Below, piece after piece: positions 1-64,000 of a stretch of DNA of 64,000 bases. This DNA comes from Trichuris trichiura (lineage: Eukaryota; Nematoda; Enoplea; Trichinellida; Trichuridae): assembly GCA_037903355.1 (NCBI GenBank), contig JBAJFE010000018.1:1302001-1366000 (forward strand). Direction: 5' to 3'. Below the pieces are notes generated by a model. It worked only from the letters and a program-made list of their open reading frames with translations, was not told the origin of the DNA and searched no databases. The position numbers were made by a program, and so were the translations under genes. Position 1 is the first letter of the stretch. The number at the start of each line of letters is the position of its first letter.

Positions 1-134
1 CCTTCAATATTCGTACGGATATCAATTTTTGTGATGTACAGGTATACATTTGTTTGTTAATGTTTTCTGCGCAGGTGCTTTCCCAAAGTCTGCAGAGGCG
101 CGCCAAGCGGCCTTGTAAAACTATAGTAAAGTAA
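1..134 (+). CDS. 3' end of an unidentified gene (partial)
   Basis: Probable last two exons of a gene starting before the window. Bases 1-41 read in frame into a GT donor at 42; a short intron ends at the polypyrimidine/GCAG acceptor at 71-74. The last exon (75-134) encodes a basic tail, VLSQSLQRRAKRPCKTIVK, then TAA at 132-134. The inferred intron (33 nt) is shorter than most others here, so read-through from another start is possible. I do not recognise the protein; only about 30 residues are visible. The call rests on the splice-like signals and the continuous phase-0 frame. Confidence 0.3.
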   Translation, partial: FNIRTDINFCDVQVYICLLMFSAQVLSQSLQRRAKRPCKTIVK

Positions 135-399
135 GCTCTTGTATTTGTTTTTTAAAAATACGTGAAAATATCCCTTTAGGCAGCTGTCAGGTGCGAGTGA
201 GTTTCAAAGCGACTTATCTAACTTGACTTCAAGTCAACTTAGCCCAGACGCAATCGATCCTGTTGGCATACCTGAACTCACGTATACAATTTTCTTGCTG
301 TAAATCCAGTATACGTGAAACATAGAAGAAGTATATGTAGTGACTACACGACCAGCACGTATATATGCCATATACAGCGTGCGTGCAGTACATGGTACT

Positions 400-1860
400 T
401 ACACGTAACACATTTTCTGTTCTCAAGCGTTTCTACAGCACGCGCATAATATAGAAGTTCTATATCAGTACATATATGGTATTCATGGAATTTGCAGCAT
501 TCACGTAGCATACTTTGCCTGTATGCGGAATACCTTCGATAGCTAAGGTTTCCATGGTACACGTGTAATATCTAAGCCGTATGTATTTGCATACGAAGAA
601 TTGTTACGTTATATATGACTTCTAGGTGACACAGGGTGCCGATAATTTGGATAGCTACGGCATAGATGCAGTATATATGGTTTATATACCTTCATGGTTG
701 GGATATTTGTAACACTAGCTCGCTCGTTAACAGTTTAATGTATGCGACTGAACAAGCAGACACGCAACCAGACTCGCGAACTTACACACACACACACACA
801 CCCTTCTATGTGATGTTCAAGTTCTGTCTATGTCTGGCCTGGCGACGTCTGTTACATATTTATAGAATTAATGACATGTGCATAGTTTACGTTGCATATA
901 AAGAAGATATTTATGATATCTACCTTCTCTACTGCATCCATGTAGTACCTATGTTGCATATACCGTATATCACGGCCTATAAGAACACCCCTCTACCTAA
1001 GTAATGGGTAGTAATGATTGGCCCAGTTAATCACTTAGTGAGTCTAATTGAGGCAGAAGAATTGCTGTTAAGCTCGTAGGACTAATTAGCCGAATGTGAG
1101 CCTAGAAAGTACCAACTGGGCCAATTATTACCACCCATTACTTAGGTAGAGGGGTGCTCTTATAGGCCGTAATATACGGTATTTGCATAGAGGATGATTT
1201 AGTGTATATATGGCAAACACAGAGTATACATTGTTTATAAATAGGATATTTCGGAAGATGAAGAGTCTTGTAATGGGCTTCAGTCTTTTCATAGAGCTCT
1301 AGTTCAAAGCTTTGGCAGGTTTTGTTTGCCTGTAAGCAAACCTCAAAATTTCCTACCAGCACATAAGCGAATTGTAAGAGGAAGCGCATGACCAGAACAG
1401 TTACAACTATTAAGACAATTACGTCATATACGTATACTAAATATTTCTTCTATGCAATTATGTACGACATAGGCACTATGTGTATGCCGTAGAGATGGTA
1501 AATATCATAAACTTCTTTATTTGCAACTTAAATCATGTAGACATCGCAGATTCCATGAATATCCCATGCATGGTGTTATAATAACCATGATGTTACGTCT
1601 ACGCCGCAGCTGTCCTAGTTATAAGCAACCTGCAGCACATAAAAGTCATATATAACCCAAATACTCCTTCTATGCAAGTGCATAGAGCATGCATACTACA
1701 TGTGTAATTTGGAAATCTTGGCTATCGCAGGTATTCCGCATATATGCAAAGTATGCTACGTGAATGCCGTAAATTACGTGAATACCTCGTATGTACGTAA
1801 TGTGCAATTTCTATATTATGCATATGACATAGAAACTTTGGAGAACAGAAAGTGCTATGG
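400..1860. repeat. ~1.45-kb imperfect palindrome (foldback-like repeat)
   Basis: The two halves are diverged reverse complements. Matching blocks include 405-560 with 1690-1855 (both, read outward, encode a LYYA...ETLENRKC string), 555-640 with 1615-1700, 670-700 with about 1555-1590, 880-950 with 1440-1525, and an inner pair 958-1026 with 1118-1185. The inner pair keeps the stretch CCCCTCTACCTAAGTAATGG in both arms. The centre shifts between blocks, so one arm carries an internal insertion near 1190-1440. The short frames here mirror each other across strands and I do not treat them as genes. No transposase was seen. Confidence 0.75.
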
Positions 1861-2746
1861 TCAAGTGCCGATTTATTTTTGGCACTTCCCATCTTTGATT
1901 TTACTTCAACGGTATGCTTTTATTAATAATAAACTGGATACTGCCTTCCATACGCGCGCGTAATTCTTGGAAATGGAATCTTTTTCAAGTTTGAAAATAT
2001 TTGACCGTGGTAGGAACTTCATTATCTTAGCTAAACTTTTCGCAGGATAGATGGTTTTTCTGGCAAACCAAAATTCCTATGTCCGAGCGACATTCCCAAA
2101 CATCTATGTTCCTCATGAGGAGCCGCATACGCGATTTGGTATTCATGGCGGCGTTTGACTTTTTCAGTGACAGCTCTATGTCGCGAGGATGATTTCAGCT
2201 AAGTATGATTATTTGTTGCTTGAGAATTAAATGCTTTTGGCTCGCTTTCCAGGTAATTATGCTTCTTTTCATGAAGCAGTGGTACCTGAACATTAAACAT
2301 AGTACACGTAGTTCTTTGCTATTAATAGCGCGCACGTAGCAGCCAACTTCATCTCTTTTATTCGTTGCTAATCGAAGAATATTCAAGTCTACCATCTAAC
2401 TAACGTAATATTAATAATTAATATTCAACTAATCGATCCTATGACTACGCTATTGTGCAGCAACGAAATAGAAGCGATGAATGCACAGTTAAGTTGAAAA
2501 AAAAACACTTAGAGAATCCAAGCATACCAAAACCAATAAGTAGAATTCATCTTTTCTTCGGGCAATATAGACCGAAGGGAATGGCCTACTCATCCAAGCT
2601 TTATCGTAATTATTTTCTAGCCGTCTTTGGAAGGAGCAGTTGCTCGCATGCTTTGCCGAAGATGGTAATTCTTCAACCAGTGGTGATGTTACATTTCGAA
2701 CCGATGAGTCCTGGATTCCCAACGATTTTCTTTGCGTCTACTTTTT
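1861..2746. other. Non-coding stretch, no feature seen
   Basis: AT-rich sequence between the large palindrome and the dsRBD gene. The frames present are short, lack domain signatures and overlap the reverse-strand gene only at its end. Nothing else supportable was found. Confidence 0.5.
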
Positions 2747-3382
2747 TCAAAAACTGAACATCATGAAACTCTGTATCACCTTATTCATTTCGGCTGCGGC
2801 ATGTTCTTTAGCTGCTCTTTTGGACTCGCCGTATCCAAGAACGGAATAACCCTCACACGTTGCATTGACCATAAACATCTCGTTTCTGTTTTGTGGCTTT
2901 TCACATTGGTATGCGTGGAATTCAGGCAATGGGCGACCACGCTTCTGCTGAATTTGGTATAATTTGGTAACCTCTTTTACGTCGTATCTTTGAAGTATTT
3001 CGCATATACGAGGATCGTATGTAAATTCCATAGCGGTTTGTTCAACCTGAGGCAACAACTTGGGAGGCAGCCATCCTTGACAATGGAGGAAATGAACTAA
3101 AATTTCAGCCGCAAAATGCTTTGCATCCCGAGCCGAATTAGCTGACGCTTGTGCACGCAATGCCGTTGAACCCCATACCATCAAAACAGAGCAAGTAACT
3201 ACACCACTGCCTACCGTAGTATACCACTGATAGTAAATTAGGTCACGATGCATATGCTTCAATTCGTTGAGAACACTCAATGCCGGTTTCTTTGTCCACT
3301 TGTAAACTTGATGCAGTTTCGTCGACGTTTCGAATGTCGGTATAAAAATGGTTATGCATTGCGTTATGAGTTGCGCGCACAT
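2747..3382 (-). CDS. Protein with two double-stranded RNA-binding domains
   Basis: Encodes 211 residues. Residues about 32-100 (from KPALSVLNELK to the DAKHFAAEILVHFL helix) look like a degenerate dsRBD. Residues about 141-205 form a clearer one: a YQIQQKRGRPLPEF start, a beta segment NEMFMVNATCEGYSVLGYGE and a terminal KRAAKEHAAAEMNKV helix, the usual dsRNA-contacting end of the fold. Arranged like Loquacious/PRKRA/RDE-4-type partners of Dicer or like Staufen. With no catalytic domain visible it is probably an RNA-binding adaptor. The first ATG of the open frame is taken as start; a further 5' exon cannot be excluded. Which family member it is cannot be told from sequence alone. Confidence 0.65.
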   Translation of the reverse strand: MCAQLITQCITIFIPTFETSTKLHQVYKWTKKPALSVLNELKHMHRDLIYYQWYTTVGSGVVTCSVLMVWGSTALRAQASANSARDAKHFAAEILVHFLHCQGWLPPKLLPQVEQTAMEFTYDPRICEILQRYDVKEVTKLYQIQQKRGRPLPEFHAYQCEKPQNRNEMFMVNATCEGYSVLGYGESKRAAKEHAAAEMNKVIQSFMMFSF

Positions 3383-6165
3383 CTTTAAGCTGAAACATAC
3401 AGTTTTCAGGGCACGCGAAAGAGACCCAAAAGCGGTACAGAACTCGTTTTCTTACCCTCTTTTAATCAGCGCGAATTAAGTAGCAACGTATGCTTTGATC
3501 TTTGCCGCGGATCCTTGGAAACTGTATACCTAAAAACTGCAGCGCAAACAATACTTCAAATCTGCCACTCGGCTCAGTTGCTGACTAACAAACTAACCGT
3601 TAGACACCGTTGAGCCTATGTACTGTTATTACTATGAATGAACATCTTAAAGTATGCAGGTACGAAGTTTAAACTGGAAAAGCGAAATATAAACCTGAGC
3701 AAATTTATATGCATTGTAAGGTGTATATGCGTGTGTTGTAAATGTATTTTTACGTAAATGTTTTAAATTGTTGTTTTTTGAAGTCTCAACTAAGCCTAAC
3801 TCTCAACGGTTTTTAACGTTAGAATGTAGAGCTTTTCAGGCGAAATATTGAAGCTACCCCAATGAAAATGCTCTTGGTTGGCTATCAGCTTTTCAACAAT
3901 CAAACTACGTTCCATCTTTTTCATTTAAATGAACAACATATTGTTGAATGACGCCTCTACGTGTCATAGCAGCTCTTTTGCGAAACGAAAAGTATTTTGT
4001 TGTTTGATTAATAAGATAATACTTTGAAAATTGCTTAGTAAAGTTCTTTCCATCAATACGAAATGCTTCAAGAGGCAATAGAGAATAGAAGAGAAGCGCA
4101 GTGAGAAACAATGCTTATTGCCGAAAAATCAGACAAAGCTTTGTTTATGCCAATGAGACGTCGGCTGTAATAACCGATAGGAAGGTTTAGAGGCTTTTTT
4201 AAAAAAAAATGCTTTCAGTTGTGAAGAATGACTAGCATGTCACGAAAGTTGTAGAGGGTGACCTATTGATTAGCTGGTAGCGTAACCCAGCGACAGCGAC
4301 AGCTTCTGCGTCGTTAGCTCATCAGTTGAGTTCCCATGATGCCACTAGCTGGGCATGAACAGACCATACTTTATTCTGCTGATAAGAACTAACGCAGTGG
4401 CTAACATTTTTACTTTCCAGCTGGCCATCTGTTCAAACAACTTTATCGTCAAGCTGCTAGCGAAAGAATAAGCTAGATAACACTAACACAGACGTGAGTG
4501 AACGTTTTTCTATTGTTTTTATCTACTTTTTTAGCAACATCCTATCTAAGGCACTTCAACGATTGGTCGTTGTAACTTTCAACCGCTGCGTACAGCTCTT
4601 CGTTACAATGCTTTTCGCCCCTAATTTTTAATATATTCAATAAAGCGGATGATCATTTCTGGGGCTATTTTGGCTTTCCTGTCAAAACTACAGTAAGAGT
4701 AAGTTAACCAGAACTGCACTTTCGTATGATTCAAAAGTCTGACGGACAGGTATAATAAAAAAAAACAGATTTTTGGTCTTTCTCAATGCATGATCTGTTT
4801 GCTGGGCTCAAATTATTTTCTCCTTTCAGTCCGTGTAAAAATAATCACTTCATTTCCGATCGCTTTGTATCAATCGTGTCGCCCAGTTAATAGCTTTTTT
4901 TAAACCTTTAATTATGATAGAAAAGCGCATGACAAAAATGCTCTTCTTCGGAACGCTATAAGCTTCAGTTTGTAAAACTCCGACCCTGTGACGTGGCTTA
5001 GTCGGTCTAACAATAGGAAAACATGACTACACTGGATACTGTATATTCTTCCTTATTCGCTGCTGGAACATACTGTTCATTTGCGTCCGTGTCGAAGACT
5101 CGAAAGGTTGGTGCGTGCATTCTTTCGTTGTTCCGCCTTGCAGGTCTTTTTTCTTGAGCAGTAAAGTTGATGATAAGTGCTTATAGCGTCTTTCCTTTTG
5201 CTTTGCGGCATCAGAGTTCTTCATTCGCCTGTCTGAAGACCAAGCTTTCATGATAACTTTCACAGGGGTCGCCAGCGCGCGCGAAGCGCGAAGCGCATCA
5301 TGAAAGGCGACTCTTATGAAAATTATCATGAAAGCTTCTGTTAACACTCAATAAGTACATCCTTTAAGATCAAACATTGAGCCCTTATTTGGTATTGTCA
5401 GTTTTTCCGCTTGAAATAGGTCAGCGCAGCGGCTCGGCATGGTGAGCCTCTCTGGTGCGGTCTCTAACGCTGGTGTCTGCTAAGCATAGCCGTCGCCATT
5501 GGGCATCTTTCCTTTTTTTCCAAGTTAAATTGCTCATCCAAAAAATGGCATTTTGCCTTATACGTACCATTGTCTACCATTTTTGGTAAGCATGAACAAC
5601 TGATCAATCGATCAATCGATTGATTGTCACGTTTTGGTTGTCGCGTTAGGCTGTCGCGCCGTTTCGATTACCGACTTCATGCAGGGTGACTTTTTTTTAT
5701 ATGTTGACGCAAGCAGCGCATTTTTGCATCGTAAACAGCAGCTCACCACTGAATACAATCCTGCGCTGTTGATGTTTAATGGAAGTTAGCTTTACCAGAG
5801 TCGGTTATGCCCTTTAAACCTAATCGTAGTCAGCTTTTGATTGCCATCAAATAATCGTCATTAAATTATAAGTACACGTCTTGCGCAACTCAGCTTTGGG
5901 CATTATTACTTAAGCATAAACTCTGCTTCATTAAGAATGATAGCATATGCGTTCAGTTGTCCTACAAGGTATAGAGTAGAAAAACGTTTCCCCTACACCG
6001 TAAGGCTCCTTTGGAGGTCAGCTTTTTCAACTGTCATAGTTCTGAGGGGTTTGACCAGCATTCCCAACTTTTGAAGTATGAACGTGCAATGAGAGCGTAT
6101 TAATTTTTTTAAATCCAATAATTCTATTCTTCAGATTAGTAATTTTAGGTGTTATTTGTGGAACA
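3383..6165. other. Intergenic region
   Basis: About 2.8 kb with no convincing gene. It holds the hairpin at 5243-5336 and AT-rich stretches. A TTCTTCAG splice acceptor at about 6128-6135 lies about 30 bases before the CNOT9-like start codon, so the tail of this region is either a 5' UTR intron or a trans-splice acceptor. The 106-residue reverse frame at 5027-5347 lies over the hairpin and has no recognisable domain. Confidence 0.5.
5243..5336. repeat. Hairpin repeat with ~30-bp arms
   Basis: Left arm 5243-5273 (begins AGCTTTCATGATAA, ends GGTCGCC) is an imperfect reverse complement of right arm 5306-5336 (begins GGCGACTC, ends ATCATGAAAGCT). The 32-bp loop contains a GC-rich GCGCGCGAAGCGCGAAGCGC run. 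A few mismatches separate the arms. Could be a small foldback insertion; no target duplication was resolved. Confidence 0.65.
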
Positions 6166-7117
6166 ATGGAATCTGGTTTGGATGGAACAGCCACTGAGAA
6201 TTTCTTGCTACACTTAATCAATGCACTGCAAGACAGGTCTCAAATGAATTTAGCACTGCAACTACTGTGCCGTTATCAGGGACCGGAAGTTGGGCCACTT
6301 ATCTGGTATTGCCGAAGGGCAAGGACGGCTCTGCTGAATGAATTGGACCTCATGCATATAAGCACTGGTCTGCTAAATATGAACGCCAGTGAGGCTAAAA
6401 AAGTGATTAGAATCATTGCGCTGCTGCAACGTATCAGCAGTGATCCAAATCTGGCGACTCAAGTTTTGGCGCAAGATGTTCCCTACCATCTTTTGCCATT
6501 TATCACAGGAATTAGTCAGAACATATACGTGGAAAGTGTATGCAAGGCAAGTTTAATGTTCTTTATACGTTTGCTGGAAATTAAGCGCGAAGAGACGATC
6601 ACTTTTCTTCTGGGAACTAATTTCATAAATGAGTGCGCGGAAGTACTGTGTGAAGGGACATTACGTGTGACAGAAAATGCAGTTAAGATAATGCTAATTT
6701 TTTTGCAAGACCAACGTGGATATGCATTTATTTGCGGAAACCTTAATCGACTTATTGCTACAATAAATGGATTAGGTATACTTTTCAATTAGGTGTTTGT
6801 CAAATTCTTATACTATAGTCAATATTTTAGCATCCGCAACAGTTTCGATCTGTAACGCACAATTTTATGGCGTTCTGAGAAATATCATCTCGTGCTATAT
6901 GCATCTTGCTGAGAATGAACGCGCGCGTCGTTTGTTACGTTATCATTTCCCAAGCGTCATAAGAGCAGCTGATATGCGTCGTTGTCTTACGCATGACGAA
7001 TCATTGCTCATATCCATGGAGCTGCTTCTCACGCAGATTTACACTGAACCCGTGCGTGGACAAAACGGCAACGACAGCCGCAGCCAGAACGTCACTCTGC
7101 CGGAAAGTCAGAATTAA
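6166..7117 (+). CDS. Diverged CNOT9/RCD1 (CAF40) paralog, copy 1
   Basis: Two exons, 6166-6775 and 6819-7117, around a 43-nt GT-AG intron in phase 1; about 302 residues, close to the ~300 of animal CNOT9. CNOT9 is the armadillo-repeat subunit of the CCR4-NOT deadenylase that binds CNOT1 and peptide motifs of mRNA repressors. Visible matches are the PLIWYCRRARTALLNELDLMH segment (animal PMLWHSFGTIAALLQE), the IIALLQRISSDPNLATQVL helix, the FLLGTNFINECAEVL helix, GYAFICGNLNRL and the exon-2 CYMHLAENERARRLLRYHFP repeat. The sequence is much more diverged than CNOT9 usually is, so this is a fast-evolving paralog, not the conserved ortholog. A splice acceptor lies just upstream of the ATG. The tail ends in a low-complexity Asn/Ser-rich segment. 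Confidence 0.78.
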
Positions 7118-7937
7118 GTATTTGGTTCAAGAAGGGAAAAGGTGAAATCATTCCGAAAAGTTGATTGTCCACTCATTAAGTTCTCACTGTTTTTAGCATT
7201 TAAAGAAGCTGGAACAATGCCAACAGTCAGCGCCGTTAGAAAGTGTCGAACTTCAATTTCATTCTATTTATGCATTATCACTTTGGGCAATATATATGCA
7301 TATGCTTATTTGTTCATTTTCTGTTGTTGTATGCAGTTTACTCATATAATCGACAGCTGCAACAGCCTCTGTGATGCTCCGTGCGTCTGTGGGTGTTAAC
7401 GTAGTAACCTAAATTGCTATTGATCAATGCAGTGTTAACAAGTCAGATATGGAGTGCATGAATTCACGTAATTTGAATAAACTGTTAGTTGCACGCTTCA
7501 GTTAAAAGCAAAGCACACCAAATAGCGCAATTAAGACTTTTTATGTTATACTATGTTTTGCGTATATTATTTTTCCCTTTACCAATAGGTGGAACATTTC
7601 AGAAGACAGGCTGTCTTTTCATAGGCATTGGTTGTTTCATAGTTGACCTGTTTGGTTTCCCTAGAAGTAAACTTGAAAAAATGCCTTACCGGTAAATGGA
7701 TGAGCAAATTGTTAGAGCATAATTCAAAAAAATTTGATACTACACATTTCGGAACTGTTCTTGTTCCCTAGTCAGCACTGAGCTGTCTTACACTATTGAG
7801 GTTGACAGATCACCTTAAAAAAATGCATCCTAATAAAGCAGATAAGGTTATGTCATATTTTCAATCACTTTGAGACAAGTTAAGTAAGTAGCAATTACCA
7901 TATATGCTTTCGTCCGCACTGAGAGTATAAGATGATG
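7118..7937. other. Intergenic region after CNOT9-like copy 1
   Basis: Short frames at 7142-7399 and 7489-7695 include hydrophobic stretches but no domain, and they are not joined by obvious splice signals. Nothing supportable as a gene was found. Confidence 0.45.
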
Positions 7938-8349
7938 GTTTACGTGCGTCTTATAACATTCCAACATTGATCGCTATATCAGGGAAGGCACTTACAATTA
8001 GGGAAGAACAACTGCTCCCAGTTGTAAGCGAAGTTCTGAATATCATCGGAAGTTGCTATCATTCAAGCGCAGTTTTGCACGTGGAGAATCTTCTCAGTTT
8101 CCAAACCTTTGTGAAATGAAAAGAAGACGGAAGGAGTCATGATGAAGACGTTGAAAAGTATTACCATCACTTAGAGCTACCGCGCAAGGACTTCTCCGAA
8201 AGGCTGAAGATGTTATCAGTATGGAAACCTCTGAGCAGGTGTTGAATCCATTTTTGGAAGCAGAAAATATTGAATTAAATTTGCATGAAAAATTAACAGA
8301 ACTGCAAATGAATAAAGAAGAGCTGAAGGTAAAATATAAAAGTGCATAG
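7938..8349 (+). CDS. Two possible exons of an unrecognised helical protein
   Basis: A frame from about 7938 reads through TIREEQLLPVVSEVLNIIGS and on to LLSFQTF, followed by a GT at 8108. After an AAAAG acceptor at 8153-8157 a second frame reads LPSLRATAQGLLRKAEDVIS and continues with helix-like ELNLHEKLTELQMNKEELK to TAG at 8347-8349. Composition and helix periodicity look protein-coding, but no initiator exon was identified and the family is unknown to me. May be a relic of a gene. Confidence 0.3.
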
Positions 8350-9813
8350 CAAGCGTTCCGGCTGCAGCTGATTATTCCAGATTTGTATTCCGCTTTACGG
8401 GCTGTCATTAGTAAAAAAAGCTCATCACCTTTCTGTCATCCTATTTAGCTGAAAGAGAATCTAGCGCGCTCACTGATTTTTTTGAGGAAAAACCGAAAGC
8501 GAAACGTGAGGGCTTGCTAGTATGAAGCTAAATGTAGACAAATTAGTTTCCTTGGGACGAAGTCAACCTTCCCATTAATTATCATTGCATTTATTTAGAA
8601 GTACCGTTTTAACCTATCATTGGCCCTTTTCCACTTTTGCAGTTTTTTGTAAGCCATCCGCTGGAGGTATCCCAGTTCGCTCATGTCAAACGAAGCAGCG
8701 AATGAACACTACAAGACAGCAAGTAGGAAAGCGCTGGGGCGGAAAAGGTAGAGAAGTCATGGGATACAGTATGAAACATTTACTGATTTTCATTACTGTT
8801 CGACCCCTCATAATGAGCAGATACAATTTTTAAAAAACGTGTTCCATGAAAAACACATTGTTATCCTATTCTGATTTTTGCTGATAACAAGATATGAGTT
8901 GGTTGAACATAATAATCTTTGCTCTTTCTTCTAGTGGTTTGCACATCATAATTATAGGTAAGCGCATATTTTCAAGCTTGAACTGCCCATCGATTGAAAA
9001 AGTTTAAACTTAGCTGGCGAAAGTGGGCTTTAAAGTATTAACAGGTTGTTTCCGAACAAATGAAAAGTAATATAATGCGCAGTTGGTATCAAGCTACAGT
9101 ATAACGTTTTAGCGTACTTAAGCGTTGAATTCGCTTCCTACTGTGGCAATAAGTGTGTGCATGAGCGTAGGCGGTCAACTACTTGGCGTGATCGGCAAAC
9201 TCTAAAGCAGCTGGTATGATTTCTTTTTCTGCGTCACAAAAATTAGCCACTAATCCAATTATTAAATCATGCATGATTTCATTCAAATGAAATAATTGAG
9301 TAAAAATAGCATAAAGCTTTGCTAACTAAGAAAAAGTACTCTCGCTGCTTTTCAAAGTGCAAGTAAACATGGAAGGGTGCTTTGCAATAGCGCTACCAAA
9401 GGCTGATGGCCGTAAAATGGCTAAAATAGTTGATAGTTTTTAATTTTTTAATGCTATTGCTTATACAGCGCCGAATTTCCCTTTGGCCTGTTTCTGGCAA
9501 AGCGGTTTTTTTGCCTTTTATTTAAAAGAGTCAATAATTCGCTTAAGAGCAGATCTTTCAGTCTTTCCCTTCACCATGATATTATGCGCTAGCTTTAAAC
9601 GATTAAGATGAAAAGGAAATAATTTTTAAGCTTTTGCATTATTGCTATCATTGATTTTTTTAACATTGTTGCTACGCTTCACTTTCCGCCTACATTTGTA
9701 ACCTAAAGTAACAGCTACACAAAGACTTCAATACAAGATAGGCTAACATCATACTAACTATTTCTTGAACACTTCTAAAGATAAACTGCATATCGTCTGT
9801 GTATGATATGCAC
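8350..9813. other. Non-coding stretch
   Basis: AT-rich, with small frames only (for example 8585-8833) that lack recognisable domains. Nothing supportable seen. Confidence 0.45.
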
Positions 9814-9915
9814 AAGTCGGCGATTGAAAATGTGGTTTCTTCGTACGGGAAGGTATGTTTTTTTATTACGGGAATTACTCCGTAATAAAGTGGTTGCATT
9901 ATGAAGTCGGCGATT
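9814..9915. mobile_element. PLE terminal-repeat relic with 12-bp target duplication
   Basis: Direct repeats AAGTCGGCGATT at 9814-9825 and 9904-9915 bracket a 78-bp insertion. The insertion contains the start of the 10251 element (TGTGGTTTCTTCGTACGGGA, one base off) and a fragment related to CGGGAATACTTCCGTAATAA from its terminal repeat. It appears to be a nearly empty insertion made only of PLE end sequence. Confidence 0.7.
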
Positions 9916-10250
9916 TTACATATAATGCATAGTGAACAGACAACCTTACTTTTTTCCTAACACGTGCTAGCTTGCTCGAACAGTCTTGTTGTCCCATGTG
10001 CCGGCTGTCAAATTCTGCAGCTCCCAAGACGGTTACTAGCTTGACTTTTGTGTTATATTTGTGCCTTTTGTATATATGAACCTGAAAATCAAGATAGCGA
10101 TGTTCACCGCAGATGTGCTGCAGAAAGGCATTTAAAACGTTTTTCTTGCTGTATATCTGATTTTAAAACATCATTGAGTAACACGTAAGCTTTGCTCACT
10201 ACGGGGGGGGGGTTGCCGTTTCTTCACACAAAAAAAGAATATAGTCTGCT
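9916..10250. other. Short non-coding spacer
   Basis: Contains a run of nine or more G at 10203-10212 and, at 10238-10250, the left copy of the 13-bp target duplication of the following retroelement. No gene seen. Confidence 0.5.
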
Positions 10251-10334
10251 AATGTGGTTTCTTGGTACGGGAGCGTATGTTTTCATAATGTAAAAGTTTT
10301 ATTATGGAAGTATTCCCGTTTAATGTGCTAATTA

Positions 10335-10380
10335 ACTCCGGAGCTTTCGGGTCGACCGAGACCCGTCTTCAGCGGTTGTG
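10335..10380 (-). ncRNA. Hammerhead-ribozyme-like motif, PLE-1 outer end
   Basis: On the reverse strand CTGAAGA (10366-10372) is followed by a strong GGGTC/GACCC stem II and GAAA (10345-10348), then the self-complementary GCTCCGGAGT. This order (CUGANGA, stem II, GAAA, short stem III) is the hammerhead core. Penelope elements are known to carry such ribozymes in their terminal repeats. Stem I pairing is not obvious and cleavage is untested. Confidence 0.65.
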
Positions 10381-10656
10381 AATTACGGATGTAACTTGTG
10401 CGCATGGCTTGAGTCTTCTGTCGTTTTCATGGTTTAAAGCGAGTGTTTTAAAGCTCTTTGTTGGTGGTCTTTTGTTTGTATGATATGTAATTTGTCCGTT
10501 TTTTCGCATTTTTTCATTTGCGGTGATTATTTCTTCTTTCGCTTGCTCCATGTGTTCTTGTATCATGTCCAATTATGGAGCAGCAGTCGTAACGCGTCAC
10601 TATATTTGTCCAAATTTCACTTACATCTGCTCCTTGGTCGCGGTTATATGTGAGGG

Positions 10657-12669
10657 CTATATGTGTCTTATGTAAAGGGCTTCTTTCATTCTTCTTAATC
10701 GTAGGTTCTTTTCATAACATAAGACTTTTGGGTTGAGCGTCTGGTTACATTTTGTGGCATGTTCTGCCACAGCAGAGGCTTGTTTGGCTTTTTCCATGGT
10801 GATTATCGGGTTTAAAATTGGTCTTCCTCTTTGTGTAGTTCCATTGCCACTGCTATTGAGCATGGCCTTCGCATTGTTGTAACTTGCAAGCTTTTTTAAA
10901 TGTTCATTAAATCTATGTTCTAAAGTGTTCCCCGTTTCGCCAATATAAATTCCTGAGCAAGAGCATTCCACTGCGTATACTAATCCTGTCTTCTTGTTTG
11001 TTGGGATTTTTGTTTTGTCCGAGCGAAGAATTGATCTGAGGTTAGGGGAGCTCTTGAAGAAGACTCTGAAACCTAACGTTCTTCCTAGCCGGGTAATTTT
11101 TTCTCCTAAGCTAGCCACATAGGGAATAACTAAGCAAGGCTGGTGCGAAGCGTTTTCTGCACTAGGTTCACGTTTGCGAAGCTTGTAGTTGAATACTTGG
11201 CTAATAAAGGACCTGGGATATCCGTTCTTGTAGAAAATGTTTCGAATGTGGTTGAACTCTGGTTGAAGATATTCAGGACTGCATAATTTGATTGCTCGGT
11301 CAATCATTCCGGAGAGGATACCTCGCATTACTGATCTGGGGTGATGTGATGAAAAGTTGAGGTACTGATCCGTGTGCGTGGGTTTTCTATATACTCTGGT
11401 TTTTAGCCCATCGTTTGTGCGAATAATTAAAGCGTCTAGAAAGGGTAGGGTGTTGTTGTCTTCTTTTTCCATTGTGAAAACAATTTGGTTCGGGCGGATG
11501 TTGTTGAGGAATTGTAAAAATTGCTCTTCCTTTCCAGCTTTAATAATTACGAATATGTCGTCTACGTACCTTTTGAAAAGGCGTGGAGCTATGTGTCTGT
11601 CTACCGTTGCGAACATCTGTCTTTCAAAGCTTTCCATAAATATTTCTGCTAATACTGGAGATAAGGGGCTGCCCATAGGTACTCCGCTAGATTGTTTGTA
11701 GTACTTGTTATCAAAAGTGAAATGATTGCCTTCTTCCATGCAAAAGGAAACCAATTTGACAATGTGAAAGGGATTTAGTTTAGTTCTGGTGGGTAGACTT
11801 GTGTCTGCATTGAGGAGATTGTATAGGATCTCAAGTGTATCTGATATGGGGATGCTCGGGAATAGTTCTTTTACGTCATAACTAACCAGAATCTCATCTG
11901 GTTCTAGGTAGTGACTCCGGATTTCGTTGACAAAAGTTTTGCTATTTTTGATAAAGGACGGCTCTTTGCCAGTAAGCGGTTTGATGATCGTTCCTAAGTA
12001 TCGACTGAGTTCACTTGTGATACTATTAATGGTGGAGACTATTGGTCTCATTGGAATCCCTGGTTTGTGTACTTTTGGGAGACCATAGAGCTCAGGGGGT
12101 CTGAAGTTCGATGCAAACTTAAGATGTGTTATCATTTTGCTGATTTCAGGTTCTTTGGTCTCAGCGGCATATGTGATGAGGAGAGATCGAAGATTTTTCC
12201 GGGAAGCTTCTGTAGGGTCAGTGGGTAAAGGGGCATAATTGTTGGTGCTTAAGATAGCTGTCATTTTTTCCATGTAGGTGTTTCTGTCTAGTAGAACTAT
12301 TTTATTCCCTTTATCGGCTTTAGTGATAATTCTGTTCGGTTGATTTCGAAGCTGATGTAGGCAGTTCATCTCATGTCGACTTAAGTTAGGAGTGGCGTTG
12401 AAGCGGTGATTTATGATTAATGTAGATAAAGTGCTTTTAATCTGTCTGGCTCTTTGTGGGTCTGTCGAGGATAAGCTGTCTTCAATTGAGGTAACGATAT
12501 CGAGAATGGGTGGTCGTTTAGGGGTGGGAACGAAGTTCAGTCCCTTTATTAGTATGGCCTTCTCACTTTTACTTATAGAGGAGGAGCTGAGGTTTACTAT
12601 TGTTGTATTTAGTTCCAACTCAGTGATCTTTTGTAAGCTATTGCTGTAGACATTTAGAGAAGTCACCAT
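10657..12669 (-). CDS. Penelope-type reverse transcriptase with GIY-YIG endonuclease (N-terminally truncated)
   Basis: Uninterrupted 670-codon frame. In order: a KADKGNKIVLLDR finger motif (~118-130), the palm motif with YDVKELFPSI (~265), GVPMGSPLSPVLAEIFM (~333), catalytic RYVDDIF (~366-372), an LPFLDALI segment, then a C-terminal GIY-YIG nuclease starting CSCSGIYIGETGNTLEHRFNEHL near 568-590. The nuclease nicks the target and the RT copies RNA from the nick, as known for Penelope elements. The frame begins right at the inverted-copy junction, so about 170 N-terminal residues seen in the sister element are missing and the ATG at 12669 is probably incidental. Catalytic residues are intact; activity in trans cannot be ruled out. 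Confidence 0.9.
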   Translation of the reverse strand: MVTSLNVYSNSLQKITELELNTTIVNLSSSSISKSEKAILIKGLNFVPTPKRPPILDIVTSIEDSLSSTDPQRARQIKSTLSTLIINHRFNATPNLSRHEMNCLHQLRNQPNRIITKADKGNKIVLLDRNTYMEKMTAILSTNNYAPLPTDPTEASRKNLRSLLITYAAETKEPEISKMITHLKFASNFRPPELYGLPKVHKPGIPMRPIVSTINSITSELSRYLGTIIKPLTGKEPSFIKNSKTFVNEIRSHYLEPDEILVSYDVKELFPSIPISDTLEILYNLLNADTSLPTRTKLNPFHIVKLVSFCMEEGNHFTFDNKYYKQSSGVPMGSPLSPVLAEIFMESFERQMFATVDRHIAPRLFKRYVDDIFVIIKAGKEEQFLQFLNNIRPNQIVFTMEKEDNNTLPFLDALIIRTNDGLKTRVYRKPTHTDQYLNFSSHHPRSVMRGILSGMIDRAIKLCSPEYLQPEFNHIRNIFYKNGYPRSFISQVFNYKLRKREPSAENASHQPCLVIPYVASLGEKITRLGRTLGFRVFFKSSPNLRSILRSDKTKIPTNKKTGLVYAVECSCSGIYIGETGNTLEHRFNEHLKKLASYNNAKAMLNSSGNGTTQRGRPILNPIITMEKAKQASAVAEHATKCNQTLNPKVLCYEKNLRLRRMKEALYIRHI

Positions 12670-13435
12670 GCAGTCCTGAATACCTTCAACCAGAGTTCAA
12701 CCACATTCGAAACATTTTCTACAAGAACGGATATCCCAGGTCCTTTATTAGCCAAGTGCTCAACTACAAGCTTTGCAAACGTGAATCTAGTGCAGAAAAC
12801 GCTTCGCACCAGCCTTGCTTAGTTATTCCCTATGTGGCTGGCTTAGGAGAAAAAATTACCCGGCTAGGAAGAACGTTAGGTTTCAGAGTCTTCTTCAAGA
12901 GCTCCCCTAACCTCAGATCAATTCTTCGCTCAGACAAAACAAAAATCCCAACAAACAAGAAGACAGGATTAGGTATACGCAGTCGAATGCTCTTGCTCAG
13001 GAATTTATATTGGCGAAACGGGGAACACTTTAGAACATCGATTTAATGAACACTTTAAAAAAGCTTGCAAGTTACAACAATGCGAAGGCCCTGCTCAATA
13101 GCAGTGGCAATGGAACTACACAAAGAGGAAGACCAATTTTAAACCCGATAATCACCATGGAAAAAGCCAAACAAGCCTCTGCTGTGGCAGAACATGCCAC
13201 ACAATGTAACCAGACGCTCAACCCAAAAGTCTTATGTTATGAAAAGAACCTACGATTAAGAAGAATCAAAGAAGCCCTTTACATAAGACACAACCTCACA
13301 TATAACCGCGACCAAGGAGCAGATGTAAGTGAAATTTGGACAAATATAGTGACGCGCTACGACTGCTGCTCCATAATTGGACATGATACAAGAACACATG
13401 GAGCAAGTGAAAGAAGAAATAATCACCGCACATGA
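12670..13435 (+). pseudogene. Inverted partial PLE RT/GIY-YIG copy
   Basis: Forward-oriented duplicate of the C-terminal third of the neighbouring PLE protein: NHIRNIFYKNGYPRSFIS through the GIY-YIG domain to ALYIRHN. A frameshift inside the GIY-YIG region near 12972 breaks it into two frames (12756-13046 and 13046-13435). It starts at the CAGTCCTGAATA sequence also found in the main copy, so the head-to-head joint lies at about 12670 with a few bases of microhomology. Not expected to be functional. Confidence 0.88.
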
Positions 13436-13569
13436 AAAAATGCGAAAAAACGGACAAATTACATACCATACAAACAGAAGACCACCAACAGAGAACTTTA
13501 AAACACCCGCTTTAAACCATGAAAACGACAGAAGACTCAAGTCACGCGCACAAGTTACATCCGTAATTC

Positions 13570-13616
13570 ACAACCGCTGAAGACGGGTCTCGGTCGACCC
13601 GAAAGCTCCGGAGTTA
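13570..13616 (+). ncRNA. Hammerhead-ribozyme-like motif, PLE-1 inverted copy
   Basis: CTGAAGA at 13577-13583, stem II GGGTC/GACCC, GAAA at 13601-13604 and GCTCCGGAGT at 13605-13614. It is the mirror copy of the motif at 10335-10380, so the element carries the same motif pointing inward from both ends. The core letters are conserved; stem I is weak. Confidence 0.65.
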
Positions 13617-13672
13617 ATTAGCACACTAAACGGGAATACTTCCGTAATAAAACTTTTACAATATAGTCTGCT

Positions 13673-14018
13673 TTCCCGTAAAGCTACAGAAAGTTTAAAA
13701 GATTAGAAAAATCAAAGTTTGACAGACGGGTGGGAAAATAAAACAGAAAAAATGCCACTGAAATTACGCTGACAGACTGCCGCCGGATAAGTATTACTTA
13801 ACTGCTTATTGCGTGCTACAATAGGCATTACATCTTAGCTTTAAGCCCATTTCTCGTCAAGGTTTCAAACTTTCCATTTTTGCACTCAAGAACGTAAGGC
13901 TTTGAGTAAATTACTGCAGGGAGTTTCAGGTTCCTGTGATTCAAATTTAAGCATTACAAGTGCTCATTCGGAATGAGATTAAATATTGGCCGCGTCATTT
14001 TTTGCAGGAAGTTTCATA
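13673..14018. other. Spacer and 5' leader of CNOT9-like copy 2
   Basis: About 345 bases between PLE-1 and the next start codon. A TTTTTTGCAG splice acceptor at about 13998-14007 precedes the ATG by 11 bases, suggesting a 5' UTR intron or a spliced-leader acceptor. No other feature seen. Confidence 0.45.
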
Positions 14019-15290
14019 ATGGAAAATCATCAAGGATACGCGACACGTTGGCAAAATAATTGGGCATGCGGGATAACTTGGCAAGATTTACAAAGTAATG
14101 GAACAAGTTGGCAAAATCAGTACGGTTACATGGCAGGTCGGCAGAACTTGCGAAGTTACGCGAGGAGCTGGCACAACCAGAACATTTACGCAACGTGGTG
14201 GCAAAAGCAAAACAACTACGCTGCATTTTGGCAACATCCGAACGGCTACCAAACATATTGGCAAAATCCAACCAACTACGCGAGAAATTGGCAAAATGAC
14301 CACACTTGTGAGACAGGCTTGAAAGAGCGGCGCAAGTATGAAACCAGCTGGAACGACCAGCGAGAGTACGCGATAATGCCAACTGAACCTGAAGCCTTTC
14401 ATGTCTCAGATCGTACTTCAACAGCGCTGATCAAATCATTGCTAAATCCCGAAACGAAAAATGACAGCTTATGGAAATTGGCTGGATGGCAAAAAAACAT
14501 TCCAGATTTGCCTTTAAAGCTGTGGTATACACCTCACGTGGTCACTTCTCTACTAATTGAAATTTGTAGTCATTACGAGGATGTGCAGAACAGGCGGTTG
14601 ACCAAGTCGCAATCAAAAATGCTTTGCTATATCATCGAACTGATCAATTGCATAGCTGGTCACCCAGTGACCCGAATGCTCTGCCTGCAAATAAATTTGC
14701 CAGACTACTTGCTACCATTCTTGTCGTTTGTACCCAATGATAAGATCTACGAAAAGCCATGCGCATTATGCCTTAATGTATTAAGCACAATGCTACGAGC
14801 CAATGAACAAGAGACCGTCGACTACGTTTTGAAAATGGACTGCGTCAACATCTGCCTGCATACAATGCATTATGGTTCGGTTTATTTAAAGACAGCCGGT
14901 GTTTACACGATGCTGAAATTTTTGGCAACCGACTTAGGCTTTGCCTACGTAGTCAAAGACGTATCCCAGACTTCAAAAATCATTCAAGCTTTGGGTCAGT
15001 AAGCAGTTGCGTACTGTAAAGCCAACTTACTTACTGTTGTTTCAGGAAAGGTCGTGCAAACAATCCAGAAAGAGCCTTTGCCGATGTTATTAAAATTTAC
15101 GCTGCGTTGCTACAGACGACTGTCCACGGAGAAAACAATTCGAGATAGGTTACGCAAATGTCTGCCCCAACAGCTGAGAGACAATAGTTTGAAGCACTGT
15201 TTCGGCAAGGACAGAAGGATTCGATCTTGGACAGAAACTTTACTTGCTGAAATCTTTTCCAGCGAAGCTACGAAAGCGAACGAAAAATAA
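14019..15290 (+). CDS. CNOT9/RCD1 paralog, copy 2, with Trp-rich repeat N-terminus
   Basis: Exons 14019-14994 and 15046-15290 with a 51-nt phase-1 intron; 406 residues against ~300 for CNOT9. Residues ~1-115 are a run of degenerate decapeptides of the form xxYAxxWQxx. The rest follows the CNOT9 armadillo fold: LWYTPHVVTSLLIEICSHYE, CYIIELINCIAGHPVTRMLC, the LPDYLLPFLSFV helix, ALGKVVQTIQKEPLPMLLKF across the splice, CYRRLSTEKTIRDRLRKCLP and a final helix with LLAEIF. It is closer to animal CNOT9 than copy 1 but still divergent. Likely a CCR4-NOT-associated or neofunctionalised paralog. The repeat block could add a low-complexity or aromatic interaction surface; that is inference. The ATG follows a splice acceptor directly, which supports this start. 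Confidence 0.8.
14030..14380 (+). repeat. 30-bp minisatellite encoding Trp/Tyr decapeptides
   Basis: About eleven degenerate 30-bp units in frame with the CNOT9-like protein. Each unit centres on TGGCAAAA/TGGCAGAA-like bases encoding WQN or WQK, with a Tyr-Ala pair five codons earlier. Because the unit is a multiple of three, several other frames on both strands also stay open here; they are shadows of the repeat and not genes. Confidence 0.8.
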
Positions 15291-16403
15291 ATTTGAACCG
15301 TTGCTAAGGTTCCAACTGCCAACACGTTTCGACAACAAACCGAAAAATGGCATTTTGTTCAGCCGCATTTCGCCTTTGCCCATAAAAGGTAATACCTCTG
15401 TTCTCTGAAAAGCAGCGCCTAACAATTTCCTCTGTTCACATGCTCAAGATGATCAATTAATTTTCGCAGCAACTGCGATGCTATACGATGCACATTAGTT
15501 TTGTTTTTTACACAGAAAGTATTGTAAACTCTTCCTGAACCGCAAGTCGCTTAAAAATTAGCAAAACCAAGAAAAATATTGCTAGCGCAATTTGACTGCA
15601 AGAACCGAAAGATAAACAAGTTGACTGATTTGAAATTTTGAATTAGCTTTTTGTGTCAATAAATGACAGTTAGGTTGTAGCCTCGCAGCCTTCATCTTAC
15701 CCAGCCCAGCCAAAAAATATATATCAAATAATAAGATGAGCTAAGAATCATCAGCAAAACTAAATGTTACATTCTTTTCTGAAAGTATATGTGCCTTTCC
15801 TTATCCCGCTCTTCGCTTATTCCTAATTCTTTTAATTACTTATTCCATTTCTCACTTTTCATTTATCGTATTTAACCGACAGAAAACTACATCAGACCAA
15901 TGACAGCCTTTGTCATTACTGGCCATTTTTAGCACGCTGACGATGGAATTTCACGAACCACGAAAAACCACTTTGATTTTGGCTTTCTCAGAAAAAAGCA
16001 AATATGACTTAATTTTACTACAAAAAACAAACAACTCTTATTCATCTATCTTAAATCCAAAGCCTAACACTTATTCTTACGCTAGCTTTTGGGTTTAGGC
16101 TTAGGCCTAAACCCAAAAGCTTTCTTTTCTATTCGATAGTTCCACACTCGGGCTTAAGCTAAGCCCGAATGTGAAACTATCGAATAGAAAGGCAGACAAA
16201 ATAGAATACGTCAATGACTTTTCCTTCCCTTGAAAACGAAACTCTTACTAACAAGCTCGCGCAAATGCCTAATGCAGTTACGGAAATTCGGTCAGCGGAA
16301 ATTCTTATCTCGCGAAGCTTTCGGAAAGCCGTTGTTCCCGTCTTTAGCGCAAGATTAGCGATATCAAGAAAGTGTTTTATTTGAAATTTTGAATTAGCAT
16401 ACT
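15291..16403. other. Intergenic region with paired hairpins
   Basis: No gene seen. The phrase TTTGAAATTTTGAATTAGC occurs twice (about 15629 and 16381); its second copy overlaps the target site of PLE-2. Two adjacent hairpins lie at 16084-16190. Confidence 0.5.
16084..16190. repeat. Two adjacent hairpins, first built on TTAGGC
   Basis: Hairpin A: 17-bp arms AGCTTTTGGGTTTAGGC (16084-16100) and its exact complement (16105-16121), with TTAGGC units at the apex. Hairpin B: 31-bp arms 16126-16156 and 16160-16190 with one to two mismatches and a 3-nt loop. The arms start TTTCTATTCGATAGTT. Confidence 0.8.
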
Positions 16404-16539
16404 TGGTTGTAAAGTCTTCTACGGCTTTTCCCGTTTTTTCGTTGTGCTGTTATCTGTAATTAAACTAAAACAACTGCTCTACCAACGGATGGATGAGCTG
16501 TTATTAAAAAAATGTACAGATATCAACGCACTCAACTAT

Positions 16540-16590
16540 TTAATGTTCAAAGCTTTCGGAACGCTCTAGTTCCGTCGTCAGTGAGGTGGT
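16540..16590 (-). ncRNA. Hammerhead-like motif, PLE-2 left repeat
   Basis: Reverse strand: CTGACGA (16575-16581), stem II GGAAC/GTTCC, GAAA (16554-16557), then GCTTTGAAC. CTCA before the core could pair with TGAG after the presumed cleavage region, giving a stem I, but the expected NUH cleavage triplet is not canonical. Core conserved; activity doubtful. Confidence 0.55.
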
Positions 16591-16656
16591 GGAGGAGGTG
16601 TTATTCTCTGAATGGTATTATATAAGCTCACGTAACAATAGGAATGGGGGTCGAGG

Positions 16657-19271
16657 TCAGCGCGGCAGAGAGCAACACTTGGTTATACTAATCAGTGGGT
16701 CCCAAGCCGAGCTAACCTCTTGTCCTTTGTCACGGTTGATCGTATGGTTATGGCGGATGTAAAGAGCCTCCTTAACCCGGCGGCGATGGAAGTGGCTCTC
16801 GCGACAAATAATCCTGGGTTGTAGGTAGAGCGAGCATTTAGAGGAATGCTCGACGACCGCCGACGCTTTGATCATCTCTTCTATGATCTTCTCCGGTTTG
16901 AGCTTCTGTGGTCGGCCTCGTCGCGGATTATTTGTCCTTTATCCGTCGGGTTGGTCATTCTTCGCATCGCCTCTTTGTATCGGCCGACGTTGGTCATGTG
17001 CTGGCCGTACCTGTGAAGTAAAGTGTTGCCCGTTTCTCCTATGTAGGAGGCGTTGCAACCGCATCGTAACTCGTAGACGACGGCCGGTCTCCTGTCAAAG
17101 GGAACTATGATCTTATCACTCCTCACCATTGAACGCAAACTGTTAGATGTCTTAAATCGAACCTTGAAGTCCATGGAACGGCTCAGTCGTAGGATTCGTT
17201 CCCTGATGCCGTTGTAATAGGGGATAAACAAAATGGGGCGACTATTCGTGATTGCAGTGTTATCATTAGTAGGGTTAATATTATCAATAGTATTAGTGTC
17301 GTTGGGTGAGGATGTAGCGTTCAGGGGCTGTCTGCATTCGGCGATGATATGTCTAACCAAAGAATGAGGGTACCCGTTGTCTGTAAATGTATGAAGGATG
17401 TGTTTTAATTCTCCCGGAAGAAATGCGGGGTGACAGACAGCCAGGGCCCTGTCAACCATCCCTTTTACAATACCCCGTTTGACTGACAGAGGGTGGTGTG
17501 AAGTGAAATGCAGATATCTGTCAGAATGGGTCGGTTTTCTATAAACGGAGGTCCTTATTTCGTTGCCCTGTTTTATCACCAATACGTCTAGGACGGGAAG
17601 TTTATTATCTACTTCTGTTTTCATAGTTAAACGTATGCTTTTGGGGAAGATGCTGTTTAAGTGGTTTAGAAACGCCCCCTCCTTGCCCTTGGTGGTGATA
17701 GCGAAAATGTCATCTACGTAGCGTTTGAAGAAGATGGGCGCTACGTCCGGGTTTACGCTAGCGAAGACCTTTTCCTCGAAGTGTTCCATGAAGATCTCCG
17801 CTAGAACCGGCGATAGTGGACTGCCCATGGGAGCACCATCTGTTTGTGAGAAGAACCTGTCCTGGAACCTGAAGTAGTTCCCTTGTTTCATGCAGAAGGA
17901 AATCGGTTTCGTTATGTGAAAAAGGTTCAGTTTCATTTTTAAAAGTCCCGTGGTGTCCCTTTTGAAAAGGTTTTCTAATAGGTTAAGCGTATAGTCTATG
18001 GGGATGCTAGTGAACAAATCTTTGACGTCATAACTAACCATGACGTTGTTCGGTGTTAATTGGAGTGGTTTTAACGCCATGCAGAAGTCTTTACAGTTTA
18101 AGACATGAGAATCAAGTTTACCCGTTAGCGGTTTTAGGATGTCCTTCAGATAGGTGCACAGCCTGGATGTTACGCTGTTGACGCTTGATACGACTGGTCT
18201 TACGGGGATTCCCGGCTAATGAATTTTGGGGAGTCCGTAAAGTTCAGGACATTTCGCGTTGTTTAAGAAGTAGATGTAGTTACTGATGTGCGAAAGCTGG
18301 TGGTCCTGTTTTTCACTTGCGAACGCATCCAGTAAAGCCCTCAGTTCCACCCGCGCCTGAGGAGTTGGGTCTTCCGGGATAGGGCGGTATATGGCATTAT
18401 TTAACAGACTGTTGATTTTCTGTTTGTAATCACTACGGTTAAGGAGAACCACTACGTTACCTTTGTCCGCCTTAGTAATTATTATGTCTTCGCGCGACTT
18501 TAGTTGCTTTATAACCCGCTGCTCCTCGTGGGATACGTTAGGTGTTGATGATGGGCGACTCTGCAATAGGATGTTTGATATTGATGCTCTGACCTGTGTA
18601 GCCTTTACAGATTTAGTGTGAGAGAGCCCGCTCTCCACCGAGGAGATGATGTCCATAACGGGAATATTCTTAGGGGTGGGAACGAAGTTTAAACCCTTGG
18701 CGAGAACCCCTTTCTCGATCTCATTCAAGTTGGCAGAACTGAGATTGACCACCACTTTGTCAATGCTTTGTATGCTAGGGTTCTTGGTGCGTTTGTTTGA
18801 TCTTGTAAATTCCCAAGACCGCGAACCGTATAAAGCGTTGAGTTTTTTATTTAAGATCTGGATCTGTTGTAGTTTTGTTAATGCGCAGCTGTTTTTAATA
18901 TGTGCATGCAACTGAGACAAGAAATTGAAATTAATTGAACGTGAAAGAAATTGTGTGTAATGGTTGCATGCATTTTTAAGTAGGGCAGAAGATTTTCTGT
19001 GATCACGAATAGTACCTTTTAGGAGGGAGACCCCGGTCGATTGTAACAGTTTTGACGTTCTTGTATTTCGGGCATGGTTCCATTTTATTTGGAAACATTT
19101 TGGTAGGAGACCTGCATCGCGGCATTTTAGTAGGTATGTCCACTTACCCATCGTTAATGTCGATTTCATTGATGATCTTTCAAGTTGTTTGGCTGCGTCA
19201 AGGCAAAGTGCGCCGTGGGCACTGAGGATGTTCTTGAAAACTGGGTGTTTTGTAACGGGCTGTATTTTCAT
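16657..19271 (-). pseudogene. PLE-2 reverse transcriptase/GIY-YIG, stop and frameshift
   Basis: Starts MKIQPVTKHPVF at 19271 and keeps the N-terminal region missing in PLE-1. A TAG at 18216-18218 replaces the Lys codon of the conserved PKxHKPGIP segment, and the frame continues without shift to the palm (YDVKDLFTSIPI), GAPMGSPLSPVLAEIFMEHF, RYVDDIFAI and the GIY-YIG domain (CNASYIGETGNTLLHRYGQH). Near 16920 a one-base shift breaks the RGRP segment; the C-terminal piece resumes at 16657-16875 with KEALYIRHNH. Two lesions make this copy non-autonomous. Confidence 0.9.
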
Positions 19272-19409
19272 GGTTGTAAGGTCTTCTACGGCTTTTCCCG
19301 TTTTTCGTTGTGCTGTTATCTGTAATTAAACTAAAACAACTGCTCTACCAACGGATGGATTAGCCGTTATTAAGAAAATGTACAGGTATCAACGCACTCA
19401 ACTTTTTTA

Positions 19410-19455
19410 ATGTTCAAAGCTTTCGGAACGCTCTAGTTCCGTCGTCAGTGAGGTG
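19410..19455 (-). ncRNA. Hammerhead-like motif, PLE-2 right repeat
   Basis: Same arrangement as the left repeat: CTGACGA at 19442-19448 and GAAA at 19421-19424 on the reverse strand with an identical stem II. Present in both direct repeats, as expected of a terminal-repeat ribozyme. Confidence 0.55.
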
Positions 19456-19678
19456 GTGGAGGAGGTGTTATTCTCCGATCGGTGTTATATAGGCTCACGT
19501 TCCGTAAAAGTTGAGTGCGTTGATATCTGTACATTTTCTTAATAACGGCTCATCCATCCGTTGGTAGAGCAGTTGTTTTAGTTTAATTACAGATAACAGC
19601 ACAACGAAAAACGGGAAAAGCCGTAGAAGACCTTACAACCATGAAAATACAGCCCGTTACAAAACACCCAGTTTTCAA

Positions 19679-20282
19679 GAATTAACATACTGTAGCAAGT
19701 ATTGGCGATTAGGTTGTGGCTTTGAAGACGTCATCTTACTGACGAGAAATCTGGCATAGAAGTAACGCCTTGACGAAATAAAGACAATATTTTTAAAAAA
19801 AGAAGTTCGGGCTGCACCTTTTTGATACGCGTCACCTACTCTGCTGGAGAAACTGAGTTCCAACGCTACTCTTGCGCTGAAGATGGGAACAGAGGCTTCC
19901 CCAGAGCTTCGCGCCATAAAATTTTTTGCGGGTCGAATTTCCGTAATTACTTTTTCCGAACGACTTTCCCTACCTAAGCTAAAAAGAAAAACCGCTAGAT
20001 TCTAGGAGAAACTATGACGACCACTCTTCCCGCGCCGTATCTAATGGGGGGAGGGACTAAGCGGAAAGGTGCTTATTGTGCAGTACGCTTTATTGTGCAG
20101 ATGGATTTAAGCATGCAAAGCAGAAGAGATTTAATCGCCGAGTATTTTAAGAGCCAGTGCTTCTTTCTGGGAAAGGGTCATAGGCCGAAGCGGTTCACCC
20201 TCATCGTCCGCTTCTCTCTTACGCTTCCTTAATGGAAAAGCATGTCGTTTTCAAAATGACGAAAGCGGCAACATTATTTTGC
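19679..20282. other. Intergenic spacer before DDX10
   Basis: About 600 bases with short frames on both strands and no recognisable domain. Contains the right target duplication of PLE-2 at its left edge and probably the 3' UTR of the reverse-strand helicase. Confidence 0.45.
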
Positions 20283-23200
20283 CTACCTCTGCGGCTCCTT
20301 TACTTCCGATACATTATCTTGTTCGTTGGTGACAGCCTGTAATTTGTCAGGATCGGGTAGCCACGAAATGTCGACATCGTCGGAAGATTCGTTATCCGTT
20401 TCTTCAATTTGGACACCCAACCGAGATAGTACAGCCTTTGATAGCTATAAGCATCATATCTCAAATTTAATCAACAAAAATTTCAACATTTCAGCAACAA
20501 AACAACTAACCGGCTTCCCGCGCGCTTTTGCCTCTTTTATCTTCTTTTTCAAACGTAACGCCTGAAAATAATTAGCTCGCAAAGTAATTTGCATATTCAA
20601 AAAAAACGACCTTTTGCTTAGCTTGCATCTTCTCGCGGTGCACCTGTTTATCGACCTTGTCCGCTTCTTGAAGTCGACGTTTCGCATCTTCAATGTCAAA
20701 GACGTCAGACGCCTCCGCTTTCGATACGGTTGCCGCCTCTTTGGAGCTACCAGCTTCCGGTTGCTAATTCGGGAAAAAGGAAAGTTGATTTGCAAAATTC
20801 GATGCCACAAGCCTTTCCGCCACCTTTCCGTCGTCGTCATCGTCGCCCGAGTCGGCAAATACAATTTTTGTGTTCACTCGAATGTTGTTTTTCTCCAATT
20901 TTCTGGCCGCCATAAAACGACTAATAGGTCTTTTGCCCTTTTGGATTTCCGGCAAATTTTCAGGCTCCTATAGGCGCCGACTGTTTTGAAACGAAAACAA
21001 AGGCATGCGTCGACAGATTGCTTACCAATTGGCCAAAAACGTCGCGACATTTCACTTTGAGAAAATCTTCGCTATCGTCGTCGTCAACCGCCTCTTCCTG
21101 ACCAAAAAAGGAAGTACTCGATTGAACATCATTCGACGCGCTCTCTGAGCTAGCCGGCTTGTTTTGGCGCCTTTCCATGAAGCGTATTCTCGGGGCGCAG
21201 ACGAGCCCAGCCGATCTGAAAGATAAAAAAAAGTGGGATGTTAAGAAATAGTTCAAAATGGAAGAGATTTGTAGGCGCTTACAAAGCCACAGCTTGCAAG
21301 TTAATCTTCTCCGCGTCGAAGATTTCCTTGTTGCCCATGAAGAAAATGCTCTTGACGTAGGCCACGATTGCCTGCGCATCAGAATCGTTCATTTACAGAA
21401 AGAATAGCAAGCCTAGAGAGAGTTAGTTACCCTCTGAGCAAAGCCTTTAAGGACCGAATCTTGGGCGCACATCACTTGCAACTTCTTTTGTATACTAAAC
21501 AGTTTGTCCGGGTTGATTCTAAGTGCAAGCAGCGGTTGACGAAAATGGGCTACGAGTTTCACTTTGTACTTTGTTTCCGTTATTGGCACTTTGGCATTTT
21601 GCAAAGCCGTCACCAAAGAGGTTTGGTTCGGAGTGACCACCAGCAATGCCCGACCTTTGTTTACGTACCTGGCGGTACGACCACTGCGATGGATGTACTC
21701 ATTAACATCCGACGGACAGTCCAAGTGGAGAACCCAATCGACCGCCGGAAAGTCTACGCAGGTCAAAAGCTATGCCTAAATAAGCAAAGCATCGGGAGAC
21801 GAACCCAAGCCTCTGGCGGCAATATCCGTGGCAAAGAGGGCGGCGTGTTGTTTTCTTGCAAAGTCTTCAAAAACGGCAACGCGCTTTTTCAATGGCATCG
21901 TTCCGTAAAGACTCAGAAGCGACAAGCCGGGCTGCAGTTTGCAAAACGCGTTGTAGACAAAACGAACCTATGCCAAAGCAACGTCGTCGGTATCCCTTCG
22001 TCAACGTCATCACATCCAACCAACTACCTGCCTGCAGCTATTCAAGAAAATAAGAATTTTCGATTTCGTATGATTGCGAAGAAACGACCACAGAAAGTTC
22101 AACTTGTCCTCCTCGGCAACGACCGCGTATTTCTAAAAACACAAAATTTTTACAAAATCATAGGCAGATTGACAACAACGACTATTATCTAGCAAGGATA
22201 TTCTAATTTTTACTTGGTGAGGTCAACAATGCGTATTTAAATTTTTTTTGAAAACTAAGCCCAAGCATTGAAAAGGTAAAAATATGCAAATATGAACTAC
22301 CTGGTCCAGCCGGTCGGGAGTAGAAAATTTCGAGTATTCATGCACGGAGATGTAGACCGGTTCGTTCAGCGAAAGTCGAGCCAAATCCGTCACGGATCTT
22401 AAAAAAAGATTTTCAAGTACAATATACAGTAAGCCGAAGGTTGGACTTCGTTTGAGTAGCGGAGTAGAGAAGGGTTTGGCGGTCGGTTGGCAGATTGGCA
22501 AAAATTGCATTCAGCTGTTCGGCAAATCCAAGGTCCAAAATGCGGTCGGCTTCGTCCAAAACTAAACAATTGCTATGCGCGACTTCGAACTTAACAAATT
22601 TGCATATACAATGCCAAAAATACCTATTAGCTTTACTTGCGAGCAGTCAAAGCGAAAATTTTCGTCCATATGCTGTAGTAGACGCCCTGGGGTACAAACG
22701 ATCATGTTGCAGCGATTTATACGGCGTTTCTCCAAAGCGGCATCCTAAGACTTAACATGTACTCATAAAGTATAGGCGCGGGAACCCTACCGTCCCTCCA
22801 ATGATAAGAGCCGCCGAAAATTCATGAAAGCAACCCACTTTTCTGATTGTTTCGTACGTTTGAAGAGCAAGTTCCCGAGTTGGCGAAATTACAACAGCGG
22901 CAAGGCCAAAGCCGGCGGTCCAGCGCTGACGCCAGAGATATTCAATTACCTTAAAAGGAGAAAATAAGGGCTGCGATGAAACTATAAGCCACTTCAATCA
23001 TACCGGTATAGCAAAAGCGAGAGTTTTACCGCTCCCAGTTTTGGCAGCACCCAAAACATCGAAGCCACGTAACGCCAATAAAATTCCTTCTCTCTGGATT
23101 TCTGTAGGAGTCGCGTATCCGCTACGACTTAATCCTAAGGAACCTTGTCGTAAGACCAAAGAAATTACAAAGCGCTTAAGCGCCAACCATTCAGCGTTTT

Positions 23201-23494
23201 CTTGGACAGCGGAATATCGCTAAATGCCTGTATATCGGACGATTTCAACTAAACAACAAACTCAAATGGAAGCAACAAAGCAAAACAAAGTTAGACGCCT
23301 ACCAAGTTGTATTTGGCTTGCACTTCGGCTATTTCGGCAATTGCGCAATCGCGGTTTTGCTTAAGGCTTTTCAAAGTGGCATGAAAGCCGGGACGTTTCG
23401 CCTGTCGCTTCGTTTTCGTCCTACAAGCAATATTTGCCAATTTATAAAAGCGCTAATACATTTCGCACCTAAAGCTGTCCTTATTCGCGGTCAT
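20283..23494 (-). CDS. DDX10: DEAD-box RNA helicase, DDX10/Dbp4 type
   Basis: Multi-exon gene read from ATG at 23492-23494 (MTANKDSFR, first intron 23421-23468) to TAG at 20283-20285. Exon order gives [28 protein letters not shown], the Q-motif region TPTEIQREG, motif [10 protein letters not shown], Ia [19 protein letters not shown], motif [11 protein letters not shown], motif [39 protein letters not shown] and motif [11 protein letters not shown]. It then has the DDX10-specific [48 protein letters not shown] and WLPDPDKL segments. DDX10/Dbp4 acts in the nucleolus, releasing U14 snoRNA during small-subunit rRNA processing (family knowledge). All helicase motifs are present. Introns are mostly about 45-65 nt; one donor (after CAAACGAA) is a weak GTCCAA. 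Exon edges are my reading and may be off by a few bases. Confidence 0.92.
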
Positions 23495-24022
23495 AGCACC
23501 AACCACTATGTCCGATGAAGGCAGTCGTAGAACAATTGTATTACTGTAGCGCTAATTTAGAAGTGCTCAAGTCTATTGGCTTACTGTCGAATGCCGTCTG
23601 TTTAGAAGAAGCAAACGTTTGCAGGCTTTGCTTTGTAGGTGGAATAAAGTCTTACGTGCCTGGTGATTTAGGCACGCATAATCAAAATGAATTGGCCTCT
23701 TGGTGAAAAGAGTAATAATGTAATCTTGAAAAATCGGGTCGGCTTTAGAGATACAACGAGCAGGTAGGACGCCGGAACGTCTAAAATTATAAGCATAAGT
23801 ATTTTATCAATGGAATGTCGATTTCTTGCTCTAAAATGTATCCAAATCAACGCAGGTAGATGCGTCCAGTAGGGACAACCACCTGTAGGCATACCTGCGC
23901 TTCTTTACGGCGGTATACAGTAGACCAAACTTTTGTTGTACAGTGTCAGCGGCCAATCGGCCAAATTTGTACAGGGCGTTTCGCTTTTCTGTTTCCCCTC
24001 GTGCCTTGTTGAAGTGGACCAA
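23495..24022. promoter_or_regulatory. Bidirectional promoter region DDX10/afadin
   Basis: The 528 bases between the two head-to-head start codons must hold both promoters. No TATA box stands out, as is usual for broadly expressed genes. The frames inside are short shadows. Confidence 0.5.
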
Positions 24023-27000
24023 ATGGACGCGGACGAAGTAAAGGAAAATGCCGCCATACGCGTACAACTTACGAAATTGATCGAAGACTGGAATGCCAAT
24101 CGACTTGACTTGTTCGCCCTGTCGGAACCGAACGAGGTATAAAGCTGAAAGTTTTTATTCTTGTTTTGTTAACTCAAGTAGCGCTGGACTTATTTCCAAG
24201 CCTGGCTTTATTTTCCGGGCGTTTCGCCTTCTCTTTTCCTGCAATTTCCGCTTTTCTGGCTTGCTCCACATTCAGAGTATCAAATGAGATGGTTATGCAT
24301 CGTCTAGTTAAAGGTACCGAGTATAAGTCATTTTGAAAAAAAGCGGTCTTGATTAGACAGCCTCTATTTCGTTTTCGGACAAAGCAGTGGAATAGCATTG
24401 CCCATCAGATGTTGGTTTCATGTTCGCTAGCTTTACCATAGCAAAGTCCCCCCGTCTTCTCTTTAGCAGCCGACGGGATCGTGTTTCTTACGGGAAGCCG
24501 TTTACTGCTAGTTTAGTTGGTTTATTTGCTTTGGCCACTCTTTGAACTTCTTGTTCGCGTCGCTTCGCTTTTGAAAAGTTTGTGCAGCGCCGCTGCTCCA
24601 CGCTGATAAACGCTCAGACCGCCTTCCCGGTTGAAAAACGCCATTTAAGCACCATCTTAAATGGGTCACTAAGTTTCCGTGCGTTTGCGAGCAAAAAATG
24701 CCGCGACGGGATTACTTTGTTTGTCCAACAACTCAACCCTCTCCAATTGCTCTTTGGGTGGCCCCGTTGCATTGTTGGTCACAACTTTGATGACTCACTG
24801 CCGCGGAATGTAAACGGAGACTGGAAGCGCCGCCGCTTCTCTTTCAACGACGACAGGCCTTCTTGGCGGCCTGCAGCGCAAGCCAAACTTTCCCGTTCAC
24901 TTTTGTTGGTTCTTTCTGTTTACTTTATTGCTTCTTCCTTGCGAAGAAAAGTCAACGCGTAACGCCTGTCAAAATTTTGCTTCTTTCCCCGGCGAAACTG
25001 CGATAAAACTATCTGGGCGAAATATGTTGTACGAACTTCATGATAATTCACCGAGCCATGTAGACCTGCCTATTTTTAATTGCTTTGATTAATATTTAAA
25101 AAACGCTTTTCATTTGCATATAGCAAAACTGCGAGTACGTACACGCGTGTTGGCTTAAGTTTAGCGGTTTATTTTTTGCCATACCGAACGTAGGCGGGCA
25201 AAAAACCGACAAACACCATCTCGCATCTATCTGTTACTCTCAGTTTTCAGCCGCATTTCCGGGAGGTACAACATCGGTACGGATAGGAAAACTGCTACGC
25301 TTTTGGTCCTCTTGTAAGCTTTACGCTGGGATTTCCTGGTCGCGGGAAAACTTGTGTTCCTTATAATTTTACCGTATTCTCACTTATCTATTAGGATAAT
25401 CAAGATACATCGACTGGTTTAAATAACAAAAAATCGCGGTGAAGTTTTGCATGACATTCCAAAATTCAAAGCTTGCCGCTCTTCTTTTCGTCGGCAGTTA
25501 GGAGATCTTCAGATGAATCCGTGAAACCCGTGAATCTGAAGATCTACTATGAAACAGTTAGGAGCTTAAAAATGTATCACAAGTTCGAACAAGACGAAAG
25601 CATCATACCGGCTAAACGTTGTCCCTTTGTTGAGAAGATGACTTCTTCTTCTTTTGAAGTGACGCCCAGGTTTGAACATTTAAGTCGTGCGAGTTGCGCC
25701 AACTTTTGGCAGACCGGCGGTCAGTAAGATAGGAATGCAGGTACAAAGGATCGTATTTCAAGATTTTCCTCGACGGCCCTTTGCGCATGTTCCGGTTTCG
25801 TAGCCTTGACGACGAATAAGGGCTTTTTTTCTTGAATTTAAGGAACTCGAATTCCACGGTGTTATGCGGTTCTACTTCCAAGAAAGCGGTCAGCGAATGG
25901 CCACCAAATGCATACGAGTTTCGAGCACCGCCACCACTCGTGCCGTCATTGAGGCTTTAATAGAAAAATTCCACGCCGACCTTAGGCTCCTGTCGACGCC
26001 CAACTATTCGCTGTGGGAGGTGCACGAGAACGGCGAGAAGCGAAAGCTCTTGCCGGACGAAAAGCCTCTTTTGGTCCAATTAAATTGGCATAAGGACGAT
26101 CGAGAAGGTCGTTTTCTGCTGCAAGGCGAACGCGACCTGGCCGGTGCGGTCGACCATTTGCTCCAACTGCCGGTACGATACGTCTTGATAATGACGCGCA
26201 GGTTGTCAATTTATATTCGTTTGGCTTTTTTGCAGATCGACGGCGACAATAACGTCGCTATGAAGAGAAAATTGTCAAAAAGGGAAAAGCGCGAATTGAA
26301 AAAGTTGGAAAGGCAAAAGCAGTTGGCCCAAGCGCGCGAAGCCGAGGACGTAACCGACTTGCTCTACGTTGAAGTGCCAAATACGAACTTCACTCGTACC
26401 ATCTCCAATCCGGAGGTCGTCATGAAGAAGCGGCGAGAAAGAAAGCTCGAGCAGAAGTTGAAAGAGTTGGGAGAGGGTAAGCTCCATTGGGTAGAGTTTT
26501 ATTTCAAGCGTTGGAATTTTTTCTCAGGCGGAAGTTTGAAAATATACGGCGAAGAGCTTAGCGAAACGAAGCCGTACGTTACGTTGCTTCTTGCCCTCAG
26601 GGACCGAGCGGACAAAGTCATTCGCGAAACGTTGGAAAAGTATGGCCTTGGTCGGCATAGCGCAAACAAGTTTTGCTTGGTCGAAGTGCGCACATTACCC
26701 GATGGTCAAATTGAGGAAAGGGTGCTAGACAAGGACGATTGTCCTTTATTAATTTTAGCCAGAGAGGGTTCCAATGGTATGGGCGCTATGGACCTTTGAT
26801 CTTACTCACCCTTTTTACCTATTAACCATTCAGGTGACCCTACATTTCACGTACGCTTGCGGGGTAGCAGAATTTTGTCTACTGCCTCGAAAAGTCACGC
26901 GCCAAGCGAGCATGAAGTTCAAGCTGTTGAAACGTTACCATATTTGTTGGAAATAAATCCGGACGGAAGTGAACCCGCTGGCGCCAGCCGCGTATTCGTC

Positions 27001-30000
27001 ATTCGACCAAACGTTACCGAAATTGGATGCGATAGAAATTTCAACAATCCAAACGCGCAGGCACTTTGCGTAAGTGCGCTTCCAGAATTGGTTGCATTTT
27101 CGTGCAGACATGTTCTTGAAGCTTTATGGTCCTTTCGTTCTACCTCGTCATTGCGTCATAGCGTTGATGGACGGAGTAGCTACGCTGACCCCTTGCGAGG
27201 TTGGCGCCGAAATTTCCGTCGACGCTCGACCCATTAGCGAGACAGCAATTCTTCGAGACGGCTGCCTTGTATGCATTGGGCGTACCCATCTTTTTAGATT
27301 TCACGAAAAGGGTGGCGAGGTAACACTTGCGCGGGCCTTTGCCAACATCATTGGCTCCTTGAAACGCTTTTAATTGCAGAAGATGAGCTCCGTACAACCC
27401 GAGTTGCTGATGAAGCCAATTTCAAACTCTAAAACATCCACCTCCGTTGGGTAAGCTTTTTTTAAATATAGGCTTACGTAATAGAGTATGGTTTTCAATT
27501 TAGTTTGCCCCGTAATTTGCATAATTCCGCCACTGAAAATCGCGTACATTATTTTTCACTTAAATTTTTGGCTGCACGTCGGTTGGCGCCAACACTTTTG
27601 CAGACAGATCGTTAAGGCCTTTTCTTCTCGTTCAATTAGGTTAAGTTGCGCAATGTTATTATATGCGCGCGCCCCTGTCGGAAAAGCTGAAACTTATTGC
27701 AAACAGTTGAGCAGCGTCACCTATAGGGATCGGCTTCCTCTGATTGCCTCAATAAAAATGTGAACTTTGTGCAACTTTGTTGAACCCAATCGATCGACAT
27801 GTCAGTTCGATAATCAATTTCGGAACTTTCTACGAATAGTTGAATTTTTAAAAACGGTCACTTTTCCTCGGCAGCGTTGGCATTCCGCTTTGCTCTCTCT
27901 CTATAGGAGGAAATGTGCAGCGTTGTGATAGCGGTAAAATTGTTAAACGCATCTTCGCCGGCCAGATGGTACGAGAGAATATTTTTTACTTTTTTCAAGT
28001 ACTCTTCCTTGGCTAACAGTGGGTCGGAACTGAGTTGCTTTTTTTTACAACTGATCATCCTTTAGCTGCAAACTACCTTATTTAGCATCAGAATCGGGAA
28101 GTTTTTATTCATTTTCATTTTTTTATAAGCATATTGCGGGCGTAGTTTCGCGTTCATATAAATAGGCTGAAATTTCAAAATTTGAATAGCTGTAAAAACC
28201 GACGCTATTTTAAATACGTTGTTTAGACGTCCGCTGTCCACGTCACGCGACGATTAGTGACGTAGTGTCAGTTTGTAAAAATCAAAATGACTCTTGTATG
28301 ACAAAGGCTATTGTTTTTACTGAAGCTGCGAGTAGCTATTGGAAAAACAATCCAAGAAAACTCCTCTACGAATGAGCAGTGTTTTCTCATTCGTAGAGGA
28401 GTTAGTTTCCAACTTTTAAAAATATTTTATAGCATTGCCTCTTCAAGTTGATTTCTTGTACACCTTTGGGCTTCGTATGTCCGCAAGTTGGCGACGAGTC
28501 TTTGTTCGAAGCGATTCGGACAAGATGACGCTGGCTCGTAAGCGTGTTTATCGATTTGATTACAATTTGAATTTTGCCTTTGAGTCACCTCGTCTACTTT
28601 ATATGTAAATATTTTTCATTGGCGCTTTGCCTACTCGGAGATTGCTACTTACTCCCTTGCTTTTGTTCCTTTGTTAAAGTTGACTTTATCGGAAGTCCAT
28701 TAAAGTTCAATTAATCGATATTTGGGCATTTATTTAAAAAACATTGTTTGACGAGTTTGAAGCGGTCGAGTGTTCGCAGAGCGCTCCTTCAACTTGTGGG
28801 TGCAAACGTCTTCATCGTCTCTATGAATATGTCTATATATATTTTTTTAAATTGAGGGTCTTTCAGGACGTTTCCCATTATTTGCTGTATAGCATTTGTA
28901 TGACAACTCGATGAAGACTATCCTGTTTTCATGCATCCAGCTTTCAAGAAATTATACATTCATAGTCTGTATTTTTTAAATATGCTGTATACTATGCGTA
29001 GGCGTTATACGGAACGGCAAATAATATTTGGGGAAAGTGTGAATCGCATCTTCGTAATGGAAACTTTTAAGGCCTTGTCGCCTACGCCCACTCAGATCTA
29101 CAGTAGCGACATCTACTTAAAAAAGAAGGGCTGTTTTCTCTCTGCGTTGTAGACATGCTTAGTTTATATTTCAGTTTAGACTTATGCTTGGATAGAACAC
29201 GACAGCTAGCCTAAGCTTAAGCCAAAATTTAAGGAAAGTATAGTCAGCAGGTTTAGCCACTTTGTCCCATAGGTGTCGCTACTGTCGGTCTAAGCCCGAT
29301 TTACTACTTTGCCGGTTTTTCATTTAGGCTTTGTACAGAATGCTTAGGAAATGTGTAAAGTGCTAAATGTTTCGTGCATTGCATAAAGATTTTGGGCGTT
29401 CTAAATAATGCGTTATGTTTTTAGGCAAAGTACGAAATGTCTGTGTTATTTTAATATGCCGTATTCTTTGCCTAAGCATTGTACGTGATGCTTCGTAGGC
29501 ATTATCTAGCAAGACGAATAATTACGTAGGCAAAGCGTGAATTTCGTCTTTGGCAGCGGAGAGTTTTAAGCCTTTATCGTCGCCTACACCTACGGTGCGA
29601 AATATGCTATTTTCTACGCCGCTACGTTGCTGCTAAGCGATTCCTATATTTTAGCTTAGGCTTAGGCTAGGGCGGCACACGATATCCGGCAAGGTTCTAT
29701 GTCCAAAGTATCCAATTTTTTTTCGCAACCTTTGCGGCTATCCTGTTACGCCCTAGCCTAAGCCTATGCCAACATACAAGAGAAGTATAACTAGAAAAGC
29801 AGCAAAGAAAGAACCCACTTTGTTCTGCAGGTATCGCTACTCTAGGCTTGCAGAAACAGACGGAAAGCTCGATTGTATACTTTGACAGGTCGCAATTAGG
29901 CATTGTGTAAATTGCCTAGAAAATATATGTAAAATATTTAGTCTTTCATGCGTTGCCTGTAACATGTATATATGCTTGGACGCATTCTTTTATGCTTTAT

Positions 30001-33000
30001 TATTGTAGAATAAGAAATCTAAGTTGTCCTATACGTTGCAGGCTGAGTCCAACAACATCGCATCTGTCGGTTGCGCATGAACAAACGTTGTCAAGTCATA
30101 GAACCGTTGGCGATAGTATACCAGCCGTGTTCGAGTTCAACGATTCAGGCAAGAAAGTTTTTCTTTCGTATTTAGCTCATTAGCGCTGTTGTAGCTGCGG
30201 AAGACTTGCTGAACGCTGTTATACGCAGCGTAGATCCAACAAAGCTTGGTTTCAAACTTGCTTCCGCCTACACTTTGTACATGTGCAGCAGATATTGCGT
30301 TAGTCGCGAGCTAAGCTCTACAATGTGCAAACTGTTGTCGAAGGCTGCCGAAATGATGCTTATCACTATTCAAGTAAGCTAAGGGCTTAGCGAGCAGCCA
30401 ATGCAATGTAAACTTCTTTTTTCTTGAACTTTAAGGACAATCGTTACAACGCTTCCATGTTGGCGTATTGGATGTCGAACGCGGCGGAAACTTTGAACTT
30501 TATTAAGTTGGACGTCGACGTATCGTCCAAAACAAGCCCTGAACCGCAGGAGTCCATAGCCGACGCAGTTCAAAAAGCTTTCGACCATCTAGCAGCTTGC
30601 CTGAAAAGAGATCTACATGCTGCTATGCCTCCATTGTTGGATCCGCAAGCTTCCGACGCCGTGGCAGTTGGTACTACAATGCTTGCCGCGTGTTTACCCC
30701 TTTAAAGTCGTTTTGCTTTTACAGAACCCTGCCGACATATACTAAATTGCGTAATGAATTTGTTACGCCTCAGTCGCGTCAACGCGGCGCTCACTATTCA
30801 GCTATTTTCTCAGTTGTTTCATTACATCAATATGTACCTATTCAATTGGCTGGTCAGTCGCGAGGGGGCCACCTATTGCAGGCAAAGTTGGGGCAAAAGA
30901 CTCAAGGCGCGTTTATCCCATTTGCTTAATTGGGCTGAACAGCAAGGTCTCGAGTTGGCTGCCGAATGTCGCCTTGAACGAGTGCTGCAGGTGAGAGCAA
31001 CGAGAAATAAATAAGCTGTTCATTTTTTGCCGCCTAGTGGGCCCATTTTATTTCTATTCCTTAATAGGCTGTCCACCTGTTGGAGGCGACGAAAACGTTG
31101 AACCATCTTGATGCCATTGGCGCCCATCTTACTAAGTTGAATAGCATTCAAGTGGCGCACCTTCTCGAATGTTACTCCGTCGAATCGAACGAAGAATTAA
31201 TAGATCGTCAATTCGTCGAGCTCCTTATTCAGGTTGGCTTTAAAAGGCTTTGCTTTAAAATTTTTAAATTCAAACAAGCTTATACTGTCAAAATTGCGCC
31301 CCATAGAGATGTACAACGTATTTGAGTGTGTGTTCTCTATGAGAGAAAGAGAGAAACTTCCTTAGTCGTCCTCAGCGCTGCGAAACAGCTGGCCCGTATG
31401 ATTTTAAGTTGCTCATTGTCAACGATGCGTATCAACGACAGTTGAGTGGATTGAACTTCGTCAATCGTTGCAGATTGCTGAAAGGCAAGTCGATCAGGTG
31501 TTGAAGAACGACTTCCAACCACTTCAGCTCGAAGAGGAAATTGATCTGCTTTTACCCTTTCTAATACCAGACGATGGTTACTCGTCCGAAATGATGCGCG
31601 GCGTACCTGCCGGTTTGCAAGAGTACGCTGATGGCCTTTTTCAACAAGGTATTTATTTACTGCTTTTATACACGCTCATTCTCTTTATTCTCTTTTAGGC
31701 GTTGGAAAACTTGTTATGCAACCAACTTCCAGCGGTTCATGGAGCGTCCACTTTGTCAACAATTCCATTGCCGCCGCCGCCGGCGGCGGCAGTGACTCAG
31801 AGACGGTGGTTAGTCTTTATTTGATGTTTAGGTTCGTCTCCAGTTGAGACGACTTACTTTTTTAATCAGAAATTACGTAATGCCCATCAAGGTCGATCAA
31901 ACTGGCCAACATGCCTTTCTTTGGCATTCTTGGGTGTGTAGTATGCTTTTAATGACCGGCGGCAAAACTGGGCCCATAAGATGGCTGCCCCATATTATTT
32001 TAATCTTTTACAACACGCGCGCGGCAGTCGATAAGCAGGGAAAGCCCACCTTAGGCTAACGCGACAGGTCGTAGTGTTGACGTTACGTTTGAGGCAGCCG
32101 GCGGGTGCTTCCTTTGCTTAACATGCCTTAAAAGGTAGTAAGGAGCAGCCGTTGCTGTTTCTCACAAAAGGCTCTTTTTGGCGGGTCGATTTTTGCTGCT
32201 CGCTTTTTCGGCTGTCATCGCGCGCAAGGAGCCACCGTTCGAGACTTTGCAATTCTGCAACGGCCGTGCCCGAATCGATCGTCGGCCACCCGTTTTGCCA
32301 AGGACGGATAGGTGTGTTTTCGGCGGCGCAACATTTTTCTCGCCTTCCAAGGAAACGTTCCAAACGGCGGCGATAGGTCAAAAGTCGGCTGTCAACGTTC
32401 GGCGGCACCAGTTGAATCGATTGTTCTTTCCCCACCTCTTTCGCGCCGTTGAGACGGCGGTGGCCGTCTTCTTGTTTGGCTAACAAGAAGAGTTGTTGTT
32501 CGAAGCAAGGCGGCAACTCCAATGGCCAGTTCATTGTTGTGTCATGGCGGGAAAAGCCGCTGATTATTGCACAAGCTGACCGACATGCACGGGATGTGGC
32601 CGACGGCCAAATCGTCCTTGCCATTTTATTGCCAACCGGTTGTCAGGAATGCGACCGGTTGGCCGGCCAGTTTTGACCAGTCAACGTAAAACAATTGTTG
32701 CAAGGACTATTAGGGTGTCAATGGGCCAATTGGTTGGCGATTTGCGCTTTTCCTATGGCGATGCGCAGTTCTTCGGCCGGCCCTGAATTCTTTTTCCGGT
32801 TAGCTCTCGACTGCTCAGCGTATTCTATTGATCTTTGACGATGGCATTTTGGGACCGTCGTTGGCTATAGCGCCAACGGGAAGTTGGCTGTTCACGTTTC
32901 GACCAATTGTGCGCGCGCGTGGCGCCAATGGATGCTTAGGCCACCATGTAAAACCTACACTCAAGGCATTAGCGAATATTTGTATGCGTATGTTATATGC

Positions 33001-36000
33001 ACCTCCTTTAACGTTACGCTCGTACGCCCTCGATATCACGTGGTTGACGAGAGAGAGAGAGAAAGATAACCGTTTGAATTGCAAAGCGGCGAACAAGCGG
33101 CCATCGTTTAGAGTGGGTCGGTGCTAAGCGCTATTCGTCAGTACGCATAAGAGAACACCACGCAGATTGGAACGACGAGATACCGGCCGTCCCCCATGCA
33201 TGATTCAATAGCTATTTGCTGATTATTGCCGACAGGACGATAAGCAGTTGTAACGGCCGTGGCGGCAAAGCAGCACCCAACGTGTACGGCTGACTGACTG
33301 GTCGACAGAGAGTAGTGGTAAGACGATGAGTGGCCGGGAAATGCCGCGTCGTTGCAATCCTGACGCCATGACTAAAATGGGTGCCGTACCTACTCCTTTA
33401 ATCCTTGTACACCCTTGCGAGGTAAGATACAGTGTCGAACTGTTGCAAATGTTGTCGCATATTTATGCTCAGTGGTTGGGCTTAGCAATCATGGCGGTTG
33501 GCACTGGTTTTACGCGACCGGTCAATGGTCAACAACAATGAACCATAGTTGGCCACGATGGTCGACTTGTTTGGTGGCTAACAAACTGATCTGATTGCCT
33601 TAAGTGGTTGCAATTTCCGTTTGACCATGCGCGTCGTCGCAAGGTCGAGTTGTCCTAGGGGCGAAGCGCCGCTATTAGCCTTGCTCGCTCCTTGTTGTTG
33701 GAGCAGCTTTTTCCCTTTTGGTCGTAATGGAAGGTTTTTAATCCATGCGGAAATGCGGCAACCAGCAATCGTGGTTGCATTATTGCGCGCTTCCTCTTTT
33801 GAACATATTGCCAAAGAGGAGCCACACTGACGGCTAGGCGGCTCCATGCTGGGCTCGTTGATCGACCAACGCTTTGGCCAAGCAAGAAAACTTTGCCCGT
33901 ATTGACGCCACCTTGTGTTGATTCTAGTCTCAACTGTTAATTAGCATAATTCCACTTGTCACACAGGGAAGAAGTTTGCGGAAGAGTTGCCAATTGTTTC
34001 TTTTGGCCGTCTATGTCAAAAGCTGAGACTTGCTTTTTCAACGGGGCGAATATGTTTGATTTTTCTTCCAGCCTCTCCCACCCAATAAAGGGCGCTCCTT
34101 TCCTTAGGCGTTGACATTGGTGAAGAGAAAAAAGTTTAAAAAATTTCGAACGGAAAATGGGCATTCGGTGAACCCGGCGGTTGGAGGGTAAATTTGCATA
34201 TTGCTTTTGATTTTTCTTTTTAAACAAGCGAAGCGGGTTTTTGTGTCGGTTTTGTCGTCAAATATACTTTGTCGTTGGCGAGCGGTCAAACCGGCTCTTG
34301 CGCGACGCTTCGCGCCAAGCGAAAGTCCATAAAAGGCGTTGAGAATACGATTATTTAAACAAGCGTGCCGGACTGCTGCTCTTTGGCAGTAAAATAGCGT
34401 TCGACGCTGGTTGTGACACTTGCCGACCAGTCGCCAGACTTTAATTGACTTTTATTCGGCTGAAAAGTTAAGTATTTTGAATTTTCCGCCGATTTACGTC
34501 TTTTCTTTTGTTTTCGCTCCTTGCGCAGTAAAGAGCGGTGCTTTATTATTTTCACTCCTTCTTCAGACGCCTTTTGTAAGCTTGTAAGCGGACATGCGCG
34601 TCATTTTATTCTTTGAATGTTTGCTAATGGGGTTTTATTTTATTAAGCTTTTTCTTTGCTTCATAAATGATTAAGCTTTTTCCTCGGTCGCTTCTAGGGG
34701 CATTTTCAAAGTTGTCCTATCGTTTAAGTCGCCAAAAGATGTTCCCTAACTTCGTTGCAAGAACAGTTGTCACGAAATGGTATCCCGAAGTGTGCGTACG
34801 CTTCGTTACGTTGTGTTGACAAATACGGATTAAGAAGATTTAAAGAATGAGTTGAAGAATTCAAAATATCCTTTTTTTGCCTAGCTGCTGGACTAACTGC
34901 GGAAATGCTTAGGTGTTAACTTAGGATTTCGTCTTTTCACCAAACGTAGACGCGCTTGCCAGATCCCTTTAATCCCATTTTAAAGTATTACTTTGAAAAA
35001 CGCTAAGCATTGTCGTATTAGCGAATTGAAAATCGACTCGTCGTTTTGAGGTTGAGCATTCGGGCGGTTTTCGTATATTTTATTTTATGGTATCCTCAAG
35101 CCGCCAAGTCTTTGGGTTGCTTTTTGTTCTTGCTTCTTTTAGGCTCTTTTAAATAATCATCAGCGCTCTTTCACTTCGCACTTATATGCATGCTAACTTT
35201 TCGTGGCAATACAGTAAAGACAAATGCTATAGAGCTTTCAAAACTCGCCTACTTCCATCATCAGCCCGCTATTATGTTAAAGTTGGCGTTGATTATAGGC
35301 CAGGCGAGTTTTGAAAGCTCTATAGCATTTGTTTTTGCAATGTTGCTACTAAAAGTTCTTCCGATGTTAGAAGTGATATATAAGCATGGCATAATCATCA
35401 TATACATCATATCGCTATTATTATTATTTTTATTGTTATTATTCCTATTACTGTTAATAAAAATATAGCTTTTTCTAATAGTAGGCTTCGGAAAGTTAAT
35501 AGGCTGTATGTACATGAGGAAGCCATATTTTTAATACGTAGCCTTCGGAATTTTTCTGGTCGCGTTCGTATTAATACTTTAATGAAAAAGTGTATATATA
35601 TATATATATATATGTTCCTGAAAATGACAATATATATATATATATATACATACATGTTCCTGAAACTGACAAAAGCAGTTGGTAACTTGTATTTCCTTTG
35701 TATACTATTATTCCTATGGTTTCTAAGAGACTTTGTTCTCCATAACGCAATTGTGGTACTTGACGGGTATGCATATCTTTATTTTTTAGTAGTATCCCGT
35801 TGTTCTGTAACAAAAAAAATAGTTTTTTTTATTTTTTCTCCGAAGCTGTCCGATAACTCTCCTTCGCGGCAGCTTTGAGCATTACGACCCGTTCGTCGTT
35901 ATTTGGTTGGATTTGCCTGTTCGTCTTAGGCGCGTGCCATTATTTCGAACGTTTGGAAGTAGGAAATTTTTGGTCGGCTCGAGCTCTTGTCAATCAGCGA

Positions 36001-39000
36001 AACGGCTAAAGTTGGCGAGTACAGAAAGCGCCCCCGATGGTTTTGACCTCTGGCGCGCGCGTGCACTGCGGCTGGTCGTCCCGAACGACCAATTTATCCT
36101 GCCAAGTGTCGCGTGAATTTTGACACCCAATTCGGTGACATCATTGCGCCACCGTTCGAGTTCTGTTTCATTTCCTCCGTTGGCGGCTGGTCGCATATTC
36201 GCCCTTTGACGTAAAACTCGGCACTTTGCAGTGGTGTTTTTGTTATTTGCTTTTTTTTTCTGGCATTCTGTTAGGGAGACAAGTGTCGTCATCCCGTTCG
36301 ATGGCTTGGGAAAAGGTAAAGGTAGGATGGTAACTCTTGGTCGCCATTGTTTAGTCCTTCCTCGGCGCTGATAATCGAAGCAGCGTTGTGTCCCTATTTG
36401 GCCCATCGACTTGTCCAAGCTGCGTACATCCAAACCACGGCGTCGTGTTCTAATTTTGGGGTCGACTCCATCGTTTTCGCGTGGTCGACGCTTCGTCTAT
36501 TGTCGATTGTGTGTTATCGGTTCGTTGGCCCGCAGTTTGAACACCTAAGTTCCTAGTTTTCCCGGCGGCGGATCGATTTTTGGCTCCGAAAATTGGCCAT
36601 CAACGATTTATATTCCCGCGGCGCCGGTGATCATCGATTTGGTCATTTTCTTTTTTGCTCGCCCTTCCGGAAGCGTTCGTTTGCCTATGTCGACTGTTGG
36701 TCGCTTTTTAAATTTTACGCCAGCATTTCCGCAAGGTCTCCCACTGGAGTGCGGCTGCCTCTTATTTCTTAGCACGAGAGGCGCGCTGCCCCAGCGGCCG
36801 CCGGCGTCCATTTGAGAAGTTGCTTGGCAGTTGAAATCATTTAGCCGCCCTTTGGGAGGGTCAAGTGATTATTCCTTTACCGATTTTGGTCAAACGTTTT
36901 ATGCCGCTCCCTTATTTCATATGGGTAAGCTAACCTCCTTAGGTGCGCTTATCATTTTATGTTGTTTTTTTACTTATTCCTTTCGCGTTCTTTATTTGAA
37001 GTTGTAATGGCATTGTTCCTTTTCATCAAAAGGTGGTAACCAACGTAACTGTTCTCGTTTGATTATAGGCAACCAAACGTCCAACGGAAGCGAGTCGACC
37101 GCCGTTGGTGTACGTTAGTTTTGAAAAGGACAACAACGGCATTGGCCTAAGCATCGTTCACGCTCAGGTAACAAAGCTTATTTAGTCAGTCAATGCCTTC
37201 CCTTTCCGCTGTTGTGTCTGTCCATCATCTCGACACGACCATCGCAACACAGACAGACGAGGTCAGAGACTGCCCACGTGCGGTCGCATAGTCGTTCACG
37301 GTGTTATATTTGTCGTTGACCTGCGATGGCCCGCTTCGTGTGCCAGTTTACCACCTGCACACCTTATATGGCCGGTCTTTGCGACCGCTTGTCTATGCGT
37401 CCATGTGTCATCGCAGTATGTAACACCGCTATGTTTACGCTGTCAACGAAAGGATATTCAACCTCTGCAAGAGCAGACATGTTTTAGGGAAGCGACGAAC
37501 AAATGCCCGGCATATACGTCAAGAAAGTTGTGCCTGGAAGTGCCGCCGCAAAGGTTCAATACCACCAATGCGAAGTTGCTAAAGCAACTTACCTAATTTG
37601 CATACTTTGTTCTAGGACGGTCGTCTTCAGGCGGGTGATCAACTGGTAGCCGTTAACGGTCAGAATTTAGTTGGTGTCACTCAAGAATAGTGAGTTGTTG
37701 CCTTTCTCTTTTCTTTTCCTTGCCGACATGCTCTTCTGCCGGCGACTTTTAAATTAGAATTCTAACTAGTGCACAAACTGGTGGTCGTAGTTTTCCTTTT
37801 TGTCCGCTCGAATTCGACGACGGCTATGCGTCTTGTCGGCTTTTGCAGCGCGGGCAAGAAAAAGTAGGATGCCCGTACGGGATGCCGCAACTTAATTCAT
37901 CTTCGATCCCCTTCTCTGCCAGCATCATTTATTGACTGTATTGCACTTCGAAAATCGTTATATCGATGCATACTTGCGCGTACGCTGGCGAAGGTAACAG
38001 TATTTTCTCGAAAAGAGTAGCGGTGCCCCAATTAGGCGCTGCGTTCGTATACCGTCTTCGGAAAGACTGGCATTTATGACCACCTATTGACGTGTTGCAG
38101 TAATTAGGGCTCCTCCGGGCGGTTGCCATGCAAATAAGCCTTGTATGGCGCTTCCTATCCTTCGAAAAGCAGCATGCTTTGACGTACGCTCTTAGGAAAT
38201 GGAGACAAACGTTGGCTCCTTTAATAGGCTTAAGTTTTGAAATGTTTATCTGCTTTTAGCGCGGCAAAATTGATGTCCCAATCTGGGCCGGTAGTGAATT
38301 TTGAAGTTGCCAAAGGAGCTGCGTTGTACAATGGATTAGCTCAGTGGATTTATCAATTTTCTCCGGAGGCTGGACGTTCCTCCGGCGCTGGCAAAGGACT
38401 TTCTCCTGCTCAAGGTCAAGGTGGTCGCGGCTACGGTATGCCTTACGTTGAATCACCAGCTGCCTCTCCGATGCGGTTCAAAAAATCTGCCGGTATACGG
38501 TCACCGGCCACTTCACCCTCCCATGTGATGAGTCGTAGTAGCGTTGGGCTTCAGCAGCAGCAACAGCAGCCGGCGAGAGCTGCTGGCACTTCAACGCATC
38601 GCTATTCAACCTCGGATATATATCACAACGTACAGAACAATAGGCATGTAGTACAGACGGTTAAGCAGCCCCCGCCTGCATTTTACAATAGAATGTATTC
38701 GGCCGGCTCTGGTGGCAGAAGCGGTCGTTCAATGTCTGCTTCGAGCTTGTTGCACGATGCTTACATGGACGGTTCCCATCCATTGATGCGGAGGGAAGCA
38801 GGTGACCCTTCCGTCTCGCCTGCAGTAGCGACAGCCTCTAGCGATACTTACCTCCGCCACAGGGAAACGGAGATGCCGTATACGGCATCAAGAATGCCGG
38901 TCCATATGGGACGAGCAATGACTCCACCTGCCATTCAGGTGGTCGATGTCCATCATCAGCGTTCTCCGTCTCTTATGACCCCAAATCGTTCTCCCGCCGG

Positions 39001-41027
39001 CGGAATGGAACCGTACGCCCATGAGGCGAGTCAACAATACTCGAGACGTCCATTGCCTCCCGAAAGTCCTCATGGTTACGGTGGATATGGGCAAAACAAA
39101 TTGGGAAACGGAGGCGTGGTCAGCGGAAGTCCGCTTCAACTGGTGTCACAAGGAGGCCGTACGCGAGCACACGTAGCCGTCAATGACTCCCTAAGGCCGC
39201 CGGAAGCTGCTAGTACGGCTCGACGACATGGCGGAGGGATGAATGCGTCTCAAACTTTGCCAGACAAACTGCCAACCGGCGCCGCTTCGGCCACCCACTA
39301 TATTGACGACTTAAGCGGCAACAGGCGATCGGTACGATGATGAGACTTTGGGTGTTCCGTCTGAGTGTTCCTTTTTTTCTCAGCCATACTTCGCCGACTC
39401 GTTAAGGAGCACCCAAGCAACGTCGGGCAGCGACAACGCCGGTCCAACGGATGCGTGCCTTGCCGGGTTGGACGCGTCCGACTTGGACAGGGAGGAACTT
39501 AGCGAGCAAATCGAAACCGAGGTGCGTATACATATAACAACGTAGGACTTTTTCGTCCCTACTTCGCTCGCTGCGTAATTTGGATTTCGACCAGCTCATA
39601 AACAAAAAAAAATGAGTTGACAGTCCAGCTGCTGACGGCTACTTGTTTTTGCAGATGGAAAAGCTTATGCTGGACGAATTGTACCGGCTCCAGCTGAAGC
39701 CTTCGTTGACGCCTGCGGAGCAGAGACGTTACAAGGCGGTGCGTTACGAGTTGGAGTTTCGCAGGCGAATGCGCAGCAATTCGAGCGGCGAATATCCCGC
39801 CAATCAAACTCATCCGGCAGCTGCCGACCAGCACGAAACGTTACTAATCGGTTTGCTGCGCTTTCGGTGAACGTAAGAAATGGGATTTTCAGGTTCACAT
39901 CTCGTCCTACCGCCGTCTCCCCAAGCGTAACTCGCGAAGGCGATTACTCCGTAAGGCAGCAGCAGCGCGACCGTTATTTTGAGGAGGCCGAACGTCAATA
40001 CCAAATGATGGCCGCTCGTGAATGGCATACTCGACAAAAGCAGCAGGGAATGATGGTACGTCATCGGCATTTGCTTTTCGAATTTCAGTATTAGCTATAC
40101 TTTCTTATCCGCTGCAGTAGATGTTTAAAGCCTAATTTCTCAAAGCATCCTTATCCCGAAAGCTTTAAAAGACATAGTTGTGCTTCAAACAATGAGGGCA
40201 GGTACTATCCCTTTTGTTTAGCATCCCGAAATGAGACTTGCGGCTCAAGGGAAAGGCATTGTTGTCCAGCAAGCTGAAAATGGTGTCTCCTCTCCCTCCG
40301 TCAGCGAGCTGACCACCAATGTAGACTCGCAATCACGTTCCATACATAACGGGTAATCGGTGAAAGTATCGCTATGCAAATACTTGGATGGGTCTTTTTT
40401 AGTGCGCGCGCTCAAGTTGACGAGCTGCCGGCTGCTCCGATCTACGAACATGGGCAAAAGGTCCCTTCGGACGAACCTGGGACGCAACCGCCAAAAGCGC
40501 AGGTTCAATTCGACAGTGCACCGCCGGCCGTTTATTTGGTCGATCAGTTGAGCAACAATGAACGATTTATGGACTTGGTTACGTCAGCCAGCGAAACGAA
40601 TCCCGTTTCCGGGGAACTCGAGAACATAATTGATGCCAAATTGGAAAGTCCATCTCCTTCGTCAATTTTGGTGCATCACAAAAACGAGGCAAAGTATGTT
40701 TATCAGAACGCCGACGAAACTCCAAGAACGCAAGTAATCGGAGGACAAGAAGTCTACAAGGATCCGCGTCAAGAGAGGTTGAAGCAATTGAAGCCCGTAT
40801 GTCAGCAGGTTTGTTTTTTTTCGATTGATTTACGTTGTTGTTTCTTGGTCGCCCGCCGGTCGGTTGCTTAATTTTACGTTTGTTTGTAGGTCGAAGGGGA
40901 GAAGCTGAGTTTCCGCGACAAAATGAGGCTTTTTGCAAAGGAGTTCAACGAGCCAACGCCGAAGCCGGGCGTCAAGTCGTCCAGCGCTCAAAGGGAAATT
41001 GAAATGAACTTGAACATATCGCGCTGA
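24023..41027 (+). CDS. AFDN: Afadin (AF-6/canoe), complete gene
   Basis: Actin-binding adaptor of nectin-based cell junctions (family knowledge). Exon 1 (24023-24136) gives the WNANRLDLFALSEPNE start seen in afadins. RA domain 1 lies at 25843-26172 and a linker with FTRTISNPEVVMKKRR at 26236-26476. RA domain 2 is at 26528-26776, FHA at 26834 to ~27360, and the DIL domain at 30195-31232 (YWMSNAAETLNFIK; SRVNAALTIQLFSQLFHYIN). EDGYS-like LIPDDGYSSEMM is at 31474-31648 and the PDZ domain is split over 37069-37167, 37488-37553 and 37616-37689 (NGIGLSIVHAQ, GIYVKKVVPG, GRLQAGDQLVAVNGQ). A large Ser/Gly/Pro-rich exon (38260-39331) includes a Gln run. C-terminal exons to TGA at 41025-41027 end with SFRDKMRLFAKEF, like the vertebrate tail. 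Introns 2 and 3 (63 and 51 nt) are in frame with no stop. One intron at 30149-30194 appears to use a GC donor. A few exon edges (27069/27108, 39866/39893) are uncertain. Confidence 0.93.
24137..25842 (+). other. Afadin intron 1
   Basis: 1.7 kb between the first exon and the RA-domain exon. It contains short frames (24582-24962, 25473-25727) with no domains and the hairpin-related repeat at 25504-25552. No independent gene seen. Confidence 0.7.
25504..25552. repeat. Partial copy of the dispersed hairpin repeat
   Basis: GATCTTCAGAT (25504-25514) faces ATCTGAAGATC (25534-25544). The 29 bases 25524-25552 are identical to 59260-59288 in the hairpin insertion of protease gene 3, ending GATCTACTATGA. 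The left arm has diverged, so only a short palindrome remains. Confidence 0.75.
28359..28403. repeat. Perfect 18-bp hairpin in afadin intron
   Basis: Arms AACTCCTCTACGAATGAG (28359-28376) and its exact reverse complement (28386-28403) around the loop CAGTGTTTT. A perfect match of this length in an intron suggests a recent or selected palindrome. Confidence 0.85.
29659..29764. repeat. Inverted repeat headed by TTAGGC units
   Basis: Arm 1, 29659-29696, starts GGCTTAGGCTAGGGCG and contains GATATCCGGCAAGG. Arm 2, 29727-29764, is its complement with a few changes. The same GGATAGCCGGCAAGCTTA phrase recurs near 54170, and a GCCTGCAAGCTTAGGCGTA form near 59704, so this is a dispersed family. Confidence 0.7.
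35220..35332. repeat. Perfect 31-bp-arm palindrome
   Basis: Left arm 35220-35250 starts ACAAATGCTATAGAGC and ends AAAACTCGCCT. Right arm 35302-35332 is the exact reverse complement. The loop is 51 bp. The arms give identical short peptides (TNAIELSKLA) on opposite strands, which is an artefact of the palindrome. Confidence 0.88.
35591..35656. repeat. Duplicated AT microsatellite
   Basis: Two (TA)n tracts, each followed by the same GTTCCTGAAA-TGACA phrase, indicating a tandem duplication of microsatellite plus flank. Confidence 0.8.
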
Positions 41028-42256
41028 TGGCCGCCCCCGCACGTACACGCATTCTTGTCACTTCAACCTATCGTTTATTGAATTTTCTGATTCGTTCCGC
41101 TGAATTCGTCTAAACGCTTTGCTCTCCCCGTTTGTTTCCGCATTTTCTTTCCATATGGTTTTCGATTGGGGCGCCACCTTTCAATGCGCGACTTTAGCTG
41201 GCTGTGTGCGTTCCTAAGCATTGGCGGTATTTTACTTCCTTTCCTTCCCATTCTACATTTCGCATTACTGATCGTGGTCCTTATGGAAAATCCTTATACC
41301 CTTTACGTTAATGGGTTTCACGCTAAGCACTAAGCATGTGCTCAATGACGACGACGTTGCCCAAAGCCGTTACGTCGTGTAATTTTTTCTCTTTGCGTTA
41401 AGGATGTTTTCCGGGTTGCTAATGCTATTTGGATTAAGTTCCGCAAATCCTACTTAACGCGCTTCCTTTGTTCATCCGTATTAAACTTGTACCCTTTGAA
41501 TCCATTTGGTATTCGTATTTTCGTCGCCCAGCTCACGTACGCGCAGGTGACACCCAAACTTGTTACCGGAGGATATACCTAACGCGCTCCAATAGCTGAC
41601 AATATAACAGCCTTTATTTCGACATAACGTTTTCTTTAGAACACATAGCGTACGGTTCAGTGGAGGAGTTTGCCTGGAGTTGACGAGAAACCCGAAAAAG
41701 GTAAGCTGCAATTGTCTTTTACTCATTTCGCTGCAATTATAGAGAGAAGGAGCGGCAGCTTTGTAACATGCCAATAATGGTCAGCGATTGAACTGTTCAA
41801 TGACCGATATGATTGTGCGTTATTGGTTCTACTTTTGCAATGCTAATTGAGGAAAGCCATTATCTCGCGATCCATTGATAATTGGCGATCAATGGAAAGG
41901 CGAGTACACATCCCGCGAAGCGAAGGGCAAAATTTTGGAATGCAATGAATGCCAGTGATTTTGCCTACCTGGTGAGTGTACAAACATGGGCAGATAATTT
42001 AGAACAGTATGCCTTTAGAAGGCGGCTTGTCAGTACAAGACGTTACGCCTTCTGTTTTAGTACGACAGACGGAAAAATGAACGTTCCGTCTTACCATTCA
42101 ACTTTCTGTATGAATGAAAGCTCTAACGCAATTTTATCATAGCGCTTAGTCTTGCGCTGAGCAAAAGAAGCGCAATTATTTTTTAAATATCGTTGGGAAA
42201 AGTTTTATTGGCAACACAGTTGTTGTTGGAATCGTATGTATCCATTTGCTTCACAG
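41028..42256. other. Intergenic region after afadin
   Basis: Holds the afadin 3' UTR and 1.2 kb without a convincing gene. A small inverted repeat TCCATTGAT...ATCAATGGA lies near 41870-41895. Frames at 41481-41774 (reverse) and 41882-42142 lack domains. Confidence 0.5.
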
Positions 42257-43920
42257 CTAAGCGATGGAACGTTTATGATAATTGCTCATTATTGCCATTA
42301 AATCAACGGCGCTTAAAGACTTTGTCTTTTCCTTTGCAGGAACGAGAGATAGAAGCCCTGGTACTATCACTTTTTGATCGAAGCGAATTTTTACCCCATC
42401 GGAAAGAGTTTTACTTTGATCCGGAGCTGCTCTGAGCTGTTCCATTGTCTTGATGGCCCAGTCGTGATAATTATCCATTCGAACGTAAAAGCCAACCGGA
42501 TCAGGTTCGCTGGAGCAGTTTGCCGGTCCAAGACTTAGCACCCCAACGGCGAAGTAACGCCCGTCTATTTCGCAAAACAGCGGGCTTCCAGAATCTCCCT
42601 AAAAAAAAGGCGGCAGCAATGGTTGAAGTCAATAGCTCGTAATGGCCACTCACTTACGCGACAAGGAAAACTTCGATGGTAGTAATCCCGAACGCATAAA
42701 ATTCTCGCATCCCTTTCCTTGAAGAAGCATTGAGAGATTGGTACAATTCGTATACGAGTCTGCTTTAAGGCAGCGCTGACCGAACCAGCTAAACACAACG
42801 AGCAGCCTTTAACGTCGTCTTTTTAAAGCTGTTTGTATACTACCTTCCGTTGCTCCCCATCCTGCGGCGAAGCAAGTATCCAAGTTCGTATTTACTGTAT
42901 GTTTTGTAGCCAAGCACACCGGTGAAATTTCTTTTGTATATCTTACCGGAAGTTTTAACCGAAGCAGCACAATGTCGTTGTCGTGTTTTTGGTCGCTGTA
43001 GAAATGGGTTACGTAGTTTCTGACGTCACGATAAATTATTGATTGTTCTCTCTTGTTCAAATCGTGAGCACCGAGAAAGATTAAGAAACTTCTGGGCGAC
43101 ATGTAGGTATTGCTGAAAAAAGTGCTGAAATTATTCCCGCCGATGCGCATTGGCCCATGTTCTCCTCATCGGTGGCAGAATACAGTGTTCGACAGGTAGA
43201 TTAATAATTTTAAAAGCTAACCCGTAGTGGACGCAGTGGGCTGCTGTTACAACAATATCTGATTGATTGACCAAACCGCTGTCGATCAAAAAACCGCTGC
43301 AAGTGAAACGGGTTCGGTTTTCGTATGCTACTATATGGACCATCCAAGGAAGTGAATTTGGTCTTGCTTCCCAACCGAAAGATATCCGAGAAAAATTTTT
43401 GTTTGTTGGTACTTTTAATGGGGAAATTGCCGGTACACCGCATGGACGAACTCCTATGACCAGCTGAAAAAATATTCACAAAATCTATTAATTATAATTC
43501 CAAGTAGGGATATCATTTCGACTAATTTTAGTATCCGTTTCGAATCCTAATGTAGGCGTAAGGAAGTACACACGTTGCAGGATTCTTTAATGTGTAAAAA
43601 ATTGGATACGGATTGAAGCTTTGCAACCTAATCAGCATACATATATATATATACATATATAGACAGTAGAACCTCCGAAGTTGACCACCTCTCTATGTCG
43701 ACCACCTTAAGTTGACCGAATTTTGACCACCTGGTTGGTCCGCACGTTAATAATATAATATACCCACAGTCTCTTATGTTGACCACCTCCTATGCTGACC
43801 AGTTTTTCCCGGTCCCTTGGGTGGTCAACTTATGGAGGTTCCACTGTATATAACGTCAAATAAAGTAATTACCATCGTTGATGTGAAGATGAACACAAAG
43901 ACTGCGTGTTGCCAAACCAT
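42257..43920 (-). CDS. Secreted chymotrypsin-fold serine protease 1
   Basis: Five exons on the reverse strand: 43873-43920, 43222-43463, 42844-43112, 42658-42788, 42257-42598; 343 residues. Exon 1 is a signal peptide (MVWQHAVFVFIFTSTM). The activation site reads R-ISFGWEA in place of IVGG. Triad: His92 (TAAHC), Asp143 (HDNDIVLL), Ser233 (GDSGSP). The S1-determining positions before GDSG read FPC, so the trypsin Asp189 is absent and cleavage after Lys/Arg is unlikely. A C-terminal extension ends in MSNYHKRSIA. Splice phases (0, 2, 1, 0) match the four other proteases here. Intron 1 contains a 173-bp MITE. Probably an extracellular digestive or host-interface enzyme; that role is inferred from family and signal peptide. 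Confidence 0.88.
43674..43846. mobile_element. 173-bp MITE with 27-bp inverted ends
   Basis: Left end CAGTAGAACCTCCGAAGTTG..., right end (reverse strand) CAGTGGAACCTCCATAAGTT..., both continuing into GACCACC. TA follows the right end; the left flank is GA, one change from TA. Such CAGT ends with TA targets are typical of the pogo/Tigger group of DNA transposons. Located in intron 1 of protease 1. Confidence 0.85.
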
Positions 43921-43970
43921 ACTGGGAAGCTTTTCTTCTAATGGCAGCCATTTTCTGAATTTTTACGTCG

Positions 43971-43977
43971 TTTTATA
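43971..43977 (-). promoter_or_regulatory. TATA box of protease 1
   Basis: TATAAAA on the reverse strand, about 50 bases before the ATG at 43920, the same spacing as in proteases 4 and 5. Confidence 0.6.
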
Positions 43978-46311
43978 TCCGCTCTGTACAAATGACTTTA
44001 ACACAAAGCCAACTCGGCGAGGCGGCAACCCTTTAATTGATTGCCAACCAGCAGGTGCCCATCGAGCACTGATTGTTTAACATAAATGCCATTGATGGAA
44101 AACAGATTAGATTATTTGCACGAAGTGTAATTAATGTGTGAACCGATTTTCTTGCTGAACAAATTCGTAATTAAATGTCTGAGCACTTGAGTATGCGACT
44201 TTTTAAAGAACGACGCTATGTTCAGTCTAATACGTACGTTGACGTTTCGCCACTAACGTTGAAAAAGTTCATTGGCCGTCTTTCACTGCCGACGTAGAGA
44301 ACAGGTCAGAACGAATCGCTTTGGTTAAAACAACTTTGCTTCACCTCGTACAGAGGCGGTAACTATTCATTGATGACCAGAAAGCTTTCGTACAGCTTTT
44401 AAGCAACGACCAAAGAAGGAAAGGACATTAATACTGTGGCGGTTGACGACGTGATAGCGAAAATGCCTTTTATTTTCACTTTAGCAATTCGACAGAATCT
44501 GCTTGCAAATTTTTTGAAGTATACTTGGCAGTTTCTTTAGGTTGAGATGAATTTGTAATCTTTATTCTTAGCTAATGGCGCTGAAAAAACGCTTGCAGCG
44601 AGCGAATATAATCTATGCTATTTTAAATGGTACATATTGACAATGTAGCGACGTCGCAGTGAGGAAATGCTGAACCGTCCGCTTTTCGCGCGTACTGTAT
44701 GGCAATCAAGTGCGACAGGTTTTCCCGCCACCTAGCTTGTCTCAATCGAGCACAATAATCTGTTTCTTGAAAACAGAATGGACCGAAAATGTTAATACTG
44801 TATCGGACCTGCGCCTGCTCATTTTTAGTGCTGCCTCCAAAACGTCTCTTATTGTAATTAGGTGATTTGTAGTCGTTGCCGTTATGTAACAAACATTCAC
44901 TTTCCGTCATCATGATTCACTTACAGCTAGAGTCAAATAATTTGCTCGCATTCTTGTTCTTTTCCATTAAACTTGTTATTTTAGCGAGAATGAAAAGGAT
45001 TACGTGAACTGTATGGTACATGCTGTAGTCATTAGATTATACGCACTTCCATCTGCAAAGTCTAATTCGAAAAATACGTTCGCCCGAATCTGCTCCTTTC
45101 ACTTTCTTTTCTCAGGCCGAAACGTGGCGCTATTCGTATTTGGACGCATGAAGCGACAATTCCGATTTCACTGTATATTAGTTACTTCACCTTGACGCCT
45201 CGTCAACTTGAGCCCCGCCTTAAGGTGAGACATGTTAGCGCCTGAATTTCAGACTGGTCCATCTTGACGCAATGTAAGGATGTGACATCTGTCAGCTTGA
45301 ACAAAGGCGATTCCACGTTTATTCGGTGCCAGAGAAGGTCCCTGCGTCAACGCGCGTCAAACCGTGGCGACGTAAAACCGCCTTTGGCAAAAACATCTTG
45401 ATGCAGGGTCAAAACGTAAAGTCGAAACCTTGCAAGCGTCGAACCGATAGACGTCGAACCACCTTGCCCTAACTGAATAGATTGCAGTTGAACCACCATA
45501 AGTTGTACATTCCACAGACTGGTCAACTTACAGTGAACAAACTAGCATTGCGTCTATATACCACGTTAAGGCTAAAGCGGTCAACTTCCCACTTACGGAG
45601 GTGGTCAACGTATAGAGGTTGTCTTTGCGCTTATTAGCGTGCTGACAAATCAACTGGTCAAAATTTGGTCAACTTCAGGGATTCTACTTTAATAGACGAA
45701 TGATAGAATTATTTTTAAATATAAAATTGGTTCAGCATACGCTGAAATCGCGCCGACGTATGAAGTTACAGTGTCAATGATAATCAAGACCTTTCCGCAT
45801 ATCTGGCCATTATGCAACATTTGTTTAGTGGTTTAATTTGTGCTGTTGCCTTTTATCCTGCCAGGATCAACTTAAAGCTTAGGATTTTGCTGAGCCATAA
45901 GTGCTTTGTTACCTTCTCGCTATACAGTTGCAGCCAGATTCGCAGCCTAAGCTTAAGCCTATGTTCGAGGCTTTTAGAACAAAAACTCACGAAAGCAAAA
46001 TGAAGTAGTGGACAGTGGTGGCAAGGCAGACAAATTCGGTATTTTTGAGTTAAAGTTCGGCGTCGTCTGTTATCTCAAATCTATTCGGTAAAACCGAATT
46101 GAAAAGTGATAAAAACTCTCTACAACTTTCTGCAGATGAGTCTTTAACACTGTCGTTGTGCCCAGAAAATTTATTTCATCAGTGTCAGGGGACTTTTTTT
46201 CTGGAGCTTTCTCATCGTTCTCTAAGACGAATTCGCTGAACTAGGACACTCACGCGCGCATAACGCAGCGTTTAGAAAGAAACACTCACGCATCGTCACT
46301 TGAGGAATATA
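43978..46311. other. Intergenic region
   Basis: Contains the decayed MITE 45485-45689 and, from about 45190 to 45480, sequence rich in GTCAACTTGA/CTTGACGC words that may be an older relative. A 96-codon reverse frame at 44623-44913 has no recognisable domain and no splice context. Confidence 0.45.
45485..45689. mobile_element. Decayed second copy of the CAGTAGAACC MITE
   Basis: Left end CAGTTGAACCACCATAAGTTG; right end, read on the reverse strand, AGTAGAATCCCTGAAGTTGA. Interior words such as GGAGGTGGTCAAC match the copy at 43674-43846. More diverged than that copy. Confidence 0.65.
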
Positions 46312-46830
46312 CAGGTAGTTCTCGTATAACGCGTGTTCATATAACACGTTTTCGCTTATACGCGATTTTGAAATCGTAGCACTTTCTCACATAACGCGAT
46401 TTCGCCGGCTGAAAAGCGTGGGCGTATGGCAAAGTCTCCCCATGTTTTCATCCACCGAGAGCAAACAAAGACCGCGCTGTTAACTCACGCGCGTTCTTCG
46501 GTCACTAACAAGCGAAATGTGGCAAAAACGTCTGGGATTCTTCTCAAAAGTAGTAGCCAACCCAGCTGTGCACCCTGCGATATACATTCTCAAACAGGCT
46601 ACTGATCGATATTCATGTTCCGTGGAATAATTCGCGCCGGCAGGAACATATGTACAGACGACGTTTCTATTTTCAATTCTCCAGAAGCGCAGGCGTCGTA
46701 GAGGTTTTCCAGTGAGTCGTAGTACGTTAGCACAGAATTCGGAAAGCATTCACACCGTCTGATTGCGAGCTCAATTCGTAAGTATTTTGTCTGATTCCGC
46801 TATCTGAGGATAGTCTTTAAGTATCTGAAA

Positions 46831-47536
46831 ATGCCTAAGCTTCCTGATTCGAAGTCAGCTGGTAGTGGTCGAAAACGAAAGGCGCTGACTGTTGGAGAGA
46901 AGCTTGAGATACTGAAACGGTATGAACGGAATGAGACGACACGGAATATCGTCAAAGCTACCGGCATAAAGGAATCAACCTTGCGGACCATTAGGAGCAA
47001 TGCAGAAAAAATTAAACAGACTTGCGTAAGCGGTACCAGTTCAAGTATTGCGATGTCAATAAGAACAAGCCCTAAGATACTGGAAGAAATGGAAAAACTA
47101 CTCAGCATTTGGATCGAAACTCAAACGATGAAAAGAATAGGAACAACGTTTTTCACCATCAGACAAAAAGCATTTACCATTTACGAAGACCTTAAGAAAC
47201 AGTCTACAAATGCTACTGAAATTCCTCCATTTACTGCTAGTAGTGGTTGTTTCTGCTGTTTCAAGAATCGATACAGTTTTGACATTGTCAGATACCTCGG
47301 AAACTATTGAACAGCGTTTACAGTGGCTCGAAGACAATGACTGTAATGCAGAACGCAGCAGGAAAACCACAAGACGTAGCCGAGCTTGCTTGGAGCCATA
47401 TACGCAGCTGCTGTACGAAAGAAGAACACGTGCGAAACAAAAGAAGCTCGAATTCTACTTTACTGCAATGAAGAAACATTGTGACGATGAGGAAGCGCTA
47501 CCTTCTACATCTAATAGGACCTCAGTTTGCCCGTAA
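46831..47536 (+). pseudogene. CENP-B/Tigger-like transposase remnant, DDE core missing
   Basis: Frame 46831-47310: residues ~14-65 form the CENP-B N-terminal HTH (KRKALTVGEKLEILKRYERN...TRNIVKATGIKESTLRTI), and ~85-150 the second CENP-B DNA-binding HTH ending ASSGCFCCFKNRYSF. It then shifts frame into a short C-terminal piece (to 47536) with QRLQWLEDNDCN and KKLEFYFTAMKKHCDDEE. The whole DDE catalytic domain (~200 residues) is gone, so this copy cannot encode a transposase. Confidence 0.85.
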
Positions 47537-47954
47537 CAAAGGATAGTGAGATTAAAAAAGTGAGCCCAACGGAACTCCATTCTTTCCTGGGTATGAGGTC
47601 GTTTATTTTAGTACTGAGAGGGACTCTTCCCACAAGCTAAAGACGCAAGCACGCCGCTGCTGAAAGCCAGTTTGAGCTCTGTCAGCTGTAAAGAGTTCTG
47701 TCATATAAGCTACGCCGTTAATGTATGATCGCCGTAAAAGATAATGTTATTCAGACCCCGTGTAAGAGGATCCATACGTCAGCGTGCCTAACGGTAGAAT
47801 AAGTATCTCAGGTACATCATAATTCCTGTTTCAACCCAGCTTATTTAAGATATCTCTCCGTTGTTGAAAACGTGGTTTCTTGGTACGGGACCATATGTTT
47901 TCATAATGAAAAACTTTATTACGGATAGGTTCCCGTTTTTATGTATGTAAAAAA

Positions 47955-48000
47955 CTCCGGAGCTTTCGGGTCCATGGAGACCCGTAATCAGCGGGTCAAC
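47955..48000 (-). ncRNA. Hammerhead-like motif with damaged core
   Basis: Reverse strand CTGATTA (47985-47991), where the conserved CUGANGA has lost its G; GAAA (47964-47967) and stem II remain. Expected to be inactive. Confidence 0.6.
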
Positions 48001-48002
48001 TT

Positions 48003-48050
48003 AAAACCGCTGATGACGGGTCTCGATTGACCCGAAAGCTCCTGAGTTTT
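48003..48050 (+). ncRNA. Hammerhead-ribozyme-like motif, mini-element copy 1
   Basis: CTGATGA (48010-48016), stem II GGGTC/GACCC with a small loop, GAAA (48034-48037), then GCTCCTGAGT, where the usual GCTCCGGAGT palindrome carries one change. Core bases fully conserved; stem I is weak. Confidence 0.68.
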
Positions 48051-48187
48051 TTACATACATAAAAACGGGAACCTATCCGTAATAAAGTTTTTCATTATGA
48101 AAACATATGGTCCCGTACCAAGAAACCACGTTTTCAAAACTATACAGGGTGCATACGGAACACCCCTTCTGTCAGCTGCAACAACTT

Positions 48188-48235
48188 AAGACCGCTGATG
48201 ACGGGTCTCGATTGACCCGAAAGCTCCGGAGTTTT
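48188..48235 (+). ncRNA. Hammerhead-ribozyme-like motif, mini-element copy 2
   Basis: CTGATGA (48195-48201), GGGTC/GACCC stem II, GAAA (48219-48222) and an intact GCTCCGGAGT. In direct orientation with copy 1, 185 bp apart, so two ribozymes could release a unit-length RNA. Confidence 0.68.
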
Positions 48236-48444
48236 TTACATTCAAAAAAGGGGAACCTATCCGTAATAAAGTTTTTCATTATCTCTCCGTTGTTGTTTAC
48301 AAGTAAACAATCCTTCTGACGCTTTGAACCAAATCGTGATTTTCCTATACTTTACATGTCTCCTATAACGCGATTTCATATAAGGCGAGATTTTTCAGGA
48401 TTTTTAAGTGACCAAACGCTCGCGTCATACGAGAACTGCCTGTA

Positions 48445-48846
48445 TATAATGAATGTGTAGCGAAAAAAGCCATCAAGGATACTCTTGTTGCTGACGTCAT
48501 AATTCCTGCCTTCTCAAAACAGACTGTACTACTGTGAGAAGGGCTAACTGATTTTATATATATTAATATAACCTTTTTTTGTTTCATAGATGCCTTTCAT
48601 TTATTATATACTTCACCGAGAAAAGAGATCGACTCACCCGTGTGCTAGGAAACAATGGGAAGGAATGTGCCTGATAGCTGGTAGTAATACTGATAGAACA
48701 TAGCCAAAAGTGGCTATGAAGATAAAGAGGGCCCAAATCTGCAACGGGGAAGAGAAGAGAGGCAAAACGTTTGGAGAACAAATGAACCAAAAGTGTGGAT
48801 TGTGGCCAATAGAAATAGCATTGGCGATTGAAAAGGAGCATTGCAT
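48445..48846 (-). CDS. Possible 5' exons of a small membrane protein
   Basis: From ATG at 48846, a frame with FSIANAISIGHNPHFWFI leads to a GT-AG intron (ending CCCGTTGCAG at about 48739). A hydrophobic exon IWALFIFIATFGYVLSVLLP then ends at a GTGAGT donor near 48650. A further exon (about 48535 to 48450, STVCFEKAGIMTSATRVSL...) follows TTCTCACAG. The Tigger insertion begins a few bases beyond it and may have cut the gene. The family was not recognised; could be a decayed gene. Confidence 0.35.
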
Positions 48847-49130
48847 TCTTCAAAGCTTCGCATTACCCTAATAATCACTGCGTCGAACTGTTTGCTGATC
48901 CATGCTCAATGTCGCGCCCATTTTTTGCCGATTAGTTCGGGTCGTACACATTCTCCGCCTGAAATTTAATTTGTCTTTAGGTACACTTTGCAGTATCTAC
49001 GCGAGAATTACTATTTTCCATACGGAACATAAGCTGTCTTTGCACACCGAAGCCATCATCCATGGGATATCTTTGTCCCAGGAAATATCGCTGATTTCGC
49101 CAGTGTGAACTCTATGCGTAAACTAAAATA

Positions 49131-51164
49131 TCAAACACTGGCGCTATGCCAATCATCTTGAATGCAACTTTGAGAAATCTCACCAATTTTTCGTGTATGC
49201 CGAACTCGTCGGTGACATTTTGACGAATGCAGCACATTTTCCTGCAAAAAATTACCATAAACAAAAAGAAAAAACAAAACTTTAAAATACGTAGACACAT
49301 CGTATATAGTAACCTCTGCGTCTGTGTCACCGGCGGCAAGGACCCCTTCCTTTGCGGGACACCAGGCGAGCTGAAACGAACGCATGATAGGGAAGAGAAC
49401 AAAGCGCAAACAGTATTACTGTGTATATATCCCTTCGGCCGAGGTCAATCCAGTGAACTTCTTCTTGAAGTTTTCTAGTATCCCACAGCTTTATCTCCTG
49501 AAGCAAACGATTTCATTACAAATAACAATAATGCAGCTACGACAGATATTAGAATAAAAAAATAATAATAATAATAAGTATCTTAAACAACGTTCAAGTG
49601 AACTTACACCATAGCTTGCACCTGTCAATACGAAGTAGCCATTTGTTGGATTACAGGCGACTGAAGACACTTTGCCACCATGACACGCTGTCACAACGGA
49701 AACCGGTGATGTAATTTTGGTCCGAATGTCTTCACTGGAAAAGAAACATAGCATCAGCCAAACGAATGTTCGCAAAACTCAAGCATGGAACCATTGCGAG
49801 CAGGGAAAGTTGAATAAAAAAGCGGTCATGGATGAAACAGGAGCTGCCAAGAAGTGCAGCCACGCCGTAGCATTAGTATTCCAAAAGCTTACGGAGAATT
49901 CATCGTAAGCAACAAAATGAAGCAGAAGAGGGTTAATTCAGGCTGCAAAAATTTGAATACTCACAAAGTCAATAGACCTTCGTCATTCACATACGCGAAT
50001 ACCGTTGGACTCATACTATTCCAGCAGACATCATTTACGGGAGCGCCGATTTCAATCCATTCAGAGATGGTAGAGCAAACAGAATTTCGTCTCGCAGTTC
50101 TGTTCACATCCCACAGGCACACTACGCCATCACGACTGCCTGATAACAGATATCCGGTACGTCTTTCATTCCAAGAAAGGCCAAAGCCTTCACTGAAATG
50201 GCCTTTCAGTTTAAGATGATTCAAGGAGTCAACCTTTTTAACGACCACTTGTTCGTGCCCTTCAAAAATTACAGTAAGTACACATTGATGAATGTAAGTG
50301 GCAATGAACGCCAAAGGAGATGAAATGAAATTCAACAGCAAGGCTTACATAGGAATTTACGGAGTGGAAGTAATCAGGTTCGAACAACTAATGCAGCATC
50401 TTACAAACGGACTAACTAACTTTCGTAAGACCGTAGAAGACCAAGATTGAATACAAACACTTCGGGTCTTTGACATTTCATTGCCACAACTTCCGGTCGC
50501 TGCGGCATATAGCGTGCTCGAGTGATCTCAGAGCCTGCCGATACCGCCTTAACAATTCGGAATGGACCTGAGGAGCTGTACTGCTCGTTGTAATTTCGTC
50601 CAGGCACTTTAGCTTCACACAGGTTCAGCACACCGTCAAGGGAGCCTACCAAAAGCCTTCGACGAACCAATCTTCCACTGCTGTTACTAAAGATAAGATC
50701 AATGGCGCGTCGAAGCGTTGACAAGAAGATCTCACTATCTGCTACTGCTGGAATATCTATTTTCGGGCAACCACTGTACCGAGAAAGCCGCAGAATTGAG
50801 GTGTGCAGTGACCATCTATGCGAAAAACATCGTTACAGCACGATTTCACCCGAAAAAGGGCATTTTCTTTACTTACTGTATCATAAGGCGACTTTGGCGT
50901 GTTCGGCTTTGTTGCCAGCCGTCTGGTCACACTTGCCATTATTGCAGCTAAGAAAAAACAGCAACTCGTTAATAGGCAACCGCAACGGCAGCACAACCTA
51001 CTTACCGAAGCAGAGCGGTGTCAATTTTCAAACGAAACTCTGTTAAAAATAAACCTCCCGTACATACAGTAACAGTGCGTGCAGACTCACAGGTACAATA
51101 CCGGGAATTTCTCCAAAAGCTGTTTACGCTCTTGCCGCAGTAAGGTCGAAGTTTCGTTGCTCAT
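49131..51164 (-). CDS. Diverged RBBP4/RBBP7 (lin-53 type) WD40 histone-binding paralog
   Basis: Reverse-strand gene from ATG at 51164 (MSNETSTLLRQERKQLLEKF) to TGA at 49131. Later exons give MVTAHLNSAAFSVQWLPENR (animal RBBP4 has THALEWPSLTAQWLP), SEITRARYMPQRPEVVAM (NRARYMPQNPCIIA), LKGHFSEGFGLSWNERRTGY, SGSRDGVVCLWDV, KVSSVACNPTNGYFVLTGAS, KLWDTRKL, LAWCPAKEGVLAAGDTDAEV and a short C-terminus. RBBP4-type beta-propellers bind histones H3/H4 in NuRD, PRC2 and CAF-1 (family knowledge). Divergence is strong, several blades are degenerate, and the exon 1-2 junction could not be joined cleanly, so this may be a specialised or decaying paralog. Confidence 0.7.
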
Positions 51165-52506
51165 TTGAATGCCACTTACGCTGCGTATATTTATTGCAAT
51201 TCACTATTTTACCACGCAAGCCTAATGGAACGGCCTGAAAGTACCGGTGAAAAAAAGTGATTTTAACGAGCAATACATCTAACAGACGCTTAAGCTTTTA
51301 CCTTATTTTCGTTTAAGCGATGTTTTCATCGCCTGGAAGGCAAAAAAGTGCATATTGCCCCCACCTTCAGCCGTTGGTGAAAGAAAAAACAACCACCTTT
51401 TCCATGATTGGAATATAAAGATTTCATTCCAAAACAACTCCGCAAGTACCGACCCCGTTAAATAGCATCTATAAGCAATCTTTCGGGGAGGAAGCGAAAA
51501 CGTGAAAGATGCGTAGGTTCAAACGCTAGAAAAGTGGATTATGCTCACACCCCGCCTAAAAAAGGTATTTGCGGAGTCGTTACAGGTTTTTTCGTCATCC
51601 CTTCCTGCAAACTGCGGTGTTTCAGTTATAATATTGCTCATAGAAATGGAGTCTTGCCTATTAGAATTACGGTATCAGCCTTGCCGGCTATTCAGTAGCA
51701 GTTAAACGCTCTGCGAAAAAATAAATCCTCCCTTTTTGTTCACAAAACGAGTTGTTCATTCGCAACGTTCAGCTTTCCTTCGCCTTCTTGACGTTGCTAC
51801 TGCTAAAACCGAAGTTACAAGATGAAGTAACGGCCATTCAAAAGATTACCTATTCGACCTTACCGCCGGCTAAGAAAGATAACGTTTTGCGTTTCGATAC
51901 TCCGTTAAGGTAAATCTGCGCGAAAAATGGTATGTTATTTTCTGCCGTTCACATGTGCATTTTCTAACGCTTTCTGCGCTTTTGTACTGTGTCAGATATT
52001 CAAGAAGAGTCATCTTTATTGGATTATTTATGTTCGAAAACGTAGAAATGAAACCGATCATTCTTATGGAAGCGTTTTGTTCTAATCTCTTAGTCGCCGC
52101 GCCGTCATACCGTAAATGTCCAGCCTATTCCTCTTTGTCCGTAAAAATCACTAAGCCTAAGCAAAAGGCGTTTATTCTGACATAAGCGCAGATAAGGAAA
52201 AATTCAAATGGTCGACTTGCTTGCCAGTAAGAGGATAATGGAATGGCCGACGTGTTCGCCAGAAAAGAACCTGCATTTCACAAAGGGTGGGCTGGCTAAT
52301 GCACGAGACTCAAAAGCTTTTTTTTCGATAAATAACAGCATTGTGGATACTTTCATCAAATTCTATTACCAAAGCGACAATAGCATTTAAGCTTGCAGTT
52401 AATTTCGTCATGCGAACAAAAGAATGCATTACTTGCTGGTCTAGGTTCGAAGGAGCATCAAAGGCAAAAGAGCATAGCGTCGTACAAACTAATTCAAACA
52501 AATTGT
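51165..52506. other. Intergenic region
   Basis: 1.3 kb with short frames only (e.g. 51955-52185). Includes the upstream region of the RBBP4-like gene and the 3' side of protease 2. A CTAAGCCTAAGC telomere-like word occurs near 52150. No gene seen. Confidence 0.5.
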
Positions 52507-54798
52507 TTAATAATCGCTTGGACGTTTATGATAGCCGCTAAGTATTGCCATCAGCTCAAGTGCAGTCAGAGATTTCGACTTGTCTCTTTTTGGAACAAGC
52601 GACAGCAGCCCAGGAACTGTCAATCTTGAGACAAAGCGGGTTTTAACCTCACTGACGTTATGATTACTTCGATCCGGGACGGTTTCGATCTGTTTCATTG
52701 TGTCTAATATCCAATCGTGATAATTGTCCATTCGCACGTAGAATCCAAACGGCTCCTCCTCTTCAGAGCAGTTTGCCGGTCCAAGACTTAAGACTCCAAG
52801 GGCGAAGTAGCGCCCATCGATCTCGCAAAACAATGGGCTTCCCGAGTCTCCCTGAAAGGCTACTTTTAAAAAACATGGGCATTTTATAGCTTAATTACAA
52901 TGCATGGGATGCTCTGGTTGTAGTATTCACGAACGCACAGAGCTCTGGCGTCTCTTTCTTCGTAAAAGCATTCAGATATTGGTGCAACTCGTACGCGGGT
53001 TTGTTTTAAAGCAACACTGCTCGACTGATCTGAGAACCTTTGAAACGTAATCCTTCTTCATCTGTTAGCGTTTACACCTACTTTCTGTTTTTCCCCATCC
53101 TGCAGCAAAGCACTTGTCCAGCAGCCTATTCGTGGTGTGCTTTGTTGGTAGACATATTGGGGAAATTTCTTCTGTGTAGTTCACAGGAGACGATAGCTTC
53201 AACAGCGTAATGTCATTGTCATCATTGTCGTAGTTGTAAAAGTGAGTAGCGTAGTTTTTAACGCGCCGATAAACCATTGCCGGTTCTATGTCCCTCATTT
53301 CGTGGGCGCCGAGGATAACGTGCAATCTGCCTGGCGCCAAGTTCTCTGTCCTGAAAGAGAATGCAGGTTCTCATCTCTTCAAAAGAATGCCATTTCGAAC
53401 AAAGTTCAAAGAAATCACTGTCATCAAGGCTCACTTTTGGGAAGTGTTTATTTTTTCTCCCTTTAGCCTTTTTGATCTACATTAAAGCGTATATACACTC
53501 GCTAGCGCAGCGTGAGATATACAAAGTTTAAGAATGAGTAGTATAATTCTCTTCACCTGGAAGCGATGCAGTGAGTCGCCGTTATGACGATGTCAGACTG
53601 ATTTCCTGAGCCATTGTCAACCAGAAAACCAGCGCAGCTCATCTCTTCTTCTTCGACAATCAATATATATGCCATCCAAGGCAATGAATTTCGTCTTGCC
53701 ACCCAACCATAAGAGATTCGATCGTGCATTTCGTTCGGAAGCTTTTTCCTCGGGCGTCTTGCAGGTGTGCCGCAGGGAAGAACCAAAGCGACCAGCTGAA
53801 AGTACCCATAATCACTGCTTATCCTATTCTCCAAACTGACATGGCACAAACCACTTTTTGGTGTTAGTTTTAAACGTTTGCTGGCGCATAGATGGCTTTT
53901 CTTCAAAAATTATGCCACTTATTAGGGTTGGACGGTTCCGTTACAAAAACTATAGCTGGTACGTATGATTATAAAACTTTCCTGTAAATTACAACTTTTC
54001 TTATTCATTGCGCTTGTGGTCAGTACCAAATTCCTAATCTTTTTTATTTTGAACCCCCAGCTTTACTGTAGCCTACAAAGTGCAGGTACCATTCTCGTAA
54101 GCGCGTCTTTATTTAAACTTTAGCCTAGGCATAAGGCTTATATTTTAGTTTAATGATATGTAAAGGCAAAACAGGATAGCCGGCAAGCTTATGCTATTAC
54201 AAGTGATCGTATAGGGAAGTAACCAGTCAGTTTTTTTATAATTTCTTTATTTACAATTTTAGGAATGGTCTAACAGTCTTAATATAGCTTGGACTACTAC
54301 CTTCCTAGGTCTCAGGATTCCGCCTGTCAGTAGCTCAGGATAAAGCAACTTCGAAAAGGCAGCCGCCACAAATATAAGCGTAGCAATAGTTGTCTGTCGA
54401 ACATGTGTCTTTTTAGCTCATAGACATAACATAGAAGGTTACTCCTTCAGCAAGAAAGCAAGCAGAGACAGATACGCGAAAAAAGTAAAGCAAAATGGTT
54501 TGATGGACAAAATATGATCTATCGGAATTTTTGCGTTGAGGACTTTGTACGCGCTCAAATGATAAGACTGCCACGCCGATTAAGAACTTCAATAGCAATG
54601 TCGGATATCTACTGCAGCAATGGGCATGTACGCTTCCTCAACCGATTTAAAAGCTTTCCATATTAATAGAATTGAATTGTAGTTGCAACTACAGCAAAGA
54701 ATTGGATCTCTGGTAGAGATATAAATTAAAACTTGGGATACAATTATGAATACCGTCGAGGTTAAGACGATTGCAAAAATTGAGCGTTGACAAAGCAT
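52507..54798 (-). CDS. Secreted chymotrypsin-fold serine protease 2
   Basis: Exons 54754-54798, 53557-53795, 53082-53350, 52899-53029, 52507-52851; 342 residues. Signal peptide MLCQRSIFAIVLTST; the upstream in-frame ATGs are not conserved in protease 3. Activation at R41-ISYG. His90 sits in the slightly altered TATHC, Asp141 in DDNDITLL, Ser231 in GDSGSP. The S1-determining stretch reads SIPC, with no Asp189. The C-terminal tail after WILDTMKQIE runs through VPGLLSLVPKRDKSKSLTAL to LSGYHKRPSDY. A close relative of protease 3, from which it arose by duplication of a divergent gene pair together with protease 4. All catalytic residues are present, so it is likely active. Confidence 0.9.
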
Positions 54799-54848
54799 GC
54801 TGAGCATCCCTTCCAAATGATCAGAACTGTTGCCATCACTTTCCGCTG

Positions 54849-54858
54849 CTATTTATCC
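54849..54858 (-). promoter_or_regulatory. TATA-like box of protease 2
   Basis: GGATAAATAG on the reverse strand about 50 bases before the ATG at 54798; protease 3 has GAATAAATAG at the matching place (60607-60616). Confidence 0.5.
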
Positions 54859-55509
54859 ACCCTGTGTACATGTAGTTGGCAGAAATGTCAATTCACTAAA
54901 GCTGCAAGTTGACCTTTGATTTTATAGTTACACCTGTTCAGCGCGCATCAGGGTAGCCTTTTTTAAGGAAAATCTTTTAATGTCGCAGTTGCGAGGCAAA
55001 CTGGATTTGCATATTGCAACGCTTGCGTATTTGTTCACTGCACCCACTCAGGCTTGTTTGCTCGAGCAATACTATTACTACTTCAAGCGAAGAATGAACA
55101 GGTATGCCAAAATTGGCTGTGCACGAATTCGCTGCCGGATTTTGGTTTATGCTGGCTCATCTCGCAAGAATACTCGTCCTTCCGCTTTGTAACGATGATG
55201 TCACGCGCTCAATATCGAGCCAAAGCGTACTTTCCTTTTAGATTTGCCTTTGAGCATTGCGCATCATAGTAAATTCAAAATTCTTCATTCAGCGAACAAA
55301 CAAACAAAACGAAGCAAGGACGCTGACGTTGATTGAGTGTACATTTCTTGACTAAGTATTTGAATGAGTCCAATTAATCCGTGCAACGTCAACTTGGCTA
55401 TTCAGGCGCGCGTATACTTCATTGTTCAGCAGCAATCGAAATGCATTTGCAATGCAAATAAGCATACGCTAAACGGTAACCCTTCTTTGTCATGTGGGTT
55501 GGAACGATG
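54859..55509. other. Shared upstream region of proteases 2 and 4
   Basis: Intergenic DNA between divergent genes. From about 55040 to 55614 it is closely similar to 61468-62043 upstream of and into protease 5, sharing long runs around GCCAAAATTGGCTGTGCACG and ATTCGCTGCCGGATTTTGGT. The short frames here are not conserved as protein. Confidence 0.75.
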
Positions 55510-55516
55510 TATAAAA
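55510..55516 (+). promoter_or_regulatory. TATA box of protease 4
   Basis: TATAAAA 39 bases before the ATG; the surrounding CTTAATGAGCATTAAGC is identical in protease 5 and itself palindromic. Confidence 0.7.
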
Positions 55517-55554
55517 CTTAATGAGCATTAAGCTAATGATCATCCAACACAACC

Positions 55555-57307
55555 ATGGCAGCATCGACAGATAAAATGTATCAAAGAATGGCAATACTCA
55601 TTGCGGCTGCAATGGTAGTATGATTACTTGTTATAGGCTAACATTTTGTCATCTAAGACTGTGTAACACCTTATCCTAAACAATATACAGCAGCGGAAAG
55701 CAACATTTAACGAAAAAAACTTACACAACTGCTGTTGTCCTGTTCCACTAATTGAAAATAGAATGTTTAGAACGTTAATCTATACACACCTGTTGCCTGG
55801 ATTTGCGTGGGTGAACTTTTCTAGATTGAGACAAATTCTGAAAAAGTCGCTCCCTGTATTCTTGGATATAATTTTATGTCAATTATAGATTGTTCATATT
55901 GTTCAATCCTGCGGGATTCCCGCTATACGCCCCCTCAAGAAACCGCCTAAAGCGTCGCCTAACAGAATAGTTAACGGCTGGGAAGCAAAGCCGCATTCTC
56001 TGCCTTGGATGGTAATGATATTGTTAACCTATGGGAGAAGATACGTTACATGCTCCGGTTTCCTGATTGAAAATGGAATGCAAAATGAAACGGACATCGT
56101 CCTAACTGCTACTCACTGTCTGCATATTGAGTAAGCAATGCCGCCTGAACTTTAACTAGCTCGTTTGCGAATATTTCCCGCCATCTGCCTACACTTTCCT
56201 GTTGGAAGTAACACAACATCTCTAATCACCAAACGTGACTGCTTTTTACCTCGTTCTTCAAACTTGGCGTACGCTTCCTATGCTTAAATCAAAAATGCAG
56301 ACTAGTGATACGCATATACTGCTTATGTGCGACTTCATGCTTAAGTGAGGTGCAAAAACTTTGAAGAAAAAGGATAGAAAACAGTCAAGTTTAGTGACTG
56401 AACATTGTTTGCTGCCCGTTCCCTATTCGGTATAACATTTTCTCGCCAACGTTTTTCTTGTACAGATTTTAGCCGTTTGCAGAGGCATCTATCAACCACC
56501 TGGCAACATGTTTTTTCTTGTCGGTGCCCACAACGTGGAAAATTTGACGGATGCAGTTCAGAGACGAGCTCGGACCTATCTCACTCATTTCTACAAATCA
56601 ACGAATGACGACAATGATATAGCGATGATTCGACTGAACAAACCAGTTACGTATGGTAGCCATATTTCCCCGCTGTGTTTGCCAGGGGATGAAACACCCA
56701 AAGTGGAAAATGGAGAATGTTTCGCTGCTGGCTGGGGAACAACAGAACGTGAATTGCCTGTCAGTGCTTTGCAAGACGTACTTTTACCAAAATGTTTCAG
56801 GAAAGGCAACGAGTTCAGTACTAAAAGTGACTTCTTTATCCGTCCTGTCAGACGAGTTCTGCGAAGCATTCGTGATAACAAGCAGGCAGTTCTGCGTTGG
56901 TCAGTATTATAAAGGATACAGCACATGCCACGTAATCGAAAGGTAGAAGCAAAGCGTCGCGTTATGTCAAACTTTTTCAGGGCGACTCGGGTAGCCCGCT
57001 ATTTTGCGAAATTGAAGGCCGCTACTTTGCCTTGGGAATACTCAGTCACGGCGCGATTAACTGTACGGAAAACGTTCCCGCCACTTACACCAGGCTGAGT
57101 GCTTACGGTCAATGGATTAATAGCTCTCTGAGCCAGCTTAGAAAGGCTCCATATCAAACGGAACATACGCAGGGACAAGGTACAATTTTCATACCGAAGA
57201 GAACAAGACTGCCAGGAATGCTCTGGTCTGGAGGTCAACAGGAGTTTACAGAAGGCAGTTCACTCATTGCCCTCTTAAGCGGATATCACAAACGTCGTAC
57301 CGCCTGA
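55555..57307 (+). CDS. Secreted chymotrypsin-fold serine protease 4
   Basis: Exons 55555-55614, 55889-56130, 56483-56748, 56801-56931, 56981-57307; 341 residues. Signal peptide MAASTDKMYQRMAILIAAAM. Activation at R46-IVNGWEA. His96 (TATHC), Asp146 (DDNDIAMI), Ser236 (GDSGSP). The residue at the 189 position is Ser (YSTCH before GDSG), as in chymotrypsin, so specificity is probably for bulky hydrophobic residues. N-glycosylation motifs (NCT, NSS) occur in the last exon. The C-terminal tail KAPYQTEHTQ...RTRLPGMLWSGGQ ends LSGYHKRRTA. Exon lengths are identical to those of protease 5. The open frame reads through donor 56749, but the E4 frame and protease 5 support the splice. Confidence 0.9.
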
Positions 57308-57850
57308 AATGGTAAACTATTTCGTGGAAGATGTTCGTTGTTTGAAGGCTCAACATGAAGCGACATCAGTAAAGATAAAACTTATTTAACGGCTTAAGCC
57401 TGAATTGCCCTTTTGCCTTACGAGCTCTCTAGCAATAGGCATGCTTTGCCTCTTCGTATCTTCGGCGCGAAAAAGTAACGTTTTCTTTTGCTTTCACTAA
57501 TTCCTTATTTACGCGCTGTGGATGGTACTACTTCTACCCTTTGCGACGGAACATTGAAACTGCGGAGTTTTATCATTTTTCCCAATCCCGAAATTCTGGC
57601 AACTTAGGCTATCAACGGCTGCCTACAATTTCATCTGTTAGTTTTTGTTAAATCGCAAATTAATGGCGACTTCTGGTTCCGACAGACCTTATCAAATATT
57701 GATAACACATTTGTGAAACGTTAAAGCAGAAGCTTTAACGGGACCGTAACTCTCTGCATATTGATGCCTGCTACCGACAATTCTGCTTAGTATGCCGCGT
57801 GTATAGGTCTCCTGTCTACAGCGGAAATAATTGTTCAAATTCATTTGCCT
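57308..57850. other. Spacer between convergent proteases 4 and 3
   Basis: 3'-to-3' spacer holding both 3' UTRs. No frame of note. Confidence 0.55.
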
Positions 57851-60557
57851 TCAATGGTAATAATCGACGTTTGGACGTTTGCGATAGCCGCTAAGTACTG
57901 CTATTAACTCAAGAGCAGTCAAAGATTTCGACTTGTCTCTTTTTGGAACAAGCGAAAGCAGTCCCGGTACTGTCAATTTCGAGTTGACGCTGATATTAAC
58001 GTCGCTGACGTTATGCTCACTTCGATGCGAGGAGGTTTTCAGTAGTTTCATCGTTTCCAATATCCAATCGTGATAGCTGTCCATGCGAACATAAAGTCCC
58101 GATGGTCCATCCTGCTGAGCACACTTTGTCGGTGCAAGACTTAACGATCCAAAGGCGAAGTAGCGCCCATCGACTTCGCAAAACAATGGCCCTCCTGAAT
58201 CCCCCTGAAAAACCATTCTCAAACCGGAGGAGCATCATGCAGCTTAATTACCACGCATGGAGTGCTTCGTTTGTAGTATTCGCGAATGCACAAAGCTCTG
58301 TGCTTTCTTTCAATGGAATAGCAATAGGATATTGGTACAATTCGTACTCGGGTTTGTTTTAAAACCATACTGACAGGCTCGTCTGAAAAACTTCGAAATG
58401 TAACTTTCTGTCAACTGCCACTGTTTCACCACTACCTTCTGTTCTTCCCCATCCTGCAGCAAAACAGGTATCTAGCGCCCTATCTACGGTATGTTTCGTT
58501 GGTAGACATATCGGGGAAACTTCCTTCGTATAATTCACAGGAGACGTTAGCTTCAACAGCGTAATGTCATTGTCATCATCGTCATAGTTGTAAAAATGGG
58601 TGGCGTAGTTTTTAACGCTCCGATAAACCATTGCCGGTTCTATGTTTCTCAATTCATGGGCGCCGAGAACAACATGCACTTTGCTGGGTGAGTAGTACTT
58701 TGTTCTGAAAAAGATGCCGGCTATCATCACTTCAAACAATTCAAAGAGATCATTGCCATCGATGTTCATTTTTCCCCTTTAGCGTTTGGGTCCTCTTTGA
58801 GCTTATATACACAAAATAATGCGGCGCGCAATGTTCCATTTATGAATGCGTGGTTTAATTCTTCACCTGGAAGAGATGCAATGCGCTGCCGTTACGACGA
58901 TGTCAGACTGATATTCGGAGCCACTGTCAACCAGAAAACCTGCGCAGTTCACCTCTTCTTCTTCTTTCAAAATTATTATAAATACCATCCAAGGCAGTGA
59001 GTTCGGTTTTGCTTCCCAACCATAAGAGATTCGACTAAGCGTTCCTTTCGGAGGCGTTTTCCTCGGAGCATTTGCCGGTATCCCGCATGACCGAATTAAT
59101 GCGACCAACTGAAAGTATCTCATAATCACTGCTAATCATATTCCGAAAAACAGGATGTCTTTTAACAGGCTTGAATAGTTTCATAGTAGATCTTCAGATT
59201 CACGGGTTTTGCCTGTTGGGTGTATCTGTAAGTTTACTTACAGATACACCCAACTGGCAAAACCCGTGAATCTGAAGATCTACTATGATGCTAATCATAT
59301 TTTCTAAACTGGTAGGCCACAAATCACTTTTTTCTATTAGTCCTAAACGTTCACTGGTTTACAGATAGCTTTTCTTCAGGCCAGAACAGGGATGCATTCA
59401 AAAAGTATAAGAGTTATTGGTCGTCCTGGACCGTTCCTTTATGAAGATTGTAGCTAATGGTCGAGTGATATGCATGATGACAAAAAATTTCATTCAAACT
59501 ACAATTCTGCTTATTCTAATTTACGGACAGTACCAAATTCCTGATATTGTTCATTTTAAACTTTTAACCTTACTGTAGCCAGCGAAAGGCAGGTTCCTCT
59601 TTGGCAAACGGGTCGGCAAACCGCTTCTGATCCTGTGTAAGCCTTAGCCTAAGCTTAAAAGATTTATTTTAATGTAGAAAGTAGCCAACGCCGAACCAGC
59701 GTTGCCTGCAAGCTTAGGCGTATGGCGAACAAAAAACCATTAGTATCTTAAAAAGGCGTGGGTCACGTTCAAGACACGCTTCGCACCGCTTTGCCTACTC
59801 CATTATGCATCACTTATCCTAGCCAAGACAACTTCAACTAAGAAACCGCCACGAAAATTGACATAAGAACAGAAATTGCCCGCGAAATACGTCAGAGTTT
59901 AGCATAAGACTAAGTGGAATAAATTTTGCATTACGAGCTCATAGTCTCAAAGTAGGAAGTCGTACTGGCGGCGGGAAAGTGCATTGGAGAACATAGAAGC
60001 GCGAAAAGAAAGACGGGGAAAATGAACTAGGCGGTTTCATTAGCAGAATCTGACTTCTCACATTTTTTGTACTCTACGTTTTAACGCAATGAATTAATAG
60101 AAAGAGTTCTATCCCGCTTACAACGCTAAATAACCATAAGAGACTGCGACATTAGTAACGAAGAGCAATAAGTACTTAGAAACTTTAAAAATTTTTCATA
60201 TCTATAAAATCGAATTACAGTTGCACTGCGCAAGCAAAAATTGCCTTGTGAATGAAGCTCTTTTTAACACGCGTATAGAAATGCGTAACGTTACTACGGA
60301 AAGTCGACCGGCAAAATATTTATTTATTTTGCGACGCTTTCGGGAAGCGTTTGCTCTAGTTCTCAGCGCATCGTTACAAAGGCGCCGAAGACGAAAATGG
60401 ACGTTTCCCAAATGCTTCGCAAAATAAATAACTTCACGGGTCGACATTACGCAAATATAAACTGCTATATCAAACGAATATAAAGTAAAACTTCCAATAG
60501 AACTATAAGTACCGTAGCTGCTAAGAGGATCGCGAAAACTGTGCGTCGACGAAGCAT
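57851..60557 (-). CDS. Secreted chymotrypsin-fold serine protease 3
   Basis: Exons 60513-60557, 58867-59108, 58436-58704, 58252-58382, 57851-58204; 346 residues. Signal peptide MLRRRTVFAILLAAT. Activation R41-ISYGWEA. His91 (TAAHC), Asp142 (DDNDITLL), Ser232 in the canonical GDSGGP; it is the only member keeping GGP. The S1-determining stretch is STPC, with no Asp189. The tail again contains VPGLLSLVPKRDKSKSLTAL and ends LSGYRKRPNVDYYH. Intron 1 (1.4 kb) carries a 146-bp hairpin insertion absent from the matching intron of protease 2. Confidence 0.9.
59143..59288. mobile_element. Hairpin insertion with 13-bp target duplication
   Basis: TGCTAATCATATT occurs at 59130-59142 and 59289-59301, flanking a 146-bp insertion. 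Within it, 59182-59232 and 59237-59287 are 51-bp, almost perfect inverted repeats with a 4-nt loop, starting CATAGTAGATCTTCAGATTC. The duplicated sister intron in protease 2 has no insertion. It has no coding capacity. The right arm end is shared exactly with 25524-25552 in afadin intron 1. Confidence 0.85.
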
Positions 60558-61938
60558 ACCAAGCCTCCCTTCCGAATAATGAGAACCATTGCCAACATTT
60601 TCTGCCGCTATTTATTCTATGTACACGTCTTCAGCTGAAAAGTCAATTCAACGAAGCTGCCTCGTAATAATTAATTTTCGTAATTACAGCTGTTCAATGT
60701 GCCTCGAATAGCGTTTACAGGAATATTTTAATTTATTAATTCAGAAGCCGCAGTGTGCTAAGGCGTGGAATCATTGTTTGTTTCGTTGGAATATATTGCT
60801 CTCGCAGCACTGCGCTGAACGTAGGAATTAGGCTCAATGTCGGCTTGAGCGAGAAAACTTAAGCAACCGAAATACTGTGCACTGTGTGCATTCCTGAATA
60901 AGTGATGAAACGCTTTTGTCAGTCATATTTGAAAAATGAATGGTATCCTTGAGGGAACATTAAATGATAATATGACGGATTGACTACAAAAACACAGTTG
61001 TCCGTAACGGGATGGTAGTACTCCATGGATACCTTTACTTTAGTAGTTGTATTAGAACAAGGAATCCTTTATTGTTTCTACGAAGCCTTTGGTTTTAGCG
61101 TTAACATGTCTTCAGTGAATAACTATACAGGCTATCCACTAAGGATGGTTTACAGAGGTAGCTGAAAGCTTCAGAAAAACCATAAAGGATTCCTTCTTCC
61201 AACATAACGATATACGACTGCAAAATAAACATATATTCGTAGTTGACTGACAAAGGCAAACTGTTCTGTCCGCTCGTTCGTATGTCCGTTTTTATTTTCT
61301 TCCTCCAGTTGCGGGATTATATCCGTCGCTGTTCACAGCGCATTATTTTCCTCTATGATTTCAACTGAAATCCAGCAAAGCACTTCCAGCGTTCCATAAA
61401 GAAAGTTAATCGGTGTCGCATTTGTGATAATCAAGACTTAGCCACTGTAGTGTTTCCCTATTCGTTCAGGGCGCCCACACAATTTTGTTTGTTCGAGCAA
61501 TAATATTACTACTTCAAACAAAGAATGAACAAGTATGCCAAAATTGGCTGTGCACGAATTCGCTGCCGGATTTTGGTTTATGCTGGCTCACTTCGCAAGA
61601 ATACTCGTCCTTCCGCCTTGTAACGATGATGTCACGCACAATATCGAGCCAAAGCATATTTTCCTTTTAGATTCGCCTTTGAGCATTGCGCATCATAGTA
61701 AATTCAAAATTCTTCATTCAGCGAACAAACAAACAAAACGAAGCAAGGACGCTGACGTTGATTGAGTGTACATTTCTTGACTAACTATTTGAATGAGTCC
61801 AATTAAGCTTTGCTACGTCGAATTGGCTGCCCAGGCGCGCGTATACTTCATTGCTCAGCAGGAATCGAAATGCATTTGCAATGCAAATAAGCTTACGCTA
61901 ACCGGTTGCTCTTCTTCGTCATGTGGGTTGGAACGACG
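60558..61938. other. Intergenic region between divergent proteases 3 and 5
   Basis: TATA-like box of protease 3 at 60607-60616. From about 61468 the sequence is the duplicate of the region upstream of protease 4. The stretch 60700-61460 shows no gene and is longer than its counterpart, so it may contain an insertion. Confidence 0.55.
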
Positions 61939-61945
61939 TATAAAA
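61939..61945 (+). promoter_or_regulatory. TATA box of protease 5
   Basis: TATAAAA 39 bases before the ATG at 61984, in a block identical to that of protease 4. Confidence 0.7.
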
Positions 61946-61983
61946 CTTAATGAGCATTAAGCTAATGATCATTTAACACAACC

Positions 61984-63690
61984 ATGGCAGCATCGACAGA
62001 TAAAATGTATCAAAGAATGGCAATACTCATTGCGGCTGCAATGGTAGTATGATTAATTGTTATGGGCTAAACACTTCGCAATCTAAGGCTGCGTCACAGT
62101 TTATCCTGAGCAATGCGCAGCAGCTGAGCAGTTATACTAATTGAAAACAGAATGTTTAGAACGTTAATTTATGCACACCTGTTGCCCGGATTTGCGTAGG
62201 TGTACTTTTCTAGACTGAGACAAATCTTGACAAAGTCGCACCCTTTATTCTTGCAATAAATCTGATATCGATTGCAGACAGTTCGTATTGTTCAGTCCTG
62301 CGGGCTTCCCGCAATACGTCCCTTCAAGAGACCGGTAAAAGAATTGACCAACCGAATAGTTAATGGCTGGGAAGCAAAGCCGCATTCTTTGCCTTGGATG
62401 GTGTCCATATTGGTAACCTATGGGCAGAAGTTCCTTACATGCTCCGGTTTCCTGATTGAAAACGGAATGAAAAATGAAACGGACATCCTGCTAACTGCTT
62501 CGCACTGTCTCCATATAGCGTAAGCAATGTCGCTTCAAGCTTTGCTAGCCACCTTGCAAATACTTAATATTATCCGCCTACGCTGTCCCATTGGGTGTAT
62601 GACAAAATGCAGACCTGCTAAGCGTAACTGCTTCCTTCTGTTGCTTACAGCTGCTGTACACCGCGCCCGAGCTTAAATCAAAAATCGAGGACAGTGACGT
62701 GCATAGGCGATTTGTTAGGGCTTAAGCTTAGCAAATGTACATTAGCTGTAAAAAACCGGAGAAAGTATTGACGTTTGCCGATTGAAGAATTGATGAGCAG
62801 GCATTGTTAAGTCTGCTGTTTTTTTCTACTAGTATTTTACTTATTCAAACTTTAGCCATTTGCAGGGGCAAGTTTCAAGCACCTGGCAAAATTTTCTTAG
62901 TTCTTGGTGCGCACAACTTGGACCATTTCGATGACACTATTCCGCGACGTGCTCGAAACTACGTTACTCATTTCTACAGATCAGTCGCTGAGGACAACGA
63001 CATAGCGATGGTTCGAATGGAGAAACCTGTCAAGTTTAGCAGCTATGTTTCTCCACTCTGTTTGCCTGAGGGAGAAATCCCGGATTTGGAAAACAAAAAA
63101 TGCTTCGCTGCTGGCTGGGGAAGAACCGAACGTGACTTGCTTATCAGTAATTCGCTGTGTCTACTTTTATTAATATGTTCCAGAGAATACAACTAGCTCG
63201 GCATTGAAAATGACTCGCCTAGACATCCTGGGAGACAAGTTCTGCGAATCATTCGTACACATAGGCAGACAGCTATGCGTTGGACAGCATTATAGCGAAT
63301 ACAATACATGCTATGTAATGGAAAGAGAGAAGCAAAGAGTAGTGTTGCATGAAACTTTTTCAGGGCGACTCAGGTAGCCCGCTATTTTGCAAAATTGATG
63401 GCCGCTACGTTGCCTTAGGCGTACTCAGTCTTGGTCCAGGTAATTGTACGGAGAACATACCCTCGATTTACGCCAGACTCAGCGCGTACGGCGACTGGAT
63501 CAACAACTCAATGGAAGAGCTTCGAAAAGCTCCATACCAGACGGAACATACGCAGGAAGAAAGCGGGATTTACATACCGAAGAGAACTAGAATGCCAGGA
63601 ATGCTCTGGTCTGGAGGTCAACAGGAGCTTACAGAAGGCAGTTCGCTCATTGCCCTCTTAAGCGGATATCACAAACGTCGTACCGCCTGA
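61984..63690 (+). CDS. Secreted chymotrypsin-fold serine protease 5
   Basis: Exons 61984-62043, 62278-62519, 62866-63131, 63184-63314, 63364-63690; 341 residues, exon for exon the same length as protease 4. Same signal peptide, with identical first 20 residues. Activation R46-IVNGWEA. His96 (TASHC), Asp146 (EDNDIAMV), Ser236 (GDSGSP). The 189-equivalent is Asn (YNTCY before GDSG), again not Asp. Tail QTEHTQEESGIYIPKRTRMP then GMLWSGGQQELTEGSSL, ending LSGYHKRRTA. Recent duplicate of protease 4; differences are spread over the mature enzyme while the signal exon is unchanged. Confidence 0.9.
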
Positions 63691-64000
63691 AATAGTAAAC
63701 TATTTCGTCGAAGATTTTGCCTCTTTGAAAGGTCAATTCGATTATGTCGACAAGAAGCTAAGCTTCAAATTTTTTTTCACCTTAACATCTTCCCATCAGC
63801 GCGCATGCTTTGTCGCTTCGTGTTTTCTACGCGGAAATGTGGCGTTTCCTTCACTGGAGTTTTTTTCTTTTATTACAGATTTTTCGGCTGCCAACTATGG
63901 GCCGTCATCAGCGCTACGAATAAACAAATAAAGTTCGTAAAAGAAAAGCATCACCTTTCCCTCGCTATTGCCATTTCTTTATTTACGCACTTTGCGACAG
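63691..64000. other. 3' flank of protease 5
   Basis: Non-coding to the window end. An AATAAAC/AATAAAG pair at about 63920-63932 could serve as a polyadenylation signal. Confidence 0.4.

Follow-up and report, generated by a model that had tools for sequence, protein, structure and literature searches.

Penelope-like elements (PLEs) leave inserts of a characteristic form. In the accessible part of PMC3846280, a typical insert is described as an inverted pseudo-LTR (pLTR) joined to a direct pLTR-ORF-pLTR array and bounded by a target-site duplication (TSD); a 31-bp tail is optional and lies on one of the inverted pLTRs, and self-priming on antisense RNA is the preferred account of the palindromes of these elements. 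According to the accessible text of PMC11167929, the PLE protein of a lizard (the anole) cuts and extends both strands of its target, and its reverse transcriptase (RT) starts at two neighboring internal sites that delimit the tail, while the later steps of PLE integration are said there still to await validation. Minimal hammerhead motifs may cleave as dimers, and their role is termed a mystery in the part of PMC7761336 that was available. In the literature searched, which had key PLE papers outside its coverage, no report was found that describes hammerhead-only PLE palindromes as abundant or tailed and tail-less ends as strictly paired.

Results

Structure of the 413-bp insert and its empty site

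The window, that is, the whole stretch of 64,000 nucleotides of Trichuris trichiura DNA that was analysed, contains at 47867-48279 an insert of 413 bp, flanked on both sides by a perfect 16-bp TSD (TATCTCTCCGTTGTTG, 47851-47866 and 48280-48295; identity 16/16), as the first-pass annotation had proposed. The TSD of this unit scored 16, whereas a control set of 288 mispaired flank pairs, drawn from 36 similar loci, contained none that reached 9. The insert is composed of three PLE pLTR copies with hammerhead boxes in each, A1 being inverted and A2 and A3 direct, which agrees with the earlier description of three PLE-type terminal repeats, two of them head-to-head and one direct. The features of the region are as follows.

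46307..48447, plus strand: host DNA transposon, recognised by a frame with a CENP-B_N domain and 27-nt inverted termini
47851..47866, no strand: left TSD, 16 bp, recognised by its TSD score and by the single copy at the empty site of paralogues
47867..47994, minus strand: A1, inverted pLTR copy with a tailed outer end; hammerhead at 47957-47994 (minus) with a broken core (CTGATTA)
47997..48137, plus strand: A2, direct pLTR copy with the tail region; hammerhead at 48007-48044 with the core boxes kept and stem I mismatched
48138..48181, plus strand: linker, 44 nt; 88.6-97.7% identical to the post-pLTR sequence of five PLE loci
48182..48279, plus strand: A3, direct pLTR copy with a tail-less outer end; complete hammerhead at 48192-48229
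after 48041, plus strand: expected A2 cleavage, by analogy
after 48226, plus strand: expected A3 cleavage, by analogy
48280..48295, no strand: right TSD, 16 bp, recognised in the same way as the left one

A BLAST search with A2 as the query placed A1 (minus) at 47864-47994, A2 (plus) at 48000-48137, and A3 (plus) at 48185-48282, limits in which a few of the outermost bases run into the TSD. A1 and A2 form an inverted repeat of 131 nt (97% identity) with 12 nt between the arms, and the starts of A2 and A3 are 185 nt apart, the unit thus comprising 1.5 direct repeats of 185 nt and an inverted copy. With the tail region in A2, a tailed A1, and a tail-less A3, the tail stands at one outer end of the unit, as in PLE inserts. 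Seven base changes distinguish A1, A2, and A3, and six of them are private to a single copy; therefore, the three may have been identical at the time of insertion. Four frames of at least 30 aa (ATG, GTG, or TTG start) touch the unit, and the longest (70 aa) extends beyond it. Because no RT/EN frame of its own is present, the unit is only a PLE-derived insert and not an autonomous PLE. Matches to PLE-type RT, the RT type for which the window was searched, were confined to 10.7-19 kb. A read-through transcript of 47867-48137 would fold as a long hairpin (MFE of the unit RNA, approximately −253 kcal/mol), and matches of the unit to plant microRNA precursors in Rfam (MIR2646, MIR1319, and others), all below the gathering score, were set aside as reflecting this hairpin. 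Such hairpins from hundreds of like loci could feed small-RNA silencing of PLEs, which is speculative.

The 27-nt inverted repeats at 46307-46333 and 48421-48447 (93% identical) look like the termini of the host transposon. Of the 40 matches listed for the 387-bp left flank of the insert within the host, 39 were further copies. This flank was present in at least 40 copies at 94-100% identity, so the CENP-B_N-type transposon looks young and abundant. All six paralogues of the host transposon that were read across the site lacked the insert and had one copy of the TSD. These results indicate that the unit arrived as one insertion or that an insertion was later shortened internally. The earlier claims that an RT-less insert sits inside a DNA transposon and that it arrived separately from any neighboring PLE RT are borne out.

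The linker and the missing ORF

The pLTR sequence of the unit is common to elements that encode RT and GIY-YIG, which places the unit among PLEs. One of these, the family 1 PLE, is in the window itself: its 679-aa frame (10657-12696, minus) has RVT_1 and GIY-YIG domains, its terminal repeat is 83% identical to A2, and the best-named relatives of its protein are those of Trichuris muris and T. suis (at best, 52% over 96%). At five loci (L040, L041, L046, L065, and L071), an A repeat is followed by the 44-nt linker of the unit and, further on, by PLE coding sequence. The identity of this coding sequence to that of family 1 was 68-84% in L040, L041, and L046; in L065 and L071, it was 58% over 65-77 aa. 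A CAA microhomology connects the linker of the unit directly with the stretch that immediately precedes the A3 hammerhead, and the ORF is missing. The unit is therefore a PLE-derived defective insert with the textbook PLE layout from which the ORF is gone. A search of the 72.7-Mb assembly that allowed up to 3 mismatches gave a single occurrence of the joint between the linker and A3.

The hammerhead motif

The motif reads NNN-CTGANGA-C-GGNNC-(6 nt)-GNNCC-GAAA-GCT-H-NNN. CTGATGA and GAAA are kept in A2 and A3, and A1 reads CTGATTA, a change that we take to be at core position G8. The first-pass annotation had counted two of the three cores as intact; this holds for the boxes of A2 and A3, but A2 has a C-U mismatch within its 3-bp stem I, and A3 is the sole complete hammerhead of the unit, with stems I and II present in its minimum-energy fold. 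A 35-base pattern of the unit's kind gave 1115 and 1079 genomic matches when up to 3 mismatches were allowed; the reversed control gave 0. The stem I triplets of three families are different yet complementary (CCG/CGG, TCA/TGA, and GCG/CGC). The GCG side of the third was predicted from CGC before the search, which yielded 52 exact places; of 101 places in total, 100 were listed, and 98 of these begin with GCG. Stem I pairing is broken in a few copies, for example, TCT against TGA. Stem II varies on both sides (GGGTC/GACCC, GGAAC/GTTCC, and GGCTC/GAGCC). The CUGANGA and GAAA boxes of a minimal PLE-type hammerhead are accordingly accompanied by covarying stems I and II. A stem III hairpin is absent, and the self-complementary AGCU is in its place; judging from this sequence, the PLE hammerhead probably needs two RNAs to cleave (AGCU-AGCU).

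Searches of Rfam gave nothing at the gathering score in the whole window, no hammerhead among the matches to E 10 in 47800-48350, and no match of RF00008, the sole hammerhead family searched genome-wide. The assignment as a ribozyme therefore rests on the boxes and the covariation. At 63911 of the window (minus), a CTGATGACGG box followed by CCGAAAAAT resembles the PLE hammerhead but fails the pattern. Within the GCG/CGC family, head-to-head pairs among the exact places were 146-750 bp apart (11 pairs, by eye), and one pair at 85 bp was seen when a mismatch was allowed; very short palindromes seem rarer in this family than in the other two.

A class of short hammerhead palindromes with unequal ends

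Exact head-to-head hammerhead pairs no more than 92 nt apart were found at 232 loci in the genome, 82 of them with a spacing of 0-30 nt, 110 with 31-61 nt, and 40 with 62-92 nt, and reversed controls gave 0 in each class. Neighbors less than 3 kb apart were head-to-head in 17 of 17 cases among 100 listed places of 2194 and in 17 of 18 among 100 listed places of 446. The spacing was 55-132 in 9/17 (first listing) and 6/17 (second listing) of the pairs and ranged up to 2430 and 1679, respectively, in the rest. Therefore, the short forms grade into long ones.

The ends were compared in 44 stretches, consisting of the window and 43 loci (L037-L079) from approximately 70 places matched. This sample came mostly from a search with the unit as the query, which favors palindromes and no end type. 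Adjacent head-to-head arms were present in 36 of the stretches, the exceptions being L040, L041, L046, L057, L065, L071, L078, and L079, and many of the palindromes were approximately 215-280 bp long. The outer ends were unequal in 36/36 palindromes: one lay within query positions 83-109 and the other within 127-138. A tail of approximately 37 nt was thus present at one end and missing from the other without exception. A TSD score of at least 9 was obtained for 32/36 palindromes compared with 0/288 mispaired controls. L054, L062, L076, and L077 had no strong TSD, and the strong scores of L037 and L069 came from AT-simple TSDs. The TSDs, and hence the stagger, ranged from 9 to 18 bp. The AT content of the target sites was 71% compared with 57% for the window; in a search for a target motif along the borders of the TSDs, AT-richness alone stood out. 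The sequences just upstream of the CCG hammerhead were diverse (for example, CTTAAGA, TAATTTCA, and TCCTTAGA), which suggests many PLE subfamilies with one common hammerhead.

The same rule of one short and one long end was seen in ORF-bearing or longer inserts, namely 10251-13659 of the window (TSD of 13), L046 (TSD of 10), and L078 (TSD of 14), and also in L081, L083, and the family 2 insert described below. Of the eight sampled loci with non-adjacent arms, L046 and L078 were bounded.

Two PLE inserts with RT domains lie in the window. The family 1 insert at 10251-13659 has an inverted 3' part, a 13-bp TSD (AATATAGTCTGCT), and one tailed and one tail-less end. A lone 38-nt piece resembling the tail end of family 1 and of the A repeat lies at 9824-9861, approximately 420 bp beyond this insert. 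The family 2 PLE encodes RVT_1 in a protein approximately 46% identical to that of family 1. Its insert (16404-19678) has direct repeats 2867 bp apart, an inverted fragment, and a TCA/TGA stem I, and one of its ends extends 40 nt beyond the other. The TSD of the family 2 insert matched at 12/13 positions, a score equaled in 3 of 300 random placements.

Diversity of the palindrome centers

Centers were typed in 87 palindromes, 50 of the 82 with a spacing of 0-30 nt, 37 of the 110 with 31-61 nt, and 0 of the 40 with 62-92 nt, and 86 of the 87 were distinct. In the L037-L079 palindromes, the center was read in 20, and 19 were distinct. The one repeated center among the 87, that of L081/L082, and a second repeat in the 62-92 nt class, that of L083/L084, each belong to a duplication that includes the flanks (97% and 99% identity, respectively) and the TSDs. 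The exception among the 20 is L048/L056, in which one and the same center occurs at different sites with different TSDs; however, 4 nt missing from both arms of L048 are present in both arms of L056. This arm-matched indel suggests that the same joint arose twice and that one locus is not a simple copy of the other.

The median divergence between the two arms of an element was 0.047, and that between elements was 0.166 for short-short, 0.147 for long-long, and 0.165 for short-long comparisons. The partner arm was the nearest of all in 10/34 cases each way; the nearest non-partner arm was of the same end type in 35 cases and of the other type in 26, with 6 ties; and both arms had a common nearest other element in 23/33. 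Because these nearest-neighbor results are noisy, the arm trees do not decide, and subfamily structure can explain why both arms share a nearest element. The preferred reading is that each palindrome arose on its own, as a very short by-product, instead of through the copying of a unit.

Discussion

We propose, with a probability of roughly 0.7, that the unit is one very short PLE insertion made from two cDNAs at two start sites and not a copy of a like unit; it was probably dead on arrival. The PLE protein, with its RT and GIY-YIG endonuclease, would make staggered cuts, 9-18 bp apart, in the two strands of an AT-rich target, and each cut strand would prime one cDNA inside PLE RNA, at two different but adjacent start sites. 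One start site would yield the end with approximately 37 nt extra (the tail) and the other the tail-less end. Each cDNA would then be extended toward the 5' end of the RNA, near which the arms appear to end, often halting within tens of nucleotides upstream of the hammerhead, and the two would be joined head to head, the order that is observed. In the unit, the cDNA of the tail-less end would run from the start of the A3 repeat and pass via the CAA microhomology to the 44 nt that come after the first pLTR; this step, a template jump or the use of an RNA without the ORF, would give A2-linker-A3. Priming on both strands is suggested by the structure of the ends and by the in vitro results for another PLE. 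A linear template RNA whose end had been trimmed by the hammerhead of A2 was also considered and was rejected, as the copy continues upstream of the expected A2 cleavage site for approximately 45 nt.

Several other readings overlap with this one; they are not mutually exclusive, and their odds need not sum to one. A normal PLE insert may have lost its ORF via CAA after insertion, the mechanism of two primed ends being otherwise the same. The order of the unit is that of a textbook PLE minus its ORF, and microhomology-mediated deletions are known in PLE copies (PMC3846280, accessible part), but no intermediate was seen, and the joint is single-copy, hence the timing cannot be read from it. We favor a template jump and regard a later deletion as a serious, if somewhat unlikely, explanation. 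The first-pass annotation had named, as a finding that would refute its reading, that all copies are internal deletions of full PLEs with shared flanks. Half of this applies: the unit corresponds to a complete PLE lacking the ORF, yet it has flanks of its own and represents an independent insertion. Fold-back self-priming of a single strand, the antisense-RNA model that the authors of PMC3846280 prefer, in its accessible part, for rotifer PLEs, agrees with the loops of no more than 2 nt in 24 of the 87 centers. It predicts equal outer ends, however, and the tail made them unequal in 36/36 palindromes, so two priming events fit better; fillers and unequal inner ends are also common at the centers. 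As the source of the palindromes, fold-back is thus unlikely, though it may act at the inner joint.

A family of non-autonomous palindromes (MITE-like or foldback) that multiply as whole units, with the 413-bp form as a variant, would account for the 232 loci and their frequent length of approximately 215-280 bp, for the center shared by L048 and L056 at differing TSDs, and for the excess of nearest non-partner arms of the same type (35 against 26). Against this stand the 86 distinct centers, the duplicated flanks that explain the L081/L082 and L083/L084 repeats, the 4-nt indel conflict between L048 and L056, and spacings that merge gradually into ORF-bearing inserts; moreover, the long arms are not clearly grouped (0.147 against 0.165 and 0.166). 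We consider such a family very unlikely. The first-pass annotation had viewed the unit as a retrozyme-like parasite of a PLE, perhaps moving as a self-cleaved or circular RNA. An ORF-less 185-nt repeat would be transcribed, cut by the hammerhead, circularized, and reinserted by a PLE protein, A2-linker-A3 representing 1.5 turns. The spacing of 185 nt is within the 150-450 bp range of animal retrozymes, and PLEs are named as candidate helpers (both in the accessible part of PMC7229834); the possible identity of A1, A2, and A3 at insertion would also suit a circle. Instead of the many unit copies expected of a retrozyme, however, the joint was found once at up to 3 mismatches, with just 1.5 repeats, and the linker is an ordinary PLE piece. 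Nor is the hammerhead a canonical type I: stem I is 3 bp, the stem III hairpin is absent, Rfam recognizes no hammerhead, A1 is dead, and stem I of A2 is mismatched. The copy also runs past the expected A2 cleavage site, and a circle leaves the inverted, tailed A1 unexplained. The retrozyme reading is not supported and is highly improbable.

Returning to the insertion from two primed cDNAs, we tentatively extend it to PLE integration in general, as a two-RNA, two-RT reaction with polarity, an idea that we hold to be rather doubtful at present. For one strand, priming would take place on an RNA at the tail site, and for the other strand on a separate RNA at the tail-less site; the hammerhead, acting only as a dimer (AGCU against AGCU), would pair or release the RNAs near the end at which the cDNAs meet, and the hundreds of hammerhead palindromes here would be frozen products of the shortest outcome. 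The pairing of tailed and tail-less ends itself suggests that a single event uses two start sites, and it argues against an origin by one fold-back. It bears on how PLEs form the second DNA end, on the reason for the inverted pLTRs of their copies, and on the function of the hammerhead. With no fewer than 232 minimal inserts in head-to-head order, this genome offers a natural record of single events, and it cautions that PLE-related inserts consisting only of ribozymes need not be retrozymes.

As far as the accessible parts of the respective sources go, close relatives in form are EN-containing Penelope inserts such as Pen2a_Av of Adineta vaga (PMC3846280), which likewise have an inverted pLTR, two direct pLTRs, a short TSD, and a palindromic inverted junction. 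In Pen2a_Av, the tail of approximately 31 bp is optional on one inverted pLTR, whereas here a tail is on exactly one end in 36/36 palindromes; furthermore, unlike Pen2a_Av, the unit has no ORF, and ORF-less forms are abundant. Poseidon PAc of the anole (PMC11167929) resembles the present elements in its two adjacent start sites bounding the tail and its AT-rich targets in vitro and in a hammerhead of stems I and II only. That hammerhead is active only with the protein, and palindromes and full integration are not among the results demonstrated in the part of the report seen. Metazoan retrozymes (PMC7229834) are similarly small, ORF-less, and hammerhead-bearing, with TSDs of more than 4 bp, and their repeats measure 150-450 bp, but they occur in many copies as direct tandems and have canonical hammerheads and circular RNAs, whereas the unit is single-copy and mostly inverted with a minimal hammerhead. 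Finally, the twin priming of LINE-1 also involves two priming events that give inverted, truncated inserts with TSDs; unlike in LINE-1, both PLE cDNAs would start at fixed internal sites of the RNA, and both outer ends are 3' ends of the element.
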